64,000 nucleotides of DNA from Bordetella parapertussis (GTDB lineage Bacteria > Pseudomonadota > Gammaproteobacteria > Burkholderiales > JACQAP01): assembly GCA_945900965.1 (NCBI GenBank), contig CAMDKM010000004.1:1-64000 (forward strand), in the 5' to 3' direction. Below the pieces are notes generated by a model that was not told the origin of the DNA, did not search any database, and saw only the letters and a program-made list of their open reading frames with translations. Below, piece after piece: positions 1 to 64,000 of the stretch. The translations under genes and the position numbers were made by a program. Position 1 is the stretch's first letter, and every line of letters starts with the position of its first letter.

Positions 1-1
1 G

Positions 2-85
2 CCCCTAGCCCCTAGCCCCGAGCCCCTAGCCCCTAGCCCCTAGCCCCTAGCCCCTAGCCCCTAGCCCCTAGCCCCTAGCCCCTGA
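2..85. repeat. Heptamer tandem repeat (CCCCTAG)n abutting metY
   Basis: Twelve head-to-tail 7-bp units can be read from base 2 to 85. Ten are CCCCTAG, one is CCCCGAG (16-22) and the last is CCCCTGA (79-85). The array runs off the left edge, so its full length is unknown. It ends six bases before the metY ATG, so the whole visible leader of metY is repeat and no Shine-Dalgarno is seen. Each unit carries TAG. Related degenerate heptads lie at 26209-26334, 27934-28069 and 31327-31425. Confidence 0.95.
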
Positions 86-91
86 CCCATC

Positions 92-1378
92 ATGGCTGAC
101 CACGAATACGGATTCGGCACTTTGTGCCTTCATGCGGGACAGATTCCCGACGCCGCCACGGGCGCTCGGGCGGTGCCGATATACCAGACCACCTCGTTTG
201 TATTCGATTCGGCGGAGCATGCGGCGAGTCTTTTCAACCTGCAAACTTTCGGCAACGTTTACTCGCGAATCTCCAATCCGACAGTGGCTGTGTTCGAGGA
301 GCGCATGGCGGCGCTTGAAGGCGGGCGGGCGGCGCTGGCGGCGGCTTCGGGGCAGGCGGCGCAGATGTGTGCGCTGCTCACGATTCTGCGCGAGGGTGAC
401 GAGATTGTTGCGGCAAGCACACTTTATGGCGGGACTTATTCGCAGTTCGACGTAACGTTCCGTCAGTTCGGCATCAAGACACTATTCGTCAATCCGGAGG
501 ATCCGGAAAATTTCCGCAAGGCGCTGACGCCACGTACCCGGGCGCTGTACGGCGAGACGCTCGGCAATCCGCAGATCAACGTGCTCGATATCGAAGCGGT
601 TGCAAAGATCGCCAGAGAGGCCGGAGTGCCCTTGGTGATCGACAACACCTTCGCCTCGCCCTATCTTTGCCAGCCAATCAAGTTCGGCGCCGACATCGTG
701 GTGCATTCGGCCACCAAATTCATCGGCGGCCATGGCACCACCATGGGCGGAGTGGTGGTCGAGTCGGGAAAATTTCCCTGGGACAATGGCAAATATCCGA
801 TGATGACCGAGCCCTCGCGGGGATATCACGGCGTGATTTTTCACGAGACTTTCGGGGATTTCGGCTACACCATGAAATGCCGCATGGAAACCATGCGCAC
901 GCTGGGTCCGGTGTTGTCTCCCATGAGCGCCTGGATACTCCTGCAGGGGCTGGAAACGCTGCATGTGCGGGTCGAGCGTCACGTCGCCAACGCCGTGGCG
1001 GTGGCGAATTTCCTCAAAGCTCATCCGCGGGTGTCCTGGGTGAATTACCCCGGACTGCCCTCCAGCCCGCATCACGCCCTGGCAAAAAAATATCTGCCCA
1101 AAGGAACCGGTTCGATCATGACCTTCGGAATCAAGGGCGGTATGCAGGCCGGCGTGAAATTCATCGAGTCTCTGCAATTCTTCTCACACCTGGCCAACGT
1201 CGGCGATGCCAAGACCCTTGTCATCCACCCCGCCTCGACGACGCACCGGCAGTTGTCCGAGGAAGATCAGATCAATGCCGGTGTGGGCCCCGACATGATT
1301 CGACTGTCGATCGGTATCGAAGACATCAACGATATTCTCTGGGATATCGAGCAGGCGCTGGAGCAATCCAAGGGATGA
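92..1378 (+). CDS. metY: O-acetylhomoserine aminocarboxypropyltransferase (sulfhydrylase)
   Basis: PLP enzyme that makes homocysteine from O-acetylhomoserine and sulfide in cytosolic methionine synthesis. The 428-aa protein has the full length of the family. It opens with the typical YGFGTLCLHAGQIPD stretch, which supports the ATG at 92 although no Shine-Dalgarno is visible. The Cys/Met-metabolism PLP fold is clear: SRISNPT near residues 58-64, the cofactor aspartate in VIDNTFASP (D184) and the Schiff-base lysine K209 in HSATKFIGG. The extra segment around residues 225-250, before the C-terminal domain, is typical of MetY and longer than in cystathionine enzymes. The gene stands alone, with an MFS gene 270 bp downstream. 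The spacer 1379-1651 carries a few CACGGAG-type short repeats and nothing else recognised. Confidence 0.93.
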   Translation: MADHEYGFGTLCLHAGQIPDAATGARAVPIYQTTSFVFDSAEHAASLFNLQTFGNVYSRISNPTVAVFEERMAALEGGRAALAAASGQAAQMCALLTILREGDEIVAASTLYGGTYSQFDVTFRQFGIKTLFVNPEDPENFRKALTPRTRALYGETLGNPQINVLDIEAVAKIAREAGVPLVIDNTFASPYLCQPIKFGADIVVHSATKFIGGHGTTMGGVVVESGKFPWDNGKYPMMTEPSRGYHGVIFHETFGDFGYTMKCRMETMRTLGPVLSPMSAWILLQGLETLHVRVERHVANAVAVANFLKAHPRVSWVNYPGLPSSPHHALAKKYLPKGTGSIMTFGIKGGMQAGVKFIESLQFFSHLANVGDAKTLVIHPASTTHRQLSEEDQINAGVGPDMIRLSIGIEDINDILWDIEQALEQSKG

Positions 1379-1651
1379 TGTTTGAATCACGGAGAGCACG
1401 GGGAACACGGAGGAAAGGCAAGAACGAGGGAAAAAGAAGGCGTGCGCCAGATTGACCTTACCAGATCGGCGTATCGAAATTTAACGTGCCCGGTGACCAG
1501 ACGCAATACATTGCAACATGCGAACTTCCTGTAGCGTTTTCTCTCCGCGTTCTTGAGGCGGAGCACTTACGGCTGAAGCTGTCTTGCTCTGCGGGATTCC
1601 AGACATGATTTGCATCCGGTTCGCTGATCACCGTTTACCGTACTCCGGCAT

Positions 1652-2842
1652 TTGGCAGTGAAAAGCTTCATCGTCCCGCTGGTCGTCACGCTTGCCATTC
1701 AGATTCAGGCATCGCTGATGGTATTTACGCCACCGGTATTGGCGCCGGCCGCACAGGGCGATGTTGGCGTGCGAGCGTCAGCCGTGGGCATCATTACGGC
1801 GCTGATTTATGCGACTTCGGTTGCCTCGGCGCTTTTGTCTGCATACCTGCTTGATCGAGTGGGCGCCATCCGCGTCAGTCAATTGTGCCTGCTGTTCTGC
1901 TCCGCGGGCATGGCCATGATGGCGGTGCCCCACCCACTTGTAATTTGCGCAGGGGCAATTGTGGTGGGCCTTGGATATGGCGCGGTGACTCCCGCTTCTT
2001 CAACCGTCCTGGCTGATCGGGTTCCGCTGCCCCTGAGGCCCTTCATCTTTTCCTTGAAGCAGACCGGTGTGCCCATCGGGGGCGCCATTGCCGGCGCCAT
2101 GGTGCCGCTCCTGATCGGCGGTTTTGGATGGCAGGTTGCGGCGCTTGGCGTGGCTCTGGCAGGTGCGCTGGTCGTTTTGGCGGCACAGGCAGTCCAGGCA
2201 GAAGTCGACTCGGCCAGTCGCATCAAGAAAGACACGCATGGCAGCGGCTTGATGGGCCCGCTGCGGCTGGTTTTCAAGCATCGCCCTCTGCGGGAATTGG
2301 CCGTTGCATCATTCACCTATTCCGGCATGCAGATGTGCCTGGGGTCCTACCTGGTCGTTTCGCTGATCGACCTCGCCGGTTTTTCCCTGGCCCAAGCGGG
2401 GGCCGCCTTGTCGGTGGCGATGATTTCGGGAGCGCTGGCGAGACTTTTTTGCGGGGCCATTGCCGACAATTGGCTCAGTTCTCGCCGCCTGCTGGGCATT
2501 TTGGGCGTGAGCATGTCGCTGTCGGCGTTCGTCATTGCCTCGATCGGGTCCCGATGGCCGGCAGTACTCGTATATGTTGCGGCACTTTGTTATGGCGCCA
2601 CGGCGGTAGGTTGGAATGGCGTTTACCTCGCCGAAGTGGCTCGCATTGCCCCGCCCGGTCGGGCCGGGGCGGCGACGGGCGCCTCGTTGGCTATCACTTA
2701 TTCAGGCGTGGTGGCGCTTCCCTTGTTGTTCTGGGCTGTGCATACCGCCAGCGGCGGTTACACGGCATCTTTTCTGGTAATCGGGTTGCTCACGTTGTGG
2801 CGCGGTCTGTTGTTTCTGAGTCGCATGCCCGTCCGGAGTTAG
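1652..2842 (+). CDS. MFS transporter
   Basis: Predicted inner-membrane permease of the major facilitator superfamily, 396 aa with about 12 hydrophobic segments. The loop after TM2 reads [12 protein letters not shown], a divergent form of the MFS motif A region (G-x-L-a-D-r-x-G-r). A hydrophilic central loop (about residues 182-205) separates the two six-helix halves. The start is TTG at 1652; GTG at 1658 is equally possible and no strong Shine-Dalgarno decides it. The nearest subfamily by feel is CynX/NimT-like MFS proteins, but the substrate cannot be read. It is followed 55 bp later by a histidine kinase on the same strand, which does not by itself indicate a functional link. Confidence 0.8.
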
Positions 2843-2897
2843 TCCGACGCTGGTCTCTTATTTGCTTATCTTGTCGCCAGGAGGTGGAAGAGTATTC

Positions 2898-5279
2898 ATG
2901 GACAACTTGGCAATTTCCCCGGTGATCGAAGCTTCTCCCCAGTCAACGAAACGTAAGGCCCGCCCCAAGTGGTTGCTCATGTACATGGCGCTGGCGACCT
3001 TCGACCTGTTGACGGTCTGCGTGAGTCTTTATCTCAACCACCGGATCATGGGCATCTATGAGGTGTCGGTGGAAATTAATCAGCTCTGGGCGAACCGGCT
3101 TATCGACTATGACGAATTACGCTCCCTGGCCGGCGAGGTCAATGCGCCTGGTAATGACGTGTTCGACTCGCATGCCGTTCAGGCCGAATCTGCCAGGATG
3201 TTGAAGGCGCGCGCCGTGTTTGACGAGCGAATACAAGTTGCCCGCACCGAAATCGCGGAAGAGCCCGATATAGAACAGCGCGATGCGGTGCTGGCCAGCA
3301 TGGACAGGGTGGCCGAGGACATGAACAAGATGAGCGCCGAAGCCGAATTGATATTTTCGTTCTTCGCGCAGGGTAAGGCGGAAGCCGCCGGGTCTCGAAT
3401 GGCCACCATGGACCGGAAATACGCGCAATTGAACAGCGCGTTCGCCAGACTGAGTGGACAGGTCTATGCGATTCAAAGGCATCACTTCGATGAGCAGCTT
3501 GGTCTTGCCAAAATGCTGCGCAGTCTGGAGTACGTAATTGCGTTCGGGATTCTGCTCATGATTGGGGGCGCGGCTTTTTATGGTCGCCGCGTTGCGCGCC
3601 AAGTCGAACTGGCGGCAGCCGAGCAGGAGCAAAGACTTCGGGACCAGGTTGCGGCCAAGGAGGCCGAGGCAGCCAACCGCGCCAAATCGACGTTTCTCGC
3701 GAATATGAGTCATGAAATTCGCACGCCAATGAATGGTGTACTTGGCATGACCGACCTGTTGCTCAGCACTGAGTTGGACGAAAAGCAGCATCGCTACGCG
3801 ATGAACATCAGTAAATCGGCCAGCGCACTACTGGAAATCGTCAACGATGTCCTGGATTTCTCGAAGATTGAAGCAGGCAAGCTTGAACTCGAGGAGTCAA
3901 ATTTCAATGTGTCCGAGCTGGTCGCGGAAATATCCGACATGTTATTGGGATTGTGCCGTGACAAGGACATCGAACTGGGCTGGCGTATTGACGAAGACGT
4001 GCCCCCTGTCGTGCGTGGGGACCCAGGCCGGCTGCGCCAGGTATTGATCAACCTGGCCGGAAACGCCATCAAATTTACCGATCGCGGGAGCGTATTGATC
4101 GAAGTCCACCAGGTCCCGGTGCCCGCCTCAGAAGAGGGCTCATGCGTACTGGAATTCTCGGTGCGAGATACAGGCATTGGCATCGAACCGGAAAAGTTGG
4201 ACCACTTGTTCAACGCCTTTGCCCAAGTAGATGGATCGACCACGCGACGTTATGGCGGAACCGGGCTTGGGCTCGCTATATCACGCCAACTTGTCAATCT
4301 GATGGGCGGAGGCATTTACGTCGAGAGCACACCCGGAACCGGCTCCAGGTTCAGTTTCACCGCGAAATTCCGAGCAGGCCAAGGGGCGGCGTCCGACCGC
4401 CCTGTGGGTGAGGGTTTACCCGATCTTGACATGCCCGACGCCGTTTCCCGACTGCCGGCCCGTCGATTGGCGGGCGAGCGGCTGGGCATGCGAGTGCTGC
4501 TAGTCGACGACAACGCCATCAACCAGGAAGTCGCCGCCTTCATGCTGGGCGAACTGGGGTGCGAGGTTGATCTCGCCGGCAATGGGAGAATGGCGCTCGA
4601 CATGACGGCACAAACCCGCTACGACACGATACTCATGGACTGCCAGATGCCCGAGATGGATGGGTTCGAGGCCACGAAAAACATTCGCGCAAGCGAGGCA
4701 AGCGAAAATGCTGGCCACAGAACACCCATCATTGCACTGACAGCCAGTGCGATTGTGGGTGATCGAGAGCGCTGTATCGCCGCAGGCATGGACGATTATC
4801 TCGCCAAACCCTTCAAGTCCGAGCAGTTGCTGACCATCCTTCGCCCATGGGCGGGAAAGCGGGCCTTAAGGCTCATTGCGCCCGACGCTCAATTTGCACC
4901 GGAAGAGGTGCCCTCTGCCGGGATAGACTGCAAGGCGCTCATGCAAAGCCTGGACATGGGCGGGCGCACCGACCTAACGTTGGCGATCAAGTTGATCGGC
5001 ATTTTCTTGAGAGACACACCGGCTTGGCTCGAGTCGTTTCGAGACGGGCTGGCAAGGGGCGATCGGGCGCAGGTCGAACGCGCGACCCACAGCATCAAAT
5101 CCTCGGCGGCAATCGTTGCGGCTCACGCGCTGTCACGCAGCGCCGCCAACGCGGAATCGCATGCCCGCGAGGGACGTATGGACGAGGTATCGGTGCTGAT
5201 GCCGGAAATCAACCAATTCTTCAATCTGGCCGCGGGGCAGTTGGCGGCAATTCGCGACGAACTCCGAATTGCCTCTTAG
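2898..5279 (+). CDS. Hybrid sensor histidine kinase with REC and Hpt domains (BarA/TorS-like architecture)
   Basis: Membrane-bound tripartite phosphorelay kinase, 793 aa from ATG 2898, which has AGGAGGT about 12 bases upstream. An upstream in-frame TTG at 2862 is less likely. Order: TM1 (about 23-45), a roughly 160-residue helical periplasmic sensor, TM2 (about 205-225), a short coiled linker, HisKA with H272 in [12 protein letters not shown], HATPase_c with NLAGNAIKF and GTGLGLAIS, a receiver domain with D581 in [12 protein letters not shown], and a C-terminal Hpt domain with H731 in [10 protein letters not shown]. All phosphotransfer residues are present. No response regulator gene is adjacent, so the output partner is elsewhere. 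The sensor lacks a recognisable PAS or CHASE domain, so the signal is unknown. Confidence 0.93.
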
Positions 5280-5300
5280 CGCATGAGCGGAATGCGCTAA
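5276..5300. terminator. Perfect palindrome spanning both convergent stop codons
   Basis: TTAGCGCAT, then a 7-base loop, then ATGCGCTAA: nine-base arms with no mismatch. The left arm contains the kinase TAG (5277-5279) and the right arm contains the stop of the convergent gene (5297-5299 on minus). There is no T-run on either side, so it may be a weak bidirectional terminator or a 3'-end-protecting hairpin. Confidence 0.6.
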
Positions 5301-5743
5301 GACTTGAAGGCCGACTGGCGTTTGGCCAGTTGCCAGCGGCCATCGCGCTTGACCCAGACATTCAAATAACGCAAGTCCGCCTTGCGGCGCTCGCCACCAA
5401 TTTCAAGATCCAGACGCGTGTCGCCGGCCGCAGTGGCGATGTCACCGTAGACGTTCACCTTCACGTCGTAGCGTTCGTAACTGAAAATCTTCACGGTCCG
5501 GCTCATCATCTGCTTGATGTAACCGGCCTTGTCGTTGATTTTGCCGTTGGGCTGGTGATACATGAATTCCTCGGCCAAAGTTCTGGCGAGCGCGTCGGGA
5601 TCCACTGCAACCATCGACTGATAGCGCGCCTCCTCAACCGCGTGGATGTCCTCGACGTCACCGGCGAATGCCGGCAGGCAGACTGCGCTCGTAGCGGCAA
5701 AAGTCCAAGCCGCGATAGTCTTCTTGCAGATTGCGATATTCAT
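5297..5743 (-). CDS. Secreted nuclear transport factor 2-like (DUF4440/SnoaL-type) protein
   Basis: 148 aa from ATG 5743, preceded by AAGGAG seven bases upstream; the longer open frame to 5824 has no such site. Residues 1-27 form a signal peptide (KKT start, hydrophobic core, cleavage near AFA-GD), so the protein is periplasmic. The rest has the NTF2-like pattern of DUF4440 proteins: an N-terminal helix ending in EEARYQSMVAVD, then LARTLAEEFMYHQPNGKINDKAGYI, and a C-terminal strand DGRWQLAKRQSAF. Family members are small ligand-binding or degenerate enzyme folds, so no reaction can be assigned. It is convergent with the kinase, sharing the palindrome at 5276-5300. Confidence 0.75.
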   Translation of the reverse strand: MNIAICKKTIAAWTFAATSAVCLPAFAGDVEDIHAVEEARYQSMVAVDPDALARTLAEEFMYHQPNGKINDKAGYIKQMMSRTVKIFSYERYDVKVNVYGDIATAAGDTRLDLEIGGERRKADLRYLNVWVKRDGRWQLAKRQSAFKS

Positions 5744-5825
5744 TCTTGTGCTCCTTGGTGGTTTGTTATGGCTTTCTTCCGATAAAAAACAACTCTCCGT
5801 GGTGAGAGATCGAGAATATGTCACT

Positions 5826-6714
5826 TCAGCTTAACTTTCCTTCATCTGCAGCCTCACCGAGCAGGCCGCCAGCATCGCGTTCGTCGAGTTCCAGCTTTGG
5901 AATAGCGGACTTGAGACGTTTCTCCACTACCTTGATGTGTTCGGCTGGCGGGATATTTTCAGGCGGCGTGCCGCCGATGCGCGCAATGGCGTCACGAACT
6001 TCCTTGCCGACTTGTTCGTGCGTCTGTATGGCTTGGGACTGGTTCTGCACTCGCTCACGACCCAATTTGTCCAGAGTCTGCGTCATACGGAATTGATTGG
6101 CGGCCAGTTCGGTGGCGTTCATGCGGTCGAGGAGATTGTCTTTGTCGGGAATAGCCTTGCGCACCTTGATGGCATCGCGCCCCAGGTCGCCATACAGGCC
6201 CTTGTACCCGGCATCGTGAAATACACCGAACATCTTGTTCTGCACCCCGGCATCCTGAGCCGCACCGGACAATGCCTTGAATTCCTCGGCTGTCTGCTTG
6301 CGCAGTTCCAGCCGCTCCATATCTGCCGCAGCCTGGTCGCTCAATTCTTGACGGCGGGTCTGAATGGCTCAAATATCTTTGAGCCTGCGCGATTTCCGGC
6401 TTGCGCGGGTCGCCGTTCTGAGCGATGAGGTAGCAGGCGAAGCGAGAAAGGTGATAATCGTCTACCAGTTGAACGGCACCCTTCCCCCCGGTGATCGGTT
6501 TGCCGGCGCCGGCAAAGTGATGATCAGGGCTGTTTCCTGATTCTTTACAGGAAGTTTTGGCGCGCTCGATTGCCTGCTCGAACCGACGCCACTGACTGTA
6601 GCCGAGCAGTGGTTGCAAGTCTCGAGCGCTCCAGTACTCTGCGCCGTGGGTGTTAGTCAGCTTCAGATCCTCGAAGGTCTTTCCACCGAGGGCGGGCAAT
6701 GACTTTTCGCTCAT
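5826..6714 (-). pseudogene. dinD: dinD-like DNA-damage-inducible protein D, frameshifted
   Basis: Two overlapping minus frames together give one DinD-like protein of about 295 residues. The N-terminal part from ATG 6714 (AGGAGG upstream) reads LKLTNTHGAEYWSARDLQPL and later QNGDPRKPEIAQAQRY, close to E. coli DinD as I remember it. The frame then needs a shift near 6370, after which KALSGAAQDAGVQNKMFGVF, GYKGLYGDLG and TELAANQFRMTQT follow in the second frame down to 5826. At the break the DNA has one base more than YFAIQTRRQ-like continuation needs. DinD blocks RecA activities in E. coli. No clear LexA box is seen upstream. The shift may be genuine or a sequencing error. Confidence 0.8.
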
Positions 6715-6785
6715 CTCGATCCTCCTAAGCCTGGATGTCGCCAGCACAAAACGCATTATCGCGCATATGCGGTTTTAACCTGGCG

Positions 6786-7649
6786 CTAATACAGGAACGA
6801 TTCGATCGCGCGGGCAAATTCCTTCGGCTGATCCAGGTGCATCATATGGCCCGATTCCGCGATGGTTTGTTCGCGCAGCGACTGGTAACAGGCGCGATAG
6901 CTGTCCATCAGAGCCTGGTCGCCTTTCATCCATTTCAGTACCCACTCTCCGTCGCCCCAAAGCCACAGGGTCGGCGCCGTGATACGTTTCCAGCAGGCCA
7001 TGGCTTCTTCGACCCGGTAGAGCACGGGATTCACCATCTTGTGGCAGGGGTCGGCGCGCAGATGGATCCGGCCGTCGGACCTTTTTTCAGCCCAATGCGG
7101 CGCGAGAAATTGGGCACGTTCGTCGCTCAAGCGTGGATTGTTTGTTTTCAATCGTTGCGCGACTTCGTCGTACGAAATATAGGGCTTCAAGCCCGGCAGT
7201 TGGCGATTTTCGCCCAACCATTGCGCGTAACGATCCGGCGCTTTTTCGGGGCGGGTTGCGGGCAGGCCGAAGCCCTCGGCCAGCACCAGTTTTTCCACTC
7301 GTTCCGGACGGATGCCAGCGTAAAGATTGGCCACATTGCCTCCCATGCTGTGGCCCACCAGTTTTGCCGGTACATCGGGACAGAAGTGCTGAAGCAGCGC
7401 ATCCAGATCGGCGATGTAGTCTGGAAACCAATAGCCTTGGTGAGTCCATTCAGACATGCCGAAGCCCCGCCAGTCCGGCGCGATCACATGCCAGTCGTGC
7501 TGGAATTCATCGACCGTGAACTGGAATGAAGCCGAAACATCCATCCAGCCATGCAGAAGGAACAGGGGTGGCGCGGCTTCGTTGCCCCAGGTGCGCACGT
7601 GGTAGCGCAGGCCGCGAATCGGCAAAACATGGGAGCCATGCGCCTTCAT
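6786..7649 (-). CDS. Alpha/beta-fold hydrolase
   Basis: 287 aa from ATG 7649, whose ATGA overlaps the stop of the upstream isomerase gene, so the two are translationally coupled. The fold signatures are clear: oxyanion loop LLHGWMDVSASF (about 31-42), nucleophile elbow GHSMGG with S101, acid region near LWLWGDGEWV, and the catalytic histidine in ESGHMMHLD near the C-terminus, with the final helix FARAIESFLY. The substrate cannot be read. Pairing with a 2-hydroxychromene-2-carboxylate isomerase-type gene hints at aromatic or thiol chemistry, but this pair also occurs as generic housekeeping genes in betaproteobacteria. Confidence 0.88.
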   Translation of the reverse strand: MKAHGSHVLPIRGLRYHVRTWGNEAAPPLFLLHGWMDVSASFQFTVDEFQHDWHVIAPDWRGFGMSEWTHQGYWFPDYIADLDALLQHFCPDVPAKLVGHSMGGNVANLYAGIRPERVEKLVLAEGFGLPATRPEKAPDRYAQWLGENRQLPGLKPYISYDEVAQRLKTNNPRLSDERAQFLAPHWAEKRSDGRIHLRADPCHKMVNPVLYRVEEAMACWKRITAPTLWLWGDGEWVLKWMKGDQALMDSYRACYQSLREQTIAESGHMMHLDQPKEFARAIESFLY

Positions 7650-8281
7650 GGGCGCTTGCGTACGATGCCGACCGGCAGGGAATGCGCGCGGGCATATTCT
7701 CCGGAGGAAAATTTGCCTGGGTTTGCCAGGCAATCGAGCAGCATCGGCCCGGCATCGAATCCCCAGAAACACTCGCCGTTCACGACAAAAGTCGGTACAC
7801 CCCACACACCTGCCACCAAGGCCTCATTGGTGTTCTTTCGGAGTTGAGTCTTGACCCCTTCGGATGCGATGCGGTTTTCGGCATCTTGCAGGCCGAGCGA
7901 AGTGGCCAGGACATTGAACTCGGCCGGATCGGACGTGTCGCGGCCCTGCCCCCAGATGAACGCGAAGATTTTGCGTACCACGACCATTTCGGCATCCAGG
8001 GCAATGGCGAGTCGCAGTGCCGGCAGGGGACTAAAAGGATGACGCGCTGGCAGCTTCATCGGCACGCCGTGGCGTTCGGCCAGCCATAAGCCTTGTCGAT
8101 AAGTAAAGGTGCGTTTGGCGGGAATTTCCGCGGGGCCCAGCGTGCCGGCCTTATCCAGCAGCGCGCCGAATAGCACCGGTTTGATGTTCAACCGAACATC
8201 CGGCGGCAGTTGCGGGAACCGCTCGCACTGAAGATAGGCATAGGGCGAGATGAAATCAAAGTACCAGTCCACGGTGCGCAT
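7646..8281 (-). CDS. 2-hydroxychromene-2-carboxylate isomerase family protein (DsbA/kappa-GST fold)
   Basis: 211 aa with the family start WYFDFISPYAYL, where S12 occupies the catalytic thiol-activating position of the glutathione-dependent isomerases. The mid-region LPARHPFSPLPALRLAIAL and the C-terminal GVWGVPTFVVNGECFWG are also diagnostic. There is no CxxC, so it is not a disulfide oxidase. In naphthalene catabolism the enzyme isomerises the chromene intermediate; no other naphthalene gene is present, so the true substrate is unknown. First gene of a two-gene unit with the alpha/beta hydrolase (four-base overlap). Confidence 0.85.
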   Translation of the reverse strand: MRTVDWYFDFISPYAYLQCERFPQLPPDVRLNIKPVLFGALLDKAGTLGPAEIPAKRTFTYRQGLWLAERHGVPMKLPARHPFSPLPALRLAIALDAEMVVVRKIFAFIWGQGRDTSDPAEFNVLATSLGLQDAENRIASEGVKTQLRKNTNEALVAGVWGVPTFVVNGECFWGFDAGPMLLDCLANPGKFSSGEYARAHSLPVGIVRKRP

Positions 8282-8365
8282 GGTCTATTCCTGTCCGGTC
8301 ATGGGTTCGGCATCTTAATGTTAAAACCATGACAATCGCCGCCCGCCGGGTTTCGCGGGCAGTGT

Positions 8366-9088
8366 TCATGCCGAAACGGCGGGATTAAGCTTTTCGTCGA
8401 GTGCGACACGTTGATCGAAGACGAAGCAGTGTCCAGTAAAATGAGCGCCGCCACAGTCTTCGAAATATTGCAGGATGCCGCCATCGAGTTGAAACACATT
8501 GCGAAAACCCTTCTTCGCCATCAGCGGCGCGGCTTTTTCACAGCGGATGCCGCCGGTGCAAAAGGTGACGACGGTCTTGTCCTTAAACGAAGGATCGAGT
8601 TGATCCACCGCCGAGGGAAACTCGCCAAAGGATTTGAGTTTCAGATCGACGGCGTTTTGAAAACTGCCGGTGGCGACTTCGAATTCATTGCGGGTGTCGA
8701 TCAGCACTACGTCGCGGCCTTCATCCAGCCAACGCTTTAATTCTGCGGGGGCAAGGGCCGGCGCGCGTTGCTCGGCCGGATTCGGGCCCGGTACCCGAAG
8801 TGTGATGATTTCTTGCTTGATCTTGACCCGCATCCGGTCGAAGGGCTGGAAAACCGAAATGCTGTGCTTGAAATGCAGACCGGTAAAACGAGGATCGGCG
8901 TATATCAGCGCCTGAAAATGATTCGTGGCTGGTTCGTCACCCGCGAGGACGATGTTGATGCCCTCGGCGCTCAACAGGATGGTGCCCTTGAGTCCCAGTT
9001 CGCGGCAAGTGTGCTCCAACCGGAGTTTTAAGTCGCGGAGTGCGTCCAGCGCGACGAATTTGTAACCGGCAAGATTGACAAACTGCAT
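8366..9088 (-). CDS. trhO: tRNA uridine(34) hydroxylase / rhodanese-domain protein TrhO
   Basis: 240 aa. An N-terminal acylphosphatase-like domain (about 1-95, with GTILLSAEGINIVLAG) is followed by a rhodanese domain (about 112-225). The active-site cysteine is C177 in VTFCTGGIRCEKA, with the second family cysteine C183. This is the YceA/TrhO family, which hydroxylates U34 of some tRNAs during 5-hydroxyuridine modification. The E. coli enzyme is about 350 aa; this one lacks the C-terminal extension, like other short betaproteobacterial members. It has its own spacer on both sides and is probably monocistronic. Confidence 0.87.
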   Translation of the reverse strand: MQFVNLAGYKFVALDALRDLKLRLEHTCRELGLKGTILLSAEGINIVLAGDEPATNHFQALIYADPRFTGLHFKHSISVFQPFDRMRVKIKQEIITLRVPGPNPAEQRAPALAPAELKRWLDEGRDVVLIDTRNEFEVATGSFQNAVDLKLKSFGEFPSAVDQLDPSFKDKTVVTFCTGGIRCEKAAPLMAKKGFRNVFQLDGGILQYFEDCGGAHFTGHCFVFDQRVALDEKLNPAVSA

Positions 9089-9151
9089 GGGGAAACGCGC
9101 AAACGATAAAAGAGACCAGCATTTTACCCATCCCCGAGGCCCGGTGAGAGC

Positions 9152-10891
9152 TTAGGTCGAAAATTCCGCCAAGGCAGATTGCGTCTGGCTATTTGCCATC
9201 CCTTGCCACCAGTCGGCGGTGAGCAATTCCCCATGGCGCTCCAGGAAGGGCGGGAGCAGATCCGGCGGAATGGACAGGAATCGCAGCCATTCCTCGGGAA
9301 ACACGTCGTTCGCGCCGACATGGAACCAGGGCTCCGCGCTGGTTTCTTCTTCGTAGGTACGCGCGGCCGGCATGTCCCGAAACACGCAGTCGCCGAGCGC
9401 GCATAACTCGTCGTAGTCATAGAAAATCACGCGACCATGTCGGGTCACGCCGAAATTCTTCAGCAGCAAATCTCCGGGAAAGACATCGGCGGCCGCCAAA
9501 TCGCGTATAGCCTGACCGTAATCGAGCAGTGCGGCCTCGGCCGCCGTAGGGTCGGCTTCATTCAGATACAGATCGAGCGGGCGCAGTCGGCGTTCGATAT
9601 AGCAGTGTTCGACGATGACATCGTCGCCCTCGACACGGCAACTCTGTCCGGCCTGGGTCGTCAGTTCTTCCAGCAGCGAAGGCATGAAGCGCGAGCGCGG
9701 CAGGCGCAACTGCTTGAACTCCTGTGCATCGACCAGGCGGCCGGCGCGATCATGATGAAAGACCATCTGGTAACGCTCCAGCACTTCCGCGCGGCTGCTG
9801 TTCTTGGGCGCGCCGAAACGATCACGAATGACCTTGAACACCAAATCGAGGGAGGGCAGGGTAAACACGATCATCACCAGCCCGCGTTTTCCCGGCGCAT
9901 GAACGAACGTGTCGAACGAGGCATCGAGGTGACGACGCAGGGCGAAGTAGCGTTCGGTCTTGCCCTGCTTGGCACGTCCCAACACGGTATAAAGTTCGTC
10001 CACCGGTTTATGCGGCATGAAACTGCGCAGCAGGGTGACGGCGGCGCTGATGGCCGGCAGATCAACATGAAAATAAGAACGGGAGAAACCGAACAGGGAG
10101 CTGATGTCGTTGCGTGCCAACATGACTGCGTTGACGACGATGCCGTTGGCGCCATGCTCGAAGCTTATGACAAGAGGCGTCATGGCACCGTCGCCGATCA
10201 GGCGCCCGACTACACAGGCGGTATTGCCCCGATAGAACGTCGGCTCGATGATTTCGATCGATTGTGGCGCCGCACTTTGCCGGCGGCTGTCGAAGTTCCG
10301 GTTTATCTCGGCGGTGATTTGGCGTACCGCCGCCGCGGCATCGCGGACTGCATCGGCGAATGGCAGGTCAGCGACGATGTCGGCCACTGCGGCATGCAGC
10401 GACTGGCTGACGGGATAGACGCGTATCGGCACCGACCCGGAGGCGCGGCCTACGTTTGTGGAGGTGAACTCCACTTCGGGGTTGACCCCCACAGTCCCGA
10501 AGAAGTCGCGTGTAATCGAATTAAAAAAGGTGCGGTAAAAATCGCTGTCCGGAAGTCGGCCAATGAGCGCTTCATATTCATGCTTGATGGCGACCCACAG
10601 TTCCAGTTCCTGGTGCCGGCTGGATAGAAGTTCGCCGAGTTCGCCCCGGCAATTCGCTACACATTGCTCATACAGATCAATACGCGTCGTTGCGTCGGCG
10701 CGTGCGGCATTCCAGTCGCACGACAAAAAATGCGCCGCCGCGCGCCGCGTTACTGATGCAAAAGCCTCGTTATAGCGGCGAAACTGTTCGACAATCAACG
10801 CCGCCGCCGCGCTCGCCGGGACCGCGGCGCCCCGCGGTCCCGTTGTCGTCTGATCCACCACGAAGAGTCGTGGTTGCATGACAGCGTTCAT
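9152..10891 (-). CDS. aceK: Isocitrate dehydrogenase kinase/phosphatase
   Basis: Bifunctional enzyme that phosphorylates and dephosphorylates isocitrate dehydrogenase, steering isocitrate into the glyoxylate shunt. The 579-aa protein matches family length. Recognisable stretches include the N-terminal regulatory half, the P-loop-like GKRGLVMIVFTLPSLDLVFK, LEELTTQAG, and the kinase catalytic segment FPGDLLLKNFGVTRHGRVIFYDYDEL, with C-terminal PEEWLRFLSIP. ATG 10891 lies seven bases after the aceA stop; an alternative GTG/ATG-type start to 10909 would overlap aceA, and no strong Shine-Dalgarno separates the two. It is co-transcribed with aceA. Confidence 0.95.
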   Translation of the reverse strand: MNAVMQPRLFVVDQTTTGPRGAAVPASAAAALIVEQFRRYNEAFASVTRRAAAHFLSCDWNAARADATTRIDLYEQCVANCRGELGELLSSRHQELELWVAIKHEYEALIGRLPDSDFYRTFFNSITRDFFGTVGVNPEVEFTSTNVGRASGSVPIRVYPVSQSLHAAVADIVADLPFADAVRDAAAAVRQITAEINRNFDSRRQSAAPQSIEIIEPTFYRGNTACVVGRLIGDGAMTPLVISFEHGANGIVVNAVMLARNDISSLFGFSRSYFHVDLPAISAAVTLLRSFMPHKPVDELYTVLGRAKQGKTERYFALRRHLDASFDTFVHAPGKRGLVMIVFTLPSLDLVFKVIRDRFGAPKNSSRAEVLERYQMVFHHDRAGRLVDAQEFKQLRLPRSRFMPSLLEELTTQAGQSCRVEGDDVIVEHCYIERRLRPLDLYLNEADPTAAEAALLDYGQAIRDLAAADVFPGDLLLKNFGVTRHGRVIFYDYDELCALGDCVFRDMPAARTYEEETSAEPWFHVGANDVFPEEWLRFLSIPPDLLPPFLERHGELLTADWWQGMANSQTQSALAEFST

Positions 10892-10898
10892 GTCGCGG

Positions 10899-12209
10899 TT
10901 ATGCCACACGTTCCTTCGTGGGTGCGGTTGCGTGGAACTGTTCTTCCTCGGTGCTGCCCGCTAATGCCACGGTGGAAGCCTGACCTGCCGTGATAACCGT
11001 CTGTACTGCGTCGAAATAACCCGTGCCCACGAAAGCCTGGTGCTTGGTGGCGCGATAACCCGCCTGTTCCTGACCAAATTCGCGCTGCTGTAACTGGGAG
11101 TAGCCGAACATGCCGTCGTTGCGATAGGCGGTGGCCAGTTCGAACATAGACAAGTTCAGGGCGTGCCAGCCGGCTAACGTGATGAACTGGAAACGATAAC
11201 CCATCGCTGCCAACTCTTCGCGCCAGCGTTTCATGGTGGCTGCATCGAGATTGGCTTGCCAGTTGAACGAGGGAGAGCAGTTATAAGCCAACATTTTGCC
11301 GGGATATTTGCCACGCACTGCTTCGGCGAATCGGCGGGCCTCGGCCAGATTCGGGCGCGAGGTTTCGCACCAGATCAGGTCGGCATAGGGAGCATAAGCA
11401 AGGCCACGCGCAATGGCCTGATCAATGCCCGGCTTCACATGATAAAAGCCTTCGTGGGAACGCTCGCCGGTGAGGAAGGCGGCATCGCGGGGATCGTGAT
11501 CCGACAGCAGAAGATTGGCCGCATCGGCGTCTGTTCGCGCCATGATCAGCGTGGGCACATCCATGACGTCGGCCGCCAGACGAGCCGCGACCAGTTTGTT
11601 GATCGCTTCCTCGGTGGAGACCAGTACCTTGCCACCCATGTGGCCGCATTTCTTGGCGGAGGAGAGCTGATCTTCGAAATGGACCGCCGCCGCGCCGGCA
11701 TGGATCAGCGCCTTGGCCAGTTCGAAAGCGTTGAGATTGCCGCCAAAGCCTGCTTCGGCATCGGCTATGACCGGAACGATCCAGTCAATATCGGACTTTC
11801 CGCCGAGATGGTGAATCTGATCGGTGCGCAGCAGCGCATTGTTGATGCGTTCGACCATTTTGGGCACGGAATCCACGGGGTAGAGGCTTTGATCGGGATA
11901 CATTTCCCCGGCGCTGTTGCCGTCGCCCGCCACCTGCCAGCCGGAGCAGTAAATTGCCTTGAGCCCGGCCTGCACCGCCTGTATGGCCTGGTTGCCGCTC
12001 ATGCAACCCAGCGCGCCGATGGCGTGCTCGCCATGCAGCATCTTCCAGAATTTTTCCGCACCCAGGCGCGCGAGCGAATGTTCGATATGTACCGAACCGC
12101 GCAGCCGCAAGACATCTTCCGCTTTGTAAGGCCGCTGCACCCCGTTCCAACGGGGGTTGTGCGACCACTCGGCTGTCAACGCTTGATTCTTGAGTTCTTG
12201 TTGCTTCAT
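10899..12209 (-). CDS. aceA: Isocitrate lyase
   Basis: Cleaves isocitrate to glyoxylate and succinate, the first step of the glyoxylate shunt. 436 aa from ATG 12209, chosen because AAGGAG lies about ten bases upstream; an in-frame upstream ATG at 12242 lacks one. Catalytic cysteine C188 is in the signature KKCGHMGGK, with metal ligands in [13 protein letters not shown] and substrate residues in YNCSPSFNW. The distal gene is aceK; no malate synthase gene is in the window. A perfect palindrome and the divergent DUF3612 regulator gene lie upstream, suggesting local control of the shunt. Confidence 0.97.
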
Positions 12210-12331
12210 GTTCGTAGGCTCCTTGGTGAGGGGGGAATTCAATCTGCTCGCAGGAAACTGCTCGCAGGAAACTTGCCAGCTTGATGAAGACAGCCTAAAC
12301 TAAAAATCATGAGCATTTACACAATAGAAAT

Positions 12332-12344
12332 TTCACAATGTGAA
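12332..12344. promoter_or_regulatory. Palindromic operator candidate between aceA and its divergent regulator
   Basis: TTCACA-A-TGTGAA is a perfect 13-bp palindrome. A third half-site TTTCAC follows at 12345-12350 and a degenerate one, TTTACAC, precedes at 12316-12322. The last half-site ends three bases before the regulator ATG at 12353, so a bound protein would block its own translation start or promoter as well as the aceA promoter. Confidence 0.6.
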
Positions 12345-12352
12345 TTTCACTC

Positions 12353-13852
12353 ATGGCTGGATTGATACGCCAAGGGCATTTTCTGGGTGCAAAATTGCGC
12401 GCCCTGCGCAAGCGCAATGGCCTGACACTTGACGAATTGTCGGCACGCTGTGTACAAATCGACGCCGAAAGTGCTCCCTCGGTCTCGTATCTCAGCATGG
12501 TCGAGACGGGCAAACGCATGCCTTCGACCGAAACCCTCAAGACCCTGGCAGGCGTGTTCAGCAAAGACCTGCGCTGGTTTCTGGATGAAAACCCGGAAGT
12601 GGAAGTGACCCCGCAACGCCGCGAGCGCGGTGGGCTGGCGGCGATGCCCCTGGAGCCGGCATTCCTCTTTTCCCACGACTTGTTGCGCAACGCATTGCCG
12701 GAGCTGTTAAGCCAGACAGGTACCACTGGACAACAGTTTGCGCAGCTCTTGATTCGAGTGTGGCAGGAAACGCGGCATAACGATTTTCCGGACATCGAGC
12801 GCGCCGCGGAACTGGCCGGCAAGCGCGAGATGCCGCTGTCGCTCGATGCCTTGATGGCCATCGGAAAGCACCATGGACTGCAGATTCGCTGGTTCGACGG
12901 AAACGCCGACAAGAGTGGTAGCCCAATGTTGCGCTCGCGGTTCGAGGCGCCGGGAACCGTATTCATTAATCGTCGCCTGCGCGAACAAGAAGAACGCCTG
13001 AAATACGATCTGGCGTTTGCGATCGGCCACAAGATTTTGCATAACGGCGATGGAATACTGCCGGCACGCCGCGCCAGCCAACAAGATGGCGAAGCCACGC
13101 TGGTGGCGCCTAGCGTCGCGGGCATGGGAACCCAGGATGTGCTGCATGCCTGGCGCGATTTCGAATGCAGTTTTTTTGCCGGGGCATTGCTGTGTCCGCG
13201 CATTCCCTTCCGCCGTTACCTGGTGCGCGAATCGCACAACGTGGCGGCTTGCCGCAAACTGGGCCTGACCGCGGCCGTGGTGATGCGTCGGATGACAGCC
13301 GTGTCACCCTATCGCCATTGGCATTTCTTCGATGCTTATCCGCCGGGGCTACTGCGCGCAGTCTATCGCGGCAATGGCATTCCGCTGCCTTGGGGAAACA
13401 TGAGCCTGGTGTCGGACCCTTGTCCGCGCTGGGCGGTGTTTCAGATGTTGCGCGAGCCGCCAGTTGGCAAGGCTGCGCAGACACCACGCTCGCAAATTTC
13501 GATCATGCACGAGGGGAAATCATCGCGCCTGTATTGTTGCCACTCGATGGTAACGTGCGATGCTGCCGACGTGACGCATGTATTGTCGGTTGGTATCGAT
13601 CTGGTACCTGCCCTGGAGGCACAGGGGTTCGATGGCGAGGAAATCGTGGCGTCCGTGGCGCAGTCTTGCGCCCGCGGCGGAGGCGATGGCGCGATACCGT
13701 TGGTCGCGGCGAAAGCCATGCGGGCGATATCGAAAGTGCTGAGCATTGGCTGGATTGCCGACGCGTTGAACTCAACAGCGAGCATCATCTGCCCACGGAG
13801 CAATACCTGCCCTCGCGAACCGAAACGCTGCCCTGTCGTGGCCAGTCACTGA
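12353..13852 (+). CDS. XRE-type transcriptional regulator with IrrE/ImmA-like region and DUF3612, probable glyoxylate-shunt regulator
   Basis: 499 aa. Residues about 10-70 form an HTH_3 domain (KLRALRKRNGLTLDELSARC ... SYLSMVETGKRMPS). The middle, about 180-300, has ImmA/IrrE-like features (FINRRLREQEERLKYDLAFA, then IGHKILH in place of an HExxH zinc motif). The C-terminal half matches my memory of DUF3612 regulators next to aceA in betaproteobacteria, and resembles RamB/ScfR regulators of acetate metabolism. The catalytic glutamate is absent, so it probably senses a ligand and does not cleave protein. It is divergent from aceA across the 12332-12344 palindrome. The last 25 residues have unusual composition and may reflect a lost stop. 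Confidence 0.8.
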   Translation: MAGLIRQGHFLGAKLRALRKRNGLTLDELSARCVQIDAESAPSVSYLSMVETGKRMPSTETLKTLAGVFSKDLRWFLDENPEVEVTPQRRERGGLAAMPLEPAFLFSHDLLRNALPELLSQTGTTGQQFAQLLIRVWQETRHNDFPDIERAAELAGKREMPLSLDALMAIGKHHGLQIRWFDGNADKSGSPMLRSRFEAPGTVFINRRLREQEERLKYDLAFAIGHKILHNGDGILPARRASQQDGEATLVAPSVAGMGTQDVLHAWRDFECSFFAGALLCPRIPFRRYLVRESHNVAACRKLGLTAAVVMRRMTAVSPYRHWHFFDAYPPGLLRAVYRGNGIPLPWGNMSLVSDPCPRWAVFQMLREPPVGKAAQTPRSQISIMHEGKSSRLYCCHSMVTCDAADVTHVLSVGIDLVPALEAQGFDGEEIVASVAQSCARGGGDGAIPLVAAKAMRAISKVLSIGWIADALNSTASIICPRSNTCPREPKRCPVVASH

Positions 13853-13897
13853 TCGTATTGCAGGAACAAAGGCAAACTCTCCCTCATCTCCGCCTAT

Positions 13898-13927
13898 CTG
13901 CTTCACTTCAAGTGTGCCCTTGTCCCG
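13898..13927 (+). repeat. 30-bp dispersed repeat, copy 1
   Basis: This 30-bp segment, which contains CTTCAAGTGTGCCCTTGT, recurs in inverted orientation at 25965-25994 with 28 of 30 bases identical. Both copies are flanked by C-rich sequence on one side and G-rich sequence on the other (CTCCC ... GGGAG), as in small palindromic mobile repeats. The 333-bp gap 13853-14185 holds this repeat, the palindrome at 13997-14038 and no recognised gene. Confidence 0.75.
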
Positions 13928-13996
13928 GCGGGAGAAGGGGGAACTTCACGCTCTGGCCTTCGACTTCTTGCTTGCCCTGATGGGCGCATAGCTCAT

Positions 13997-14038
13997 ACTC
14001 CCTTCTCCCTCGGGTAGGGCCGGGGATGAGGGAAGGGT
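13997..14038. repeat. REP-like imperfect palindrome (CTCCCTTCTCCC ... GATGAGGGAAGGG)
   Basis: The C-rich arm ACTCCCTTCTCCC and the G-rich arm GGGGATGAGGGAAGGGT form an imperfect hairpin around GGGTAGGGCC. The same composition is found in the element inside lhr at 21270-21310, so these are probably copies of one repeat family. Confidence 0.65.
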
Positions 14039-14185
14039 CTGCTTGCCGAGCTACACCGAAGAAGGATGACTCCATAGCCCTGCTCCGCGCCCCGCGTGGT
14101 TGATTTATAAGGTTGATTAGCCCCGCCACCGTCCCAAGTCGCGATCAAACCGCTTCAGTGAAACGGGCGGCGTAAAATACGCCGC

Positions 14186-17100
14186 ATGCAACCCGCCTTC
14201 GTCCATCTGCGCCTGCACAGCGAATATTCGATCGTTGACGGCATTGTTCGTCTTGACGCCGCGGTGGCGAAGGCGGCGGCGGATCAGATGCCGGCGCTGG
14301 CGCTGACCGACCTGAGCAACGTGTTCGGCATGGTGAAGTTCTACCAGTTGGCCAGGGGCGCAGGCCTGCAACCGATCATCGGCTGCGATGTGTGGATCAG
14401 CAATGAGGCCGACCGGGACAAACCTTTCCGCGCATTGTTCTTGTGTGCATCCCGCCCCGGCTATTTGAAACTCTGCGACTGGTTGACCCGTGCCTACCGG
14501 ACCAATCAGCATCGCGGGCGCGCCGAGTTACACAAGAAGTGGTTCGAGGAAAGCGGCACGGAGGGGCTGATCGCGTTGTCCGGCGCGCAATTCGGGGATA
14601 TCGGCCAGGCGTTGCTGGCGGAAAACCGCGATCTGGCGCAAACACTTGCGAGGCAATGGTCGCAGTGGTTTCCCGGGCGGTTTTATCTCGAGTTGCAACG
14701 CACCGGCCGCGCGCAGGACGACGCCCATGTCAAACGCGCGGTACGGCTCGCTTCCGAACTGAAACTTCCGGCCGTGGCGACTCATCCGGTGCAATTTCTC
14801 AAACGCGAGGATTTCATTGCCCACGAGGCGCGGGTTTGTATTGCCGAGGGTTACGTGCTCTCAGACCAGCGCCGCCCGCGTCCCTTCACGGAAGAGCAGT
14901 ACCTTAAGTCGCCTGTGGAAATGGGCGAACTGTTTGGCGACCTGCCCCGGGCGCTGGCGAATTCGGTGGAAATTGCTCGGCGCTGCCATTTCGCGCTGGA
15001 ACTGGGCAAGCCTCGCCTGCCCTTGTTTCCGACACCAGCGGGCATGCCGCTGGAGACTTATCTCCGCGAACGATCCGCGCAGGGCCTTGATGAGCGCCTG
15101 CATGCGCTTTATCCCGAAGAGACACTACGCAAAGAACAGATGCCGCGCTATCGCGAGCGTCTGGAATTTGAGATCAATACCATCCTGCAGATGGGGTTTC
15201 CCGGCTATTTCCTGATCGTCGCCGATTTCATCAACTGGGCCAAAGGCAATGGCGTGCCGGTAGGTCCGGGGCGGGGGTCCGGCGCGGGATCACTGGTGGC
15301 CTATGCGCTCGGCATCACCGATCTCGACCCGCTGCGCTACGGGCTGCTCTTCGAGCGCTTCCTGAATCCCGAGCGTGTTTCCATGCCGGACTTCGACGTG
15401 GATTTCTGCCAGGCGGGCCGCGACCGGGTGATCGATTACGTGCGCCAGAAGTACGGGGACGATTCGGTGTCGCAGATCGTGACTTTCGGCACCATGGCGG
15501 CCAAGGCGGTGGTGCGCGACGTCGGTCGCGTCATGGAATGGAACTACAGCCGCACCGATGAACTGGCGAAACTTATTCCCTTCCAGCCAGGCAAGCTGAT
15601 CACGCTGGAGATGGCGCGCGAGATGGAGCCGCGTTTGAAAGAGCGCGAAGAGGCCGAAGAGGAAACACGAGAGCTGCTGGCGCTCGCCGGCCAGCTCGAA
15701 GGTTTGAGCCGCAATGTGGGCATGCATGCCGGGGGCGTGCTGATCGCGCCCGGCAAACTCAGCGACTTCTGCCCCTTATACGCCGCCTCGGGCTCCGACA
15801 GCGCAGTGTCGCAGCTCGACAAGGACGATGTCGAGGCCATCGGTCTGGTGAAATTCGATTTTCTGGGCCTGACCACACTTACCATCCTCGACTGGACCCT
15901 GCGCTTCATCAAGCGTCTGGACCCGCGGGCGACCATTGCATTGGAAAGCCTGCCCCTGGATGACACGGCGGCGTACAAGATTTTTGCCAGCGCCAACACC
16001 ACGGCCGTGTTCCAGTTCGAATCGCGCGGCATGCGCGATTTGCTCAAGCAGGCGCGGCCCGACCGCTTCGAGGACATCATCGCGTTGGTGGCTTTGTATC
16101 GCCCCGGCCCGATGGAGCTGATTCCGGATTTCATCCAACGCAAACACGGCAAGCGCTTCGGTTATCCCGATCCGCGCGTGGAAACCGTGCTCGCTGAAAC
16201 CTACGGCATCATGGTGTACCAGGAACAGGTGATGCAGATGGCGCAGATCATCGGTGGCTACAGCCTGGGCGGCGCCGATTTGTTGCGCCGGGCGATGGGC
16301 AAGAAAAAAGCCGAGGAAATGGCACAGCATCGCGGCATTTTCCGCGAGGGCGCCGGCAAGAACGGATTGAGCGCAACCAAGGCCGACGAAATATTCGACT
16401 TGATGGAAAAGTTCGCCGGCTACGGATTCAACAAGTCGCATGCTGCGGCTTACGCTTTGGTGGCCTTTCAAACGGCGTACTTCAAGGCGCATCACCCGGC
16501 GGCATTCATGGCGGCCAACCTGTCGGCGATCATGGACGATACGGACAAGGTGCAGCAATTCCATGACGACGCGGTGCAGAACAAACTCGATGTGCTGCCC
16601 CCCAATATTCAGCAAAGCGAATATCGCTTTGTGCCGGTGGACAACCAGCGCATTCGGTACGGATTGGGTGCGGTGAAAGGCACCGGCGAATCCGCCATCA
16701 ACCATATCGTCGAGGCCCGCCAAAGCGATCCCTATCGAGACCTGTTCGATTTTTGCCGGCGGGTGGACAAGCGCATCGTCAATCGCCGTGTCATCGAGTC
16801 GCTGGTACGCGCCGGCGCCTTCGACTGTCTGAACGACCATCGCGCAAGTTTGCTGGCCTCGGTGGGCATTGCCATGGAGGCGGCCGAACAGGAAAGCCGA
16901 TCTGCATCCCAGGTCAGCCTGTTTGGCGATTCCGTCACGGCGAGCGATGGCCTCAAGCTTATCGAAGCATCACGCTGGGATTTGCGCGACCAATTGGCGA
17001 ACGAGAAACTGGCGCTGGGATTTTACCGCAGCGGTCACCCCTTCAGCGCGCTGGCCCAGGAGTTTTCCAGCATCGCCCGCACACCTCTGGGAAAAATTCA

Positions 17101-17638
17101 GCCCCCATCGCCGACCGAGCCGCCACGCGAACAGATCCTGGCCGGTGTGGTGGAATCGGTGCGGGTGCAAAAAACCGGTAACGGTCGCATGATGATCATG
17201 CTGATATCGGATGGCACCGGCAAACAGGAAATCACCGTCTACGACGAGGTCATGGACGCGCACCGCAATTTGGTGCGCGAAGATGCCGTGGTGATCGTGC
17301 AGGCCAAATTGCGGGCCTTTCGTCGTGGCGGGGAAGGCGAGGGCGAGGTCATGGTGCGGATCGTGGCGGAAAAAATCTACGATGTGGCCTCCGCGCGCGC
17401 GCGCTTCGGCCGTCAGCTCAAGCTGTCCATGAACGGGGCGGCGAACGCGAGGCGCCTCAAGGAATTGCTTGGCCCTTATCGCAACGGCAGCCTGCGGGTG
17501 TCCGTGGCCTATAGCAATAACAAGGCAACGGCGGATTTCGAGCTGGGAGAAGACTGGAAAGTCCGTCCGGACGACAACCTGATCGCGGATCTGGGCAAGT
17601 GGCTGGAGCCGAAGAATGTGCAAGTGGTGTACGCATGA
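14186..17638 (+). CDS. dnaE: DNA polymerase III subunit alpha
   Basis: Replicative polymerase catalytic subunit, 1150 aa, full family length. The N-terminal PHP domain starts with FVHLRLHSEYSIVDG. The PolIII palm aspartates are in MPDFDVDFCQAGRDRVIDYV, followed by GTMAAKAVVRDVGR. The fingers region contains IALVALYRPGPMELIP and the GYGFNKSHAAAYA motif. The C-terminus carries helix-hairpin-helix and OB-fold regions (about 1000-1080, VRVQKTGNGRMMIMLISDGT). Start ATG 14186. The stop overlaps the start of the next gene (ATGA at 17635), so dnaE, the cupin and lhr form one transcription unit. Confidence 0.97.
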   Translation: MQPAFVHLRLHSEYSIVDGIVRLDAAVAKAAADQMPALALTDLSNVFGMVKFYQLARGAGLQPIIGCDVWISNEADRDKPFRALFLCASRPGYLKLCDWLTRAYRTNQHRGRAELHKKWFEESGTEGLIALSGAQFGDIGQALLAENRDLAQTLARQWSQWFPGRFYLELQRTGRAQDDAHVKRAVRLASELKLPAVATHPVQFLKREDFIAHEARVCIAEGYVLSDQRRPRPFTEEQYLKSPVEMGELFGDLPRALANSVEIARRCHFALELGKPRLPLFPTPAGMPLETYLRERSAQGLDERLHALYPEETLRKEQMPRYRERLEFEINTILQMGFPGYFLIVADFINWAKGNGVPVGPGRGSGAGSLVAYALGITDLDPLRYGLLFERFLNPERVSMPDFDVDFCQAGRDRVIDYVRQKYGDDSVSQIVTFGTMAAKAVVRDVGRVMEWNYSRTDELAKLIPFQPGKLITLEMAREMEPRLKEREEAEEETRELLALAGQLEGLSRNVGMHAGGVLIAPGKLSDFCPLYAASGSDSAVSQLDKDDVEAIGLVKFDFLGLTTLTILDWTLRFIKRLDPRATIALESLPLDDTAAYKIFASANTTAVFQFESRGMRDLLKQARPDRFEDIIALVALYRPGPMELIPDFIQRKHGKRFGYPDPRVETVLAETYGIMVYQEQVMQMAQIIGGYSLGGADLLRRAMGKKKAEEMAQHRGIFREGAGKNGLSATKADEIFDLMEKFAGYGFNKSHAAAYALVAFQTAYFKAHHPAAFMAANLSAIMDDTDKVQQFHDDAVQNKLDVLPPNIQQSEYRFVPVDNQRIRYGLGAVKGTGESAINHIVEARQSDPYRDLFDFCRRVDKRIVNRRVIESLVRAGAFDCLNDHRASLLASVGIAMEAAEQESRSASQVSLFGDSVTASDGLKLIEASRWDLRDQLANEKLALGFYRSGHPFSALAQEFSSIARTPLGKIQPPSPTEPPREQILAGVVESVRVQKTGNGRMMIMLISDGTGKQEITVYDEVMDAHRNLVREDAVVIVQAKLRAFRRGGEGEGEVMVRIVAEKIYDVASARARFGRQLKLSMNGAANARRLKELLGPYRNGSLRVSVAYSNNKATADFELGEDWKVRPDDNLIADLGKWLEPKNVQVVYA

Positions 17639-18126
17639 AGCGGGTCAAGATCATCGATGAGGCCATGCTCAATGCCTTGAGCACTCAAGCACAAGCCAGC
17701 CCGCGCCGGCGCAAGAATCTGAATTTCCACGCACAAGAATCCGCGCCTGCCAACCGTCTGTTGAATGCCATCGAGCCGGAATCCTATGTGCAGCCGCACC
17801 GGCATCTCGACGCCACGAAGGACGAAACCCTGGTCGTGCTGCGCGGCGCGTTGGGGTTGATAGTGTTCAACGATCAGGGCCACGTTCTCGATCGCAGGCT
17901 ACTGCGCGCCAGTAGCGATGCCATCGGTGTCGATATCGCCCATGGAACTTGGCATACCTTTGTGGGGATCGATCCCGGTTCGATCATTTTCGAAGCCAAA
18001 GCCGGTCCTTACACGGCGCTTTCGAGCGAGGAAAAAGCAGGCTGGGCGCCCGCGGAAGGGGGCCCAGGTGCGGCGAATTATCTGGAACGGTTGCGTGACC
18101 AGTTTCGCCATGAACTCGCGGATTAG
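17635..18126 (+). CDS. wbuC: WbuC-family cupin-fold metalloprotein
   Basis: 163 aa from ATG 17635, translationally coupled to dnaE by an ATGA overlap. The core is a small cupin: MQ-type N-terminus IIDEAMLNAL, then PRRRKNLNFH, the metal-binding YVQPHRHLDATKDETLVVLRG (two histidines and a glutamate) and a second cupin motif HGTWHTFVGIDPGSIIFEAKAGPY. In enterobacteria WbuC lies in O-antigen clusters but its reaction is not established. Here it sits next to dnaE, so its role is open. The last 30 residues are a divergent tail. Confidence 0.85.
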   Translation: MKRVKIIDEAMLNALSTQAQASPRRRKNLNFHAQESAPANRLLNAIEPESYVQPHRHLDATKDETLVVLRGALGLIVFNDQGHVLDRRLLRASSDAIGVDIAHGTWHTFVGIDPGSIIFEAKAGPYTALSSEEKAGWAPAEGGPGAANYLERLRDQFRHELAD

Positions 18127-18138
18127 GGATCCGCAGTT

Positions 18139-21100
18139 GTGAGCGTCCTCGATTCCTTTCATCCCGCCGTTGCCAACTGGTTTCGCCGAACTTACGCGGC
18201 ACCGACCGAACCGCAGAACCAAGCTTGGCCGGCGATCAGCTCCGGGAATAACGCGCTGATCGCGGCGCCGAACGGTTCAGGCAAGACGCTGGCGGCGTTT
18301 CTCGCCACCATTGACGCGCTGATTCGATTGGGCGTGCGCGGCGAACTGCGCGATGAGATCCATGTGGTGTATGTCTCGCCGCTCAAGGCGTTGTCCAACG
18401 ACATCCAGAAGAATCTCGACGAGCCGCTGGCCGGTATCCGCCGCGAGTTATTCGAGTCCGGCCAGCCCGATGTGGACATCCGCACCGTGGTGCGCACCGG
18501 CGACACGCCGCAGGGCGAGCGCGAACGCATGCGCCGCAAGCCGCCGCATATTCTGGTCACCACGCCGGAGTCGCTTTATATTTTGCTGACCAGCGTGTCG
18601 GGTCGCAAAATGCTGGCCAGCACGCGCACTGTGATCGTCGACGAAATTCACGCGCTGGCGCCGAACAAACGCGGCGCGCATTTGTCGCTGTCGCTGGAGC
18701 GCTTGCAGCAGCTTGCCGGCGGGCGCTTGACGCGGGTGGGTTTGTCGGCAACGCAGAAGCCGATTGAGGAGGTGGCGCGGTTTCTGGTCGGAGGCGGTCA
18801 GCGAAGTGGGCTGTTCGATGCCAACGCCTGCACCATCGTAGACACCGGCCACGTCCGCAAACGCGATCTCGCCCTCGAAGTCCCCGAGTCATCGCTCGAG
18901 GCCGTCATGTCCGGCGAAGTCTGGACACAGGTCTACGACCGACTCGCGCAACTGATCCGCGAACATCGCTCCACCCTGGTTTCGTCAATACGCGCAGACT
19001 GGCCGAGCGTGTCGCGCGCGCGCTGACCGAGCGCCTGGGCGAGGACCAGATCACTTCGCATCACGGCAGCATGGCGCGCGAGCAGCGGCTTGCCGCCGAG
19101 CAGAAATTGAAGCGTGGCGAATTGAAGGCTCTGGTTGCCACCGCCTCGCTGGAACTGGGCATTGACATCGGCCATGTCGATCTGGTGTGCCAGATTTCCA
19201 CGCCGCGCCGGATTGCGGCGCTGTTGCAGCGCGTGGGCCGCGCGGGTCACGCGGTGGGCGCTTTGCCGAAAGGCCGTTTGTTTCCGGTCTCGCGCGATGA
19301 TCTGGTGGAATGCACGGCGTTGCTCGATGCCGTGCGGCGCGAGGAACTCGACCGCCTCATCATTCCGCCCAAACCGCTTGATGTACTCGCGCAGCAAATC
19401 GCTGCTGAAGTGGCCTGCGGCGAGTGGGACGAAGACGCGCTCTACGACCTGGTGCGCCGCGCCTCGCCTTACCGCGATCTCACGCGCGCGGAATACGGCG
19501 AAGTCGTGCAAATGCTCGCGGAGGGCTACTCGACGCGGCGCGGGCGCAAGCGCGCGCTGATCCACCGCGACGCCGTCAATCGCAAGCTGCGCCCGCGCGA
19601 TGGCCTGCGACTCACCGCCGTGTGGTGATTCATTCGCCCTACGGCAACCGCATCAACCGCGCATGGGGCCTGGCGTTGCGCAAGCGCTTCTGCCGCAAAT
19701 TCAATTTCGAGTTGCAGGCAGCCGCCACCGAAGACGCCATCATTCTCTCTCTCACCGCCACGCACAGCTTCGCGCTGGAGGAGGTGGCGCATTACCTGCA
19801 CTCCAACAGCGCGCGCGCGGTGCTGATCCAGGCCATGCTGGATGCACCGATGTTCCTCACCCGCTGGCGCTGGGATGCGGCCATCGCGCTCGCGCTGCCA
19901 CGCTTCCAGGGCGGCAAGAAGATTGCCCCCCAGATTCAGCGCATGCAGGCCGAGGATTTGATCGCCGCCGTGTTCCCCGACCAACTTGCCTGTCAGGAAA
20001 ACATTGTCGGCGAGCGCGAGATTCCCGATCATCCGCTGGTGCGGCAGACCATCGCCGATTGCCTGTTCGAGGCCATGGACATCGAAGGCTTCGAGCGCCT
20101 GCTGCGCGCCATCGAAAGCGGGGATGTGAAAATCGAAACTCGCGAACTGGTGGAGCCTTCGCCCCTGACGCTGGAAATTCTCTCGGCGCGGCCTTATGCC
20201 TTTCTCGACGATGCGCCGCTGGAAGAGCGGCGCACGCAAGCTGTGGTCAGCCGCCGCTGGCTAGACGCGCAGAGCGCCGCCGACATTGGCCGGCTCGATC
20301 CCGAAGCCATTGCGCGCGTGCGCGAAGAAGCCTGGCCGCAGGCCGACAGCGCGGATGAGTTGCACGATGCGTTGGGCTGGCTGGGCCTGCTCACCGCGCG
20401 AGAAATCAGCGCGCAACCGGGCTGGGCGGCGCTGCTGGACGAACTGGTGCGCGACAAGCGCGTGACGCGCATCGTTCCCGCTGGTGAGCCGGACGCCGCC
20501 GCATTCATGGTCGCCGCCGAGCGCCTGCCCGAGTTCAACGCCGCACATCCCGGCGCGCGCATTGAGCCCGCGCTGAGCGTGCCCGCCGAATACGCCAAGA
20601 CCTGGACGCGCGAAGCCGCGCTGGTGGAAATCGTGCGCGGGCGGCTGGAAGGACTCGGCCCATTGACGGCGGCGCAACTCGCTGCCGCGATTGCAGTGCC
20701 CATTGGCGATGTCGATCTCGCCTTGCTCGCACTCGAGGGCGAAGGCTTTGTCATGCGAGGCAGCTTCATCCCGCAAGCCGGGGTCGAATGGTGCGAGCGG
20801 CGCCTGCTCGCGCGCATTACGCGCTACACGGTGAAGCGTCTGCGCGGCGAAATCGAACCGGTCTCAGCGGCGGACTTCATGCGCTTCCTGCTTGACTGGC
20901 AGCATGTGGGCGAACGCATGGAAGGTCCCGATGCCGTGGCGGTCGTGGTCTCGCAACTGGAAGGCTTTGAGGCCGCTGCCGCAGCCTGGGAAACCGAATT
21001 GATTCCCGCGCGGGTTGCGGGTTACGAGCCTCACTGGCTGGACGATCTCTGTCGCGCTGGCCGCGTGGTCTGGACGCGCCTGCAAGCCCCACGCTTGGAC

Positions 21101-22138
21101 GCGACACGCACGCCGGGGGCCAGCCCGATCCGTAGCACGCCGATCACACTGGTCATGCGCAAGAATCTTGCTTTGTGGACTTCGCTCGCCAAAACCGCCG
21201 AACTCCCTTCCCCTCCCAAGAGAGAACCCCACAGCGTTATTGGCAGCGAATCGGGCCCTCGAACCTCGGCTCCCCTCCCCCCCCGGGAGAGGGGCGGGGG
21301 TGAGGGAGGTCCTGACGCGAAAGACTCAACGTTGCAATCCACATCCACGTATCTGTCTTCGCGCGCCCAAGCCGTCGCCGATTTTCTGGCGCAACACGGC
21401 GCCTCCTTCTTCGACGACATCGCCGAAGGCATGGACCAACCGCGCAGCTTCGTCGAAGACGCCCTGCGCGAACTCACCGCTGCGGGCCTCATCAACTCCG
21501 ACGGTTTCAGCGGCCTGCGCGCATTACTCCTGCCCACCGACCGCCGCAAACCCATGAGCGGCGCGCGTCGGCGCCGCACGGCGGTATTCGGCGTCGAAGA
21601 CGCCGGCCGCTGGGTCTTGATCCGCCGCAAGCCCGCAGGCACCGTCACGCTGGATCGTGAAAACGCCGAAGCCATCGCGCGCGCGCTGCTCAAACGCTAC
21701 GGCGTGATCTTCTGGAAAATGCTCGCGCGCGAAGCCGACTGGCTGCCGCCCTGGCGGGAATTACTCATGGCCTGCCGCCGTCTCGAAATGCGCGGCGAAA
21801 TTCGTGGCGGGCGCTTCGTCGCCGGCTTTTCCGGTGAGCAGTTTGCATTACCCGAAGCCGTCGGCGTGCTGCGCGGCGTGCGAGGCGCGGAGAAATCCGG
21901 CCGCGCGTCAGTCGTCAGCGGCTGCGACCCGCTCAACCTCGCGGGCATCGTTACGCCGGGCGCGCGCGTGCCAGCGATCTACAGCAATCGCGTGATGTAC
22001 CGAGACGGAGTGCCGGTCGCGGCCTTGATTGCGGGAGAGGTGCAGTATTTCGAGAAGCTCGATCCCGGGAAGGCGTGGGAGCTGAAAAATATTCTCCTAC
22101 GCACACCCGCGCCGGCCGAATTGGCCTCGCTCATGTAA
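18139..22138 (+). pseudogene. lhr: Lhr-family DEAD/DEAH helicase, broken by a frameshift, an internal deletion and a repeat insertion
   Basis: Three frames together encode most of a long Lhr helicase. Frame 1 from GTG 18139 has [11 protein letters not shown] (Walker A), [13 protein letters not shown] (DEVH-type box) and [14 protein letters not shown]. At 18979-18983 the T-run is one base short; [19 protein letters not shown] then continues in the second frame through [16 protein letters not shown] and [11 protein letters not shown]. At about 19622 [11 protein letters not shown] is joined directly to [18 protein letters not shown] in a third frame, missing roughly 150-180 residues that intact Lhr proteins have there. 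From there to 22138 the frame is open, interrupted in phase by a repeat (21270-21310). Either a dead gene or partly an assembly artefact. Confidence 0.88.
21270..21310 (+). repeat. REP-like palindrome inserted in frame in lhr
   Basis: CTCCCCTCCCC followed by CCCCGGGAGAGGGG and GGGGGTGAGGG forms an imperfect hairpin. In the reading frame it encodes APLPPRERGGGEGG, a low-complexity insert typical of translated palindromic repeats, set in a 45-residue stretch (about 21205-21340) that looks unlike the rest of the helicase. Confidence 0.75.
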
Positions 22139-22170
22139 GGCAGGCGCCCTTCCGGCTCAGTTCACCGCCA

Positions 22171-22938
22171 TCACTTCGCGCCCGAAGCCATAAAGCCACC
22201 ATCCACCGGAATGACGATTCCCGTCACGTAAGCAGCGGCATCCGAGGCCAGGTAGGACACGGCTGCGGCGACCTCCTCCGGTGTACCGTAGCGATGCATC
22301 GGGATCGCGTTGGTGTAGGTCTGGCGAAATTCGCCGGAGTGTAGTACGCGCGTCATCGGCGTATCGACAGGGCCGGGCGCTACCGCGTTGGCGGTCACGC
22401 CATGTTCGGCCAACTCGACCGCCATTTGACGCGTGAGCCCGATGACCGCGGCCTTGGAGGTACCGTAGCCGGTGCGGCCGACGCCGACCGCGCGCATGCC
22501 GGCGACCGAGGCGATGTTGATGATGCGTCCCCAGCGCTTGCGCACCATCTGTCGCGCGGCATGTTGCGCGCACAACAACACCCCGGTGACGTTGATATTG
22601 AGATGCGCTTGCCAACTGTCGAGCGGAAATTCGAGAAAAGAACAGGCCTTGGCAATGCCGGCGTTGTTCACCACGATATCGCAGCCGCCCCACTGCCGGT
22701 CAACGGCGTCAAATGCCGCGCTAACCGAGGCGGCATTGCCGACGTCGAGCAGCAAGGGCGCCGCGGCAAAACCGGCGCGCGTAATCTCATCGGCCTTGGC
22801 ACGCGCCTGCGCCTCGTCGATGTCAGCGATCAAAACCCGCACACCCTCGCGCGCCAGTTTGTCCGCAATGGCAGCGCCGATCCCCTTGGCGGCACCGGTT
22901 ATAAGGGCAACGCGCTGTTGTGTTTGCTGAGAAGTCAC
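22171..22938 (-). CDS. Short-chain dehydrogenase/reductase
   Basis: 255-aa NAD(P)-dependent oxidoreductase of the classical SDR family. The cofactor motif GAAKGIG is at 15-21, NNAG at 91-94, and the catalytic triad is S144, Y158 and K162 (YGTSK). An acidic D39 after the second strand favours NAD over NADP. The start is GTG 22938 behind a G-rich site. Close in style to 3-oxoacyl-ACP reductase/acetoacetyl-CoA reductases, but it follows the acid-sugar kinase and RuBisCO-like genes on the same strand after 313 bp, so it may oxidise a sugar-acid intermediate. The substrate is an inference. Confidence 0.85.
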   Translation of the reverse strand: MTSQQTQQRVALITGAAKGIGAAIADKLAREGVRVLIADIDEAQARAKADEITRAGFAAAPLLLDVGNAASVSAAFDAVDRQWGGCDIVVNNAGIAKACSFLEFPLDSWQAHLNINVTGVLLCAQHAARQMVRKRWGRIINIASVAGMRAVGVGRTGYGTSKAAVIGLTRQMAVELAEHGVTANAVAPGPVDTPMTRVLHSGEFRQTYTNAIPMHRYGTPEEVAAAVSYLASDAAAYVTGIVIPVDGGFMASGAK

Positions 22939-23041
22939 CGTAATCCCCCCTTTATTTTCGTTGATGTGTGATTCATGAAGGTGGCCGAATCATCAGGAAA
23001 TACTGATTAACCCGAATTTTCCATTAGAAAACGAAAAACAC

Positions 23042-23172
23042 TTTCAACACGAAGGCCTACGAAGGTTTTCACGAAGGACGCGAAGGAAGGCAAAAGTGAT
23101 CCTGTCTTGGTTATTCCCGAAATAGATTTCCTTCGTGTCCCTTCGTGTTTTCCTTTGAGTCCTTCGTGTTGA
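23042..23172. repeat. Large imperfect inverted repeat built from ACGAAGG units
   Basis: The left arm, 23042-23090, repeats ACGAAGG-type units (TTCAACACGAAGG, CACGAAGGACG). The right arm, 23129-23172, carries the reverse complement (CCTTCGTGTCCCTTCGTG, TCCTTCGTGTTGAA). The spacer is 38 bp. The element fills most of the 313-bp gap between the sugar kinase and the SDR and could fold into a long hairpin; no gene is seen in the gap. Confidence 0.8.
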
Positions 23173-23251
23173 AGCGCTTTTTTGCGCCTAATTTGTCGCC
23201 ACGTTTCCGTTGGTAATTTGCGGGCCAATGGAAAATTGTGGATCACATGTA

Positions 23252-24604
23252 TCAGCTTCCCCGCGCAAGCCCGAAGTAATCCACCTTGCCCATCTGCCCG
23301 CCCTTGAGTGCAATTTCGAGGCCGTCGATGCGCGGATCGTCGGAATGCGCACGGCACAGCGGCGCGCCCGGCGTGAGCTCCGCTTTCATCTCCAGCGCGT
23401 ACAAGCCAAGCTCCTGCGCTGCGTAGCTTGAAGTGTCGCCACCGGCAATCACGACGCGACGCAATGACGTGCGCGCGAGCAACTCGCGCGCGATGCGGCC
23501 CATAGCGCCGCCGAGCAATTTCGCCGTGCTCTCGCCCGATGGTACCTGCTCACGCGTCGCCGAGAGGCTCGCGTCATCCGGCCCTACTGCGGAGTAAATC
23601 AATACACTCTTTCCCTGCTTGAACGACGCGAGCGCACGCTCGACCAAGTCACGACTCACCTGCGCTGCGCGCCCGGCCTGTACCAGCTCCGGCGCCGAGG
23701 CGCGGATGGTGTCGAAACCATGCGCTGCCGCCCATGAAATCTGCTGCGCCGTCAGCAGCGAGGCACTGCCGGACATGACCAGAATCTGCTCGCGCGGCTC
23801 GATGCGCGGAAACACCGCGCGCTGACCGGGGATCAGTCCGCTTTCGCGCCAATGGGCGGCCAGTGCATAACCCACGCCGGAGGAGCCGACGATAAAGTGC
23901 GGCGCGCGCTGCGCCTCATTCCAGATCAGGCGACCGGCCGCACGCAAGCGTGTTTCGTCGAGCACGTCATAGAGCAGCAGATCGGGATGGTTACGCATGC
24001 GCTCGGCGTGGCGTGCGTCGATGCGTGCATAGTCACCCTCCAGATCGAGCACGCTCATCAAGGCGCAACTGGCCTTGGTCTGACGCGCGAGATGCACGCG
24101 CAAGTCGGCTTCGTCCATCGGCGTGGTCGGATGACGCGACATGGTCGGATGCCGGTCGAGCCGGTAAATCTCATCGCCCGCCGCTGCCATGTGATTGCCG
24201 AATACGGTATAGCGGCGCAATTGCGGCACCCCGGCCAACACCGAGAGGGTGCGCGCGCCAGTGAGCTGCGCCCGCGCGTAATCGATCACGTGGCCGATAT
24301 TGCCGACGGCCGGCGAAGAATCGAAGGTCGAGCAGACTTTGTAATGCAGCAGCGGTGCGCCGAGCGACCACAGGCTGCGCAGCACCGGCATCAACCCGGC
24401 ATCCATCTGCGCGGGCGACATGGCGCGACTCGTGCCCGCAACGCCGATGCAGCGCGCATCGGCGAAGCGCGCCTGCAACACCTGCGCACTGGGCGGCGCA
24501 AGAAACAACACCGTACGCAAGCCCGCCAGCGCGAGCGCTTCCATGGCGTCGCTGGAGCCGGTGAAATCATCGCCGTAAAAGGCGAGCAGCGGCTTGGTAC
24601 TCAC
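23252..24604 (-). CDS. Four-carbon acid sugar kinase family protein (DUF1537, OtnK/OiaK-like)
   Basis: 450 aa. The N-terminal substrate domain (SBD_N) begins with LAFYGDDFTGSSDAMEAL, the family signature, and contains HYKVCSTFDSSP and GNIGHVIDYA. The C-terminal nucleotide-binding domain has RRVVIAGGDTSSYAAQELG and LTPGAPLCRA. Family members phosphorylate four-carbon acid sugars such as erythronate, or 3-oxo-isoapionate (OiaK). The start is GTG 24604, overlapping the TGA of the RuBisCO-like gene (GTGA), so the two are coupled. The pairing of this kinase with a RuBisCO-like protein is known from apionate-type pathways and supports an OiaK-like role; the substrate is not proven. Confidence 0.88.
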   Translation of the reverse strand: MSTKPLLAFYGDDFTGSSDAMEALALAGLRTVLFLAPPSAQVLQARFADARCIGVAGTSRAMSPAQMDAGLMPVLRSLWSLGAPLLHYKVCSTFDSSPAVGNIGHVIDYARAQLTGARTLSVLAGVPQLRRYTVFGNHMAAAGDEIYRLDRHPTMSRHPTTPMDEADLRVHLARQTKASCALMSVLDLEGDYARIDARHAERMRNHPDLLLYDVLDETRLRAAGRLIWNEAQRAPHFIVGSSGVGYALAAHWRESGLIPGQRAVFPRIEPREQILVMSGSASLLTAQQISWAAAHGFDTIRASAPELVQAGRAAQVSRDLVERALASFKQGKSVLIYSAVGPDDASLSATREQVPSGESTAKLLGGAMGRIARELLARTSLRRVVIAGGDTSSYAAQELGLYALEMKAELTPGAPLCRAHSDDPRIDGLEIALKGGQMGKVDYFGLARGS

Positions 24605-25863
24605 TTGCCACCAAATTTTGCTATGGCGTCACGCAATTCCGGACGCGTCTTGGCATAGTCTGCCAGCGCAACACCGCCGATAGCGGCCTCCCAGCCCTGT
24701 TGCATGCTGCGCACACCGGCCGCCGTGCCACCGGGATGCGCGATGATGCCGCCGCCCGCGAGGTGAACCACGTCGATGGTTTTGGTCGCTGCGTAGATGT
24801 CAATCGCGGACCCAGCCCATTGCGCCGAGGAAATCGCCGGCATCACGCGGTAATCGCCGAATAATGGTGTCAGGCAGTCGAGGATCGACTGTGCGACTTC
24901 GGCATTGTTCTCATAGAATTTGCTGTTGAATCCGCCGACATGAAGATGATCGACCCCGGCAAGCCGCCATATTTTCTGAAAGGGGCAAAAACCAATACCG
25001 AGCAGGGGATGGCGCGCCATCGCGCCAAAATTCGCGCGATGCCCGTGGATCGGCAATTGGCTGTGACGGCGCAAATGGGCCACTGCGGCAAGCCCCACGC
25101 AATTGACATTCACCATCACGCAGGTGCCGCCGGACTCTAGTACCAGATCATGTCCGCGCAGCATGTCGTCCAGATCGCCGGTGATGTTAAAGGCGTACAT
25201 CGCCTTCGCGCCGGTCTTGTCGGCGACGCGCTTGATCTCCTCCATCACCGCGGGCACGCGCTGCGCGAGCGGGGCGTAGGGTGGATTGGAGTTCAGCTCG
25301 TCGTCCTTGATGAAGTCGAGTCCGGCCTGCGCCAGATCACGCACCAGCGGACGCAGTTGTTCGTTTGTGAGACCGATACTTGGTTTGATGATGGTGCCGA
25401 TCAACGGCCGCCCATTGACCTGCGCGAGCTTGCGCGTGCCTTCAATGCCGTAGCCGGGGCCGGGATAACGCTCGGCGAAGGCGCGCGGCAAATCTACGTC
25501 CACCAGGCGCACGCCGGACAACTCCTGCAGCTCGTACAAATTGCCCGCAACTGTCGACATCAGACCCGGCAGCGATGGCCCGATGTTGTGAAACGGAAAG
25601 GAAATCTTGGCGAGGCCACGCTTGTACTCCAGCGTCCCCGCGGACTTGGGCGGCTTAGACCCTGGCAGACTGGGCGCTGCTGCTGTCTCAAGCGCAGTAA
25701 TACTTTCAACCCTCGCGCCATAAAGCTGTTTCAGTTCCTGCGTTTCCCCAGGGACTGCGACAAAGGTGCCGCTCGACTGCTCGCCGGCGATCACCGTCGC
25801 CGCGTGCTCCAGAGAATGCGGGGTCTCGATCAAATACGTTGCGAGAATGCGGTCTTCATTCAT
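24601..25863 (-). CDS. RuBisCO-like protein (form IV, OiaX-type candidate)
   Basis: 420 aa with the RuBisCO large-chain fold. K160 in GTIIKPSIGLT matches the catalytic lysine K175 of true RuBisCO, and K186-D187-D188-E189 keeps the carbamylated lysine and metal ligands (K201, D203, E204). The second lysine of the KPK motif is replaced by serine, and the loop-6 lysine K334 region reads SSAQWAGSA, so CO2 fixation is not expected. HGHRANFGAMARHP and GGGIIAHPGGTAAG fit the phosphate-binding sites. With the coupled acid-sugar kinase this points to a decarboxylase or hydrolase acting on a phosphorylated 3-oxo sugar acid, as described for OiaX/OiaT. Which reaction applies is an inference. Confidence 0.88.
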   Translation of the reverse strand: MNEDRILATYLIETPHSLEHAATVIAGEQSSGTFVAVPGETQELKQLYGARVESITALETAAAPSLPGSKPPKSAGTLEYKRGLAKISFPFHNIGPSLPGLMSTVAGNLYELQELSGVRLVDVDLPRAFAERYPGPGYGIEGTRKLAQVNGRPLIGTIIKPSIGLTNEQLRPLVRDLAQAGLDFIKDDELNSNPPYAPLAQRVPAVMEEIKRVADKTGAKAMYAFNITGDLDDMLRGHDLVLESGGTCVMVNVNCVGLAAVAHLRRHSQLPIHGHRANFGAMARHPLLGIGFCPFQKIWRLAGVDHLHVGGFNSKFYENNAEVAQSILDCLTPLFGDYRVMPAISSAQWAGSAIDIYAATKTIDVVHLAGGGIIAHPGGTAAGVRSMQQGWEAAIGGVALADYAKTRPELRDAIAKFGGK

Positions 25864-25964
25864 ATCCAGTCACCCAACGACAAAATTGCTTTTAAGATCC
25901 GTGCCGACCAAACCTGAACCCAGCCAGACTCTCATGACGCAACTATAACTCCCTCTCCCCTATG

Positions 25965-25994
25965 CGAGACAAGGGCACACTTGAAGCGAAGCAG
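25965..25994 (-). repeat. 30-bp dispersed repeat, copy 2 (inverted)
   Basis: This is the reverse complement of the 13898-13927 element with two mismatches. It is flanked by CTCCCTCTCCCC on the left and GGGGAAAGGGGGGG on the right, giving the whole unit palindromic ends. It lies in the 477-bp gap 25864-26340, which also holds an lhr fossil and heptad repeats but no intact gene. Confidence 0.75.
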
Positions 25995-26023
25995 AGAGCT
26001 GGGGAAAGGGGGGGGGCTATGTA

Positions 26024-26105
26024 GTGTGGGTACCGGCGATCTAACGCAATCGCGTGATGTATCGCTACGGCGCCCCGGTCGCGGTCCTGAAAGTGGGGGA
26101 AGAGC
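26024..26105 (+). pseudogene. Fossil of an lhr-like gene 3' end
   Basis: Read in phase from 26024, the codons give VWVPAI, a TAA stop at 26042, then RNRVMYRYGAPVAVLKVGEEH. This aligns with the lhr C-terminal region VPAIYSNRVMYRDGVPVAAL, encoded near 21969-22040, including matching bases such as CGCAATCGCGTGATGTA against AGCAATCGCGTGATGTA. Only about 80 bp remain. It is either the relic of a second lhr gene or of a partial duplication. The conserved tyrosine codon has become TAA. Confidence 0.75.
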
Positions 26106-26208
26106 ACACTGGTAACTCTTCGTGGCGGAGGTAACTAAGCCCGGTGCAGTCACCGGGCAAATGGGGGATTGCTAGCTATAAAGTAATAGGCCTGACCTTC
26201 AACTTTCA

Positions 26209-26334
26209 GGATTGAGGATCGAAGATCGCGGATCGAGAAATTCCTCACCCCTCACGATTCAACAATCGCCCGTCACTGGTCACCCTTCCCTGCATTTTCA
26301 ATCCCCTCAATCCTCAATCCCCGATCCCAGATCC
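26209..26334. repeat. Degenerate heptad repeats (GGATTGA / TCAATCC)
   Basis: Four 7-bp units GGATTGA-GGATCGA-AGATCGC-GGATCGA occupy 26209-26236. The reverse-complement units TCAATCC, TCAATCC, TCAATCC, CCGATCC and CAGATCC lie at 26298-26334. The two arms face each other around CTCACCCCTCACGATTC and so could pair as a hairpin. Confidence 0.85.
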
Positions 26335-26340
26335 TGTCCT

Positions 26341-27504
26341 TTAAATGTACATATCGAGCAAATTGTAGTTCTTCACTACATTCTGCCGAGTTTGTTCGTT
26401 CCAGCGGTTCTGGTCTTCCTCGTCCGCGAGCGGGTGGTAGCGGTACGGCTGTTCGTTCGGGAAGCGCTGTTTGCGCGCGTCGATACCGATGGCGATCATG
26501 CGGGAGCGCTGGTGAATCTGCTCCGAACTAAATGTCACGACACGACCGTCAAGGTGGGTGGTCGTGACATTCAGGACCCGGGCGCGCGGAAACAATCCCA
26601 TGTTCAAAGTTACCCGGCGGTCGGGGGAAGTATTGGCAAAGGACCCGTGAATCATCTGGCGATTCAGGATGAAGGTATCGCCGGCAGCGCCGAGCAGGGG
26701 GACAGCGCCGGCAATGCGCTCGGACCCGGCGGCGCGAACCATCTGCGGGATATCCACGCTTTGCAGCTTGTGGCTCCCCGGCACGATCCACACGCCGTTC
26801 CCGGCTGTGCTCGGATAGAGCTGGGTCATGAAATTGAAGCCGTGGGCGCCCTGATCCCAATCCGGCGCATTCCAGTGGGTGGTGCCATCGCGATGCCAGG
26901 CCACCGACGGGCCGAGGCCCGGCTCCTTGATGAAGCTCACCTCGTTGTAGGGCACGAAGTCGGGACCCAGTACGGCTTCCGCAACGGCGAGCAACCCGGG
27001 GTGGCCGTAAAGGCGCAGCGCCGAATCCATCAGTTGCAGATTGCCAAGCAGGTTCTCGATCGTATGCGCCGGCGCATTTGCAGGCGCAACAGCTTCGTGC
27101 ATCTTGACCGGGTGGCGGCCCTTGTTCTTCGACGTGCCGCCCAGAGGGTCGCTTAGCGGTTTCGCAAATCGATAGGGCGGGCGCGTGAACTCGCGCCCGA
27201 ACGCCGGCCGGCCCTTGGCGTCGAATTCGGACCCCGGCATTGCCGGCGCGCGATCGAGCGTCCGATCGACATCGGCCCGCAGTTCCGCAAGCTCTTCGGC
27301 GCCAACAACGCCCTCGAAGACATAAAAGCCAAGCTTCCAGTAGGCGTCAAGAATATCGCGATGAAGGTTGACGTCCGAACCCATTCGAATCGGCCCACGG
27401 TTACCCAACGCGTAAGCGCGTCGCGTCCCGTCCGCAATATATTCGGCCATCGCCCTTGCGTGTTCGGCTGCTGAAAGTACGCCGTTCGATGTCATGTCAT
27501 TCAT
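26341..27504 (-). CDS. Phytanoyl-CoA dioxygenase family protein
   Basis: 387 aa from ATG 27504, chosen because CAGGAGGACG lies just upstream; the frame is open 168 bases further but without a start signal. Fe(II)/2-oxoglutarate dioxygenase fold of the PhyH family: the iron ligands HxD lie in AWHRDGTTHW and the distal histidine in MIHGSFANTSPDRRVTLNMG, where the arginine is the 2-oxoglutarate anchor. WIVPGSHKL is also typical. Such enzymes hydroxylate lipids, osmolytes or natural products, so the substrate is open. It lies on the same strand upstream of the acid-sugar genes but 477 bp away, so it is probably transcribed separately. Its 3' end touches the heptad repeat block. Confidence 0.85.
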   Translation of the reverse strand: MNDMTSNGVLSAAEHARAMAEYIADGTRRAYALGNRGPIRMGSDVNLHRDILDAYWKLGFYVFEGVVGAEELAELRADVDRTLDRAPAMPGSEFDAKGRPAFGREFTRPPYRFAKPLSDPLGGTSKNKGRHPVKMHEAVAPANAPAHTIENLLGNLQLMDSALRLYGHPGLLAVAEAVLGPDFVPYNEVSFIKEPGLGPSVAWHRDGTTHWNAPDWDQGAHGFNFMTQLYPSTAGNGVWIVPGSHKLQSVDIPQMVRAAGSERIAGAVPLLGAAGDTFILNRQMIHGSFANTSPDRRVTLNMGLFPRARVLNVTTTHLDGRVVTFSSEQIHQRSRMIAIGIDARKQRFPNEQPYRYHPLADEEDQNRWNEQTRQNVVKNYNLLDMYI

Positions 27505-27616
27505 ACGACCGTCCTCCTGCCTAGCAAACGTGGTCCGCAAAGGGTTATTGTGCCTTAGGGTGCCAAGGATCGGTAGTGGATGGGCGACTGACCTCCACAC
27601 CGCAATTACAGCTGGA

Positions 27617-27902
27617 CTAGGCCGCGCATTTAAAAAAAACTGTGCCAGACAACAACGAATACAAACTGACAACGGACTGCGTCAACTTTTTCCACCCTTG
27701 CTGATTCGGGCCCGCGTTGCGCCAACTCGATCAACAGTCCGACCGTGAACGCTTCTCCCTGCACAACCGCTTGGACTTACCCGTCGGCGCGATTGCGTAC
27801 CCAGCCGGTCATGCCGAGTTGGTTGGCGCGCCGGCGCATGGACTCCCGGTAAAACACCCCCTGGACGAGGCCGGTGATTCGCAGGCGCTTTGTAATTGCC
27901 AA
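27617..27902 (-). pseudogene. acyP: Acylphosphatase with an in-frame nonsense codon
   Basis: From a probable TTG start at 27902 the frame reads [20 protein letters not shown], then [17 protein letters not shown], then TAA at 27777-27779, and continues with VQAVVQGEAFTVGLL and LAQRGPESARVEKVDA to about 27655. This is the whole acylphosphatase pattern (GxVQGV-F-R, GWVRNxxDG-x-VQ, GP-x-ARV), with the codon after DG replaced by a stop. The end of the frame at 27617 is beyond the homology. A heptad-repeat block sits immediately upstream, where a normal ATG and Shine-Dalgarno would be expected, so the promoter region may have been invaded too. Confidence 0.82.
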
Positions 27903-27933
27903 GGTAGGGACGCGAGGGACGGAGAATGAGTCA

Positions 27934-28069
27934 GGATTGAGGATCGGGGATTGGGGATTGAGGGGGTGAAAATTCAGTGAAGGCATGAATGAATGAATGA
28001 GTGAATGAGTAGGGGGTGTAGACCCTCAATCCTCAATCCTCGATCCTGCCTTTTCGATCCCCGATCCTG
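27934..28069. repeat. Degenerate heptad repeats, second inverted block
   Basis: GGATTGA-GGATCGG-GGATTGG-GGATTGA at 27934-27961 faces TCAATCC-TCAATCC-TCGATCC at 28026-28046 and further TCGATCC/CCGATCC units to about 28068. A GAATGAAT tetramer run lies between them (27986-28010). The layout is the same as at 26209-26334. Confidence 0.85.
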
Positions 28070-28155
28070 GCTCCTAAAAATTGCGATTCTAGGACAATAC
28101 CCGCCACAATACGCTGAAGTTCTCGCTAGACATTGCTCACCCCCAATACGGAAAA

Positions 28156-28179
28156 ACGGGCGCCGTGGGCGCCCGTTTT
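28156..28179 (-). terminator. Intrinsic terminator after the DoxX operon
   Basis: The stem ACGGGCGCC / GGCGCCCGT with loop GTG has nine perfect pairs. On the minus strand, the direction of doxX, it is followed by TTTTT. On the plus strand it has TTTT, so it may work both ways. Confidence 0.85.
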
Positions 28180-28197
28180 GTTACAACGTGCTTCTAA

Positions 28198-28647
28198 TCA
28201 AACCGCAAATGGCGGGCTGGCTATTGAGACCGGCGTCGAATGCCCTTGTTTGTCATCGCGCGACAAGGCAAGGGCGCCGTTACCGAGCAACGCCTGCACA
28301 AGGGTTGCGATCACCAGGAACAGTGGATATTCCCAGCCACCGTTGGGGTTGGTGAATAGCCAGCCGTTACCGGCATGGGTCCATGTCGCGCCAATCAGAA
28401 TGGGCACCAGCGCGGCGGCAACGATTCGCGTCCGAACGCCCAGAATCAGCAATACCCCGCCCACCGCTTCCATGGCAAACACCACATATGCCAGCGGGCC
28501 GGGCAGGCCGATGGACTCGAAGAACTGCGCGGTGCCGGCCAAGGTGTACACCATGCCTTTGAGGTACACGCTGTGGGCGATAAACATTAGCCCTAGCGCC
28601 ACCCGAAGCAGCAGGGCGCCGTAGGCCGACAGTTGTTTGTCGTTCAC
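28198..28647 (-). CDS. DoxX family membrane protein
   Basis: 149 aa with four hydrophobic helices: LLLRVALGLMFIAHSVYLKG, FAMEAVGGVLLILG, IVAAALVPILIGATW and YPLFLVIATLVQALLG. This is the DoxX pattern, an inner-membrane family linked to thiosulfate:quinone oxidation in archaea and to oxidative-stress complexes in bacteria. GTG start at 28647 behind GAGGAG. It is downstream of a rhodanese-domain gene by 10 bp in one operon, which suggests sulfur chemistry or redox stress. A strong terminator follows at 28156-28179. Confidence 0.85.
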   Translation of the reverse strand: MNDKQLSAYGALLLRVALGLMFIAHSVYLKGMVYTLAGTAQFFESIGLPGPLAYVVFAMEAVGGVLLILGVRTRIVAAALVPILIGATWTHAGNGWLFTNPNGGWEYPLFLVIATLVQALLGNGALALSRDDKQGHSTPVSIASPPFAV

Positions 28648-28657
28648 GGGACTCTCC

Positions 28658-29035
28658 TCAGGCGGCCTGTTTGACGGCTTCGACCGGGTAGCCGTTGGCT
28701 TCCCAGGTTGAAAATCCGCCTTCCATTTCCATGACCGGGTAGCCTTGCGCGATCAGTTGCGTTGCCGCATCGGCGGCCAGGTGGCAGGTAGCGTTATAGC
28801 AATACAGGACGTTGAGCTTGTCCTTGCTCAGTCCGACCGGCTTGTCCCAGCGGCCTTTGTGCAAATTGACGGCGCCGGGTACGTGCGCTTTGCGGAAATC
28901 CGAGGGCAGGCGCACATCAACGATCACGATGTCGGCCTTGCGGTCGATGAGGCCGGTGAGTTCATGGGGGCCGGTGGTGAAGGCGTTCCTGGCGCCAAAA
29001 TGAATGCTGGCTTGTGCAAAATCATAGTTCGTCAC
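28658..29035 (-). CDS. Single-domain rhodanese-like protein
   Basis: 125 aa from GTG 29035; AAGGAG lies nine bases upstream, which makes the GTG more likely than the in-frame ATG at 29053. Rhodanese fold with IVIVDVRLPSDFRKAHVPGA (CH2A region) and the active-site loop YCYNATCHLAAD. The loop cysteines are C-Y-N-A-T-C, and the loop differs from the usual C-x-x-G-x-R, so transferase activity is likely but unproven. No signal peptide. It is the first gene of an operon with doxX, and divergent from a LysR regulator 143 bp away that probably controls it. Confidence 0.83.
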   Translation of the reverse strand: MTNYDFAQASIHFGARNAFTTGPHELTGLIDRKADIVIVDVRLPSDFRKAHVPGAVNLHKGRWDKPVGLSKDKLNVLYCYNATCHLAADAATQLIAQGYPVMEMEGGFSTWEANGYPVEAVKQAA

Positions 29036-29178
29036 GGTGAGGCTCCTTTGCATTGGTTGAAGGGATGCACCGATGTGATCGGCGTGGGGAGCAGATTAGG
29101 CGAGTGGGGCATTTTGATATACGGGGCAATCGGCATAAGATTGTTCACGAATTCGAACCAATCGCGGCATCGCGAACC

Positions 29179-30087
29179 ATGGAAAATCTCACCGATATCG
29201 CCGTTTTTGTGAAAGTGGTGGAATGCGGCAGTTTCACCCGGGCCGCCGACCAGCTTGAACTCTCGCGCGCCGCGATCAGCAAGTATCTGTCGCGTATCGA
29301 GGAGCGCCTGGGTGTGCGCCTGCTCAATCGCACGACCCGCCGCCTGAGCCTCACCGAGGCCGGGGCCGAATTGTTCGAGGCCAGCCGCGGCGCCCTGGAA
29401 CGCATTGGCGAAGCGGAAGAATCCATTGCCCGCCTGCAGCGCGAACCGAAGGGCCGGCTCAAGGTCAATGCGCCGATGTCCTTTGGTGTGCTGCATCTGG
29501 CGGCGGCATTGCCGGAGTTTCTGAAGCGTTATCCCGGCATCCATATCGATCTCCGGATGGACGACCGCATCATCGATCTGCACGAGGAAGGTTTCGATGT
29601 CGGCATCCGGATTGCCCGGCTGAAGGACTCTTCTCTGGTGGCCAAGAAACTGGCGCGCTGCCGCCAGGTGTTATGCGCTTCGCCGGCCTATCTTGAGGAA
29701 TTCGGCGAGCTGCAATCGGTGGACGATCTGGCCTCGCATAACTGCATTCAATACCTCTATGCCGCGGAGGCGAACGTCTGGCGGTTTACTGCTCAGAACG
29801 GGCGCGCGATCCAGGTGGCCGTGCAGGGCAATCTGCGCGTGAACAATGGCATGGCCGGGCGCGAAGCCGCGGCGCAAGGACTGGGCATTGTGCACTTGCC
29901 TACCTTCTATGTTGGCGAATACATACGTCAAGGAAAATTGCGGCCTGTCCTTGCCGACTACGGGCTTCCGGAACTCGACATTCATGCGGTCTGGCCGCAA
30001 CGCGCCCATGTCCCACCCAAGGTGCGTGTCTTCGTGGACTTTCTGGCCAAGCGATTTGGTCCCAATCCGCAGTGGGACAAATACTGA
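29179..30087 (+). CDS. LysR family transcriptional regulator
   Basis: 302 aa from ATG 29179. N-terminal winged HTH with FTRAADQLELSRAAISKYLS (about 18-37) and LLNRTTRRLSLTEAG. The effector domain carries LKVNAPMSFGVLHL and DVGIRIARLKDSSLVAKKLA, typical of the CrgA/DsdC-like subgroup of LysR regulators. It is divergent from the rhodanese-doxX operon, the classical layout for LysR control of the neighbour. dinB starts 21 bp downstream on the same strand and could be co-transcribed. Confidence 0.88.
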   Translation: MENLTDIAVFVKVVECGSFTRAADQLELSRAAISKYLSRIEERLGVRLLNRTTRRLSLTEAGAELFEASRGALERIGEAEESIARLQREPKGRLKVNAPMSFGVLHLAAALPEFLKRYPGIHIDLRMDDRIIDLHEEGFDVGIRIARLKDSSLVAKKLARCRQVLCASPAYLEEFGELQSVDDLASHNCIQYLYAAEANVWRFTAQNGRAIQVAVQGNLRVNNGMAGREAAAQGLGIVHLPTFYVGEYIRQGKLRPVLADYGLPELDIHAVWPQRAHVPPKVRVFVDFLAKRFGPNPQWDKY

Positions 30088-30108
30088 GCAAATACCCAAA
30101 ACAAGTTC

Positions 30109-31317
30109 ATGTCCGTTCCCAATCATCGTTGGATTGCCCATCTCGACATGGACGCCTTTTATGCGTCCGTCGAATTGCTGAGGTATCCGGAATTGCGCGG
30201 CCGTCCGGTGGTGGTCGGGGGACGGCGGGGGGATCAGCCGGTGGCGCAAGCCGATGGCGGCCGGCGTTTTAGCGCGCTGCGCTCGTATGCCGGTCGCGGC
30301 GTGGTGACCACCGCCACCTACGAGGCTCGTGCCCTTGGCGTGTTTTCAGGCATGGGGTTGATGAAATCCGCCGCGCTCGCCCCGGATGCCGTGCTGCTGC
30401 CCGCCGATTTCGACGAATACCGCAAATACTCGCGCCTGTTCAAGGCGGCCGTGGCGGAAGTGGCGCCGATGATCGAGGATCGCGGCATCGATGAAATTTT
30501 TATCGATTTGACGGACGTGTCGGGCGCACAAGATGTCGAGCCGGGAGATGCGCACGCCGGCGTGCGTGCGATCGCGCGCTGGATCAAGACCGAAGTGCGG
30601 CGAGCTACCGGGCTGACGTGTTCGGTCGGCATCACGCCCAACAAACTGCTCTCCAAACTTTGCTCCGAGCTGGAGAAACCCGACGGACTGACAATACTGG
30701 AGATGGCGGACATTCCGGCGCGCATCTGGCCGTTGCCGGCGCGCCGCATCAACGGCATCGGCCCCAAGGCTGCCGCCAAGCTGGAGGCGCTGGGCATTAT
30801 GACCATTGGCGATCTGGCCAACGCCGATCGCCGCTGGCTGGTGGAGAAGTTTGGCGCCAATTATGGGGCCTGGCTGCATGAGGCGGCTCATGGCAATGAC
30901 GAGAGCCCGATCGTGACCTACCGAGAGCCCAAGTCCATCAGCCGCGAAACGACTTTCGAACGCGATCTCGACGCCCGCCAGGATCGCGCCGAACTCGGCG
31001 CCATGCTTACCCGCTTGTGCGAACAACTGTCGAATGATCTAAAGAAGAAGGGTTACCTTGGCAAAACCATCGGCGTGAAGCTGCGCTTCGACGATTTCAA
31101 GATGGTTACCCGGGTACTGACGCTTCCCTCCCATATACGGGACGCCCCCGCTATCCGCCACGCGGCGGGGCAGTGCCTGAAGAGCGTGGAGTTCGCGCGG
31201 CGCCTGAGACTGATCGGCGTGCGCGCCGACAACCTGTGTCGGGAAGATGCCTTGCCCGTCCCCCCGCCCGCGCGGCAGACGGAAGCGAATCGCGATCAGT
31301 TGTCGCTTCCAATGTAG
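30109..31317 (+). CDS. dinB: DNA polymerase IV (Y-family)
   Basis: 402-aa translesion polymerase. The active-site acids are in AHLDMDAFYASVE (D13) and RGIDEIFIDL. The fingers/palm segment has ATYEARALGVFSGMGLMKSA, and the helix-hairpin-helix NGIGPKAAAKLEALGIMTIGDLA and little-finger ETTFERDLDARQDRAEL are intact. There is a 12-residue insert after VVVGG (RRGDQPVAQADGG) that most DinB proteins lack. The C-terminal tail ends in QLSLPM, which resembles the beta-clamp-binding motif QLsLPL and should tether it to the clamp. Acts in SOS-type lesion bypass. Follows a LysR gene closely; no LexA box was seen. Confidence 0.93.
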   Translation: MSVPNHRWIAHLDMDAFYASVELLRYPELRGRPVVVGGRRGDQPVAQADGGRRFSALRSYAGRGVVTTATYEARALGVFSGMGLMKSAALAPDAVLLPADFDEYRKYSRLFKAAVAEVAPMIEDRGIDEIFIDLTDVSGAQDVEPGDAHAGVRAIARWIKTEVRRATGLTCSVGITPNKLLSKLCSELEKPDGLTILEMADIPARIWPLPARRINGIGPKAAAKLEALGIMTIGDLANADRRWLVEKFGANYGAWLHEAAHGNDESPIVTYREPKSISRETTFERDLDARQDRAELGAMLTRLCEQLSNDLKKKGYLGKTIGVKLRFDDFKMVTRVLTLPSHIRDAPAIRHAAGQCLKSVEFARRLRLIGVRADNLCREDALPVPPPARQTEANRDQLSLPM

Positions 31318-31326
31318 CGTAGAGGC

Positions 31327-31425
31327 GGTGAACGGTAAACGGTGAACAGTGATCGGTAAAGGCGTGAGGAGTTAGGGGTGAGGAGTAAGGGGTGTAAAAC
31401 CCTCAATTCCCGATCCTCAATCCTC
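31327..31425. repeat. Degenerate heptad repeats, third block
   Basis: Ten consecutive 7-bp units: GGTGAAC, GGTAAAC, GGTGAAC, AGTGATC, GGTAAAG, GCGTGAG, GAGTTAG, GGGTGAG, GAGTAAG, GGGTGTA (31327-31396). They are followed by TCAATTC/CCGATCC/TCAATCC units to 31425. The last units resemble the complement of the CCCCTAG array at the window start, and the trailing units match the other heptad blocks, so all belong to one style of repeat. Confidence 0.85.
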
Positions 31426-31491
31426 TGCCTTTGCCGTTCCCCAATTTATTGCTACACTGGAAGCTCACAACTTGTGAAAGGAGGTGATCCT

Positions 31492-31563
31492 GTGATTATC
31501 GACCAAGGCAACACCGGCCGGCAGACCGGATCTACCCGAAGCGTTAGGAGTTTGGGCCAGTAA
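31492..31563 (+). CDS. 23-aa ORF with an extreme Shine-Dalgarno, followed by a terminator
   Basis: GTG 31492 opens a 23-codon frame (MIIDQGNTGRQTGSTRSVRS, then LGQ) ending in TAA 31561-31563. Bases 31476-31490 (GAAAGGAGGTGATCC) are complementary to the usual last 15 bases of 16S rRNA, with AGGAGG seven bases before the GTG. An intrinsic terminator follows 25 bases after the stop. The peptide has no hydrophobic segment, no signal sequence and no run of one amino acid, so it is not an obvious attenuator. I do not recognise the family. It could be a small protein, a leader peptide or a small RNA with a ribosome-binding region. Confidence 0.5.
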   Translation: MIIDQGNTGRQTGSTRSVRSLGQ

Positions 31564-31587
31564 TCCGGCCGGACTGCCTGAGCAGTA

Positions 31588-31623
31588 AAAGCGCCCCGAT
31601 CGCGAAAGTGGTCGGGGCGTTTC
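31588..31623 (+). terminator. Intrinsic terminator after the 23-aa ORF
   Basis: AAAAG, then CGCCCCGA (31592-31599), a 12-base loop, TCGGGGCG (31612-31619), then TTTC. Eight perfect pairs with a G-T extension at the base and a short T-run on the plus strand; the A-run upstream would serve the minus strand. Confidence 0.75.
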
Positions 31624-31630
31624 ATTTCTG

Positions 31631-31768
31631 GAAACGGGGTCAGGTCTCAATACTGTTCGTTTTGAATCCGAATCTCGTTCGGATATCGGAGTCAAAACCT
31701 CGCCCGCACGTTCTTTTATTCTTCCCGAACCGCCTTAATCGAACAGTCTTGAGACCTGACCCCGTTTC
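31631..31768. repeat. REPIN/MITE-like element with 29-bp terminal inverted repeats
   Basis: Left arm 31631-31659 begins GAAACGGGGTCAGGTCTCAA; right arm 31740-31768 is its reverse complement with one mismatch in 29. A second internal pair, GTTTTGAATCCGA (31658-31670) and TCGGAGTCAAAAC (31685-31697), has 12 of 13 matches. The GGGGTCAGGTCT core resembles the REP sequences moved by REP-associated tyrosine transposases (from memory). No transposase gene is in the element or the window. The 595-bp gap 31318-31912 otherwise holds the heptads, the small ORF and its terminator. Confidence 0.85.
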
Positions 31769-31912
31769 GAAAAAAACGCCATGGCGCTTGCCGTTGCGAT
31801 GCGGGCGAAGATGGCAACGTCAAATAGCGACTCGTCCTATGCGACTGAGTTGACTCCCCCGTACAGATTGATTGACGAAGAGTCCGTCCCCGGCTCTCGT
31901 GTGGGTGTTACA

Positions 31913-32509
31913 TCAGACATGATGTGTTCTTCCGGATTTGGCTAGCACTTGCTCGATGCGCCTGTCCGGCACAAGCCACATCAAGGCAACACCGACATAA
32001 ATTGCCCCGGCGATCCATGGGTGCACAAACGCCGAGGGAATCGCAATCGCATACAGCACCAGCGAGAGCTTCCCCTTGAGGTCTTTGCCGACAGCGACGG
32101 CAAGCAATGATTCTTTCCCGTGCGCGGCTATGATGCTTTTCTGCAAGAGCCAATAAGCGATTGCCGACATCAGGAGCGGAACGCCATAGAGGGCGGTGGG
32201 CACGGGAGCAAAGTGGTTCTCGCTCATCCACCCGGTTGCGAAGGGAATAAGCGACAGCCAGAACAGCAAATGCAGGTTGGTCCACAGGATGGCGCCATTG
32301 ATTCGCTGAGTGGCGTGAAACATGTGGTGATGATTGTTCCAGTAAATGCCCAGGTAGATGAAGCTCAAAAGGTAACTGAGGAATACCGGCAACAGAGACT
32401 GCAGTGCCGCGAGATCGGTGCCATGCGGCACCTTCAACTCCAGCACCATGATGGTGATGATCACGGCCAGAACACCATCGCTGAACGCTTCCAATCGACC
32501 CTTGCCCAT
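31913..32509 (-). CDS. TMEM175/DUF1211 family membrane protein (putative potassium channel)
   Basis: 198 aa. The N-terminal helix has the family signature R-x-x-x-FSDG (RLEAFSDGVLAVIITIMVLE), where FSD marks the pore-lining helix of TMEM175 channels. Further segments are LLSFIYLGIYWNNHHHMFH, LLFWLSLIPFATGW and three more hydrophobic helices, six in all. Bacterial TMEM175 proteins form tetrameric K+-permeable channels with a hydrophobic constriction and no P-loop. The gene stands alone on the minus strand, 190 bp after a metal-dependent hydrolase-like gene stop region. Confidence 0.82.
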   Translation of the reverse strand: MGKGRLEAFSDGVLAVIITIMVLELKVPHGTDLAALQSLLPVFLSYLLSFIYLGIYWNNHHHMFHATQRINGAILWTNLHLLFWLSLIPFATGWMSENHFAPVPTALYGVPLLMSAIAYWLLQKSIIAAHGKESLLAVAVGKDLKGKLSLVLYAIAIPSAFVHPWIAGAIYVGVALMWLVPDRRIEQVLAKSGRTHHV

Positions 32510-32565
32510 CTTTGCCCTCCCATTATGTCGGCATTCGTGGAACGACCGTCAATATAGCGCGATCT

Positions 32566-32679
32566 TCAATTTATGGTGCTGCCCACTTCCTGCGCCGCGG
32601 CCTGCTCTTCGTCAAAGTGCGTGTAGCAGATCACCCAGGCGCCGCCGGGATTGAATACATCGTACGGTGTGTCGCGCAA
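32566..32679 (-). CDS. Possible 37-aa ORF or gene remnant
   Basis: From a TTG at 32679 the frame reads MRDTPYDVFNPGGAWVICYT and then HFDEEQAAAQEVGSTIN before TGA. The frame is open back to about 32720 with RRPGKSTLRRRL. The composition looks protein-like, but there is no convincing Shine-Dalgarno or ATG and I do not recognise the family. It may be the 3' stump of a deleted gene between the TMEM175 and membrane hydrolase genes. Confidence 0.3.
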   Translation of the reverse strand: MRDTPYDVFNPGGAWVICYTHFDEEQAAAQEVGSTIN

Positions 32680-32698
32680 CCGCCTGCGCAGAGTGCTT

Positions 32699-33709
32699 TT
32701 ACCGGGGCGGCGTCAGAGGCTCGCCCAGCGCGCGTTTCCAAATCCAGGGCAACACGCGCTCAATGTCGATAAAAGCGCCAACCTTCTCGGGAATTGCCAA
32801 GGGTACGGAGGCGCTATGCCGTTCGGCGACGGCGAAGGTAAAAATGTAATTGGGCTCCTGCCCCATGCGAAGGTCGCTCATTAGCACGCGCGGGCCGTCC
32901 TGCTTGAATTTGAAGAATCCCTTGCTGAACGCGGCGAGGCGCGTAACGCCGTCGACTTCCTGCAATTCCGGTTTCAAATCGGCGCCACTCGGAAAACGGT
33001 CGAACTGGATGCGAGGCTCGGCATCGAGCAGCGAATAGAAACCTTCATGGTAATGATCGTCTGACATGGCGAGCACACGCCACAGTACCGAGTTGAACGG
33101 CGTTGGTACGACCAGAACGCGTTCGGCGGCGATACCCTGCGCGGCGAGCGAGGTGCGGGCGATGCCGTCCACATGTTGTTGCGCGGCGAACCCCCATGAT
33201 AAATAAAGCGTGCTGAGCACCAGTCCGGCGGCATTGGCCGCAAGTCCTCGTGTATTGCCCCGCGTAACCAGCGCCCAGCCCGCGCCTGCCAGCAGGGGCA
33301 ACGTGTACAAGGGGTCGATGATAAAAACACTGCCCACGCCGAAGGGATGATTCGAGAAAGGCAATGCGAGCTGCGTGCCGTAGACCGTCATCGCATCGAG
33401 CAGCGGATGGGTGACAAGGACCAGCCAGATGGCAAGCCACCAGCGACGCCACAAGGCCCATTCACCGTGCAGGCGGGCGATCGCAGCGGCGAACGGGAAC
33501 GAGAACAGCGTCAACCAGAAGGGCGCATGGGTCTCGGCACGGTGCAGCACCATGTTGCGAATCGGGTCGCCGTGTTGGATCAACACGTCGAGATCGGGCA
33601 GCGTGCCTGCCATTGCACCCCACATTGCCGACTTCCATAAAGCGGTGCGCCGGCCCATTGTGGCGACACCAACGGCGGCGCCCAGTGCGATTTGTGAAAG
33701 AGAATCCAT
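32699..33709 (-). CDS. Membrane-bound metal-dependent hydrolase-like protein (YdjM/DUF457 family)
   Basis: 336 aa. The N-terminal signature MDSLSQIALGAAVGVA is followed by AGTLPDLDVLI and HRAETHAPFWLTL, and LLVLVTHPLLDAMTVYGTQL-type residues carry the conserved H and D metal ligands. About four to five transmembrane helices lie between residues 50 and 190; the C-terminal 140 residues are hydrophilic. E. coli YdjM and Bacillus YfhO-type relatives are inner-membrane proteins with no assigned substrate; ydjM is SOS-regulated in E. coli. No LexA site was seen here. Confidence 0.8.
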   Translation of the reverse strand: MDSLSQIALGAAVGVATMGRRTALWKSAMWGAMAGTLPDLDVLIQHGDPIRNMVLHRAETHAPFWLTLFSFPFAAAIARLHGEWALWRRWWLAIWLVLVTHPLLDAMTVYGTQLALPFSNHPFGVGSVFIIDPLYTLPLLAGAGWALVTRGNTRGLAANAAGLVLSTLYLSWGFAAQQHVDGIARTSLAAQGIAAERVLVVPTPFNSVLWRVLAMSDDHYHEGFYSLLDAEPRIQFDRFPSGADLKPELQEVDGVTRLAAFSKGFFKFKQDGPRVLMSDLRMGQEPNYIFTFAVAERHSASVPLAIPEKVGAFIDIERVLPWIWKRALGEPLTPPR

Positions 33710-33956
33710 GGCTCACCATTGTAAAGGTTTGGAAAAAAGCCCTTGTGTCGATTGGCGTGAGGTGTTGTGGATTCCGGTGGGGATGGGTGTGGCCCGCGAT
33801 TGGGAATAGAGATTTATGCATGGTATCGATAAAAACAAGTTATTTTTCTTTATTCGGCATCCTTCGTATAGTGCGTCCATCGCAGTTGAGCTTGATTCGG
33901 GATTGGCCTGAATGCCGACGACGATAACTCTCAACTTACTGACAAAGGAGCATCAC

Positions 33957-34475
33957 ATGAACGCGCGTACTACCCTGAAGACCGTCCTGGTCGCCTGTGC
34001 CGTATTTTCTCTGCCGATGAGCGCCATGGCGGGAGCCGGACATATCTGGAGCAAGAAGCAGATACAAGCCGCGGGCGAACCTTCTGAATCTCTCGCCCCG
34101 AACTCGGCCGTGGAAGAGATCACCCGCAACTGGGCTCAAATCGACTTCGACCGGAACAATCAAATCTCGGCAACGGAGATCCAGGATTATTTGAACGGCA
34201 AGACCGCCGTCAATAACTTCGATACCACACAGCTACCGACGGGCCTCACAGGGCTGGATGACCAGGGGCCGCAGACACTGTCCTCTACGGACGTGGGCAT
34301 GCACTACGCCCACGGGGAAGGCAAGGACAATCCATCGGCGAAGGTTTACATTCCCGGCGCAAGTTACACCGAGGTCATCGCCAAGGAGAAGAGCAACAAC
34401 AAGGACTTCAACAAGCGGGCCATGGTTCTCGAAGTCCAGGAAGCGATGCTGGAGAAAGAAGACAAGGCGATGTAA
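33957..34475 (+). CDS. Secreted EF-hand protein
   Basis: 172 aa from ATG 33957 (AAAGGAG upstream). Signal peptide of about 26 residues (LVACAVFSLPMSAMA-GA), so periplasmic or exported. One EF-hand loop, DFDRNNQISATE, supplies acidic ligands at positions 1, 3, 5 and 12, about residues 64-75. The rest is low in hydrophobics, with YIPGASYTEVIAKEKS and a charged C-terminal helix, and matches no family I know. It shares its exported EF-hand layout with the smaller protein at 38088-38294, and lies in a region with three fasciclin genes, suggesting a calcium-dependent surface or matrix function. The 200-bp upstream region is A+T-rich but no promoter is certain. Confidence 0.8.
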   Translation: MNARTTLKTVLVACAVFSLPMSAMAGAGHIWSKKQIQAAGEPSESLAPNSAVEEITRNWAQIDFDRNNQISATEIQDYLNGKTAVNNFDTTQLPTGLTGLDDQGPQTLSSTDVGMHYAHGEGKDNPSAKVYIPGASYTEVIAKEKSNNKDFNKRAMVLEVQEAMLEKEDKAM

Positions 34476-34688
34476 TGCAGCACAAGGACGCAACTGGCGG
34501 ACGAGCATGGATTGACGTCCGCCGGAACGGGGATGCAATTTCCCTGACGTGTCCGCGTCTTCAGAATGGAGTTAGGGAAAGGCTCCGGTGGAGCGACAAC
34601 CACTCCGCCATGGTTCTTGACTAAATTGATCGGCTGCGGTTGGTGAATTGGCAACTTTGATGCCGGACAAAACCAGGAGGACATAACT

Positions 34689-35063
34689 GTGACAAGCGAG
34701 ATAAGTATTCGAAACCTTAGGAACATCGGACCCACCATCGCCGATCGCCTTGAAACGGTTGGCGTGAAAACCGCCGGTGATATGAAGCGCATCGGTCCGG
34801 CCAGAGCCTACAACCTAGTCAAGCTTGCCTATGCCGATCTGAGTATTCCGGTGTGTTACTACCTTTACTCCTTGCGGGGTGCGCTTGAGGAAAAACATTG
34901 GGATGCCTTGCCCGAAAGCACCAAGAACCGGCTGCTGCGTGAGGCAGGTATTGAGCGGCCAACCAAAAGTGTCAGGCGGCTGGCCGTCATGGCAACGAAG
35001 GCAAGTCAGGGGAACAAGGCGGATCTGCACCGTCGCAAACCCATAGTTCCAATGGCCGCTTGA
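34689..35063 (+). CDS. TfoX/Sxy C-terminal-domain protein
   Basis: 124 aa from GTG 34689 with AGGAGG ten bases upstream. Residues 7-85 match the TfoX_C helix-hairpin-helix-like domain: IRNLRNIGPTIADRLETVGV, KTAGDMKRIGPARAYNLVKLA, then YYLYSLRGALEEKHWDALPE. The N-terminal TfoX domain found in full Sxy proteins is missing, so this is a stand-alone C-terminal-domain protein, a common arrangement. Sxy/TfoX activates competence genes with CRP in gammaproteobacteria; stand-alone versions have no proven role. The C-terminus (about 95-124) is basic. Confidence 0.8.
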   Translation: MTSEISIRNLRNIGPTIADRLETVGVKTAGDMKRIGPARAYNLVKLAYADLSIPVCYYLYSLRGALEEKHWDALPESTKNRLLREAGIERPTKSVRRLAVMATKASQGNKADLHRRKPIVPMAA

Positions 35064-35139
35064 ATCCTGTTACCGGCCAAAACTCTGTGGCATTGCGCCA
35101 ATCTACATTTCACCCGGCGCAAAGCGCCGCCGCAGACGA

Positions 35140-36090
35140 TCAGCCGGCCAGCTCCCGGCGCCGACCGGTTTTGACTCGCGTCTGATCGAGTTCGGCCTGG
35201 ATCGTTTTGGATTCCTCGACCAGGTAGTCGAAGAAAGTCTTTGCGATGATCGACAACTGCTTTCCCGTCGGATAGACGAGATGCCAGGCTTGCCGAATCG
35301 GGAAGCCTTGCACATCGAGCACCGCAACCTTGTCTTGCATGGGCTCCATCAATAGAGAGTGCTGGGAAACGACAGATAGGCCCATTCCGCCCGCAACCGC
35401 CCATTTGATCGCTTCGTTATTGCCCAGTTCCATCTTGATTTTCAGCTTGAGTTTGCGTTTGTCGAAAAACTCCTCGGTTGCAATTCGGGTGCCCGACCCT
35501 GGCTCGCGCAGGATAAATCGCTCGTCGGCCAAGCGCTCCAGAGGAATATCCCGCTTCGAGGCTAAAGGGTGATCTCTGGGGGCGATGGGCACCAGTGGAT
35601 TGTCCAGAAATCGCCGGCTTTCCACCTGCGTTTGCTTTGGCAGGATGCCAAGGATGTATAAATCGTCGAGGTTGTTGTTCAGGCGTTCCAGCACGCGGTC
35701 GCGATTGACAATTTCCAGAGAGACGTCGATTCCGGGATACTTGTTGCAAAACGGCGCCAGCAGCCGCGGGACAAAGTACTTCGTGGTTGTCACTACGGCG
35801 AGCCGCAAACGTCCAGCCTTGACCCCTTTCAGATCCGAGATCTTCATTTCGAAGCGGGTCCAGGCATCGTTTAGCTCCTGCACCGTGCGCTGCAGTTCAA
35901 GGCCTGCCTCGGTGAGGTGGATTGTCTTCCCCAACTGTTCGTAAAGCGGAATGTCCACGGCGTCCGCGAGTTGTTTGATCTGGGCGGAAACGGTGGGTTG
36001 CACGACATGCAGCTCGCGGGCGGCGCGCGTAAAGCTGGCGTGGCGGGCCAGTGCCTCGAACATGCGCAATTGATTCCAGGTGAAACGCAT
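35140..36090 (-). CDS. LysR family regulator, CbbR-like
   Basis: 316 aa from ATG 36090 with AGGAG upstream. HTH at about 17-37: FTRAARELHVVQPTVSAQIK. The effector domain contains LAVVTTTKYFVPRLLAPFC and PGSGTRIATEEFF, which resemble CbbR and CysB-like regulators of autotrophy genes in proteobacteria. No cbb operon is adjacent. The divergent neighbour is the beta-propeller gene at 36280, and a perfect palindrome at 36141-36154 lies between them, so this regulator probably controls that gene and the following fasciclin. Assigning CbbR function from sequence alone would be unsafe. Confidence 0.85.
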   Translation of the reverse strand: MRFTWNQLRMFEALARHASFTRAARELHVVQPTVSAQIKQLADAVDIPLYEQLGKTIHLTEAGLELQRTVQELNDAWTRFEMKISDLKGVKAGRLRLAVVTTTKYFVPRLLAPFCNKYPGIDVSLEIVNRDRVLERLNNNLDDLYILGILPKQTQVESRRFLDNPLVPIAPRDHPLASKRDIPLERLADERFILREPGSGTRIATEEFFDKRKLKLKIKMELGNNEAIKWAVAGGMGLSVVSQHSLLMEPMQDKVAVLDVQGFPIRQAWHLVYPTGKQLSIIAKTFFDYLVEESKTIQAELDQTRVKTGRRRELAG

Positions 36091-36140
36091 CGGATTTCTC
36101 CTATAGAGAAAGATCAATTCACTTCATCATCAAACATCAT

Positions 36141-36154
36141 GTTCATTTATGAAC
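36141..36154. promoter_or_regulatory. Palindromic LysR operator candidate
   Basis: GTTCAT-TT-ATGAAC, six-base perfect arms, includes the T-N10-A form of a LysR box. It lies about 51 bp from the LysR ATG and 126 bp from the beta-propeller ATG, the usual place for a shared LysR site. Confidence 0.5.
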
Positions 36155-36279
36155 CCCTGTTCGCGATCCGCATCCAAGGTGGACCGAGCGAGATGGCACC
36201 AGCCAAGAGAACCACCTTGGCGAATGAATCACAGGAAACCTTCTCGCATTGACGGACAACAACGAGGGAGTCGCACCAT

Positions 36280-37368
36280 ATGTCCAATGTCGACACGAAG
36301 AACACGCGAGGCTGGAGGCGTGCCTGTACAGCGCTTGCCGCACTGGCATCGCTCCTCACTCTGGCCTACCTTGCCTCCACGCATGCAGCGCAACCTGGAG
36401 TGGCCTATGTTTCCAATCAGGAAGGGGGCATCGCTGTCGTCGATCTTGCCACCCTGCGCCAGACTGGCGTGATCGATGTGGAAGGTAAGGTGCCGCGCGG
36501 AATTGGCGTTACCGGGGATGGCCGGTTTCTCGTTGTCGCCAATCGCGACGGCGGGGACGTATCGGTTATCGACACGTCCGCGCGCAAGGTTATCAAGCAC
36601 ATCGAAATTGGCAAGAACCCGGAATTTGTGCGCGTCAACGGCAAGTATGCCTACGTCAGCTTTGAGCCAAGCAGCAAGGGCAAGCCCCCGTCTGCGGCCG
36701 TCGCGGATGAAGATGACGATGACAACGACAGAGTGCCGGCCGAAATCGCCGTCATTGATACCGCAACCTGGAAAGTCATCCGCAATATAAAAAGCGGTCC
36801 CGAGACCGAGGGCATCGAATTCTCGAAGGATGGCAGATATCTGTTGGTGACCAACGAAGCCAACAACACTATCGCGGTGTACGAACTCAGTACCGGAAAA
36901 CCGGTCAAGACCATAGACACCGCGAATCTGGGTGTGCGCCCGCGCGGCATCAAAGCATCGCCAGATGGCGAGCATTACGTGGTCACCCTCGAATACGGAG
37001 ATAAACTTCTGGTGATTGGCAAGAACCTTGAGCCCGTAAGAACTGTAGCCACCGGCAAGACCCCTTATGGAGTGGCCTTCGATCGTGCCGGCAGCCGCTT
37101 GTTCGTGGCGGCATCGGGTGATAATGCCTTGCAGGTGTTCGATGGCCGCAGCTTCGAACTGATACGCAACATCCCGGTGGGAGAGCGCTGCTGGCACTTT
37201 ACCTTCACCCCAGACGACAAGCAGATTCTGGTGGCCTGCGGCCGCTCCAACGAGGTGCTCGCGTTTGACGCGCAGACCTACGAGCGCATTGCGCGAGTGC
37301 CGGATATGGCGCTGCCCTGGGGCATTGTCACCTACCCGAAAGCAATGGGAAGTCTGGATACGCCGTAG
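36280..37368 (+). CDS. Secreted YncE-family beta-propeller protein
   Basis: 362 aa with an N-terminal membrane/signal segment (about 15-36, ALAALASLLTLAYLASTHAA). About six to seven repeats of a YVTN-type propeller blade follow: VAYVSNQEGGIAVVDLATL, RFLVVANRDGGDVSVIDTS, YLLVTNEANNTIAVYELSTG, LFVAASGDNALQVFDGRSF and ILVACGRSNEVLAFDAQTY. A highly acidic insert, ADEDDDDNDR, at about 144-153 could bind calcium. YncE-like proteins bind DNA or act in redox metabolism; here the role is unknown. It is followed 90 bp later by a fasciclin gene on the same strand, which may form one unit. Confidence 0.85.
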   Translation: MSNVDTKNTRGWRRACTALAALASLLTLAYLASTHAAQPGVAYVSNQEGGIAVVDLATLRQTGVIDVEGKVPRGIGVTGDGRFLVVANRDGGDVSVIDTSARKVIKHIEIGKNPEFVRVNGKYAYVSFEPSSKGKPPSAAVADEDDDDNDRVPAEIAVIDTATWKVIRNIKSGPETEGIEFSKDGRYLLVTNEANNTIAVYELSTGKPVKTIDTANLGVRPRGIKASPDGEHYVVTLEYGDKLLVIGKNLEPVRTVATGKTPYGVAFDRAGSRLFVAASGDNALQVFDGRSFELIRNIPVGERCWHFTFTPDDKQILVACGRSNEVLAFDAQTYERIARVPDMALPWGIVTYPKAMGSLDTP

Positions 37369-37458
37369 AAGCATGAATTCGAGTGGGTCGTCCAACGCTT
37401 ATTACTTCTTCGTTGCCGGCCATATTTAGTCAACGCGGTTCAACTTAAGGAGCTAACA

Positions 37459-38022
37459 GTGAAACTTGGATCAAAGAGCATGGTTGGAGTTCTTGCCCTG
37501 AGCACGATATTGGCGGTGCCTGCTGTCGCCAATGCCGGGCCTTCGCATATCGCCTATCAGCAGAAGAAAGCCGAGATGGAAGCCCAAGCCCGGCAGGCGG
37601 CGGGAACCAGCACGGTCATTGACGTGATTCGCCAGCAGGGTCAGTTCGATACCTTCCTCAAGGCGCTCGATGTGGCGGGCATGACCGACACGCTCAAGCA
37701 AGCCGGCGAGATGTATACGGTGTTCGCCCCGACAGACGATGCGTTTTCGAAATTGCCGGCAGGGCAGTTGCAGACCTTGCTCAAAAGCCCGTCGCAACTC
37801 AAGGAGATTATCAGCTACCACATCCTGCCGAAGAAGAAATACGGCTGGGAAATGCGTCGCGATGCGGTTAAGACCCTGGATGGGCGCACGCTGCAGATTG
37901 CTCAGTACACGGCACCCGATGACATTCGTCTGAACGATACGGTGGAAGTGCTCGAGGCAAACCTGAAAGCCTCCAACGGCGTGGCCCATGCGATCGACAA
38001 AGTGTTGATGCCAAGGGGCTGA
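37459..38022 (+). CDS. Secreted fasciclin-domain protein
   Basis: 187 aa. Signal peptide (about 1-26, VLALSTILAVPAVANAG), then a short helical linker with many Q and A residues, then one fasciclin (FAS1) domain at about 53-185: FDTFLKALDVAGMTDTLKQA, YTVFAPTDDAFSKLPAGQLQ and NGVAHAIDKVLMPRG. FAS1 domains mediate cell adhesion. The sequence is more diverged than the near-identical pair at 46117 and 49373. It follows the beta-propeller gene and is ended by a strong terminator, so it is the last gene of its transcript. Confidence 0.9.
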   Translation: MKLGSKSMVGVLALSTILAVPAVANAGPSHIAYQQKKAEMEAQARQAAGTSTVIDVIRQQGQFDTFLKALDVAGMTDTLKQAGEMYTVFAPTDDAFSKLPAGQLQTLLKSPSQLKEIISYHILPKKKYGWEMRRDAVKTLDGRTLQIAQYTAPDDIRLNDTVEVLEANLKASNGVAHAIDKVLMPRG

Positions 38023-38045
38023 TTCCCCTCGTCGGCCTCTCGGCA

Positions 38046-38071
38046 GGGCCGCCGCAGGCGGCCCTTTTTTT
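38046..38071 (+). terminator. Intrinsic terminator after fasciclin gene
   Basis: GGGCCGCC-GCA-GGCGGCCC followed by seven T: eight perfect G-C-rich pairs with a three-base loop, 24 bases after the fasciclin stop. Confidence 0.95.
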
Positions 38072-38087
38072 CGCCCCGCGGGTGGAC

Positions 38088-38294
38088 TTATTGACCCTGG
38101 CTTTGCCTGCCTTGGCGCTTTTGCCACTGCGCTTGCAGGAATTGCCGCATTTCCTCTGGAGAAATGTAATGATCCTTGTTCAGATCCACGGCGGACCAGT
38201 CTCGAACTTCGACCCCGTCCACGATCTTGGTTGCGGCAACCGCGCCGGTGGAAACCAATAAAAATGCCGAACAGAAAAGCACCGTCTTTCGCAT
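38088..38294 (-). CDS. Small exported EF-hand protein
   Basis: 68 aa from ATG 38294 with AGAGGAG upstream. A signal peptide (about 1-20, MRKTVLFCSAFLLVSTGAVA) leaves a 48-residue mature peptide with one EF-hand loop, DLNKDHYISPEE, ligands at positions 1, 3, 5 and 12, and a polar Q/R-rich tail. One EF-hand is unusual because they act in pairs, so it may dimerise or bind a partner such as the other exported EF-hand protein (33957). Its end is 17 bases from the terminator that belongs to the convergent fasciclin gene. Confidence 0.75.
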   Translation of the reverse strand: MRKTVLFCSAFLLVSTGAVAATKIVDGVEVRDWSAVDLNKDHYISPEEMRQFLQAQWQKRQGRQSQGQ

Positions 38295-38562
38295 GGAAAT
38301 CTCCTCTCTTGGTTTGGATAAAAAGCGACAGCTTCATCGCGCTACCGGCACGATGAACAGGTTTGAACGCCGCCGCTTGATCCGGTTCGGGAGATTGCAT
38401 GACGTTTCTCAATGGGGAATATTGAGTTTTCTCTATTCAAAACTTATCCGGCCGCAGCACTTGCACATCGGTCGGAAAAAAACATGACGTAGTTCTCGAT
38501 AAAAATGGCACTCAGAACGAGCAGAAAAAACAGTACAAAAGGATTTGGCACCGCTAGCAACA

Positions 38563-39354
38563 TCAAAGTTTATCGCGAGCGCGCAGGCTTTCGATCTCGC
38601 GCCGCAAGGACCGCAGTTCGTCGAGAATAAGCCGGGTCTGCGCCTCTCCTTCGTCCTTCAGATCCTCCGAAACGCGCGACTGCATGGCGTTGACGACCAC
38701 CGCGATGAACAGGTTCAAGACCATAAACGTCGCCACCAGCAGATAGATGACGAAAAAAATCCAGGCGTAGGGGGAGTGTTCCATGACGCCCCGCGCGATA
38801 TCGGGCCAACCTTCCACCGTCATTACCTGAAACAGGGTAAACATCGAGGCCCCAAGGCTGCCGAAGAATTCCGGCGCAATGGCTCCGAACAACTTGGTCG
38901 CCATGACGGCGGAAACATACAGCACCAGCGCCATCAGGCCGAATATCGACGCCATGCCGGGTATGGCCTTGAGCAAGGCACCGACGACATTTCTCATCGA
39001 GGGTACCAGAGAGACCAGCCGCAAAACTCTCAGGACGCGTAGGGCACGCAAGACACTGAACGCACCGCTTTCCGGCATCAGGGCAATGGTCACCACTACG
39101 AAATCGAACACCCGCCAGGGATCCCGGAAGAAGCTGCCACGGAAAACAAACAGGCGCAGCAGTAATTCGACAACAAAAACGCCCAGGACCGCATGATCGA
39201 ATGCGTGGAGCACTTCGCCGAATCGCAGCATGATCGACGATGAAGTTTCCAGGCCAAGTGTCACCGCGTTCACGCCGATCAGGGTGATGATGATCCGATC
39301 GAACATGGGCGATTCGATCAGCACGCGTGCACGTTCACGCAGGGTTAGTGTCAT
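38563..39354 (-). CDS. Bacterial voltage-gated sodium-channel-like ion transporter (BacNav)
   Basis: 263 aa. Six transmembrane helices: S1 at about 20-37 and S4 with four arginines at three-residue spacing, R103, R106, R109 and R112 (VLRALRVLRVLRLV). The pore helix and selectivity filter are MFTLFQVMTVEGWPDIARGV, with filter residues T179-V180-E181-G182-W183. The canonical NaChBac filter is TLESW, so the glutamate is kept while L and S are replaced by V and G. A C-terminal coiled tail (about 228-260) ends in basic residues, as in other BacNav tetramers. The gene stands alone. Confidence 0.87.
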   Translation of the reverse strand: MTLTLRERARVLIESPMFDRIIITLIGVNAVTLGLETSSSIMLRFGEVLHAFDHAVLGVFVVELLLRLFVFRGSFFRDPWRVFDFVVVTIALMPESGAFSVLRALRVLRVLRLVSLVPSMRNVVGALLKAIPGMASIFGLMALVLYVSAVMATKLFGAIAPEFFGSLGASMFTLFQVMTVEGWPDIARGVMEHSPYAWIFFVIYLLVATFMVLNLFIAVVVNAMQSRVSEDLKDEGEAQTRLILDELRSLRREIESLRARDKL

Positions 39355-39385
39355 TCGGGCAGTCTATCCGTTGGTCAGACGCGCT

Positions 39386-39908
39386 TTAGGTCCGGGCCCC
39401 GCGTCTGGACAGCAGGCCCGCCGCCACCGACCCAACAAGGATTACGGCAATAACGGCGAGCATCCGGAGAATGGGAATCTTCCAGAAATCCATGATCAGC
39501 ATCTTCACCCCGACCAGCGTTACGATAATCGCCAGACCATAACCCAGGAGATGAAAGCGGTCGGCCATGTCGGCCAGCAGGAAGTACATGGCGCGCAGAC
39601 CAAGGATGGCGAAGGTATTCGCAGTAAAAACGATAAACGGGTCGCTGGTCACCGCGAATATGGCAGGAATGCTGTCCACCGCGAATATCAGATCGGTGAT
39701 TTCGACCAGAACCAGCACCAGCAGAAGCGGTGTTGCGTAAAGCAAGCCATTTCGCCGCACCCAGAAGCGCTCGCCATCGAGTGCTTCGGTTACCCGGAAT
39801 CGGGTGCGCATCCAGCGCAAAGATGAAGTCCACCAGCAGCAGCACCACGACCAGCAGGGTAAAAGCGGCGTAGAGCAGGGGCGTTCCAGTGTGCAAGATT
39901 TCAGCCAT
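39386..39908 (-). pseudogene. terC: terC-like gene with internal deletion and frame change
   Basis: From ATG 39908 the frame reads [20 protein letters not shown] and VDFIFAL, as in the N-terminus of the intact TerC at 42581-43555, and then becomes nonsense. The second frame begins at [20 protein letters not shown] and [20 protein letters not shown] and continues to 39386 with the whole C-terminal half. Aligned to the intact paralogue, about 130 residues (roughly residues 32-165) are gone, and the junction at GCGCTGGATGCGC is out of phase. The broken copy is close in sequence to the intact one but not identical, so it is an old duplicate. Confidence 0.85.
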
Positions 39909-39921
39909 GTGGTGCGCCTCT

Positions 39922-40311
39922 TCAATTAAACAGCCGTGGCCAGAACTGGGCCACTTCGACGGCAACAATCACCGCCCAGATCACGATGCTGATGCCCACG
40001 GCAGCGGCGGCGATGTCCTTGATGACGCCGATTTTCTCGTTATGCCGGGTTTCGACGAAGTCACACAGTGCTTCGATAGCGCTGTTGAACATCTCGGCGA
40101 TCAGCACCAGGCCAGTGGCAAATACGATCAACAATGCGTCGAGCCATTGACGCAGCCAAAACGCGGCGAAAAGTATCACCGCGGACAGTACGAGTTTGTA
40201 GGCGACACTGAAGTCGTAGAGCGCGGCGAAACGCAGTCCGGACCAGACAGTCTTTATCTTGCGAAGCGGGTGATAGCCCGGTTGGCCTGTGCCGAGAAAT
40301 TTGTTACGCAT
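39922..40311 (-). CDS. dgkA: Diacylglycerol kinase (prokaryotic, integral membrane)
   Basis: 129 aa from ATG 40311, overlapping the PAP2 gene stop by eight bases; the longer frame to 40380 is inside the PAP2 gene. Three membrane helices and a surface amphipathic helix. Family residues: [30 protein letters not shown] with E73 and E80, and the catalytic stretch [11 protein letters not shown] with D99. Phosphorylates diacylglycerol or undecaprenol to recycle lipid carriers at the inner membrane. Its partner upstream is a PAP2-type phosphatase acting in the opposite direction on lipid phosphates, so the pair could set the phosphorylation state of polyprenyl or glycerolipids. Confidence 0.9.
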
Positions 40312-40921
40312 GCCGGGGACGCTTCCAGAATACGACCGCGAGGACCCACAGCGCCGCGGCGATTGTCCCGGCGACAACATCGCTGGGAAAATGAACCTGC
40401 AAGTAGAGACGCGATGCCCCTACGAGCGCGATAAGCATCAGCGCGGCCGCGAACCAGTGTCTGCGTTGCGGCTGGGGAGCCAATAGCCAGACCGCCGCCA
40501 GCGCGAAGGCCGTGATCTGCATGGCATGTCCGCTTGGAAATGACGGGTCGGATGGCATTGTAACGAGCGCATCGCCGTCAGACGGGCGCGGGCGTCCAAC
40601 CAGGTACTTGGCGCCGTAGGCCAAGGCACAACTGCCTCCGAAGGCCACCGAAAAACGCAGTGCATCCATGGCGCGACCTCGCATCGCCAGGACGATCACC
40701 AATATCAGCGCCGCCGGAAACAGCAGCCAAAGCGAGCCCAACCAGGTCATCGCGGAAAACAGCGAATCGAACACTGGCGTGCCAATCGAAGAAAACCATT
40801 CGAGCACGCGCAAATCCCAGGCGATCGACCCACAATCGCCCGCGGCACAGACCGCCGCCGCGCCGCAGAGCAGCACCGCGACGCTGGCGATTGCCCCTAG
40901 AACCGAGAAAAACGATTGCAC
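40304..40921 (-). CDS. PAP2-family membrane phosphatase
   Basis: 205 aa with about six transmembrane helices. The three PAP2 motifs are intact: KYLVGRPRP (K-x6-RP), PSGH, and SRLYLQVHFPSDV (SR-x5-H-x3-D). Acts on undecaprenyl pyrophosphate, phosphatidylglycerol phosphate or similar substrates at the outer face of the inner membrane, but the exact lipid cannot be read. Its 3' end overlaps the dgkA start by eight bases, so the two are coupled. Confidence 0.9.
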   Translation of the reverse strand: MQSFFSVLGAIASVAVLLCGAAAVCAAGDCGSIAWDLRVLEWFSSIGTPVFDSLFSAMTWLGSLWLLFPAALILVIVLAMRGRAMDALRFSVAFGGSCALAYGAKYLVGRPRPSDGDALVTMPSDPSFPSGHAMQITAFALAAVWLLAPQPQRRHWFAAALMLIALVGASRLYLQVHFPSDVVAGTIAAALWVLAVVFWKRPRHA

Positions 40922-40929
40922 GGCGCGAA

Positions 40930-41928
40930 CTACGAGTTACGCACCATCGCCATAATCTGCCCAGCGTCGATCGTGCCTGCCTTTTGTTCGATTTGAGGAA
41001 GATACCGGGCTTGCAGTTGCTTGGCCGGGCCAAGCAGGTCGCGAAAGCTGTCTTGCAGCAGCGCGGTACTCATTTTTCGCCCGCCTGAGTAGTAGCGCCT
41101 GGCCACCTGGCCGAGGGCATAGGTCGATGCAAACGAGAACGCCATACCGGTCGCGGAGCCGCCGATCTTGCCGACCATGCGGCCGGCTGCCTTGCCCAGC
41201 AGACCGCCCAGCAATTTGCGGCCGATCTGTTCAAGGTATTGAGAAGTGAGTCCGACACCGACGGTGGCAAGAAACTCCTTGATATGGCCTTTGTCGAGTT
41301 CATGTCCGTAGGCCTTGCCGATCCGGTACACCATCTTGATCTGCAGGGGAATGATCGCCATGGACGCCCAGGATTGCGGCAGCAGTTCCAGTGCGCCGTT
41401 GAGTATCGAGTAGTTGAGAATCGACTTGTCGATTTCGCTTTCGGGGATATTCGGTATCAAGGTCGTTTCGGTGCCGCGGCCAGCGGGTGGATCCGATATC
41501 GGTGCTTTGACGAGGGCGGGCAAGGCGGCCCCGGACGCTGCCGCCAATGGCTCGGCGGCCAGTGCATCGGCCTCCCGTTCCACTGCCTCGGTTTGAGCAG
41601 GGCTCAGGTTGAGCATATTTTTCAGTTCGCCGAGGAAGCGGTGTTCGGCATCGCTCTGGCTACCGTCGGCATCGCAGACGCATACCGCCATTTCGTATGC
41701 GAGTTGCCGGTGATCCGAATAGGCAAGCGCGGCCGCCGCATCGCTCAGCTTGACACGCTTGAGCAATACGTCCTGGTACAAGCGCGCCATATCGGGACGA
41801 TCCAACTCATCGGCCAGCGATACCGCCAACTGGCGAATGCTCTCTCTTTCCCGGTCGTCCTTGCTGCCGTCGGCGAACGCGGCAAACAGGGCTATGGTGA
41901 GTATCGACCTTTGCTGCTCCAGTTTCAT
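40930..41928 (-). CDS. TerB-like plus DUF697-like protein
   Basis: 332 aa. Residues 1-130 resemble the TerB fold, an all-helical tellurite-resistance domain with acidic motifs (FAAFADGSKDDRERE and VCDADGSQSDAEHRFL, probably metal-coordinating). Residues about 170-320 match DUF697-type proteins: AIIPLQIKMVYRIGKAYGHE, two glycine-rich hydrophobic segments (LLGGLLGKAAGRMVG and GSATGMAFSFASTYALGQ) and a final helical domain. Both parts are common in YcjF-type and stress-related proteins. The gene ends the terC-membrane-terB operon. Its ATG overlaps the previous stop (ATGA at 41925-41928). Confidence 0.75.
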   Translation of the reverse strand: MKLEQQRSILTIALFAAFADGSKDDRERESIRQLAVSLADELDRPDMARLYQDVLLKRVKLSDAAAALAYSDHRQLAYEMAVCVCDADGSQSDAEHRFLGELKNMLNLSPAQTEAVEREADALAAEPLAAASGAALPALVKAPISDPPAGRGTETTLIPNIPESEIDKSILNYSILNGALELLPQSWASMAIIPLQIKMVYRIGKAYGHELDKGHIKEFLATVGVGLTSQYLEQIGRKLLGGLLGKAAGRMVGKIGGSATGMAFSFASTYALGQVARRYYSGGRKMSTALLQDSFRDLLGPAKQLQARYLPQIEQKAGTIDAGQIMAMVRNS

Positions 41929-42584
41929 AACGTTCCTCTTTCGCTTTGCTCCGGTTTTCCCAAAGACCGATCGGCGCGTTGCGCCGCCGGGAACTCGACG
42001 ATCTCCACCTTGACGGCGCCGTCGAGATGTTTGACGTGAACTTCGAAACGCGCGTCCTTCGAGCGGTACTCGTACTTCTCCTCGTCCACCGCCGCAAACA
42101 AGACACGATGTGGCCAGCCCTTTTCAATAAAGCGCGCGTGATAGTGCGCCGCGACCAGCTTGAAGTCCGCGGCCCCCTCGAACACCGCGGTTCGGGAGTT
42201 TTCCCGCACCGCATAAAGTGTGCGGACCAATCCCTCATAGCGCGGAACCGCACCTGGATCCTCGCCAGGCACCCCACGCAATTCCGGCTTCTTTCCAGGC
42301 AGCCACTCTTCCACGCTTTGCGAAATGCCAGGCGCAATGCCCTCGATTTGCCGGCGCAATTCCGGCACCTTCTCTTTTAGCGCGTCCTTGGCGGCCGGCA
42401 CCTGGATCGAAAGCATCTCTTTGACGGCGGGTACCTGATTGGAAAACCATCCCAAAGCGGTCACTGCCGCCCATATCGCCAAGCCGAGCAAGAGCAGCAG
42501 AATCGCGCCGCCGACAAACAAAGCGGTTTTCAAACCCCGAAAGTTCTTCAGGGCGCCAATTCCCAGGAGAAGCAGAGGGTTCAT
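41925..42584 (-). CDS. Membrane-anchored protein of unknown function in the TerC/TerB operon
   Basis: 219 aa. One strong N-terminal transmembrane helix (about 20-45, TALFVGGAILLLLLGLAIWA) is followed by helical residues 50-80 (VPAAKDALKEKVPELRRQIE). Residues 105-200 form a mixed soluble domain: LVRTLYAVRENSRTAVFEGA, FIEKGWPHRVLFAAVDEEKY and VHVKHLDGAVKVEIVEFP. I do not recognise the soluble domain. Both ends overlap neighbours by four bases (42581-42584 and 41925-41928), so it is translated as part of a tight three-gene unit with TerC and the TerB/DUF697 protein. A membrane partner of these is likely. Confidence 0.7.
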   Translation of the reverse strand: MNPLLLLGIGALKNFRGLKTALFVGGAILLLLLGLAIWAAVTALGWFSNQVPAVKEMLSIQVPAAKDALKEKVPELRRQIEGIAPGISQSVEEWLPGKKPELRGVPGEDPGAVPRYEGLVRTLYAVRENSRTAVFEGAADFKLVAAHYHARFIEKGWPHRVLFAAVDEEKYEYRSKDARFEVHVKHLDGAVKVEIVEFPAAQRADRSLGKPEQSERGTL

Positions 42585-43555
42585 GTACTGCGCCGTGCCG
42601 GCTTCCCGCCCCGCGAAGTCGCCAGGCTGGCCACGACGGAGGCAACCAGGATCGTGGCGACGACGCCCAATGCAATGCCCACCGGAATCTTGTAAACATC
42701 GAGCAGCAGCATCTTGACTCCGATGAACATCAGAATGAAGGCTAGGCCGTATTTGAGCAGATGGAAACGCTCGGCCATATCGGCGAGCAGAAAGTACATT
42801 GCGCGCAGACCCAGAATGGCAAAGATGTTGGAGGTGAACACAATGAACGGATCGCTGGTCACGGCGAAAATCGCAGGGATGGAATCCACCGCGAAGACCA
42901 GATCGGTAAATTCGACCAGTACCAGCACCAGGAACAAAGGGGTGGCGTAGAGCAAACCAGACTGGCGAATGAAGAACTTCTCGCCATGATGCTCATTGGT
43001 AATGCGCATATGGCCGCGCATCCATTTGAGAATTGGATTTTTGTTCAAATCGGGTTCGCTGCCGGCGAACAAGAGCATCTTGACGCCGGTGAGCAAAAGG
43101 AAACCGCCGAACAAGTACATTATCCAGTGATATTGGGCCAGCAGCGCGGCACCCACATAGATCAGCACCGCGCGCATGATGATGGCGCCCAGGACACCGT
43201 AGAGAAGCACCCTTTTCTGGAATTCGGGCGGCACCGCGAAGAAACTGAATATCGTGATCCACACGAACACGTTATCCACCGCCAGTGATTTCTCGATGAG
43301 ATAACCGGTCAGGTACTCCAGTCCCTTGACGTTGGCGACCTCGCGACCGAAATGTCCGTCCAGATACCACCAGAACCAGGCACCAAAAGACAGGGCGATC
43401 GCGATCCATACCATCGACCATCCGGCGGCTTCCTTGACACCCACGCGATGACTGCCCTGCGTTTTTAAAACGAGGAAGTCCACCGCCAGCAATACAATGA
43501 CCAGCAGCGTGAAGCCCAAATACAGCGCTGGTGTTCCGATCGATTCGATATTCAT
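42581..43555 (-). CDS. terC: TerC family integral membrane protein
   Basis: 324 aa with about nine transmembrane helices. The hallmark residues are LLAVDFLVLKTQG, YLTGYLIEKSLAVDNVFVWI with the conserved SLAVDN, and [20 protein letters not shown] with the second acidic pair. TerC/Alx proteins export or handle manganese and are tied to tellurite resistance and metal loading of exported proteins. The start is ATG 43555. No clear yybP-ykoY Mn riboswitch was found in the 97 bp upstream. It heads an operon with a membrane protein and a TerB/DUF697 protein. Confidence 0.92.
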   Translation of the reverse strand: MNIESIGTPALYLGFTLLVIVLLAVDFLVLKTQGSHRVGVKEAAGWSMVWIAIALSFGAWFWWYLDGHFGREVANVKGLEYLTGYLIEKSLAVDNVFVWITIFSFFAVPPEFQKRVLLYGVLGAIIMRAVLIYVGAALLAQYHWIMYLFGGFLLLTGVKMLLFAGSEPDLNKNPILKWMRGHMRITNEHHGEKFFIRQSGLLYATPLFLVLVLVEFTDLVFAVDSIPAIFAVTSDPFIVFTSNIFAILGLRAMYFLLADMAERFHLLKYGLAFILMFIGVKMLLLDVYKIPVGIALGVVATILVASVVASLATSRGGKPARRST

Positions 43556-43652
43556 CAGCAGTCCCTGGTGGATTGGTCGCCGGAGTTCAGGTCACAAGCG
43601 CTTTGGCCTAAGGCGAACTGGCCTGCGCAATGGATGGCCGCTGAGGGTTCGA

Positions 43653-44543
43653 TTACAACAGTCGAGACTCGGCGGATTGCAGGGCGGCAATTCGCTCCTC
43701 CAGAGGCGGGTGGCTCATGAACAACTTGCGCAAGCCGCTGGCGCCGCCGCCTGAAATACCGAAGGCGGCCAGTTTGGCCGGCAGCGCGGAGGGCTCGTGA
43801 ACGGACTGCAGCCGTCGCAAAGCCGCGATCATGGACTGCCGGCCCGCCAGGCGCGCCCCGCCGATATCGGCGCGGAATTCGCGTTGACGCGAAAACCACA
43901 TGACGACAATCGAAGCCAGCACACCCAGCACCAATTCGGCAACGATGTAGGTGACAAAAAATGCCGGGCCCTGTCCACGCTCGGTCTTGAACACCACCCT
44001 GTCCACGATCTGACCGATGACACGCGAAAGAAAGATGACGAATGTGTTGACGACACCCTGAATAAGCGTGAGGGTTACCATGTCGCCGTTGGCAATGTGG
44101 GCAACTTCGTGACCCAATACGGCTTCGGCCTCTTCGCGGGTAAGTTTGGAAAGCAAGCCAGTGGATACCGCCACCAGCGCATTGTTCTTGTTCATCCCGG
44201 TTGCAAAGGCGTTGACCTGTGGCGAATCATAGATGGCTACCTCAGGCATGCCGATCCCGGCCGCCTGCGACTGACGCGCTACCGTCTGCACAAGCCACTG
44301 CTCGACAGGTGTGCGCGGCGAGCCAATGACCTTCGCGCCGACGGCAGTCTTGGCGGACCATTTCGATATCGCCAGCGAGATGAACGCACCCCCAAAGCCC
44401 AATACCGCCGCGAAAATCAACAGCGAGTTAAGGTTAAGGCCCTGCTGATTGAGGTAAGGTTCGACGCCCAACACGCGCATGGTGACGGATAGCACCAGAA
44501 CAATGGCGAGATTGGTGGTGAGAAAAAGCGCGATACGTTTCAT
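43653..44543 (-). CDS. htpX: Heat-shock protease HtpX homologue
   Basis: 296 aa from ATG 44543; the 41 upstream codons in the open frame lack a start signal. Zinc metalloprotease of the inner membrane with TM segments at about 5-20 and 40-57 and two more near 160-200. The catalytic motif HEVAH is at 145-149, and the third zinc ligand is in [14 protein letters not shown]. Degrades damaged membrane proteins alongside FtsH. The gene is followed by hpf upstream on the same strand (22-bp gap), a stress-related pair. Confidence 0.93.
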
Positions 44544-44565
44544 GTTTGTTCCCGATAAGCAGAAA

Positions 44566-44940
44566 TCATTCTTTGGGCAATTCCGATTCCCTGTTGCCGA
44601 GCGAAGGCGTGGGCTGAGTCCGTCCCGGCCGGACATATTCCTTCTGTCGTTCCAGGCATCTGGCAACGTTTCGACCGACGCGCTCCGAGACCCGATCGAT
44701 CACGGAATACAGATCGGCACCGGCGTCCTCGATCAACACGGGGGGCGCATGCGCCAGTACCACCTGTACGCGGCAAAACTTGTCGTCCCCGCCGCGTGGT
44801 CCGTTGGAATCTCCCAAGCGAACGACGACCCGTTTTATCCGATCCGTTGCTCTGCTTAATGCGAATTGCAGCCGCCGCTCCGTATGCTCGATCAGTGGCG
44901 CCGTCAGCGGAAATCCGCGGCTCTGAATATTGAATCGCAT
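44566..44940 (-). CDS. HPF/RaiA family ribosome-associated protein
   Basis: 124 aa; sigma-54 modulation (S30AE) fold at residues 1-100: [60 protein letters not shown] and [20 protein letters not shown]. Binds the ribosome and slows translation under stress. It lacks the long C-terminal dimerisation domain of long HPF, so it is a short form. It is cotranscribed with htpX, and divergent from nhaR across an inverted repeat (44951-45020). Confidence 0.85.
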
Positions 44941-44950
44941 GCTGGCTATC

Positions 44951-45020
44951 TCCTGTCCATGAATTATCGAAGGCCCGCCCGACCGAATTCACTACGGCGC
45001 GAATTCTGGGCTGGACAGGA
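44951..45020. promoter_or_regulatory. Inverted repeat between hpf and nhaR
   Basis: TCCTGTCCA (44951-44959) and TGGACAGGA (45012-45020) are perfect nine-base inverted repeats 52 bp apart in the 141-bp hpf-nhaR gap. They could be two operator half-sites of a looped or tetrameric regulator for both genes. The TGTCCA core matches that of the palindrome at 61895-61907. Confidence 0.4.
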
Positions 45021-45081
45021 GTTCTTGTAAAATCGATTTATTGTTACAATCAGTTCGAAAAAGACGAAGGGATGGGGATCA

Positions 45082-45993
45082 ATGAATTTCAAGCATCTGC
45101 GATATTTCTGGCAGGTTGCCAAGTCCGGCAGCATTGCCCGCGCGAGCGAGCAAATGCATCTCACCCCGCAGACCCTTAGCGGGCAGATCGGACTGCTCGA
45201 AGAGGATCTTGGCATGGCCTTATTCCACAAGAGCGGACGTAATCTGGAGCTCACCGATGCCGGGCGGTTGGCACTAGGCTACGCCGAAGACATCTTCACC
45301 TTGGGGGAGGAACTCCAGGAGTCGTTGCGCAACTACTCTGCGGGAGGGCGGCCGGTTGAATTTCGGGTCGGCGTGGCGGATGCGGTTCCCAAGACCATCG
45401 CCCATATGCTGATCGAACCGGCAACCCGCCTGCCCGAGCCAGTGCGCATTCTCTGCCGTGAAGAGAAGCTAACTAGTCTTCTTGCCCAACTGGCCGCGCA
45501 TCGGCTCGACCTCGTGATTGCGGACGCGCCCATTCCGCCTTCGGTGAGCGTGCGTGCCTATAATCACCGTCTGGGGCAATCGGAAGTGAGTTTTTTCGCG
45601 ACACCCAAGCTCCTCGGATTGCTAAAAGGCAAGTTCCCGGCCTGCCTTGATGGTGCTCCCATGCTTTTTCCAGGGGACGGTGCCGCGGTCAGGTCGCGTC
45701 TGGACCGCTGGTGCGAAGAAAACCAGATCGATCCGAGGGTGACGGGCGAATTCGATGACAGCGCGCTGATGAAGACTTTTGGAAAACGCGGAGCGGGAGT
45801 GTTTATCGGGCCTACCGTTTTGGAGACGGAAATCAAGGCCCAGTATGGGGTGAAAGTTCTGGGCCAGACCGCGCAAATTTGGGAGGAATTTTTCGCGATT
45901 TCCGTCGAACGGCGAGTCACACATCCCTGTGTAGTCGCCATCACGGCGGGGGCCAAGGGCAGTCTGTTCGTATCCGGCAGCAACGCCAAGTGA
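45082..45993 (+). CDS. nhaR: Transcriptional activator NhaR
   Basis: 303-aa LysR-type regulator. It starts with MNFKHLRYFWQVAKSGSIAR, a conserved NhaR beginning; the HTH is ARASEQMHLTPQTLSGQIGL and the effector domain contains FRVGVADAVPKTIAHMLIEP, AIPPSVSVRAYNH-like residues and ITAGAKGSLF. NhaR senses Na+ and alkaline pH and induces the NhaA antiporter; no nhaA is adjacent. The regulator gene faces away from hpf-htpX, so those may be part of its regulon here. The hpf-htpX link is inference. Confidence 0.87.
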   Translation: MNFKHLRYFWQVAKSGSIARASEQMHLTPQTLSGQIGLLEEDLGMALFHKSGRNLELTDAGRLALGYAEDIFTLGEELQESLRNYSAGGRPVEFRVGVADAVPKTIAHMLIEPATRLPEPVRILCREEKLTSLLAQLAAHRLDLVIADAPIPPSVSVRAYNHRLGQSEVSFFATPKLLGLLKGKFPACLDGAPMLFPGDGAAVRSRLDRWCEENQIDPRVTGEFDDSALMKTFGKRGAGVFIGPTVLETEIKAQYGVKVLGQTAQIWEEFFAISVERRVTHPCVVAITAGAKGSLFVSGSNAK

Positions 45994-46070
45994 GTAACCA
46001 CGCCTTCTGCCGGGCCTGGCTATGCAAAAGATTTTCGGTCTGCGTTTCGACAGATAATCTGCCGAAGTAA

Positions 46071-46097
46071 CTCCGCCCGGCAGGGCGCCCGGCGGAG
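46071..46097 (-). terminator. Hairpin between nhaR and fasciclin gene
   Basis: CTCCGCC (46071-46077) pairs with GGCGGAG (46091-46097), with internal GCCCGG/CCGGGC-like pairs. T-runs are weak, so it is a possible bidirectional transcript end for convergent genes. Confidence 0.45.
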
Positions 46098-46116
46098 GCA
46101 TTCAAAATCCGAAAAA

Positions 46117-46581
46117 TTAGTTCGGAAGGACGACAGTATCGATAACGTGAATCACGCCGTTGGACGCAACGATGTCTGTTTTGGTGACTTTGGCGGTATC
46201 CACCATGACTGCTCCGCTCATCGTACTGACATTAAGCGACTGGCCCTGTACTGTTTTCACTTTGCCTGGCTTGACCTGCGACGCCATGACTTTCTTCGGC
46301 ACGACGTGGTAGGTCAGAACTGCGGCGAGTTTTTCCTTGTCCTGAAGCAGAGCTTCGAGCGTACCTGCCGGTAATTTGGCGAAGGCCTCGTCGGTGGGCG
46401 CAAATACGGTGAACGGCCCTTTTCCTTTCAGAGTATCCACCAAGCCGGCTTCCTGTATTGCTTTTACCAAGGTAGTGAATTGACCGGACGAAATTGCAGT
46501 GTCCACGATGTCGGCCGCGAAAGCGGCCGAAGTTGCAAGGGCGAATGCCGTACCGGCGATAAGGCGATTAAGAGTTTTCAT
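46117..46581 (-). CDS. Secreted fasciclin-domain protein (paralogue A)
   Basis: 154 aa from ATG 46581 with AAGGAAC upstream; the frame is open 42 bases further without a start signal. Signal peptide (about 1-22, [16 protein letters not shown]), then one FAS1 domain almost as long as the mature protein: [58 protein letters not shown] and [14 protein letters not shown]. It is very close to the protein at 49373-49915, down to a matching 3'-end DNA stretch, indicating recent duplication. FAS1 proteins act in adhesion and biofilm matrices. Confidence 0.9.
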
Positions 46582-46776
46582 ATATGGGTTCCTTTTCATG
46601 AAGAATTGTCGGAAAACCAGCAATGCGGAATTGCATCACTGTGGCGTCCGACTCACCCGCAGCGCCACGGTTTCAATTGTTTTGGCAAACTGGGTAGAAA
46701 AAGAAATATTGAACCCGCTCCCGTAATCCGAGTCCTTCGGGCGTCAGTTGCCACTCCAATTCGAGGAAAATCTGCA

Positions 46777-47580
46777 ATGAACGCACCAGAACGCCTGCTC
46801 TTGCCGGACATTCAGTCCATGAACGATCATCGTGGCGTTGCGATAGACCACGCGGGCATCCGCGGACTTCGCTACCCGGTTACTGTGGTGGCGGGTCAGC
46901 CGGCAGCGATCACGACCGTTGCGACAGTGGATATGTCGGTCGGGCTTGCCGCCGCAGAAAGAGGTACGCACATGTCTCGATTCCTCGAAGTATTGGGGTT
47001 GCATGCGGGCGGGATTGGCGTCGCAACCCTTCCGTACATGCTGCGGGACATGCTCGACCGTCTCGGCGCGCGGCAAGGGGCGCTCTGCCTGCGTTTCGAG
47101 TATTTCATTATGAAGAACGCGCCTGTTTCGGGTGTGTCAAGCCTCATGGATTACGAAGTATGCCTACGCGCAGAGGGTGGAATGAACGCATGCGCGATCA
47201 GCATTGAGGTGGTTGTGCCGGTGACGAGTTTGTGTCCCTGCTCCAAGGAGATTTCCGTTTACGGCGCTCACAATCAGCGTTCCTCGGTGAAGATAGTTGC
47301 CACGCCCGCCTTGCCGATTGAACCGGACGATCTGATCGCAATGGCGGAGCGCGCGGCATCCTGCGAACTTTATGGCCTGCTCAAACGAGTGGACGAGAAA
47401 TATGTCACCGAGCGCGCCTACGATAATCCCAAATTCGTGGAAGACATGGTGCGCGACCTTGCCGTGGAGATGGAGAACGATATGCGCATTTGTTCCTATC
47501 GAGTTGAGATTGAAAACTTTGAATCCATTCACAATCACAGCGCTTTCGCCGTGATCGAGCGCGACAAGCGTGCGACCTAG
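46777..47580 (+). CDS. folE2: GTP cyclohydrolase IB
   Basis: 267 aa from ATG 46777. Signature residues: LLLPDIQSMNDHRGVAIDHA, ATVDMSVGLAAAERGTHMSR, and the metal-ligand cysteine stretch VVPVTSLCPCSKEISVYGAH. Converts GTP to 7,8-dihydroneopterin triphosphate, the first step of folate and queuosine-type precursor synthesis, with flexible metal use in place of zinc-dependent FolE. Bacteria often carry it as a zinc-starvation backup. No Zur site was evident upstream; the preceding bases carry only a weak SD (GAGG). Confidence 0.93.
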   Translation: MNAPERLLLPDIQSMNDHRGVAIDHAGIRGLRYPVTVVAGQPAAITTVATVDMSVGLAAAERGTHMSRFLEVLGLHAGGIGVATLPYMLRDMLDRLGARQGALCLRFEYFIMKNAPVSGVSSLMDYEVCLRAEGGMNACAISIEVVVPVTSLCPCSKEISVYGAHNQRSSVKIVATPALPIEPDDLIAMAERAASCELYGLLKRVDEKYVTERAYDNPKFVEDMVRDLAVEMENDMRICSYRVEIENFESIHNHSAFAVIERDKRAT

Positions 47581-47678
47581 CACCCAACGTATGTGCCTCG
47601 GGGTACGGTCGCGGTCAGGCAGGATATCGGCGAAGCGAGATTGCGCTACACGCTGGCTTGGGATAGGCTTGTCACGCG

Positions 47679-48272
47679 ATGGTGATAAGCGATCCGGATT
47701 CGGAACTGGTGAGACTGGCACAGACCGGCGATGCGAAGGCTTTCGAGGCACTGGTCGTGAAGTATCAGCGGCGCATTGCGCGGCACGTGGCCCGTTACGT
47801 GCGCCATTCCGGCGATGTCGAGGATATTGTTCAGACTGCATTTATCCGCGCCCATCGCGGTCTTGCTTCGTTTCGTGGCGAAAGTGCCTTTTTCACCTGG
47901 CTCTACCGCATCGCGACCAATGTCGCGCTTAGCCATTTGAAACGTGCTCCCAGCGAAGTGCTCCTCGGCGACGAGGCGCCGGATGAAAGGGCCGAGGCAT
48001 TTGAGCCGGGGGTCTCCGACTCAGCCGACCCCGAGCGCACTCTCATGGCGAAGCAGATCGCCGAGGCTGTGAAGCGGGCGCTCGACAGACTCCAGCCGGA
48101 TCTTGCCGAAGCCCTGATGCTATTCGAGGTCGAGGGTAAACCCTACGCCGCAATTGCCGAAATGCTCGACATTCCAATAGGGACGGTGCGCACCCGAATC
48201 TTCCGCGCACGCGAGTTTATTGCCAAGTGCCTGGAACCTGTACTTGACTCGCAACGAAGCCGGAGGTGGTAG
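47679..48272 (+). CDS. rpoE: ECF sigma factor RpoE-like
   Basis: 197 aa. Sigma region 2 with SELVRLAQTGDAKAFEALVV, YVRHSGDVEDIVQTAFIRAH and FRGESAFFTWLYRIATN; region 4 with IAEAVKRALDRLQPDLAEAL and PIGTVRTRIFRARE. It belongs to the RpoE/AlgU class that responds to envelope stress. Start ATG 47679. The gene for an RseA-like protein follows two bases after the stop. Only a short partner is encoded, without RseB or MucD neighbours, so the signalling route is reduced or different. Confidence 0.92.
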   Translation: MVISDPDSELVRLAQTGDAKAFEALVVKYQRRIARHVARYVRHSGDVEDIVQTAFIRAHRGLASFRGESAFFTWLYRIATNVALSHLKRAPSEVLLGDEAPDERAEAFEPGVSDSADPERTLMAKQIAEAVKRALDRLQPDLAEALMLFEVEGKPYAAIAEMLDIPIGTVRTRIFRAREFIAKCLEPVLDSQRSRRW

Positions 48273-48274
48273 CC

Positions 48275-48520
48275 ATGTCACTTAGAGTCTCTCTTCTGCT
48301 GGATGGGCAACTCGAATCGACCGAGGTGAAAGCCGCGCTGGATGAAACCGTCAAAGACGACCGGCTGCGTGACCGTTACACGATCTACCGTTTGGTGGGC
48401 GACGTGTTGCGAGGTAACAGCACTCCGGACGATGGCTACAGCGCGCGTATTTTCGAGCAAATTCGCCGCGAGAAATCACACATGGAGAAAGGTTACGACC
48501 CACTCAAAAACGTCGAGTGA
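48275..48520 (+). CDS. Short RseA N-terminal-domain protein (putative soluble anti-sigma factor)
   Basis: 81 aa from ATG 48275 with GGAGG upstream. The sequence MSLRVSLLLDGQLESTEVKA, then DRLRDRYTIYRLVGDVLRGN, matches the cytoplasmic anti-sigma domain of RseA (LMDGE-like start, Y-x-L-x-x-D-x-x-R-G). Ordinary RseA proteins are about 130-220 aa and have a transmembrane helix and a periplasmic domain that DegS cleaves. This one ends after the cytoplasmic domain, has no hydrophobic helix, and so would not be anchored. Whether it restrains RpoE constitutively or is a decayed remnant is not known. Confidence 0.75.
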   Translation: MSLRVSLLLDGQLESTEVKAALDETVKDDRLRDRYTIYRLVGDVLRGNSTPDDGYSARIFEQIRREKSHMEKGYDPLKNVE

Positions 48521-48759
48521 ACTAGTGCGGTGTTCCTCAACAACACTGGCAGGCGCTGTCTTGATCAGCCCCGATGCTCGAAACTTCAATTGCGCACTGC
48601 GCTGCGACAAGCACGTGAGTGATCATCCTGATTCCAACCGGGCCAATGCCTGGTCGTAGCCTTCGGACATAATTGGGCTGCTCGCGTTCCATGGTGGGAG
48701 AAAATGTTGAGGCCGACCAGTTGCCCCGACTAAGCGCGCGCGCCGATACCACGGATCAC

Positions 48760-49194
48760 CTAGGCGTCTGTTCGCTCCCAGGATTCCACATCCCCGGCGA
48801 CGAGCCTGAAGAGCGGGTGGCAATCGGGTGTGGGTTCCGTGCGCACACGCTCATAATCCGGCGGACTTCGCAGCGCAAGTTTTCGAAGCAAGTGTGCCCA
48901 CTCATATTCCATCTGTCCCGAAGTTACCGGTACGGGTGAAACTTTACGGTTCGAACCTATTTTGGATTTGTCGAAGGCATAGGAACGCGCGCAGGCTTCC
49001 TGGTGTACCGCCTTCAGATACGCGCCGATCGCGGAAACTGGCGCTCGCTGTCGGGTGAACCGCATCAACTGTGGATGATGGCGATAGCCTTGCGTTTGTC
49101 CCCGGATTACCGCCTGAGCAAGGAGCGCCTCACGCCATAGGGCGACCAGACCTTGCGAATCCAGATATTTTGGATGAATCGACCAAATACGCAT
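48760..49194 (-). CDS. Pyrimidine dimer DNA glycosylase (T4 DenV-like)
   Basis: 144 aa. The start MRIWSIHPKYLDSQGLVALW, then REALLAQAVIRGQTQGYRHH with HPQLMRF, and EYEWAHLLRKLALRS are typical of the pyrimidine dimer DNA glycosylase family, which cleaves the glycosyl bond at UV-induced dimers. The N-terminal Met-Arg differs from T4 DenV, whose catalytic Thr2 is N-terminal after processing, so the nucleophile needs checking. It is the only UV-repair gene in the window and fits the light-stress theme of the operon at 53-62 kb. The 239 bp between the rseA-like gene and this gene show nothing I can name. Confidence 0.8.
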   Translation of the reverse strand: MRIWSIHPKYLDSQGLVALWREALLAQAVIRGQTQGYRHHPQLMRFTRQRAPVSAIGAYLKAVHQEACARSYAFDKSKIGSNRKVSPVPVTSGQMEYEWAHLLRKLALRSPPDYERVRTEPTPDCHPLFRLVAGDVESWERTDA

Positions 49195-49327
49195 GTCAAA
49201 TGTGCGTGCGCGGACGCTATTGCGTCAATGAGGAGGCCATACGGCCTTCGTTGTTACCAACAGTGGATAGACTTGTCTCGCGATCCGTCATAAAGCCAAC
49301 ATGGCTCGTCAACATGAATTCGAATAA

Positions 49328-49356
49328 AGTCCCGCCCGGCGGCCGGGCGAGGGACT
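49328..49356 (-). terminator. Intrinsic terminator of fasciclin paralogue B
   Basis: AGTCCC and GGGACT flank the inner stem GCCCGG/CCGGGC; on the minus strand the hairpin is followed by TTTATT. It lies 17 bases beyond the fasciclin stop at 49373. Confidence 0.8.
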
Positions 49357-49372
49357 GCATGAGCAGCGGAAA

Positions 49373-49915
49373 TCAGTTCGGCAGAACCACGGTATCGATA
49401 ACGTGAATCACGCCGTTGGACGCAACGATGTCGGTCTTGATCACCTTCGCCTCATCCACCATGACCATCCCGCCCTTGGTGCTAATGCTCAAGGACTGGC
49501 CTTGCACAGTCTCAACCTGACCCGACCTGACCTGCGCCGCCATGACTTTACTGGGTAGGACATGGTAGGTCAGCACCGCAGCGAGCTTTTCCTTGTCCTG
49601 GAGTAGAGCTTCGAGCGTGCCGGCGGGCAATTTGGCAAAGGCCTCGTCGGTGGGCGCGAAAACGGTGAAAGGGCCTTTTCCTTTGAGCGTATCGACCAAA
49701 CCGGCTTCCTGCACCGCCTTGACCAGTGTATTGAACTGGCCTGCGGAGATGGCCATGTCCACGATTGTGGACCTCTTCGCCTGTATCAAGTGCATCGGGT
49801 CGCCGCTACGACGGCTGTCCATTCCGGGATTGTACATTTCGTTCATTGCGAAACTGGCGCTGGCGAACACCAGCAAGGAGGCGCCGGCAACGACGGATTG
49901 GGTAAGTGTTTTCAT
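49373..49915 (-). CDS. Secreted fasciclin-domain protein (paralogue B)
   Basis: 180 aa. Signal peptide (about 1-23, [14 protein letters not shown]) followed by a 25-residue linker with [17 protein letters not shown] that paralogue A lacks, then one FAS1 domain: [65 protein letters not shown]-like end. Very close to paralogue A at 46117, with a conserved 3' DNA stretch. The 780-bp region upstream (49916-50696) contains no gene and may hold its promoter. Confidence 0.9.
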
Positions 49916-52895
<2,980 letters not shown>

Positions 52896-52955
52896 TCGCA
52901 GTGACATTGATTTGAAAGCAAGGCGCCGGTCTGTCATCGGGCAATTCCGGGTCAG

Positions 52956-52975
52956 GTCGGCGCCGTTGCGCCGAC
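52956..52975. terminator. Hairpin between katG and the lipid operon
   Basis: GTCGGCGC-CGTT-GCGCCGAC: eight perfect pairs with a four-base loop between the convergent katG and cfa1 stops. No T-run follows on either strand, so it could be a transcript-end hairpin without intrinsic termination. Confidence 0.5.
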
Positions 52976-53027
52976 AGTCATGAGCAAGGCCGGAATGTAT
53001 CGATGACAAAAGTGCCGAACACTTGTT

Positions 53028-54269
53028 TCAGTTTGTACGCTCCAGCAGGATATGGACATCGTACAAGGCGCGTTCCGCGAAGCCCGCTTCGCAATAACAA
53101 AGGTAAAATTCCCACATACGGATAAAACTCTCCGGCAGTCCAAGCTGCCGAACGCCCTCCAGATTGGATAAAAAATTCCTCCGCCAATGCGCCAGCGTGG
53201 TGGCGTAGTGAGGGCCAATGTCGTGCAGGGAAACAATGTCCAGATGGCCGGAATCTGAAACTGCCTTTGCGAGTGCGCTCACCGACGGAATACAGCATCC
53301 CGGGAAAATATACCTTTTGATGAAATCCACTTCGCGGCGCGCCTGCTCGTAACGGCGCTCCGTGATGGTGATTGCCTGGAGTAACATTATCCCGCCCGGT
53401 GCCAATCGCTCGGCGCAGCAACGGAAGAACTCGCCGTAATACTGGTGGCCCACCGCTTCGATCATCTCGATGGAGACGATTTTGTCGTAGGTTCCGCTCA
53501 GATCCCGGTAATCCTTGAGCAACACTGTTACCCGATCCTGAAGTCCGGCGGCGCGGATGCGTTCGAGCGCCAGCGCGTGCTGGTTGGGTGAGATGGTGGT
53601 CGTCGTCACACGGCAGCCGAAACGGCCGGCGGCATGTAGCGCGAATCCTCCCCAGCCACTGCCAATTTCCATAACGTGGTCCTGCGGCCCCAGTTGCAAT
53701 TTTCGACAGACCGCTTCAAGTTTGGCCGTGGAAGCTTCCGCGAGGGTCATCTCCGGATTTTCGAACAGGGCGCAGGAATACATCAGAGTGGGATCGAGAA
53801 ACAGGCGGAAGAAGTCATTACCCAGATCGTAGTGCGCCGAAATGTTGCGCCGGCTTCCGGCGCGCGTATTTCGGTGTAACCAATGCGCGGCCGTGCGCAG
53901 CGGGGCGGACAATAATGCGAAACCCGATTCCATTGCATCCGCGGCCGCGCGATTGCGGAGCAGAAACCGCATAAGTGCGGTGAGATCGTTCGTTCTCCAG
54001 TGTCCGAGCATATAGGATTCGCCCGCGCCGACCGACCCACCAAAGGCCAGTTCAACATAGAAGGCTGGGTCGTCCACCATGACATGTATCTCGACTTCCC
54101 CGGCGGGACTCCCGAAGGCAAACTCGCCCCCCGGTTCATGAAGCACAAGTCTGCCATCGCGCAGGCCGCCCATTTGCGTGTGGACGAGGGTGCGCGCGAG
54201 CCTCGCCAGCCAGCCCGGCCGGGGGCGCGGCCGGGACAATTCGACCAGTGTAGAATCGTTCATGTTCAT
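53028..54269 (-). CDS. Cyclopropane-fatty-acyl-phospholipid synthase-family methyltransferase (lipid operon, gene 10)
   Basis: 413 aa from ATG 54269, overlapping the DUF1365 stop (ATGA). The N-terminal 120 residues are the Cfa-specific domain; then ISAHYDLGNDFFRLFLDP and the SAM motif VMEIGSGWGGFALHAA; then VSIEMIEAVGHQYYGEFF and FIKRYIFPGCCIPS. This matches the Cfa family members found in RpoE/ChrR or LitR clusters, such as UfaM-type methyltransferases that add a methyl group to a vaccenoyl chain. Whether it makes cyclopropane, methylated or furan-precursor chains is not decided by sequence. Confidence 0.87.
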   Translation of the reverse strand: MNMNDSTLVELSRPRPRPGWLARLARTLVHTQMGGLRDGRLVLHEPGGEFAFGSPAGEVEIHVMVDDPAFYVELAFGGSVGAGESYMLGHWRTNDLTALMRFLLRNRAAADAMESGFALLSAPLRTAAHWLHRNTRAGSRRNISAHYDLGNDFFRLFLDPTLMYSCALFENPEMTLAEASTAKLEAVCRKLQLGPQDHVMEIGSGWGGFALHAAGRFGCRVTTTTISPNQHALALERIRAAGLQDRVTVLLKDYRDLSGTYDKIVSIEMIEAVGHQYYGEFFRCCAERLAPGGIMLLQAITITERRYEQARREVDFIKRYIFPGCCIPSVSALAKAVSDSGHLDIVSLHDIGPHYATTLAHWRRNFLSNLEGVRQLGLPESFIRMWEFYLCYCEAGFAERALYDVHILLERTN

Positions 54270-54994
54270 GGATGGACGTAAAACGGTGTGCGTCGCACCC
54301 ACAATCTGAAGGCTTGCCAGTAGATCGCAGTGACGACTTGCACGGTCATGAACGGAAAACGCAGGAGTGCGCCGGCAAGGGAGGCAGTGTCGATCTCGTG
54401 TCTTTCAAGACAGAGCGTGGCATCAAAAATCTTGCCGCGTTCATCATGATTTTCCATGTGGACCGAGAGACTTTCGGCGGGCGTGTTGAAGCGCCAATCG
54501 TATTGCAACGCCATGGGCATGAAGGGCGAAACGTGAAAGGCCTTGCCAAAGCAAAAATGCAATCCTCGGTCGCGCGCAGGAAGAATGTAGGTGTGGCGTT
54601 CCTTCCAGGGTGTATTGGTAATCTCGACGACCATGTTTTCAATGGTGGTCCCCGACGGGTCGTAGCAATAATAAAAGCTCACCGGGTTGAAACAGTGACC
54701 GAACAGCCTCAAGTGGGTCAGCAAGCGGATCGGCCCTTCCGGTCTGACGCCAGTCTCCAGCTTCACCAGACGGCGCACTGCTTCGTCCAGCGCCACGTCG
54801 GAATTGCCAAGGTAATCCGCTCGCCTCAACCATGCCAACGCCGGCCCGCGCGTTGACCATAACCAGCGGTCACGGAATACTTCGTCCAGTTCGTTCAAGT
54901 CGAGGAAGGCCATGAACAGGCGGTAACGGAACTGGTGGGGGCGCGGCGAGAATCGCCGGTGGCGCAATGAGCCGGAGTACAGGCAACTATTCAT
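54266..54994 (-). CDS. DUF1365 family protein (lipid operon, gene 9)
   Basis: 242 aa from ATG 54994; a GTG at 55006 is an alternative. The start MNSCLYSGSLRHRRFSPRPH and FGHCFNPVSFYYCYDPSG are hallmarks of DUF1365 proteins, as is YDWRFNTPAESLSVHMENHD. DUF1365 genes nearly always sit next to a Cfa-family gene and an FAD oxidoreductase, as here, and are needed for the same lipid product. The biochemical role is not settled. It overlaps cfa1 by four bases downstream and follows the FAD gene after about 69 bases. Confidence 0.85.
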   Translation of the reverse strand: MNSCLYSGSLRHRRFSPRPHQFRYRLFMAFLDLNELDEVFRDRWLWSTRGPALAWLRRADYLGNSDVALDEAVRRLVKLETGVRPEGPIRLLTHLRLFGHCFNPVSFYYCYDPSGTTIENMVVEITNTPWKERHTYILPARDRGLHFCFGKAFHVSPFMPMALQYDWRFNTPAESLSVHMENHDERGKIFDATLCLERHEIDTASLAGALLRFPFMTVQVVTAIYWQAFRLWVRRTPFYVHP

Positions 54995-55063
54995 CGGACG
55001 CGGCACTTGATTGTTGACCCGAACAATCCGGATTTGTGGCGGACATTTTTGACAATCGCGATC

Positions 55064-56341
55064 TCAGGCTCTTTGCCGCACGAGTCGGCCCATGGAAGCG
55101 TGCTCCGAGTGGAAGTGTTTCAGCGCCTCCAGTGCGCTTGCCACGCCGTCCTCGTGAAAACCGTTGCTCCAGTAGGCGCCGCAGAAATAGGTATTTCGCC
55201 CGCGATTGAGTTCCGTCTGCCGCGCCTGTGCCGCCACCCCGGCAGGGGTAAAAAGAGGATGGTGATAAACGATTCGTCTAATGACTTTTACGGGATCGAT
55301 TTCGTCATCCCGATTGAGCGTGACCAGAAAGGGCTCGGGCGCATCCAGCCCCTGCAGGATGTTCATGTTGTAGGTCAGCGCCACGCGCTGTCCGCCTCGC
55401 CCCGACTTATGATAGTTCCACGCTGCCCAGGCAAGGCGCTTTCGCGGCAGCATCCGGGTGTCCGTGTGCAGTACCGCCTGGTTTTCCTGGTAAGGAATCG
55501 CGCTCAGCACCTTGCTTTCCAGCGCACTGGGGTCCGTGAGCAGACGTAGTGCCTGGTCGCTGTGGCATGCAAGAAACACTGCGTCGAACCGCTCGGCGTC
55601 CCGGGCGAGCGACTTGACCAAAACGCCGCCGGGAAAACGGCGGACCCATTCCACTGGACAATTCAGGCGGATTCGGTTTCGAAAAGGGTGGGTCAGCTTC
55701 TCGACGTAACGCGCCGACCCGCCTTGAATAACTCGCCATGTTGGGCGCTGGTTTACCGAAAGCATGCCGTGGTTCTGCAGGAAACCGACAAAAAAGCGCG
55801 CGGGAAAATCCATCATGGCCCGCGGGTCAGTGGACCAGATCGCCGCGCCCATTGGCACAATGTACCGATCGACAAAGGCCTTTCCGTAGTTGCCGAGATC
55901 GAGGAATGCACCCAGGCCAATTTCCTTTCCCGGGCGGCTCAGCAACTCCGGCGCTTCGCGGTTGAACCGTAATATGTCGCGGACCATGCCAAGAAACGAA
56001 GGCCGCAGCAGATTGAACCGTTGGGCAAATAGCGTGTTGAGGGTGGTGCCGTTGTACTCCAGTCTGCAGGTGTCGTCGCGAACCGAAAAGCTCATGGTGC
56101 TGTCCTGCGATGCGACTCCCAGTTCGTCGAGCAGTTTTGTGAAATTCGGGTATGTCCAGTCGTTGAATACGATAAATCCGGTATCCACGGCGTAGTTCCG
56201 GCCGGCTTGCTCTACTACATGCGTGTGTGAATGCCCGCCGATGTGGCCGGCTGCCTCGAAAACGGTGATGTCATGGTTTCGACACAGATGATAGGCAGCC
56301 ACGTTACCCGCGATGCCGGACCCGACGATGGCGATTTTCAT
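55064..56341 (-). CDS. FAD-dependent oxidoreductase, UfaD-like candidate (lipid operon, gene 8)
   Basis: 425 aa from ATG 56341, overlapping the desaturase stop by four bases. The N-terminal nucleotide motif IAIVGSGIAGNVAAYHLCRN and the amine-oxidase-type second half with ENQAVLHTDTRMLPRKRLAW and GAYWSNGFHEDGVASALEAL place it in the family of FAD proteins paired with DUF1365 and Cfa. In Rhodobacter furan fatty acid synthesis I recall an FAD-containing UfaD that desaturates a methylated acyl chain; this is the best candidate here. That link is by family memory and gene order. Confidence 0.83.
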   Translation of the reverse strand: MKIAIVGSGIAGNVAAYHLCRNHDITVFEAAGHIGGHSHTHVVEQAGRNYAVDTGFIVFNDWTYPNFTKLLDELGVASQDSTMSFSVRDDTCRLEYNGTTLNTLFAQRFNLLRPSFLGMVRDILRFNREAPELLSRPGKEIGLGAFLDLGNYGKAFVDRYIVPMGAAIWSTDPRAMMDFPARFFVGFLQNHGMLSVNQRPTWRVIQGGSARYVEKLTHPFRNRIRLNCPVEWVRRFPGGVLVKSLARDAERFDAVFLACHSDQALRLLTDPSALESKVLSAIPYQENQAVLHTDTRMLPRKRLAWAAWNYHKSGRGGQRVALTYNMNILQGLDAPEPFLVTLNRDDEIDPVKVIRRIVYHHPLFTPAGVAAQARQTELNRGRNTYFCGAYWSNGFHEDGVASALEALKHFHSEHASMGRLVRQRA

Positions 56342-57303
56342 GCATGGCCCCGGATAAGTCGCCGGGCGTCGCGCACCGGGAAGGGGACCTCTTTCAGCTC
56401 CCAGATAATGCCGAGCACGGCAAGCAGCCTTAGTACATAGTAGGTGAGATCTATTTCCCACCAATAGAATCCCTGACGCGCCGCGCCAGGATAGTGATGA
56501 TGATTATTGTGCCAGCCTTCGCCGAAGGTCAGCAGCGCCAGCCAAAGGCTGTTGCGCGAGGCGTCGCGCGTGGCGTAACGCCGCCGCCCGAGGCGATGAG
56601 CCAGTGAATTGATGGTGAAGGTGGCATGGTAGAGGGCGACGGTGGAAAAACAAAAGCCCCATACCACGAGTTGAGGCCCGCTGGTGCCCAAACCGGGTGC
56701 AAGAGACTCCAGTACGGCCCCGAGAAAATAGAGCGCAAAAAACAGCAAGGCGGGAACCAGGGCGTCGTATCGATCGAGAAAGCGCAGTTCCGGGAAGCGC
56801 GTCAGCTTCAGCACCCGTTCCGTACGGGTCGGGAAATTTTCGCGCGCCATGAACCACCCGACATGACTCCATAGAAAACCGTGCTGGAGCGACGAGTGAC
56901 TGTCCAGGGGCGTGTCGGCATGCGCGTGGTGATGGCGATGTTGGGAGGCCCACCAGAGGGGGCCGCGCTGCACGCCGGAGGCGCCAAGCAGCGCGAAAAT
57001 AAACTGCGCAGCCCGCGAAGTCTGGAACGCGTTGTGCGAAAAATAGCGATGATAAAAACCGGTGATCGCGAACATGCGCAAGGCATATAAGGCCACCGCC
57101 ACCACAACGGCGGTCATGCTGGTGCCCACCCAAACTACGGCGAAACAACCCAGATGCAGGCCGACAAACGGCAGCAGCCGCGGCCAGTCTATGTGGTGCT
57201 TATGCCCGATAGTGGCCCGGCGCTCTGCCGCGGCACTGTCGAACCAGCAGGCAACACTGTTCCAGAGCCTCGCGGGAGCGGAAGCACTACTCTTCAATTC
57301 CAT
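56338..57303 (-). CDS. Acyl-CoA/phospholipid delta-9-type desaturase (lipid operon, gene 7)
   Basis: 321 aa, four transmembrane helices. The three histidine boxes are HRYFSH (about 85-90), HRHHHAHAD (about 122-130) and HNNHHHYPG (about 261-269), typical of the SCD/OLE1-type desaturases that introduce a double bond at carbon 9. It overlaps the lipocalin by 10 bases and the FAD gene by four. The double bond it makes could be the substrate of the Cfa-family methyltransferases encoded in the same operon. This order is an inference. Confidence 0.9.
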   Translation of the reverse strand: MELKSSASAPARLWNSVACWFDSAAAERRATIGHKHHIDWPRLLPFVGLHLGCFAVVWVGTSMTAVVVAVALYALRMFAITGFYHRYFSHNAFQTSRAAQFIFALLGASGVQRGPLWWASQHRHHHAHADTPLDSHSSLQHGFLWSHVGWFMARENFPTRTERVLKLTRFPELRFLDRYDALVPALLFFALYFLGAVLESLAPGLGTSGPQLVVWGFCFSTVALYHATFTINSLAHRLGRRRYATRDASRNSLWLALLTFGEGWHNNHHHYPGAARQGFYWWEIDLTYYVLRLLAVLGIIWELKEVPFPVRDARRLIRGHA

Positions 57304-57827
57304 TGTTGCGGCACTCTTTGAACTTTCGCCAGGTCATACCCCTGCTCTCCTACAAAGCGAAGCAATCGCTGGTAGTCCCCCTCGGGAATAGTGGGCGTGC
57401 GGGCCATGATCCAGACATAGTCACGACGCTCGCGAGCAATCACGGTCAGGTTGTAGTCCTCGCTGAGATAACTTATCCGGTAGTCGGCCTTGATCGGCCA
57501 GATGAACTGCATACCCCACAGGGCGTTCGAATCGCGATCCCTTACATAGCCGCGTGGGTTGTAGCGCTTTGTCTTCCCGTCAAAAGCACCGGCGCGAAAG
57601 GTGAAAGTTGTTGCAATCGTGCCGTCGCTTTCCAGACGGTAGGACTCCACCGCGTTGTGGGCACCCTTTTCGATGAACGTCGGAATGTTGGCGATCACGT
57701 ACCAGTCACCCATGAAACGTTCGAGGTCGACCTTCGCGACGGTGGCAACAGGCTTCATTGGGGTACTCTGACAACCCACCAGCATCGCCACCGCAATGCC
57801 AGATGCCAACAGTCGTTTGTAGTCCAT
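57294..57827 (-). CDS. blc: Bacterial lipocalin lipoprotein (Blc-like; lipid operon, gene 6)
   Basis: 177 aa from ATG 57827 with GAGGAC upstream. Lipobox LVGC around residue 18 predicts a lipoprotein, probably at the outer membrane. Lipocalin fold with VDLERFMGDWYVIANIPTFI (the GxW motif) and YDLAKVQRVPQ at the C-terminus. Lipocalins bind lipophilic ligands such as lysophospholipids or fatty acids and help membrane maintenance. It lies within the operon and overlaps the desaturase, supporting a role in handling the lipid product. Confidence 0.88.
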   Translation of the reverse strand: MDYKRLLASGIAVAMLVGCQSTPMKPVATVAKVDLERFMGDWYVIANIPTFIEKGAHNAVESYRLESDGTIATTFTFRAGAFDGKTKRYNPRGYVRDRDSNALWGMQFIWPIKADYRISYLSEDYNLTVIARERRDYVWIMARTPTIPEGDYQRLLRFVGEQGYDLAKVQRVPQQWN

Positions 57828-57854
57828 CTCGTCCGTGTCCTCAAAAATGCCTGC

Positions 57855-58508
57855 TCATTTCAATTCATAACGAAGGCTGCGGCCGCGATCGACCGTCGAT
57901 TGCAGAGCGAGCCAGGTCCGGTCGGCCGAGTACCACAGATCGATCGGGAACTTGGGGCCGCTGATCCGATAGCGGGTGGCCTTCACCAGCACGCCACGTA
58001 CCGTGAGCTTCTCTTCGCCGAGATCGGAAATTCGGACCGGCGTGTATTCGCCGGTCTGGACGTTGAGCAGCCGTGCCTGGCCCAGGATTTCCGGATTCCA
58101 GTAAGCGAAACTCATCACGCAGCCGTCATGGACTTCACGGCTGCTCGGAGAGGCGATGGCGAGGCGACCGGCATCCTGGGTTGCGACGACCTCGGAGCGT
58201 TTGCCCCCGTCAACGGTGCGCGCAACCACCGCTTCAAGGCAATCGTCGCGCCAGCGTTCGGTCGCATCGTGTGTGTAACGATAGGCGTTGATGAACCATA
58301 ACTTCACGTTGAATCGAGCCTCGCTGGTCAACTCCCGTTCCGCGCCCAGTTCGCGCAGGGCGAAGCGGTGATGGCCAATCGGCTTGTCGTCGAGCAAGAC
58401 CCGGAATTCCCAATCACGCATGGCGGCTGCGGACTGGGAAGCCGCCATTGGCAGGAGTGCCATACACAGGGCAAGCTGCAGCGATTTTCCAAATGGCCAG
58501 CGTTTCAT
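57855..58508 (-). CDS. Secreted protein of unknown function (DUF6134-like; lipid operon, gene 5)
   Basis: 217 aa from ATG 58508, overlapping the DUF1295 stop (ATGA). A signal peptide (about 1-28, LALCMALLPMAASQSAAA) implies a periplasmic location. The mature region is beta-rich: MRDWEFRVLLDDKPIGHHRF, FAYWNPEILGQARLLNVQTG and FPIDLWYSADRTWLALQSTV. I recall this family as DUF6134 next to Cfa/DUF1295 genes, but the assignment is tentative. No catalytic residues can be named. Confidence 0.75.
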   Translation of the reverse strand: MKRWPFGKSLQLALCMALLPMAASQSAAAMRDWEFRVLLDDKPIGHHRFALRELGAERELTSEARFNVKLWFINAYRYTHDATERWRDDCLEAVVARTVDGGKRSEVVATQDAGRLAIASPSSREVHDGCVMSFAYWNPEILGQARLLNVQTGEYTPVRISDLGEEKLTVRGVLVKATRYRISGPKFPIDLWYSADRTWLALQSTVDRGRSLRYELK

Positions 58509-59290
58509 TTGCGGGAAAGACCAGGGAAAAACGCGTTGGTGCGGGCGACGTAATTGCGGTATTCCGGGCGGCGCAGCCCGATATCCTTCTCCAGAAGGGT
58601 TACGCCCGAGACCTTCAGCAGCAAAACGGACATGAGCAGCGGGGACACGATGGCCCACCATGCTCCGGCCGAAAGCGCCACAAGGTAGAAACCCCACCAG
58701 ATGCAAAACTCGCCGAAATAGTTGGGGTGCCGCGTGTAACGCCAGAGCCCATAGTCAAGAACCTTGGCGCGATTGGCTGCGTTAGCCCGAAAGCGCGCCA
58801 GTTGCAGGTCGCCTACGCTCTCAAATATGAATCCAGCGATAAATATCGCGATGCCCAGAGTGTCCACCCAACCCAGAGGGCGCGGACTGGCGATGGCAGC
58901 AACCAGCGGGGTCGATACGATCCATGCCAGCACACCCTGCAACGCGAAAACAAGATAAAGGCTCTTCCATTCGAAATGCGGCTGGTTGCGGGCGCGTATC
59001 TCCCGATAGCGGTGATCCTCGCCTTGGCCCCAATTACGCCAGGTGATATAGCCGGCCAGCCGAATTGCCCATAGCGCGGCCAATGCCAAAACAATAAGCG
59101 CACGCGGCCCCGTCTCGGGCAACCGTACCATTGAGGCAATGCCGGGCAAGATGATCAAAATTGACCAGATGCTGTCCACAATGCTCACGTTTCTCAGCAC
59201 GAGGCTGAGAAGCCAGGTCGCTGAAGCCAAAACGAGTATCGCGGCAAAGCCGGTTGCGGAAACGAGGAGAAGGGCTTGAGCATCGAACAT
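58505..59290 (-). CDS. DUF1295 membrane protein (steroid 5-alpha-reductase-like; lipid operon, gene 4)
   Basis: 261 aa, about six to seven transmembrane segments. Signature residues: VDSIWSILIILPGIAS, RYREIRARNQ, and the C-terminal motif LWRYTRHPNYFGEFCIWWGF with LLEKDIGLRRPEYRNYVART. DUF1295 proteins share the fold of isoprenylcysteine methyltransferases and steroid 5-alpha reductases, and occur in Cfa/DUF1365 clusters. The reaction is not known. Located 12 bases after the DUF2878 gene. Confidence 0.85.
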   Translation of the reverse strand: MFDAQALLLVSATGFAAILVLASATWLLSLVLRNVSIVDSIWSILIILPGIASMVRLPETGPRALIVLALAALWAIRLAGYITWRNWGQGEDHRYREIRARNQPHFEWKSLYLVFALQGVLAWIVSTPLVAAIASPRPLGWVDTLGIAIFIAGFIFESVGDLQLARFRANAANRAKVLDYGLWRYTRHPNYFGEFCIWWGFYLVALSAGAWWAIVSPLLMSVLLLKVSGVTLLEKDIGLRRPEYRNYVARTNAFFPGLSRK

Positions 59291-59302
59291 GGTCCGACCT
59301 AA

Positions 59303-59869
59303 TCAAGGGGTGGCGTTTACGCCGTTGAAACGCCGCGCCAGGACAAGCAGGAGCGGAGTCATTACGCCCCAACCGATGGCCAGCGCCAACAATGCAGGCA
59401 GGACATCCGGCAAAACCAATGCTCCCAGGCGCATGCCGGCCCAATACGAAAGCGGGCCGGCGGCGGCGCCAAGCAGCGCCGCGACGACCCAGCGTCCTTG
59501 GAGCCAGCGTAGCGAAACGTTGAGCGTGGTCGCGAACAATACCCAGAGCGCGAGAATCCATTGCGGCGCCGCATGTTCAAGAGGAAAGCCGGATTCGAAT
59601 GACACCAGCCCTAGATTGACCAGCAAACTGTCCCAAGCCAATCCGATGGCAAGTGCCATGGCAATCAGCTTTAATTCCTGGCCAGGGCGTGCGACGCGTA
59701 ACATGTGGAATGCGACGACGGCTGCCGCAATCGCCGTCCCGGTCCAGGGCCGGCCCCAGGCCGCCCCGAGTACGCAGGCAAACCAGCCGATCTGAAAGGC
59801 GATGAAGTTGACTATGACGTTGGCGCTGCCGACGTCGTGCCGTGCGCCGATGATGGATACCTGGCTCAT
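59303..59869 (-). CDS. DUF2878 membrane protein (lipid operon, gene 3)
   Basis: 188 aa from ATG 59869, overlapping the methyltransferase stop (ATGA). Five to six hydrophobic helices, with [40 protein letters not shown] and [20 protein letters not shown]-like segments. DUF2878 proteins occur in the same gene neighbourhoods as DUF1295, DUF3833 and Cfa genes. I cannot assign a reaction. Confidence 0.82.
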
Positions 59870-60909
59870 CGGCGCGGCTCGAACAGGTAGTGGCTCACCC
59901 ACCATTCCTGACCGTTTCGATAGCGAAACAGTTCGGCGCAGGCCATGAAAAAAATTCTCCAGCGCTGCAGCCAGAGCGCCGCGGATCTCCCGTAGGTTTC
60001 CTCCAGAACCGAATGCACCCGCACTTGTCGCGAGTCGAGATTGCTCAGCCAGGCATTGGCGGTGCGTGCGTAGTGCGTGCCGACCCAGCGCCAGCGGTGC
60101 ATGAGTTGCAGGTCGTCTTGAAAGCGCAGCGCAAGATCGTGGCTGGGCATCATGCCACCGGAGAAAAAATGATGACTCATCCAGTCGCTTTCATCACGGG
60201 GCACAAACGCATAAGGCGTCGCACGATGCACAAATACGTGCATAAAGAACTTCCCATCGTCCTTCAGCCACCCGCGTACACGCTTGAAGGCCTGCGGCCA
60301 GTTGCGCAGGTGTTCGAACATTTCGACCGAAACGATGCGGTCGTAGCGACGGCCGGCATCGAATTGGTTCATGTCGCAAGTGATGACCCGAACGTTGTTC
60401 AGGCCTTGTCGCGCTGCTTCGTCCATGATGTAGGCCCGTTGCGAACCCGAATTGGAAACCGCCGTGATACGGCTCGCCGGATAATGCCTGGCCATCCACA
60501 AGGTCAGCGAACCCCAACCGCAGCCCAGTTCAAGCACATCCTGCCCGTTGCCGATTTCTGCACGCTCGCAAGTCGCGAGCAGGGCCGCCGCTTCCGCCTG
60601 GTCGAGTGTTCTGACGCCGGGCGTCCACCAGCATGAGCTGTATTTGCGCCGCGCACCGAGCACTTCGGCAAAAAAGTCAGCCGGTACCTCGTAATGTTGT
60701 TCATTGGCTTTTTCCGGCACAAGCGCGATCGGGGCGGCACGCAGGGAGGCGACAAACCTATCGGTGTGACGGGCAGCCCTGGAATCATCAAGGTTGATTT
60801 CGGACAGGCGTTCTTTCAGAAGCCGTCTTATGCCCGCGCGAATCGCCAAGTCGGGCAGTAAACCCTTCTCGGCCCAGCGAATTGCCGTTGTCGCCAAAGA
60901 TTCAGACAT
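59866..60909 (-). CDS. Cfa-family SAM-dependent methyltransferase, second copy (lipid operon, gene 2)
   Basis: 347 aa. SAM motif [20 protein letters not shown], then [36 protein letters not shown] and the C-terminal KEY-type segment [19 protein letters not shown]. It differs from cfa1: the N-terminal lipid domain is shorter and it resembles coclaurine N-methyltransferase-like members, so the two enzymes are likely to modify different lipid intermediates. Its ATG overlaps the regulator stop by eight bases. The presence of two methyltransferases fits a pathway with two methyl additions, such as the dimethyl furan acids. Confidence 0.85.
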
Positions 60910-61843
60910 CGGTTTTCGCCTCGCGCCACGCCTGAATTGCAGAGGGAATCCCTTCGAGCGAGGCCATCATGGTGATGCCAGGCAGAACTTTGCGCGCACG
61001 TTCCCACAATTTCCCGCCCGCCCACAATTCGACTTTGCGAGGCAACCGATTGCGCAGATCGGCAAGGCCTTCACGCGCGACATTAACAACCATCGCCTGG
61101 CTAAAGGACAACCCCACGATATCCACGCGGTGCGCCCGTGCAGCCTCCACGATATCCCAGGCCGGCGTCTGTACACCAAGTGAAATACACTGGGCTCCTT
61201 CTGCGGATAGGCAAGCTTCCGCCATCAGCAACCCCAGTTTGTGTTGCTCGCCCGCCAATGTGGTGAGCAAAATGCGTGGCCCCTGTCCGGCATGGGCCAT
61301 TGACCCAATGGCCTGTCTTAACAGATGTTGCATTTGCTCGGCGTAAAGGTGCTCCTCAAAAATCTGGATGCGGCCCTCCAACCAGGCGCTGCCGACCAGT
61401 TCGTTAAGCGGAGCAACCACCTCAATTACGAAGCGCGGCAAGCCGAGACGCATGAGCGCGTGCTGAAGGAGCTGACGCAACTCCGTAACCTGATGCAACT
61501 TGAGCAGGCGCAGTGCTTCGTCCGAAACAAGGGACTCCCCATCGGGCCGACGGGCACTTTCCGGTAGTGTCTTTATTCGGGCGTTGAGCTCGTCCATGGA
61601 CTGCGCCACGACATCGCCGGGACGCAGGCCGCTGTCCATCAAGCGGCGAATGACGCGAAGCTTCTCCAGTTGGTCGGGAGGATAGACCCGCTCGCCCTTA
61701 AGGCCGCGGGTCGGCGTCGGAAACCCGTAGCGTCGTTCCCAGACGCGCAAAGTGTCCTTCGATAGACCCGTGTCCCTTTCGACGGTGCCGATATTTGCCA
61801 AAGTAATCTCAGTGCGTCGGATGTTCTTGTTTGTCGTGGACAT
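60902..61843 (-). CDS. MerR-family regulator with B12-binding domain, CarH/LitR-type photoreceptor candidate (lipid operon, gene 1)
   Basis: 313 aa from ATG 61843. Residues about 12-80: MerR HTH ([30 protein letters not shown]). Residues about 105-180: the four-helix cap domain with W154, E164 and H165 in [13 protein letters not shown], the exact W-x9-EH motif that marks light-responsive CarH proteins. Residues 186-310: the cobalamin-binding Rossmann domain with GEQHKLG, the D/E-x-H-x-x-G motif; H201 is the lower axial ligand. CarH represses in the dark as a tetramer with adenosylcobalamin and releases DNA in light. It heads the lipid operon; the promoter carries a palindrome at the -35 box. 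Confidence 0.88.
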
Positions 61844-61865
61844 GGTGGACGAAATGAGCTTGAAT

Positions 61866-61907
61866 AAGGGCAATAATAAATACGCAACGCCATTTTGTCC
61901 AGGACAA
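61866..61907 (-). promoter_or_regulatory. Predicted sigma70 promoter and overlapping palindromic operator of the lipid operon
   Basis: On the minus strand, -35 TGGACA (61896-61901), a 17-bp spacer and -10 TATTAT (61873-61878), each one mismatch from consensus. The -35 lies inside the perfect palindrome TTGTCC-T-GGACAA (61895-61907). A further TGTCCA half-site is at 61939-61944 upstream, and another overlaps the start codon region. A regulator bound to the palindrome would block RNA polymerase, consistent with autorepression in the dark. Confidence 0.65.
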
Positions 61908-62026
61908 CTGGTGGCTTCGAAATTTAATAATGGTGTTCTGTCCAGCAAATCAGAGACTTGGAGCCGCGGGCGGTAGAGGAGCCAGGTAGCTGCCGGTCGA
62001 TTCACCAATTGGAGCGCGGGAATCCA

Positions 62027-62571
62027 ATGATCATGTCCCGGCAACATTTCAAATCCAAAGTCAGTAGGGCGGCATTTCTGGCTTGTTTACTGGTGAATCC
62101 CGCTCACAGCGTAGCGGATGAAGTGGTTTTGGAAACCGGAGGCTTGTTGAGCCCCTATTTTTTCTCAGCGACGGCAATCGTCCCAATGCCGCCGAGGGAT
62201 GGGATCTCGGGATCACACCGATCCGGCGGGCGGAATATTGGCGGCACGAGCAAGCGGGCTGGAAGTTCGGGATGACGCTGCTCCCTTTCTATTTGAAGAC
62301 AAACCAACGCCTGTCGAACGACTTGGTCTCGCAAGACAGGACATTTCGCAAGGATGATCAGGTGGACGTGGAATACCAATTCCATAACGTGCGCGGCACC
62401 CCGTCCTACCGACTTCATTACGACGAAGTCGCGACGATTCGTCTCGGCGGGTCGTTGATCCTCCGATACGCTGAGATCAATTTCTCCGATCAAAGCCAGA
62501 CAGCACGGAGCTCGGGCTTGATCGCGTTTCCCCTGGTGCATTGGGAGTATCAGAGACTCATGAGCCTATGA
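62027..62571 (+). pseudogene. Frameshifted exported protein of unknown family
   Basis: From ATG 62027 (a second ATG at 62033) the frame gives a signal peptide, SRAAFLACLLVNPAHSVADE, then GLLSPYFFS. In the T-run at 62158-62163 the frame must change to give LSDGNRPNAAEGWDLGITPI and RAEYWRHEQAGWKFGMTLLP, continuing with DVEYQFHNVRGTPSYRLHYD to RLMSL at 62571. The T-run has six bases where seven (or four) would restore the frame. The sequence looks like an outer-membrane or periplasmic beta-rich protein, but I do not recognise the family. It is divergent from the CarH gene. The 3' part runs directly into the araC fragment. Confidence 0.6.
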
Positions 62572-62804
62572 CCTATTTGGCCGATTGGAGACTCGAACTC
62601 GCCGCCGATTCGCTGCGCACGACAAGCCGCGGCGTATTACAGATCGCCGGGGAGGTTGGCTACGATTCCGAGGCGGCCTTTAACCGGGCATTCAAGCGCC
62701 GCTTCGATTTACCTCCGGCGCGGTATCGCAAGGATTGGCAGATGAGCGCGCGGGGTAGTGTGGATACTGGCCTCGGTCACGGCGAAACTGCGCCGGCAAA
62801 GTAA
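62541..62804 (+). pseudogene. 3' fragment of an AraC-family regulator
   Basis: From about 62553 the frame reads HEPMTYLADWRLELAADSLR, then GVLQIAGEVGYDSEAAFNRA and FKRRFDLPPARYRK. This is the second HTH of AraC-family proteins of the cupin_6 type (PMxYLxxWRMxLA ... VGYxSEAAFNRAFKR). The N-terminal sensor half and the first HTH helix are missing, and the reading frame opens in the end of the previous gene. It is a truncated remnant joined by a deletion. The region 62805-62964 after it holds nothing recognisable. Confidence 0.8.
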
Positions 62805-62964
62805 GCGGCGGACATCCTTCTGAAAATTGTGCCGATGGTCCTCGGTCAATAGGAGTGGGGCCGACCGCCATCGATGGACGACTCTGGAGTACTCTGGACG
62901 AAAGAGCCGCGCGTTGGTCGCGACGCCATCGTTAACCAAGCCTCAACGCGGGTTTGTCACCGAA

Positions 62965-63717
62965 TCATTCAACGTCTCTCGAATAACGTTCGTGCAACTC
63001 GGCTGGCCGAACTGCACGCTTCCTCATTCGAATATTGAGGAATTCGACCGCCACGGCGAACGCCATGGAGAAGTACACATAACCCTTTGGAATATGGTGA
63101 TCGAAGCCATCGGCGATCAGGACAACGCCGATCACCAGCAGGAAGGCGAGGGCAAGCATCTTGATGGTGGGGTGCGCCGAGACGACGCGTCCGATGCCTC
63201 CGGCAAAGGCCATCATCAACAGCACCGAGACAATGACGGCGGCAATCATGATTTCCACCTGATCCACCAGGCCCACGGCGGTAATGATCGAATCAAAGGA
63301 AAACACGATGTCGATGATTGCAATTTGAAGAATAACCGCAGACATGGTCGCGTGGACCATTGCGGATGCCTCGCCTTTTTCTCCTTCCAGCAGCTGATGA
63401 ATCTCCTTGGTACTTTTCCAGAGCAGAAAAACGCCGCCGCCGATGAGGATGAGGTCGCGACCGGATATGTCGTTGGCGAGTATCGAAAAGAGGGGTTGGG
63501 TCAGCCCAACGATCCAGGCAAGCAGGAACAAAAGGCCTATGCGCATGAACATGGCGAAAAACAGGCCAATCCGCCGTGCAAAGTTGCGGCGCGCCTCTGG
63601 AAGTTTGTCGACCAGGATGGAAATAAAAATAATATTGTCCACCCCCAGCACCAACTCAAGGGCCGTCAGCGTGAGAAATGCGACCCACATCTGCGGGTCG
63701 GCCATCAGTTCAATCAT
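62965..63717 (-). CDS. TerC family protein, YgdQ-like
   Basis: 250 aa with seven transmembrane helices. The first helix region ALELVLGVDNIIFISILVDK and IIDIVFSFDSIITAVGLVDQ carry the two conserved acidic residues of TerC proteins (V-D-N and F-D-S). The loop between helices 4 and 5 (LWKSTKEIHQLLEGEKGEAS) is typical of YgdQ-type members, which are shorter than the terC gene at 42581. The role is probably Mn or other divalent-cation handling, inferred from the family. ATG 63717. It is the third TerC-family locus of the window, one of them dead. Confidence 0.88.
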   Translation of the reverse strand: MIELMADPQMWVAFLTLTALELVLGVDNIIFISILVDKLPEARRNFARRIGLFFAMFMRIGLLFLLAWIVGLTQPLFSILANDISGRDLILIGGGVFLLWKSTKEIHQLLEGEKGEASAMVHATMSAVILQIAIIDIVFSFDSIITAVGLVDQVEIMIAAVIVSVLLMMAFAGGIGRVVSAHPTIKMLALAFLLVIGVVLIADGFDHHIPKGYVYFSMAFAVAVEFLNIRMRKRAVRPAELHERYSRDVE

Positions 63718-64000
63718 GTGAACTCTCCAGAAAGGAATCAGTTACTTTTAAAATGCTGGATTTCCGTTTTCACGGGAATGACATTCGGGCCTTTACCCAG
63801 TGTTTCTTTGGCAACCATATTGCACGAAATAAGGATTTCCCAACTTTAATGCAACTGCGGGTGTCTGTGAACGGGGAGCTGCCTGAATGCGACTACGTGC
63901 CACCGCCCGGGCCGTTACTCGCAGACAACGCAGCCTCTTTACCGCGCATTCGAGTTATACCGCGTAGCGAAGTCTGCACGAAATCATCCACGTAGGTATA
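63718..64000. other. Right edge, no gene recognised
   Basis: The 283 bases upstream of the YgdQ-like gene contain short frames with no coding signature and no convincing Mn riboswitch. The leader of the minus-strand gene and its promoter are expected here. The window ends inside this stretch. Confidence 0.5.

Follow-up and report, generated by a model that had tools for sequence, protein, structure and literature searches.

Organization of the operon

The window (the whole 64,000-nucleotide stretch of DNA that was analysed) derives from a 3.88-Mb genome that is 97% complete and whose best hits are betaproteobacterial, and the list of open reading frames together with a reading of their junctions places ten closely spaced genes on the minus strand between 53028 and 61843. 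The Pfam matches, in operon order, are MerR_1 plus B12-binding, CMAS (a weak match), DUF2878, DUF1295, DUF6134, Lipocalin_2, FA_desaturase, Amino_oxidase, DUF1365, and a further CMAS. The widest gap within the operon, between the FAD oxidoreductase and DUF1365 genes, is 57 bp, and the other junctions are overlaps or shorter gaps; the MerR gene shares 8 bp (60902-60909) with the FufM-like methyltransferase gene that follows it, the lipocalin and desaturase genes share 10 bp (57294-57303), and four junctions are ATGA overlaps (59866-59869, 58505-58508, 56338-56341, and 54266-54269). The original prediction of ten minus-strand genes without a long gap, with these same four overlaps, is confirmed, and its gene identities agree with the Pfam domains, its "secreted protein" being the DUF6134 protein. 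Of its span of 53028-61907, the genes occupy 53028-61843, and 61907 falls in the promoter, at the outer end of a palindrome.

A CarH-type regulator and its candidate operator

The gene at the head of the operon (60902-61843, minus strand) codes for a CarH/LitR-type MerR regulator with a B12-binding domain, which aligns with Thermus CarH at 90.7 bits. In this alignment the Wx9EH motif that lies over the adenosyl group is intact, and the lower axial His of ExHxxG is present (GEQHKLG); together these serve to define a CarH homologue (PMC8156234), and a CarH-type assignment is thus supported by both. A cobalamin adenosyltransferase is encoded in the genome, and AdoCbl can therefore be made. No RNA elements, such as a B12 riboswitch, score at the Rfam gathering thresholds in 50000-64000. 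Photolyase often accompanies LitR, but no photolyase gene was found in the genome.

A sigma-70 promoter is predicted, by consensus match alone, at 61873-61901 (minus strand; TGGACA-17-TATTAT), and it agrees with the consensus at 10 of 12 positions, the best in 52700-62400. With the promoter in this position, ATG 61843 is the most likely start codon of the regulator gene. The -35 box, TGGACA, sits within the right half of a 13-bp palindrome, TTGTCCTGGACAA (61895-61907, minus strand), with TATTAT 17 bp downstream. The palindrome is a candidate CarH operator because of its uniqueness in the genome and its conservation upstream of regulators of the same clade. The pattern TTGTCYDRGACAA has its sole match in the 3.88-Mb genome at 61895-61907, with a reversed-word control pattern also matching at one place. 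With no more than one mismatch, the palindrome is present upstream of 11 of 16 same-clade regulators and absent from the remaining five, compared with none of eight regulators of the other clade. Base-shuffled sequences contain 0.00125 such sites per sequence, a figure that serves as a guide and not as a blind test, the pattern having been devised after the sequences were viewed and the shuffles preserving base composition only. The palindrome is unlike the Thermus CarH operator, which consists of 11-bp direct repeats with the consensus nAnnTnnACAn. Placed over the -35 box, it would be a putative operator whose layout fits repression in the dark by blocking RNA polymerase.

The same pathway could in principle respond to a signal other than light, either with the regulator sensing B12 status or with sigma-E/ChrR as the main driver of the operon. 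RpoE/ChrR controls related operons in Rhodobacter and Shewanella, several Cupin_7 (ChrR-domain) genes are present in the genome, and repression by AdoCbl requires B12 as well as darkness. However, the light-switch residues (Wx9EH and the lower His) are intact, and no sigma-E/ChrR promoter (TGATC-N16-20-CGTA) occurs upstream of the operon beyond chance, making control by a signal other than light improbable. The only match to that promoter pattern in the window (62467-62492) lies inside the remnant of another gene and was rejected as being at chance level.

The ufaD-, ufaO-, and ufaM-type genes

The last three genes of the operon code for a UfaD-type FAD-dependent acyl desaturase with an Amino_oxidase domain (55064-56341), a UfaO-type DUF1365 protein (54266-55006; 274.8 bits), and a UfaM-type Cfa-like methyltransferase with a CMAS domain (53028-54269), all on the minus strand. 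They are adjacent and in the same order as in R. palustris, where ufaD-ufaO-ufaM are consecutive (RPA2571-2570-2569) and their activities are proven (PMC7380195). The pathway described in R. sphaeroides and R. palustris begins with methylation of 18:1 chains by UfaM; the methylated chain is then desaturated by UfaD, after which UfaO, itself a DUF1365 protein, forms the furan using O2 (PMC7380195). Family, gene order, active-site signature, and co-occurrence all point to a match of the three products with UfaD, UfaO, and UfaM. The DUF1365 gene, listed in the original prediction without this identity, would then code for UfaO, the protein of oxygen insertion and ring closure. Its predicted structure is confident (pLDDT 94.9) and gives weak matches to calycin-like barrels (nitrobindin and spirocyclases), with a best Z of 7.0 among the matches listed, and no cofactor site was inferred from these weak fold matches.

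The catalytic bicarbonate of E. coli Cfa is held by Glu239, His266, and Tyr317 (PMC11387697), and the 53028-54269 protein has Glu, Gln, and Tyr at these positions, an incomplete ligand set, together with Ala at His240. Both the Gln for His266 and the Ala after Glu239 are shared by all 53 of its relatives encoded beside a DUF1365 gene, and the signature is found in two deeply separated lineages of the cluster. A separate CMAS gene in the same genome (C1:77103-77915) retains both His residues. Because Gln replaces His266 throughout, in the protein from the window and its 53 UfaO-linked relatives alike, the enzyme is predicted to be UfaM-type and not a cyclopropane synthase.

These residues bear directly on whether the locus is an ordinary stress operon for cyclopropane or simple methyl-branched fatty acids without a furan product. 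Such an operon would account for the Pfam CMAS matches of both methyltransferases, and some cyclopropane acids were also formed when E. coli expressed a Halomonas ufaM, but it is highly improbable, with a Cfa bicarbonate ligand substituted in the UfaM-type protein, a CMAS gene with intact ligands elsewhere in the genome, and no place for UfaO in the pathway. Plain cyclopropane synthesis was rejected because of the active-site signature and the separate cfa-type gene. Methyl branching of the tuberculostearate type was also set aside, given the presence of UfaO and the membership of the FAD protein in the amine-oxidase family when compared with the family of the tuberculostearate oxidoreductase.

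A second, FufM-like methyltransferase

The second gene of the operon (59866-60909, minus strand) codes for a SAM methyltransferase whose best match among solved structures is coclaurine N-methyltransferase (233.8 bits), with E. coli Cfa scoring only 96.7. Its identity to the UfaM-type protein of the same operon is 27%, against a published 26% between UfaM and R. palustris FufM, the enzyme that methylates 9M5-FuFA and makes dimethyl furan acid. The connection between FufM and coclaurine N-methyltransferase passes through Arabidopsis LIME1, a coclaurine-methyltransferase-like protein. The published identity of LIME1 to R. palustris FufM is 37.87% (PMC10940516). FufM homologues are found only in a subset of the organisms that have UfaM, UfaD, and UfaO (PMC7380195). 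Among 199 Pseudomonadota genomes, a FufM-like gene (counted at E < 1e-50) is present in 16, of which 15 also have UfaO, compared with UfaO in 67 of the 199 overall (Fisher p = 8e-7 with the window's own genome excluded, and 3e-5 by genus), a distribution that matches the published one. The published identity figures, the branch, and the co-occurrence together suggest that the 59866-60909 product is FufM-like.

The operon was originally described as having two Cfa methyltransferases. Both do match CMAS, although only the last is UfaM-type, the other belonging to the coclaurine N-methyltransferase-like branch. The idea that the two act in sequence is supported by their pairing as UfaM-type and FufM-like enzymes, with the correction that the FufM-like enzyme, although encoded ahead of the other, is probably the last to act.

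An alternative is that the light-controlled pathway ends at a monomethyl furan acid, with the FufM-like enzyme methylating some other target, such as an amine head group, as its plant relatives do, and forming with the DUF1295 and DUF2878 proteins a lipid pathway of its own under the same promoter. The nearest solved relatives of the enzyme are indeed N-methyltransferases, and fufM and DUF1295 genes occur together away from ufaD-ufaO-ufaM at three loci (L244, L254, and L187). Nonetheless, FufM-like genes are almost limited to genomes with UfaO, their linkage to ufa genes is seen in several gene orders, and a FufM of matching description has been shown to methylate 9M5-FuFA, so this division of the operon is unlikely, and a second methylation of the furan acid is the preferred reading.

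Conservation of the gene set and re-pairing of the regulator

A scan of named genomes for the second methyltransferase identified 80 loci, mainly in beta- and gammaproteobacteria, with ufaD, ufaO, and ufaM homologues within 10 kb at 39 of them. The usual order at these 39 loci is cfa2, (DUF2878), DUF1295, DUF6134, lipocalin, (desaturase), and then ufaD-ufaO-ufaM. All ten families are present in the same order and direction at five other loci (L037, L041, L044, L048, and L184). Two loci in more distant genomes (L251 and L252) have the desaturase, UfaD, UfaO, UfaM, DUF2878, DUF1295, FufM-like, and lipocalin genes without the regulator or DUF6134, and the persistence of the gene set despite this rearrangement argues for one function. 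Apart from regulators, no gene families upstream of the operon are common to many loci.

The regulator has a different history from the enzymes. An orthologue (40 to 55% identity) is present in 13 of 40 relatives of the same order, and nine of the 13 adjoin a ufaD-ufaO-ufaM cluster from another lineage or lie no more than ∼6 kb away from one. The enzymes of that lineage are 27 to 49% identical to those in the window; some of the orthologous-regulator loci also have nearby genes for what are presumably FolE2-like and photolyase/cryptochrome-like proteins. Conversely, loci with the enzymes closest to the window's usually have another B12 regulator, with 25 to 30% identity. In trees, the regulator groups with those of L016 and L037 in a first clade and UfaD falls in a second gene lineage; the switch has therefore been re-paired with the pathway. 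Two clades of B12 regulator are associated with furan-acid genes; in the window, the switch comes from one clade and the enzymes from the other lineage. As an independent pairing, this gives more weight to a connection between B12 light sensing and the furan fatty acid pathway.

Accessory genes

Five additional genes, all on the minus strand, lie between the two methyltransferase genes, and the roles suggested for them are guesses. The DUF2878 gene (59303-59869; Pfam) codes for a membrane protein and is conserved beside fufM in many loci. It is followed by a gene for a DUF1295 membrane protein (58505-59290; Pfam DUF1295 and Steroid_dh) that is steroid-5-alpha-reductase-like, has a weak PDB match to 3-oxo-5-alpha-steroid dehydrogenase, and is a candidate reductase; because about 75 of the 80 loci have this gene next to the FufM-like gene or in its vicinity, the two proteins may act together. 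The DUF6134 protein (57855-58508) is secreted, and its AlphaFold model (pLDDT 92.4) has moderate to weak TM-scores in Foldseek matches to DUF1849, VioE, LprG, and LolA, a predicted beta structure that resembles lipid and lipoprotein carriers. The next gene codes for a Blc-type lipocalin lipoprotein (57294-57827; Lipocalin_2 and Blc profiles) with the lipobox LVGC, and the last of the five codes for a membrane fatty acid desaturase (56338-57303; FA_desaturase) with the three His boxes HRYFSH, HRHHH, and HNNHHH.

Three additional genes in the R. sphaeroides operon are dispensable for furan acid synthesis, and by analogy these accessory genes may serve transport or turnover. A more speculative possibility, and a doubtful one, is that the five form an undescribed extension of furan-acid metabolism that finishes furan lipids, moves them, or exports them to the outer membrane or the outside, giving a light-triggered antioxidant coat.

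Proposed pathway

Taken together, the genes and their order, the motifs and active-site signatures, co-occurrence, and the conservation of both the locus and the candidate operator indicate that this is probably a CarH-controlled, light-induced operon for dimethyl furan fatty acids. In the dark, the AdoCbl-loaded CarH-type repressor would occupy the -35 palindrome and shut the operon, including its own gene; light would cleave the cobalt-carbon bond, releasing the repressor and allowing transcription. UfaM would then act on membrane phospholipids, methylating their 18:1 acyl chains, UfaD would introduce a second double bond, UfaO would insert oxygen from O2 and close the furan ring, and the FufM-like enzyme would add the second methyl group. 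The predicted product, a dimethyl furan fatty acid, would scavenge singlet oxygen. The desaturase is a probable source of the unsaturated acyl chains, lipid transport within the envelope is the probable task of the DUF6134 protein and lipocalin, and the DUF1295 and DUF2878 proteins would be accessory membrane proteins. The light response, operator function, individual catalytic steps, and product are all deduced from sequence, and within those terms the earlier proposal that the operon makes a modified membrane lipid under B12 and light control is the best-supported reading, favored by the CarH signature, the conserved candidate operator, the families and order of the ufa-type genes, and the FufM-like second methyltransferase.

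Furan fatty acids are potent antioxidants, and their cellular control and handling are poorly known. If this reading is correct, a complete dimethyl furan acid pathway and its accessory genes are combined in one light-switched operon, tying a B12 photoreceptor directly to protection of the membrane against singlet oxygen. It would also provide candidate functions for DUF1295, DUF2878, and DUF6134, and a one-piece cassette for furan lipid production on illumination.

Comparison with known systems

The enzymes belong to the same families as UfaM, UfaD, UfaO, and FufM of Rhodobacter sphaeroides and Rhodopseudomonas palustris, with the R. palustris ufaD-ufaO-ufaM order and a distant second methyltransferase (PMC7380195). 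However, R. palustris fufM is at a distant locus (RPA0924, as opposed to RPA2569-2571), whereas all four genes are together in the window; the R. sphaeroides genes are under RpoE/ChrR control, whereas a B12 regulator heads this operon; and the desaturase, lipocalin, DUF6134, DUF1295, and DUF2878 genes are additions to the Rhodobacter/Rhodopseudomonas system (PMC7380195). Clusters of cfa, FAD oxidoreductase, DUF1365, and DUF2878 genes in Vibrio, Shewanella, and Aeromonas overlap in content and belong to light-, oxidative-stress-, or riboflavin-responsive sets, including a Vibrio cholerae cfa gene induced by blue light (PMC5241685), but they are under RpoE/ChrR or other control, and the portions of these reports consulted do not mention a FufM-like gene (PMC5241685, PMC4336711, PMC10012899).

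The regulator shares a MerR and B12 domain, Wx9EH, and the lower axial His with CarH of Thermus thermophilus and Bacillus megaterium, whose best-known targets are carotenoid genes controlled through a direct-repeat operator (PMC8156234); here, the genes are lipid genes, and the predicted operator over the -35 box is a palindrome. The Photobacterium LitR precedent originally cited for light control stands, and the class II LitR regulons of Pseudomonas putida and P. mendocina are equally a precedent, in which genes for an FAD oxidoreductase and UfaM likewise neighbor that of a LitR/CarH-family regulator, with ufaM induced 25- to 33-fold by light (PMC9758184). In Pseudomonas, class II LitR acts together with LOV photoreceptors, and its regulon includes phrB, folE, and cryB (PMC9758184), whereas the B12 motifs are intact in the window's regulator and no photolyase was found in its genome. 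No published link of a B12 CarH with FufM and this accessory set was found in the literature searched, in which subscription journals are sparsely covered. The Ufa and FufM enzymes, the type of sensor, and light control of ufaM by Pseudomonas class II LitR are already known, but the combination of FufM and lipid-handling genes in one CarH-headed operon is apparently new.

Gene-set variants and regulators at related loci.

The FufM-like methyltransferase and DUF1295 genes are paired, and lie apart from ufaD-ufaO-ufaM, in the homologous loci L244 (genome G150), L254, and L187, which suggests that these two genes form a minimal functional unit. Locus L012, from a MAG labelled Bordetella parapertussis, a label that looks doubtful, has the enzyme and accessory genes with the exception of DUF2878, for which none is detectable.

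At L134 in genome G040, the residues of the CarH motifs Wx9EH and ExHxxG are no longer present in the regulator homologue, which shares 40% identity; a copy of the palindrome, the candidate CarH operator, is retained upstream of it with one mismatch, and the furan-acid genes of G040 are at another place in the genome, away from L134. Upstream of the MerR gene at locus L082, the words TTGTACAA and TTATACAA occur repeatedly, suggesting that the other clade of B12 regulators uses a different operator.

Genomic surroundings of the operon.

On the upstream side of the operon, positions 62061 to 62804 (plus strand) contain pieces resembling gene remnants, among them a stretch of 87 aa in which the C-terminal DNA-binding domain of the AraC type is the sole domain. 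Beyond the other end, and convergent with the operon at a distance of ∼130 bp, is a further oxidative-stress gene, coding for a catalase-peroxidase with two peroxidase domains (50664 to 52895, plus strand). No DNA photolyase/cryptochrome (PF00875) was found in the whole 97%-complete genome that includes the window; photolyase/cryptochrome genes are often part of LitR/CarH regulons in other organisms.
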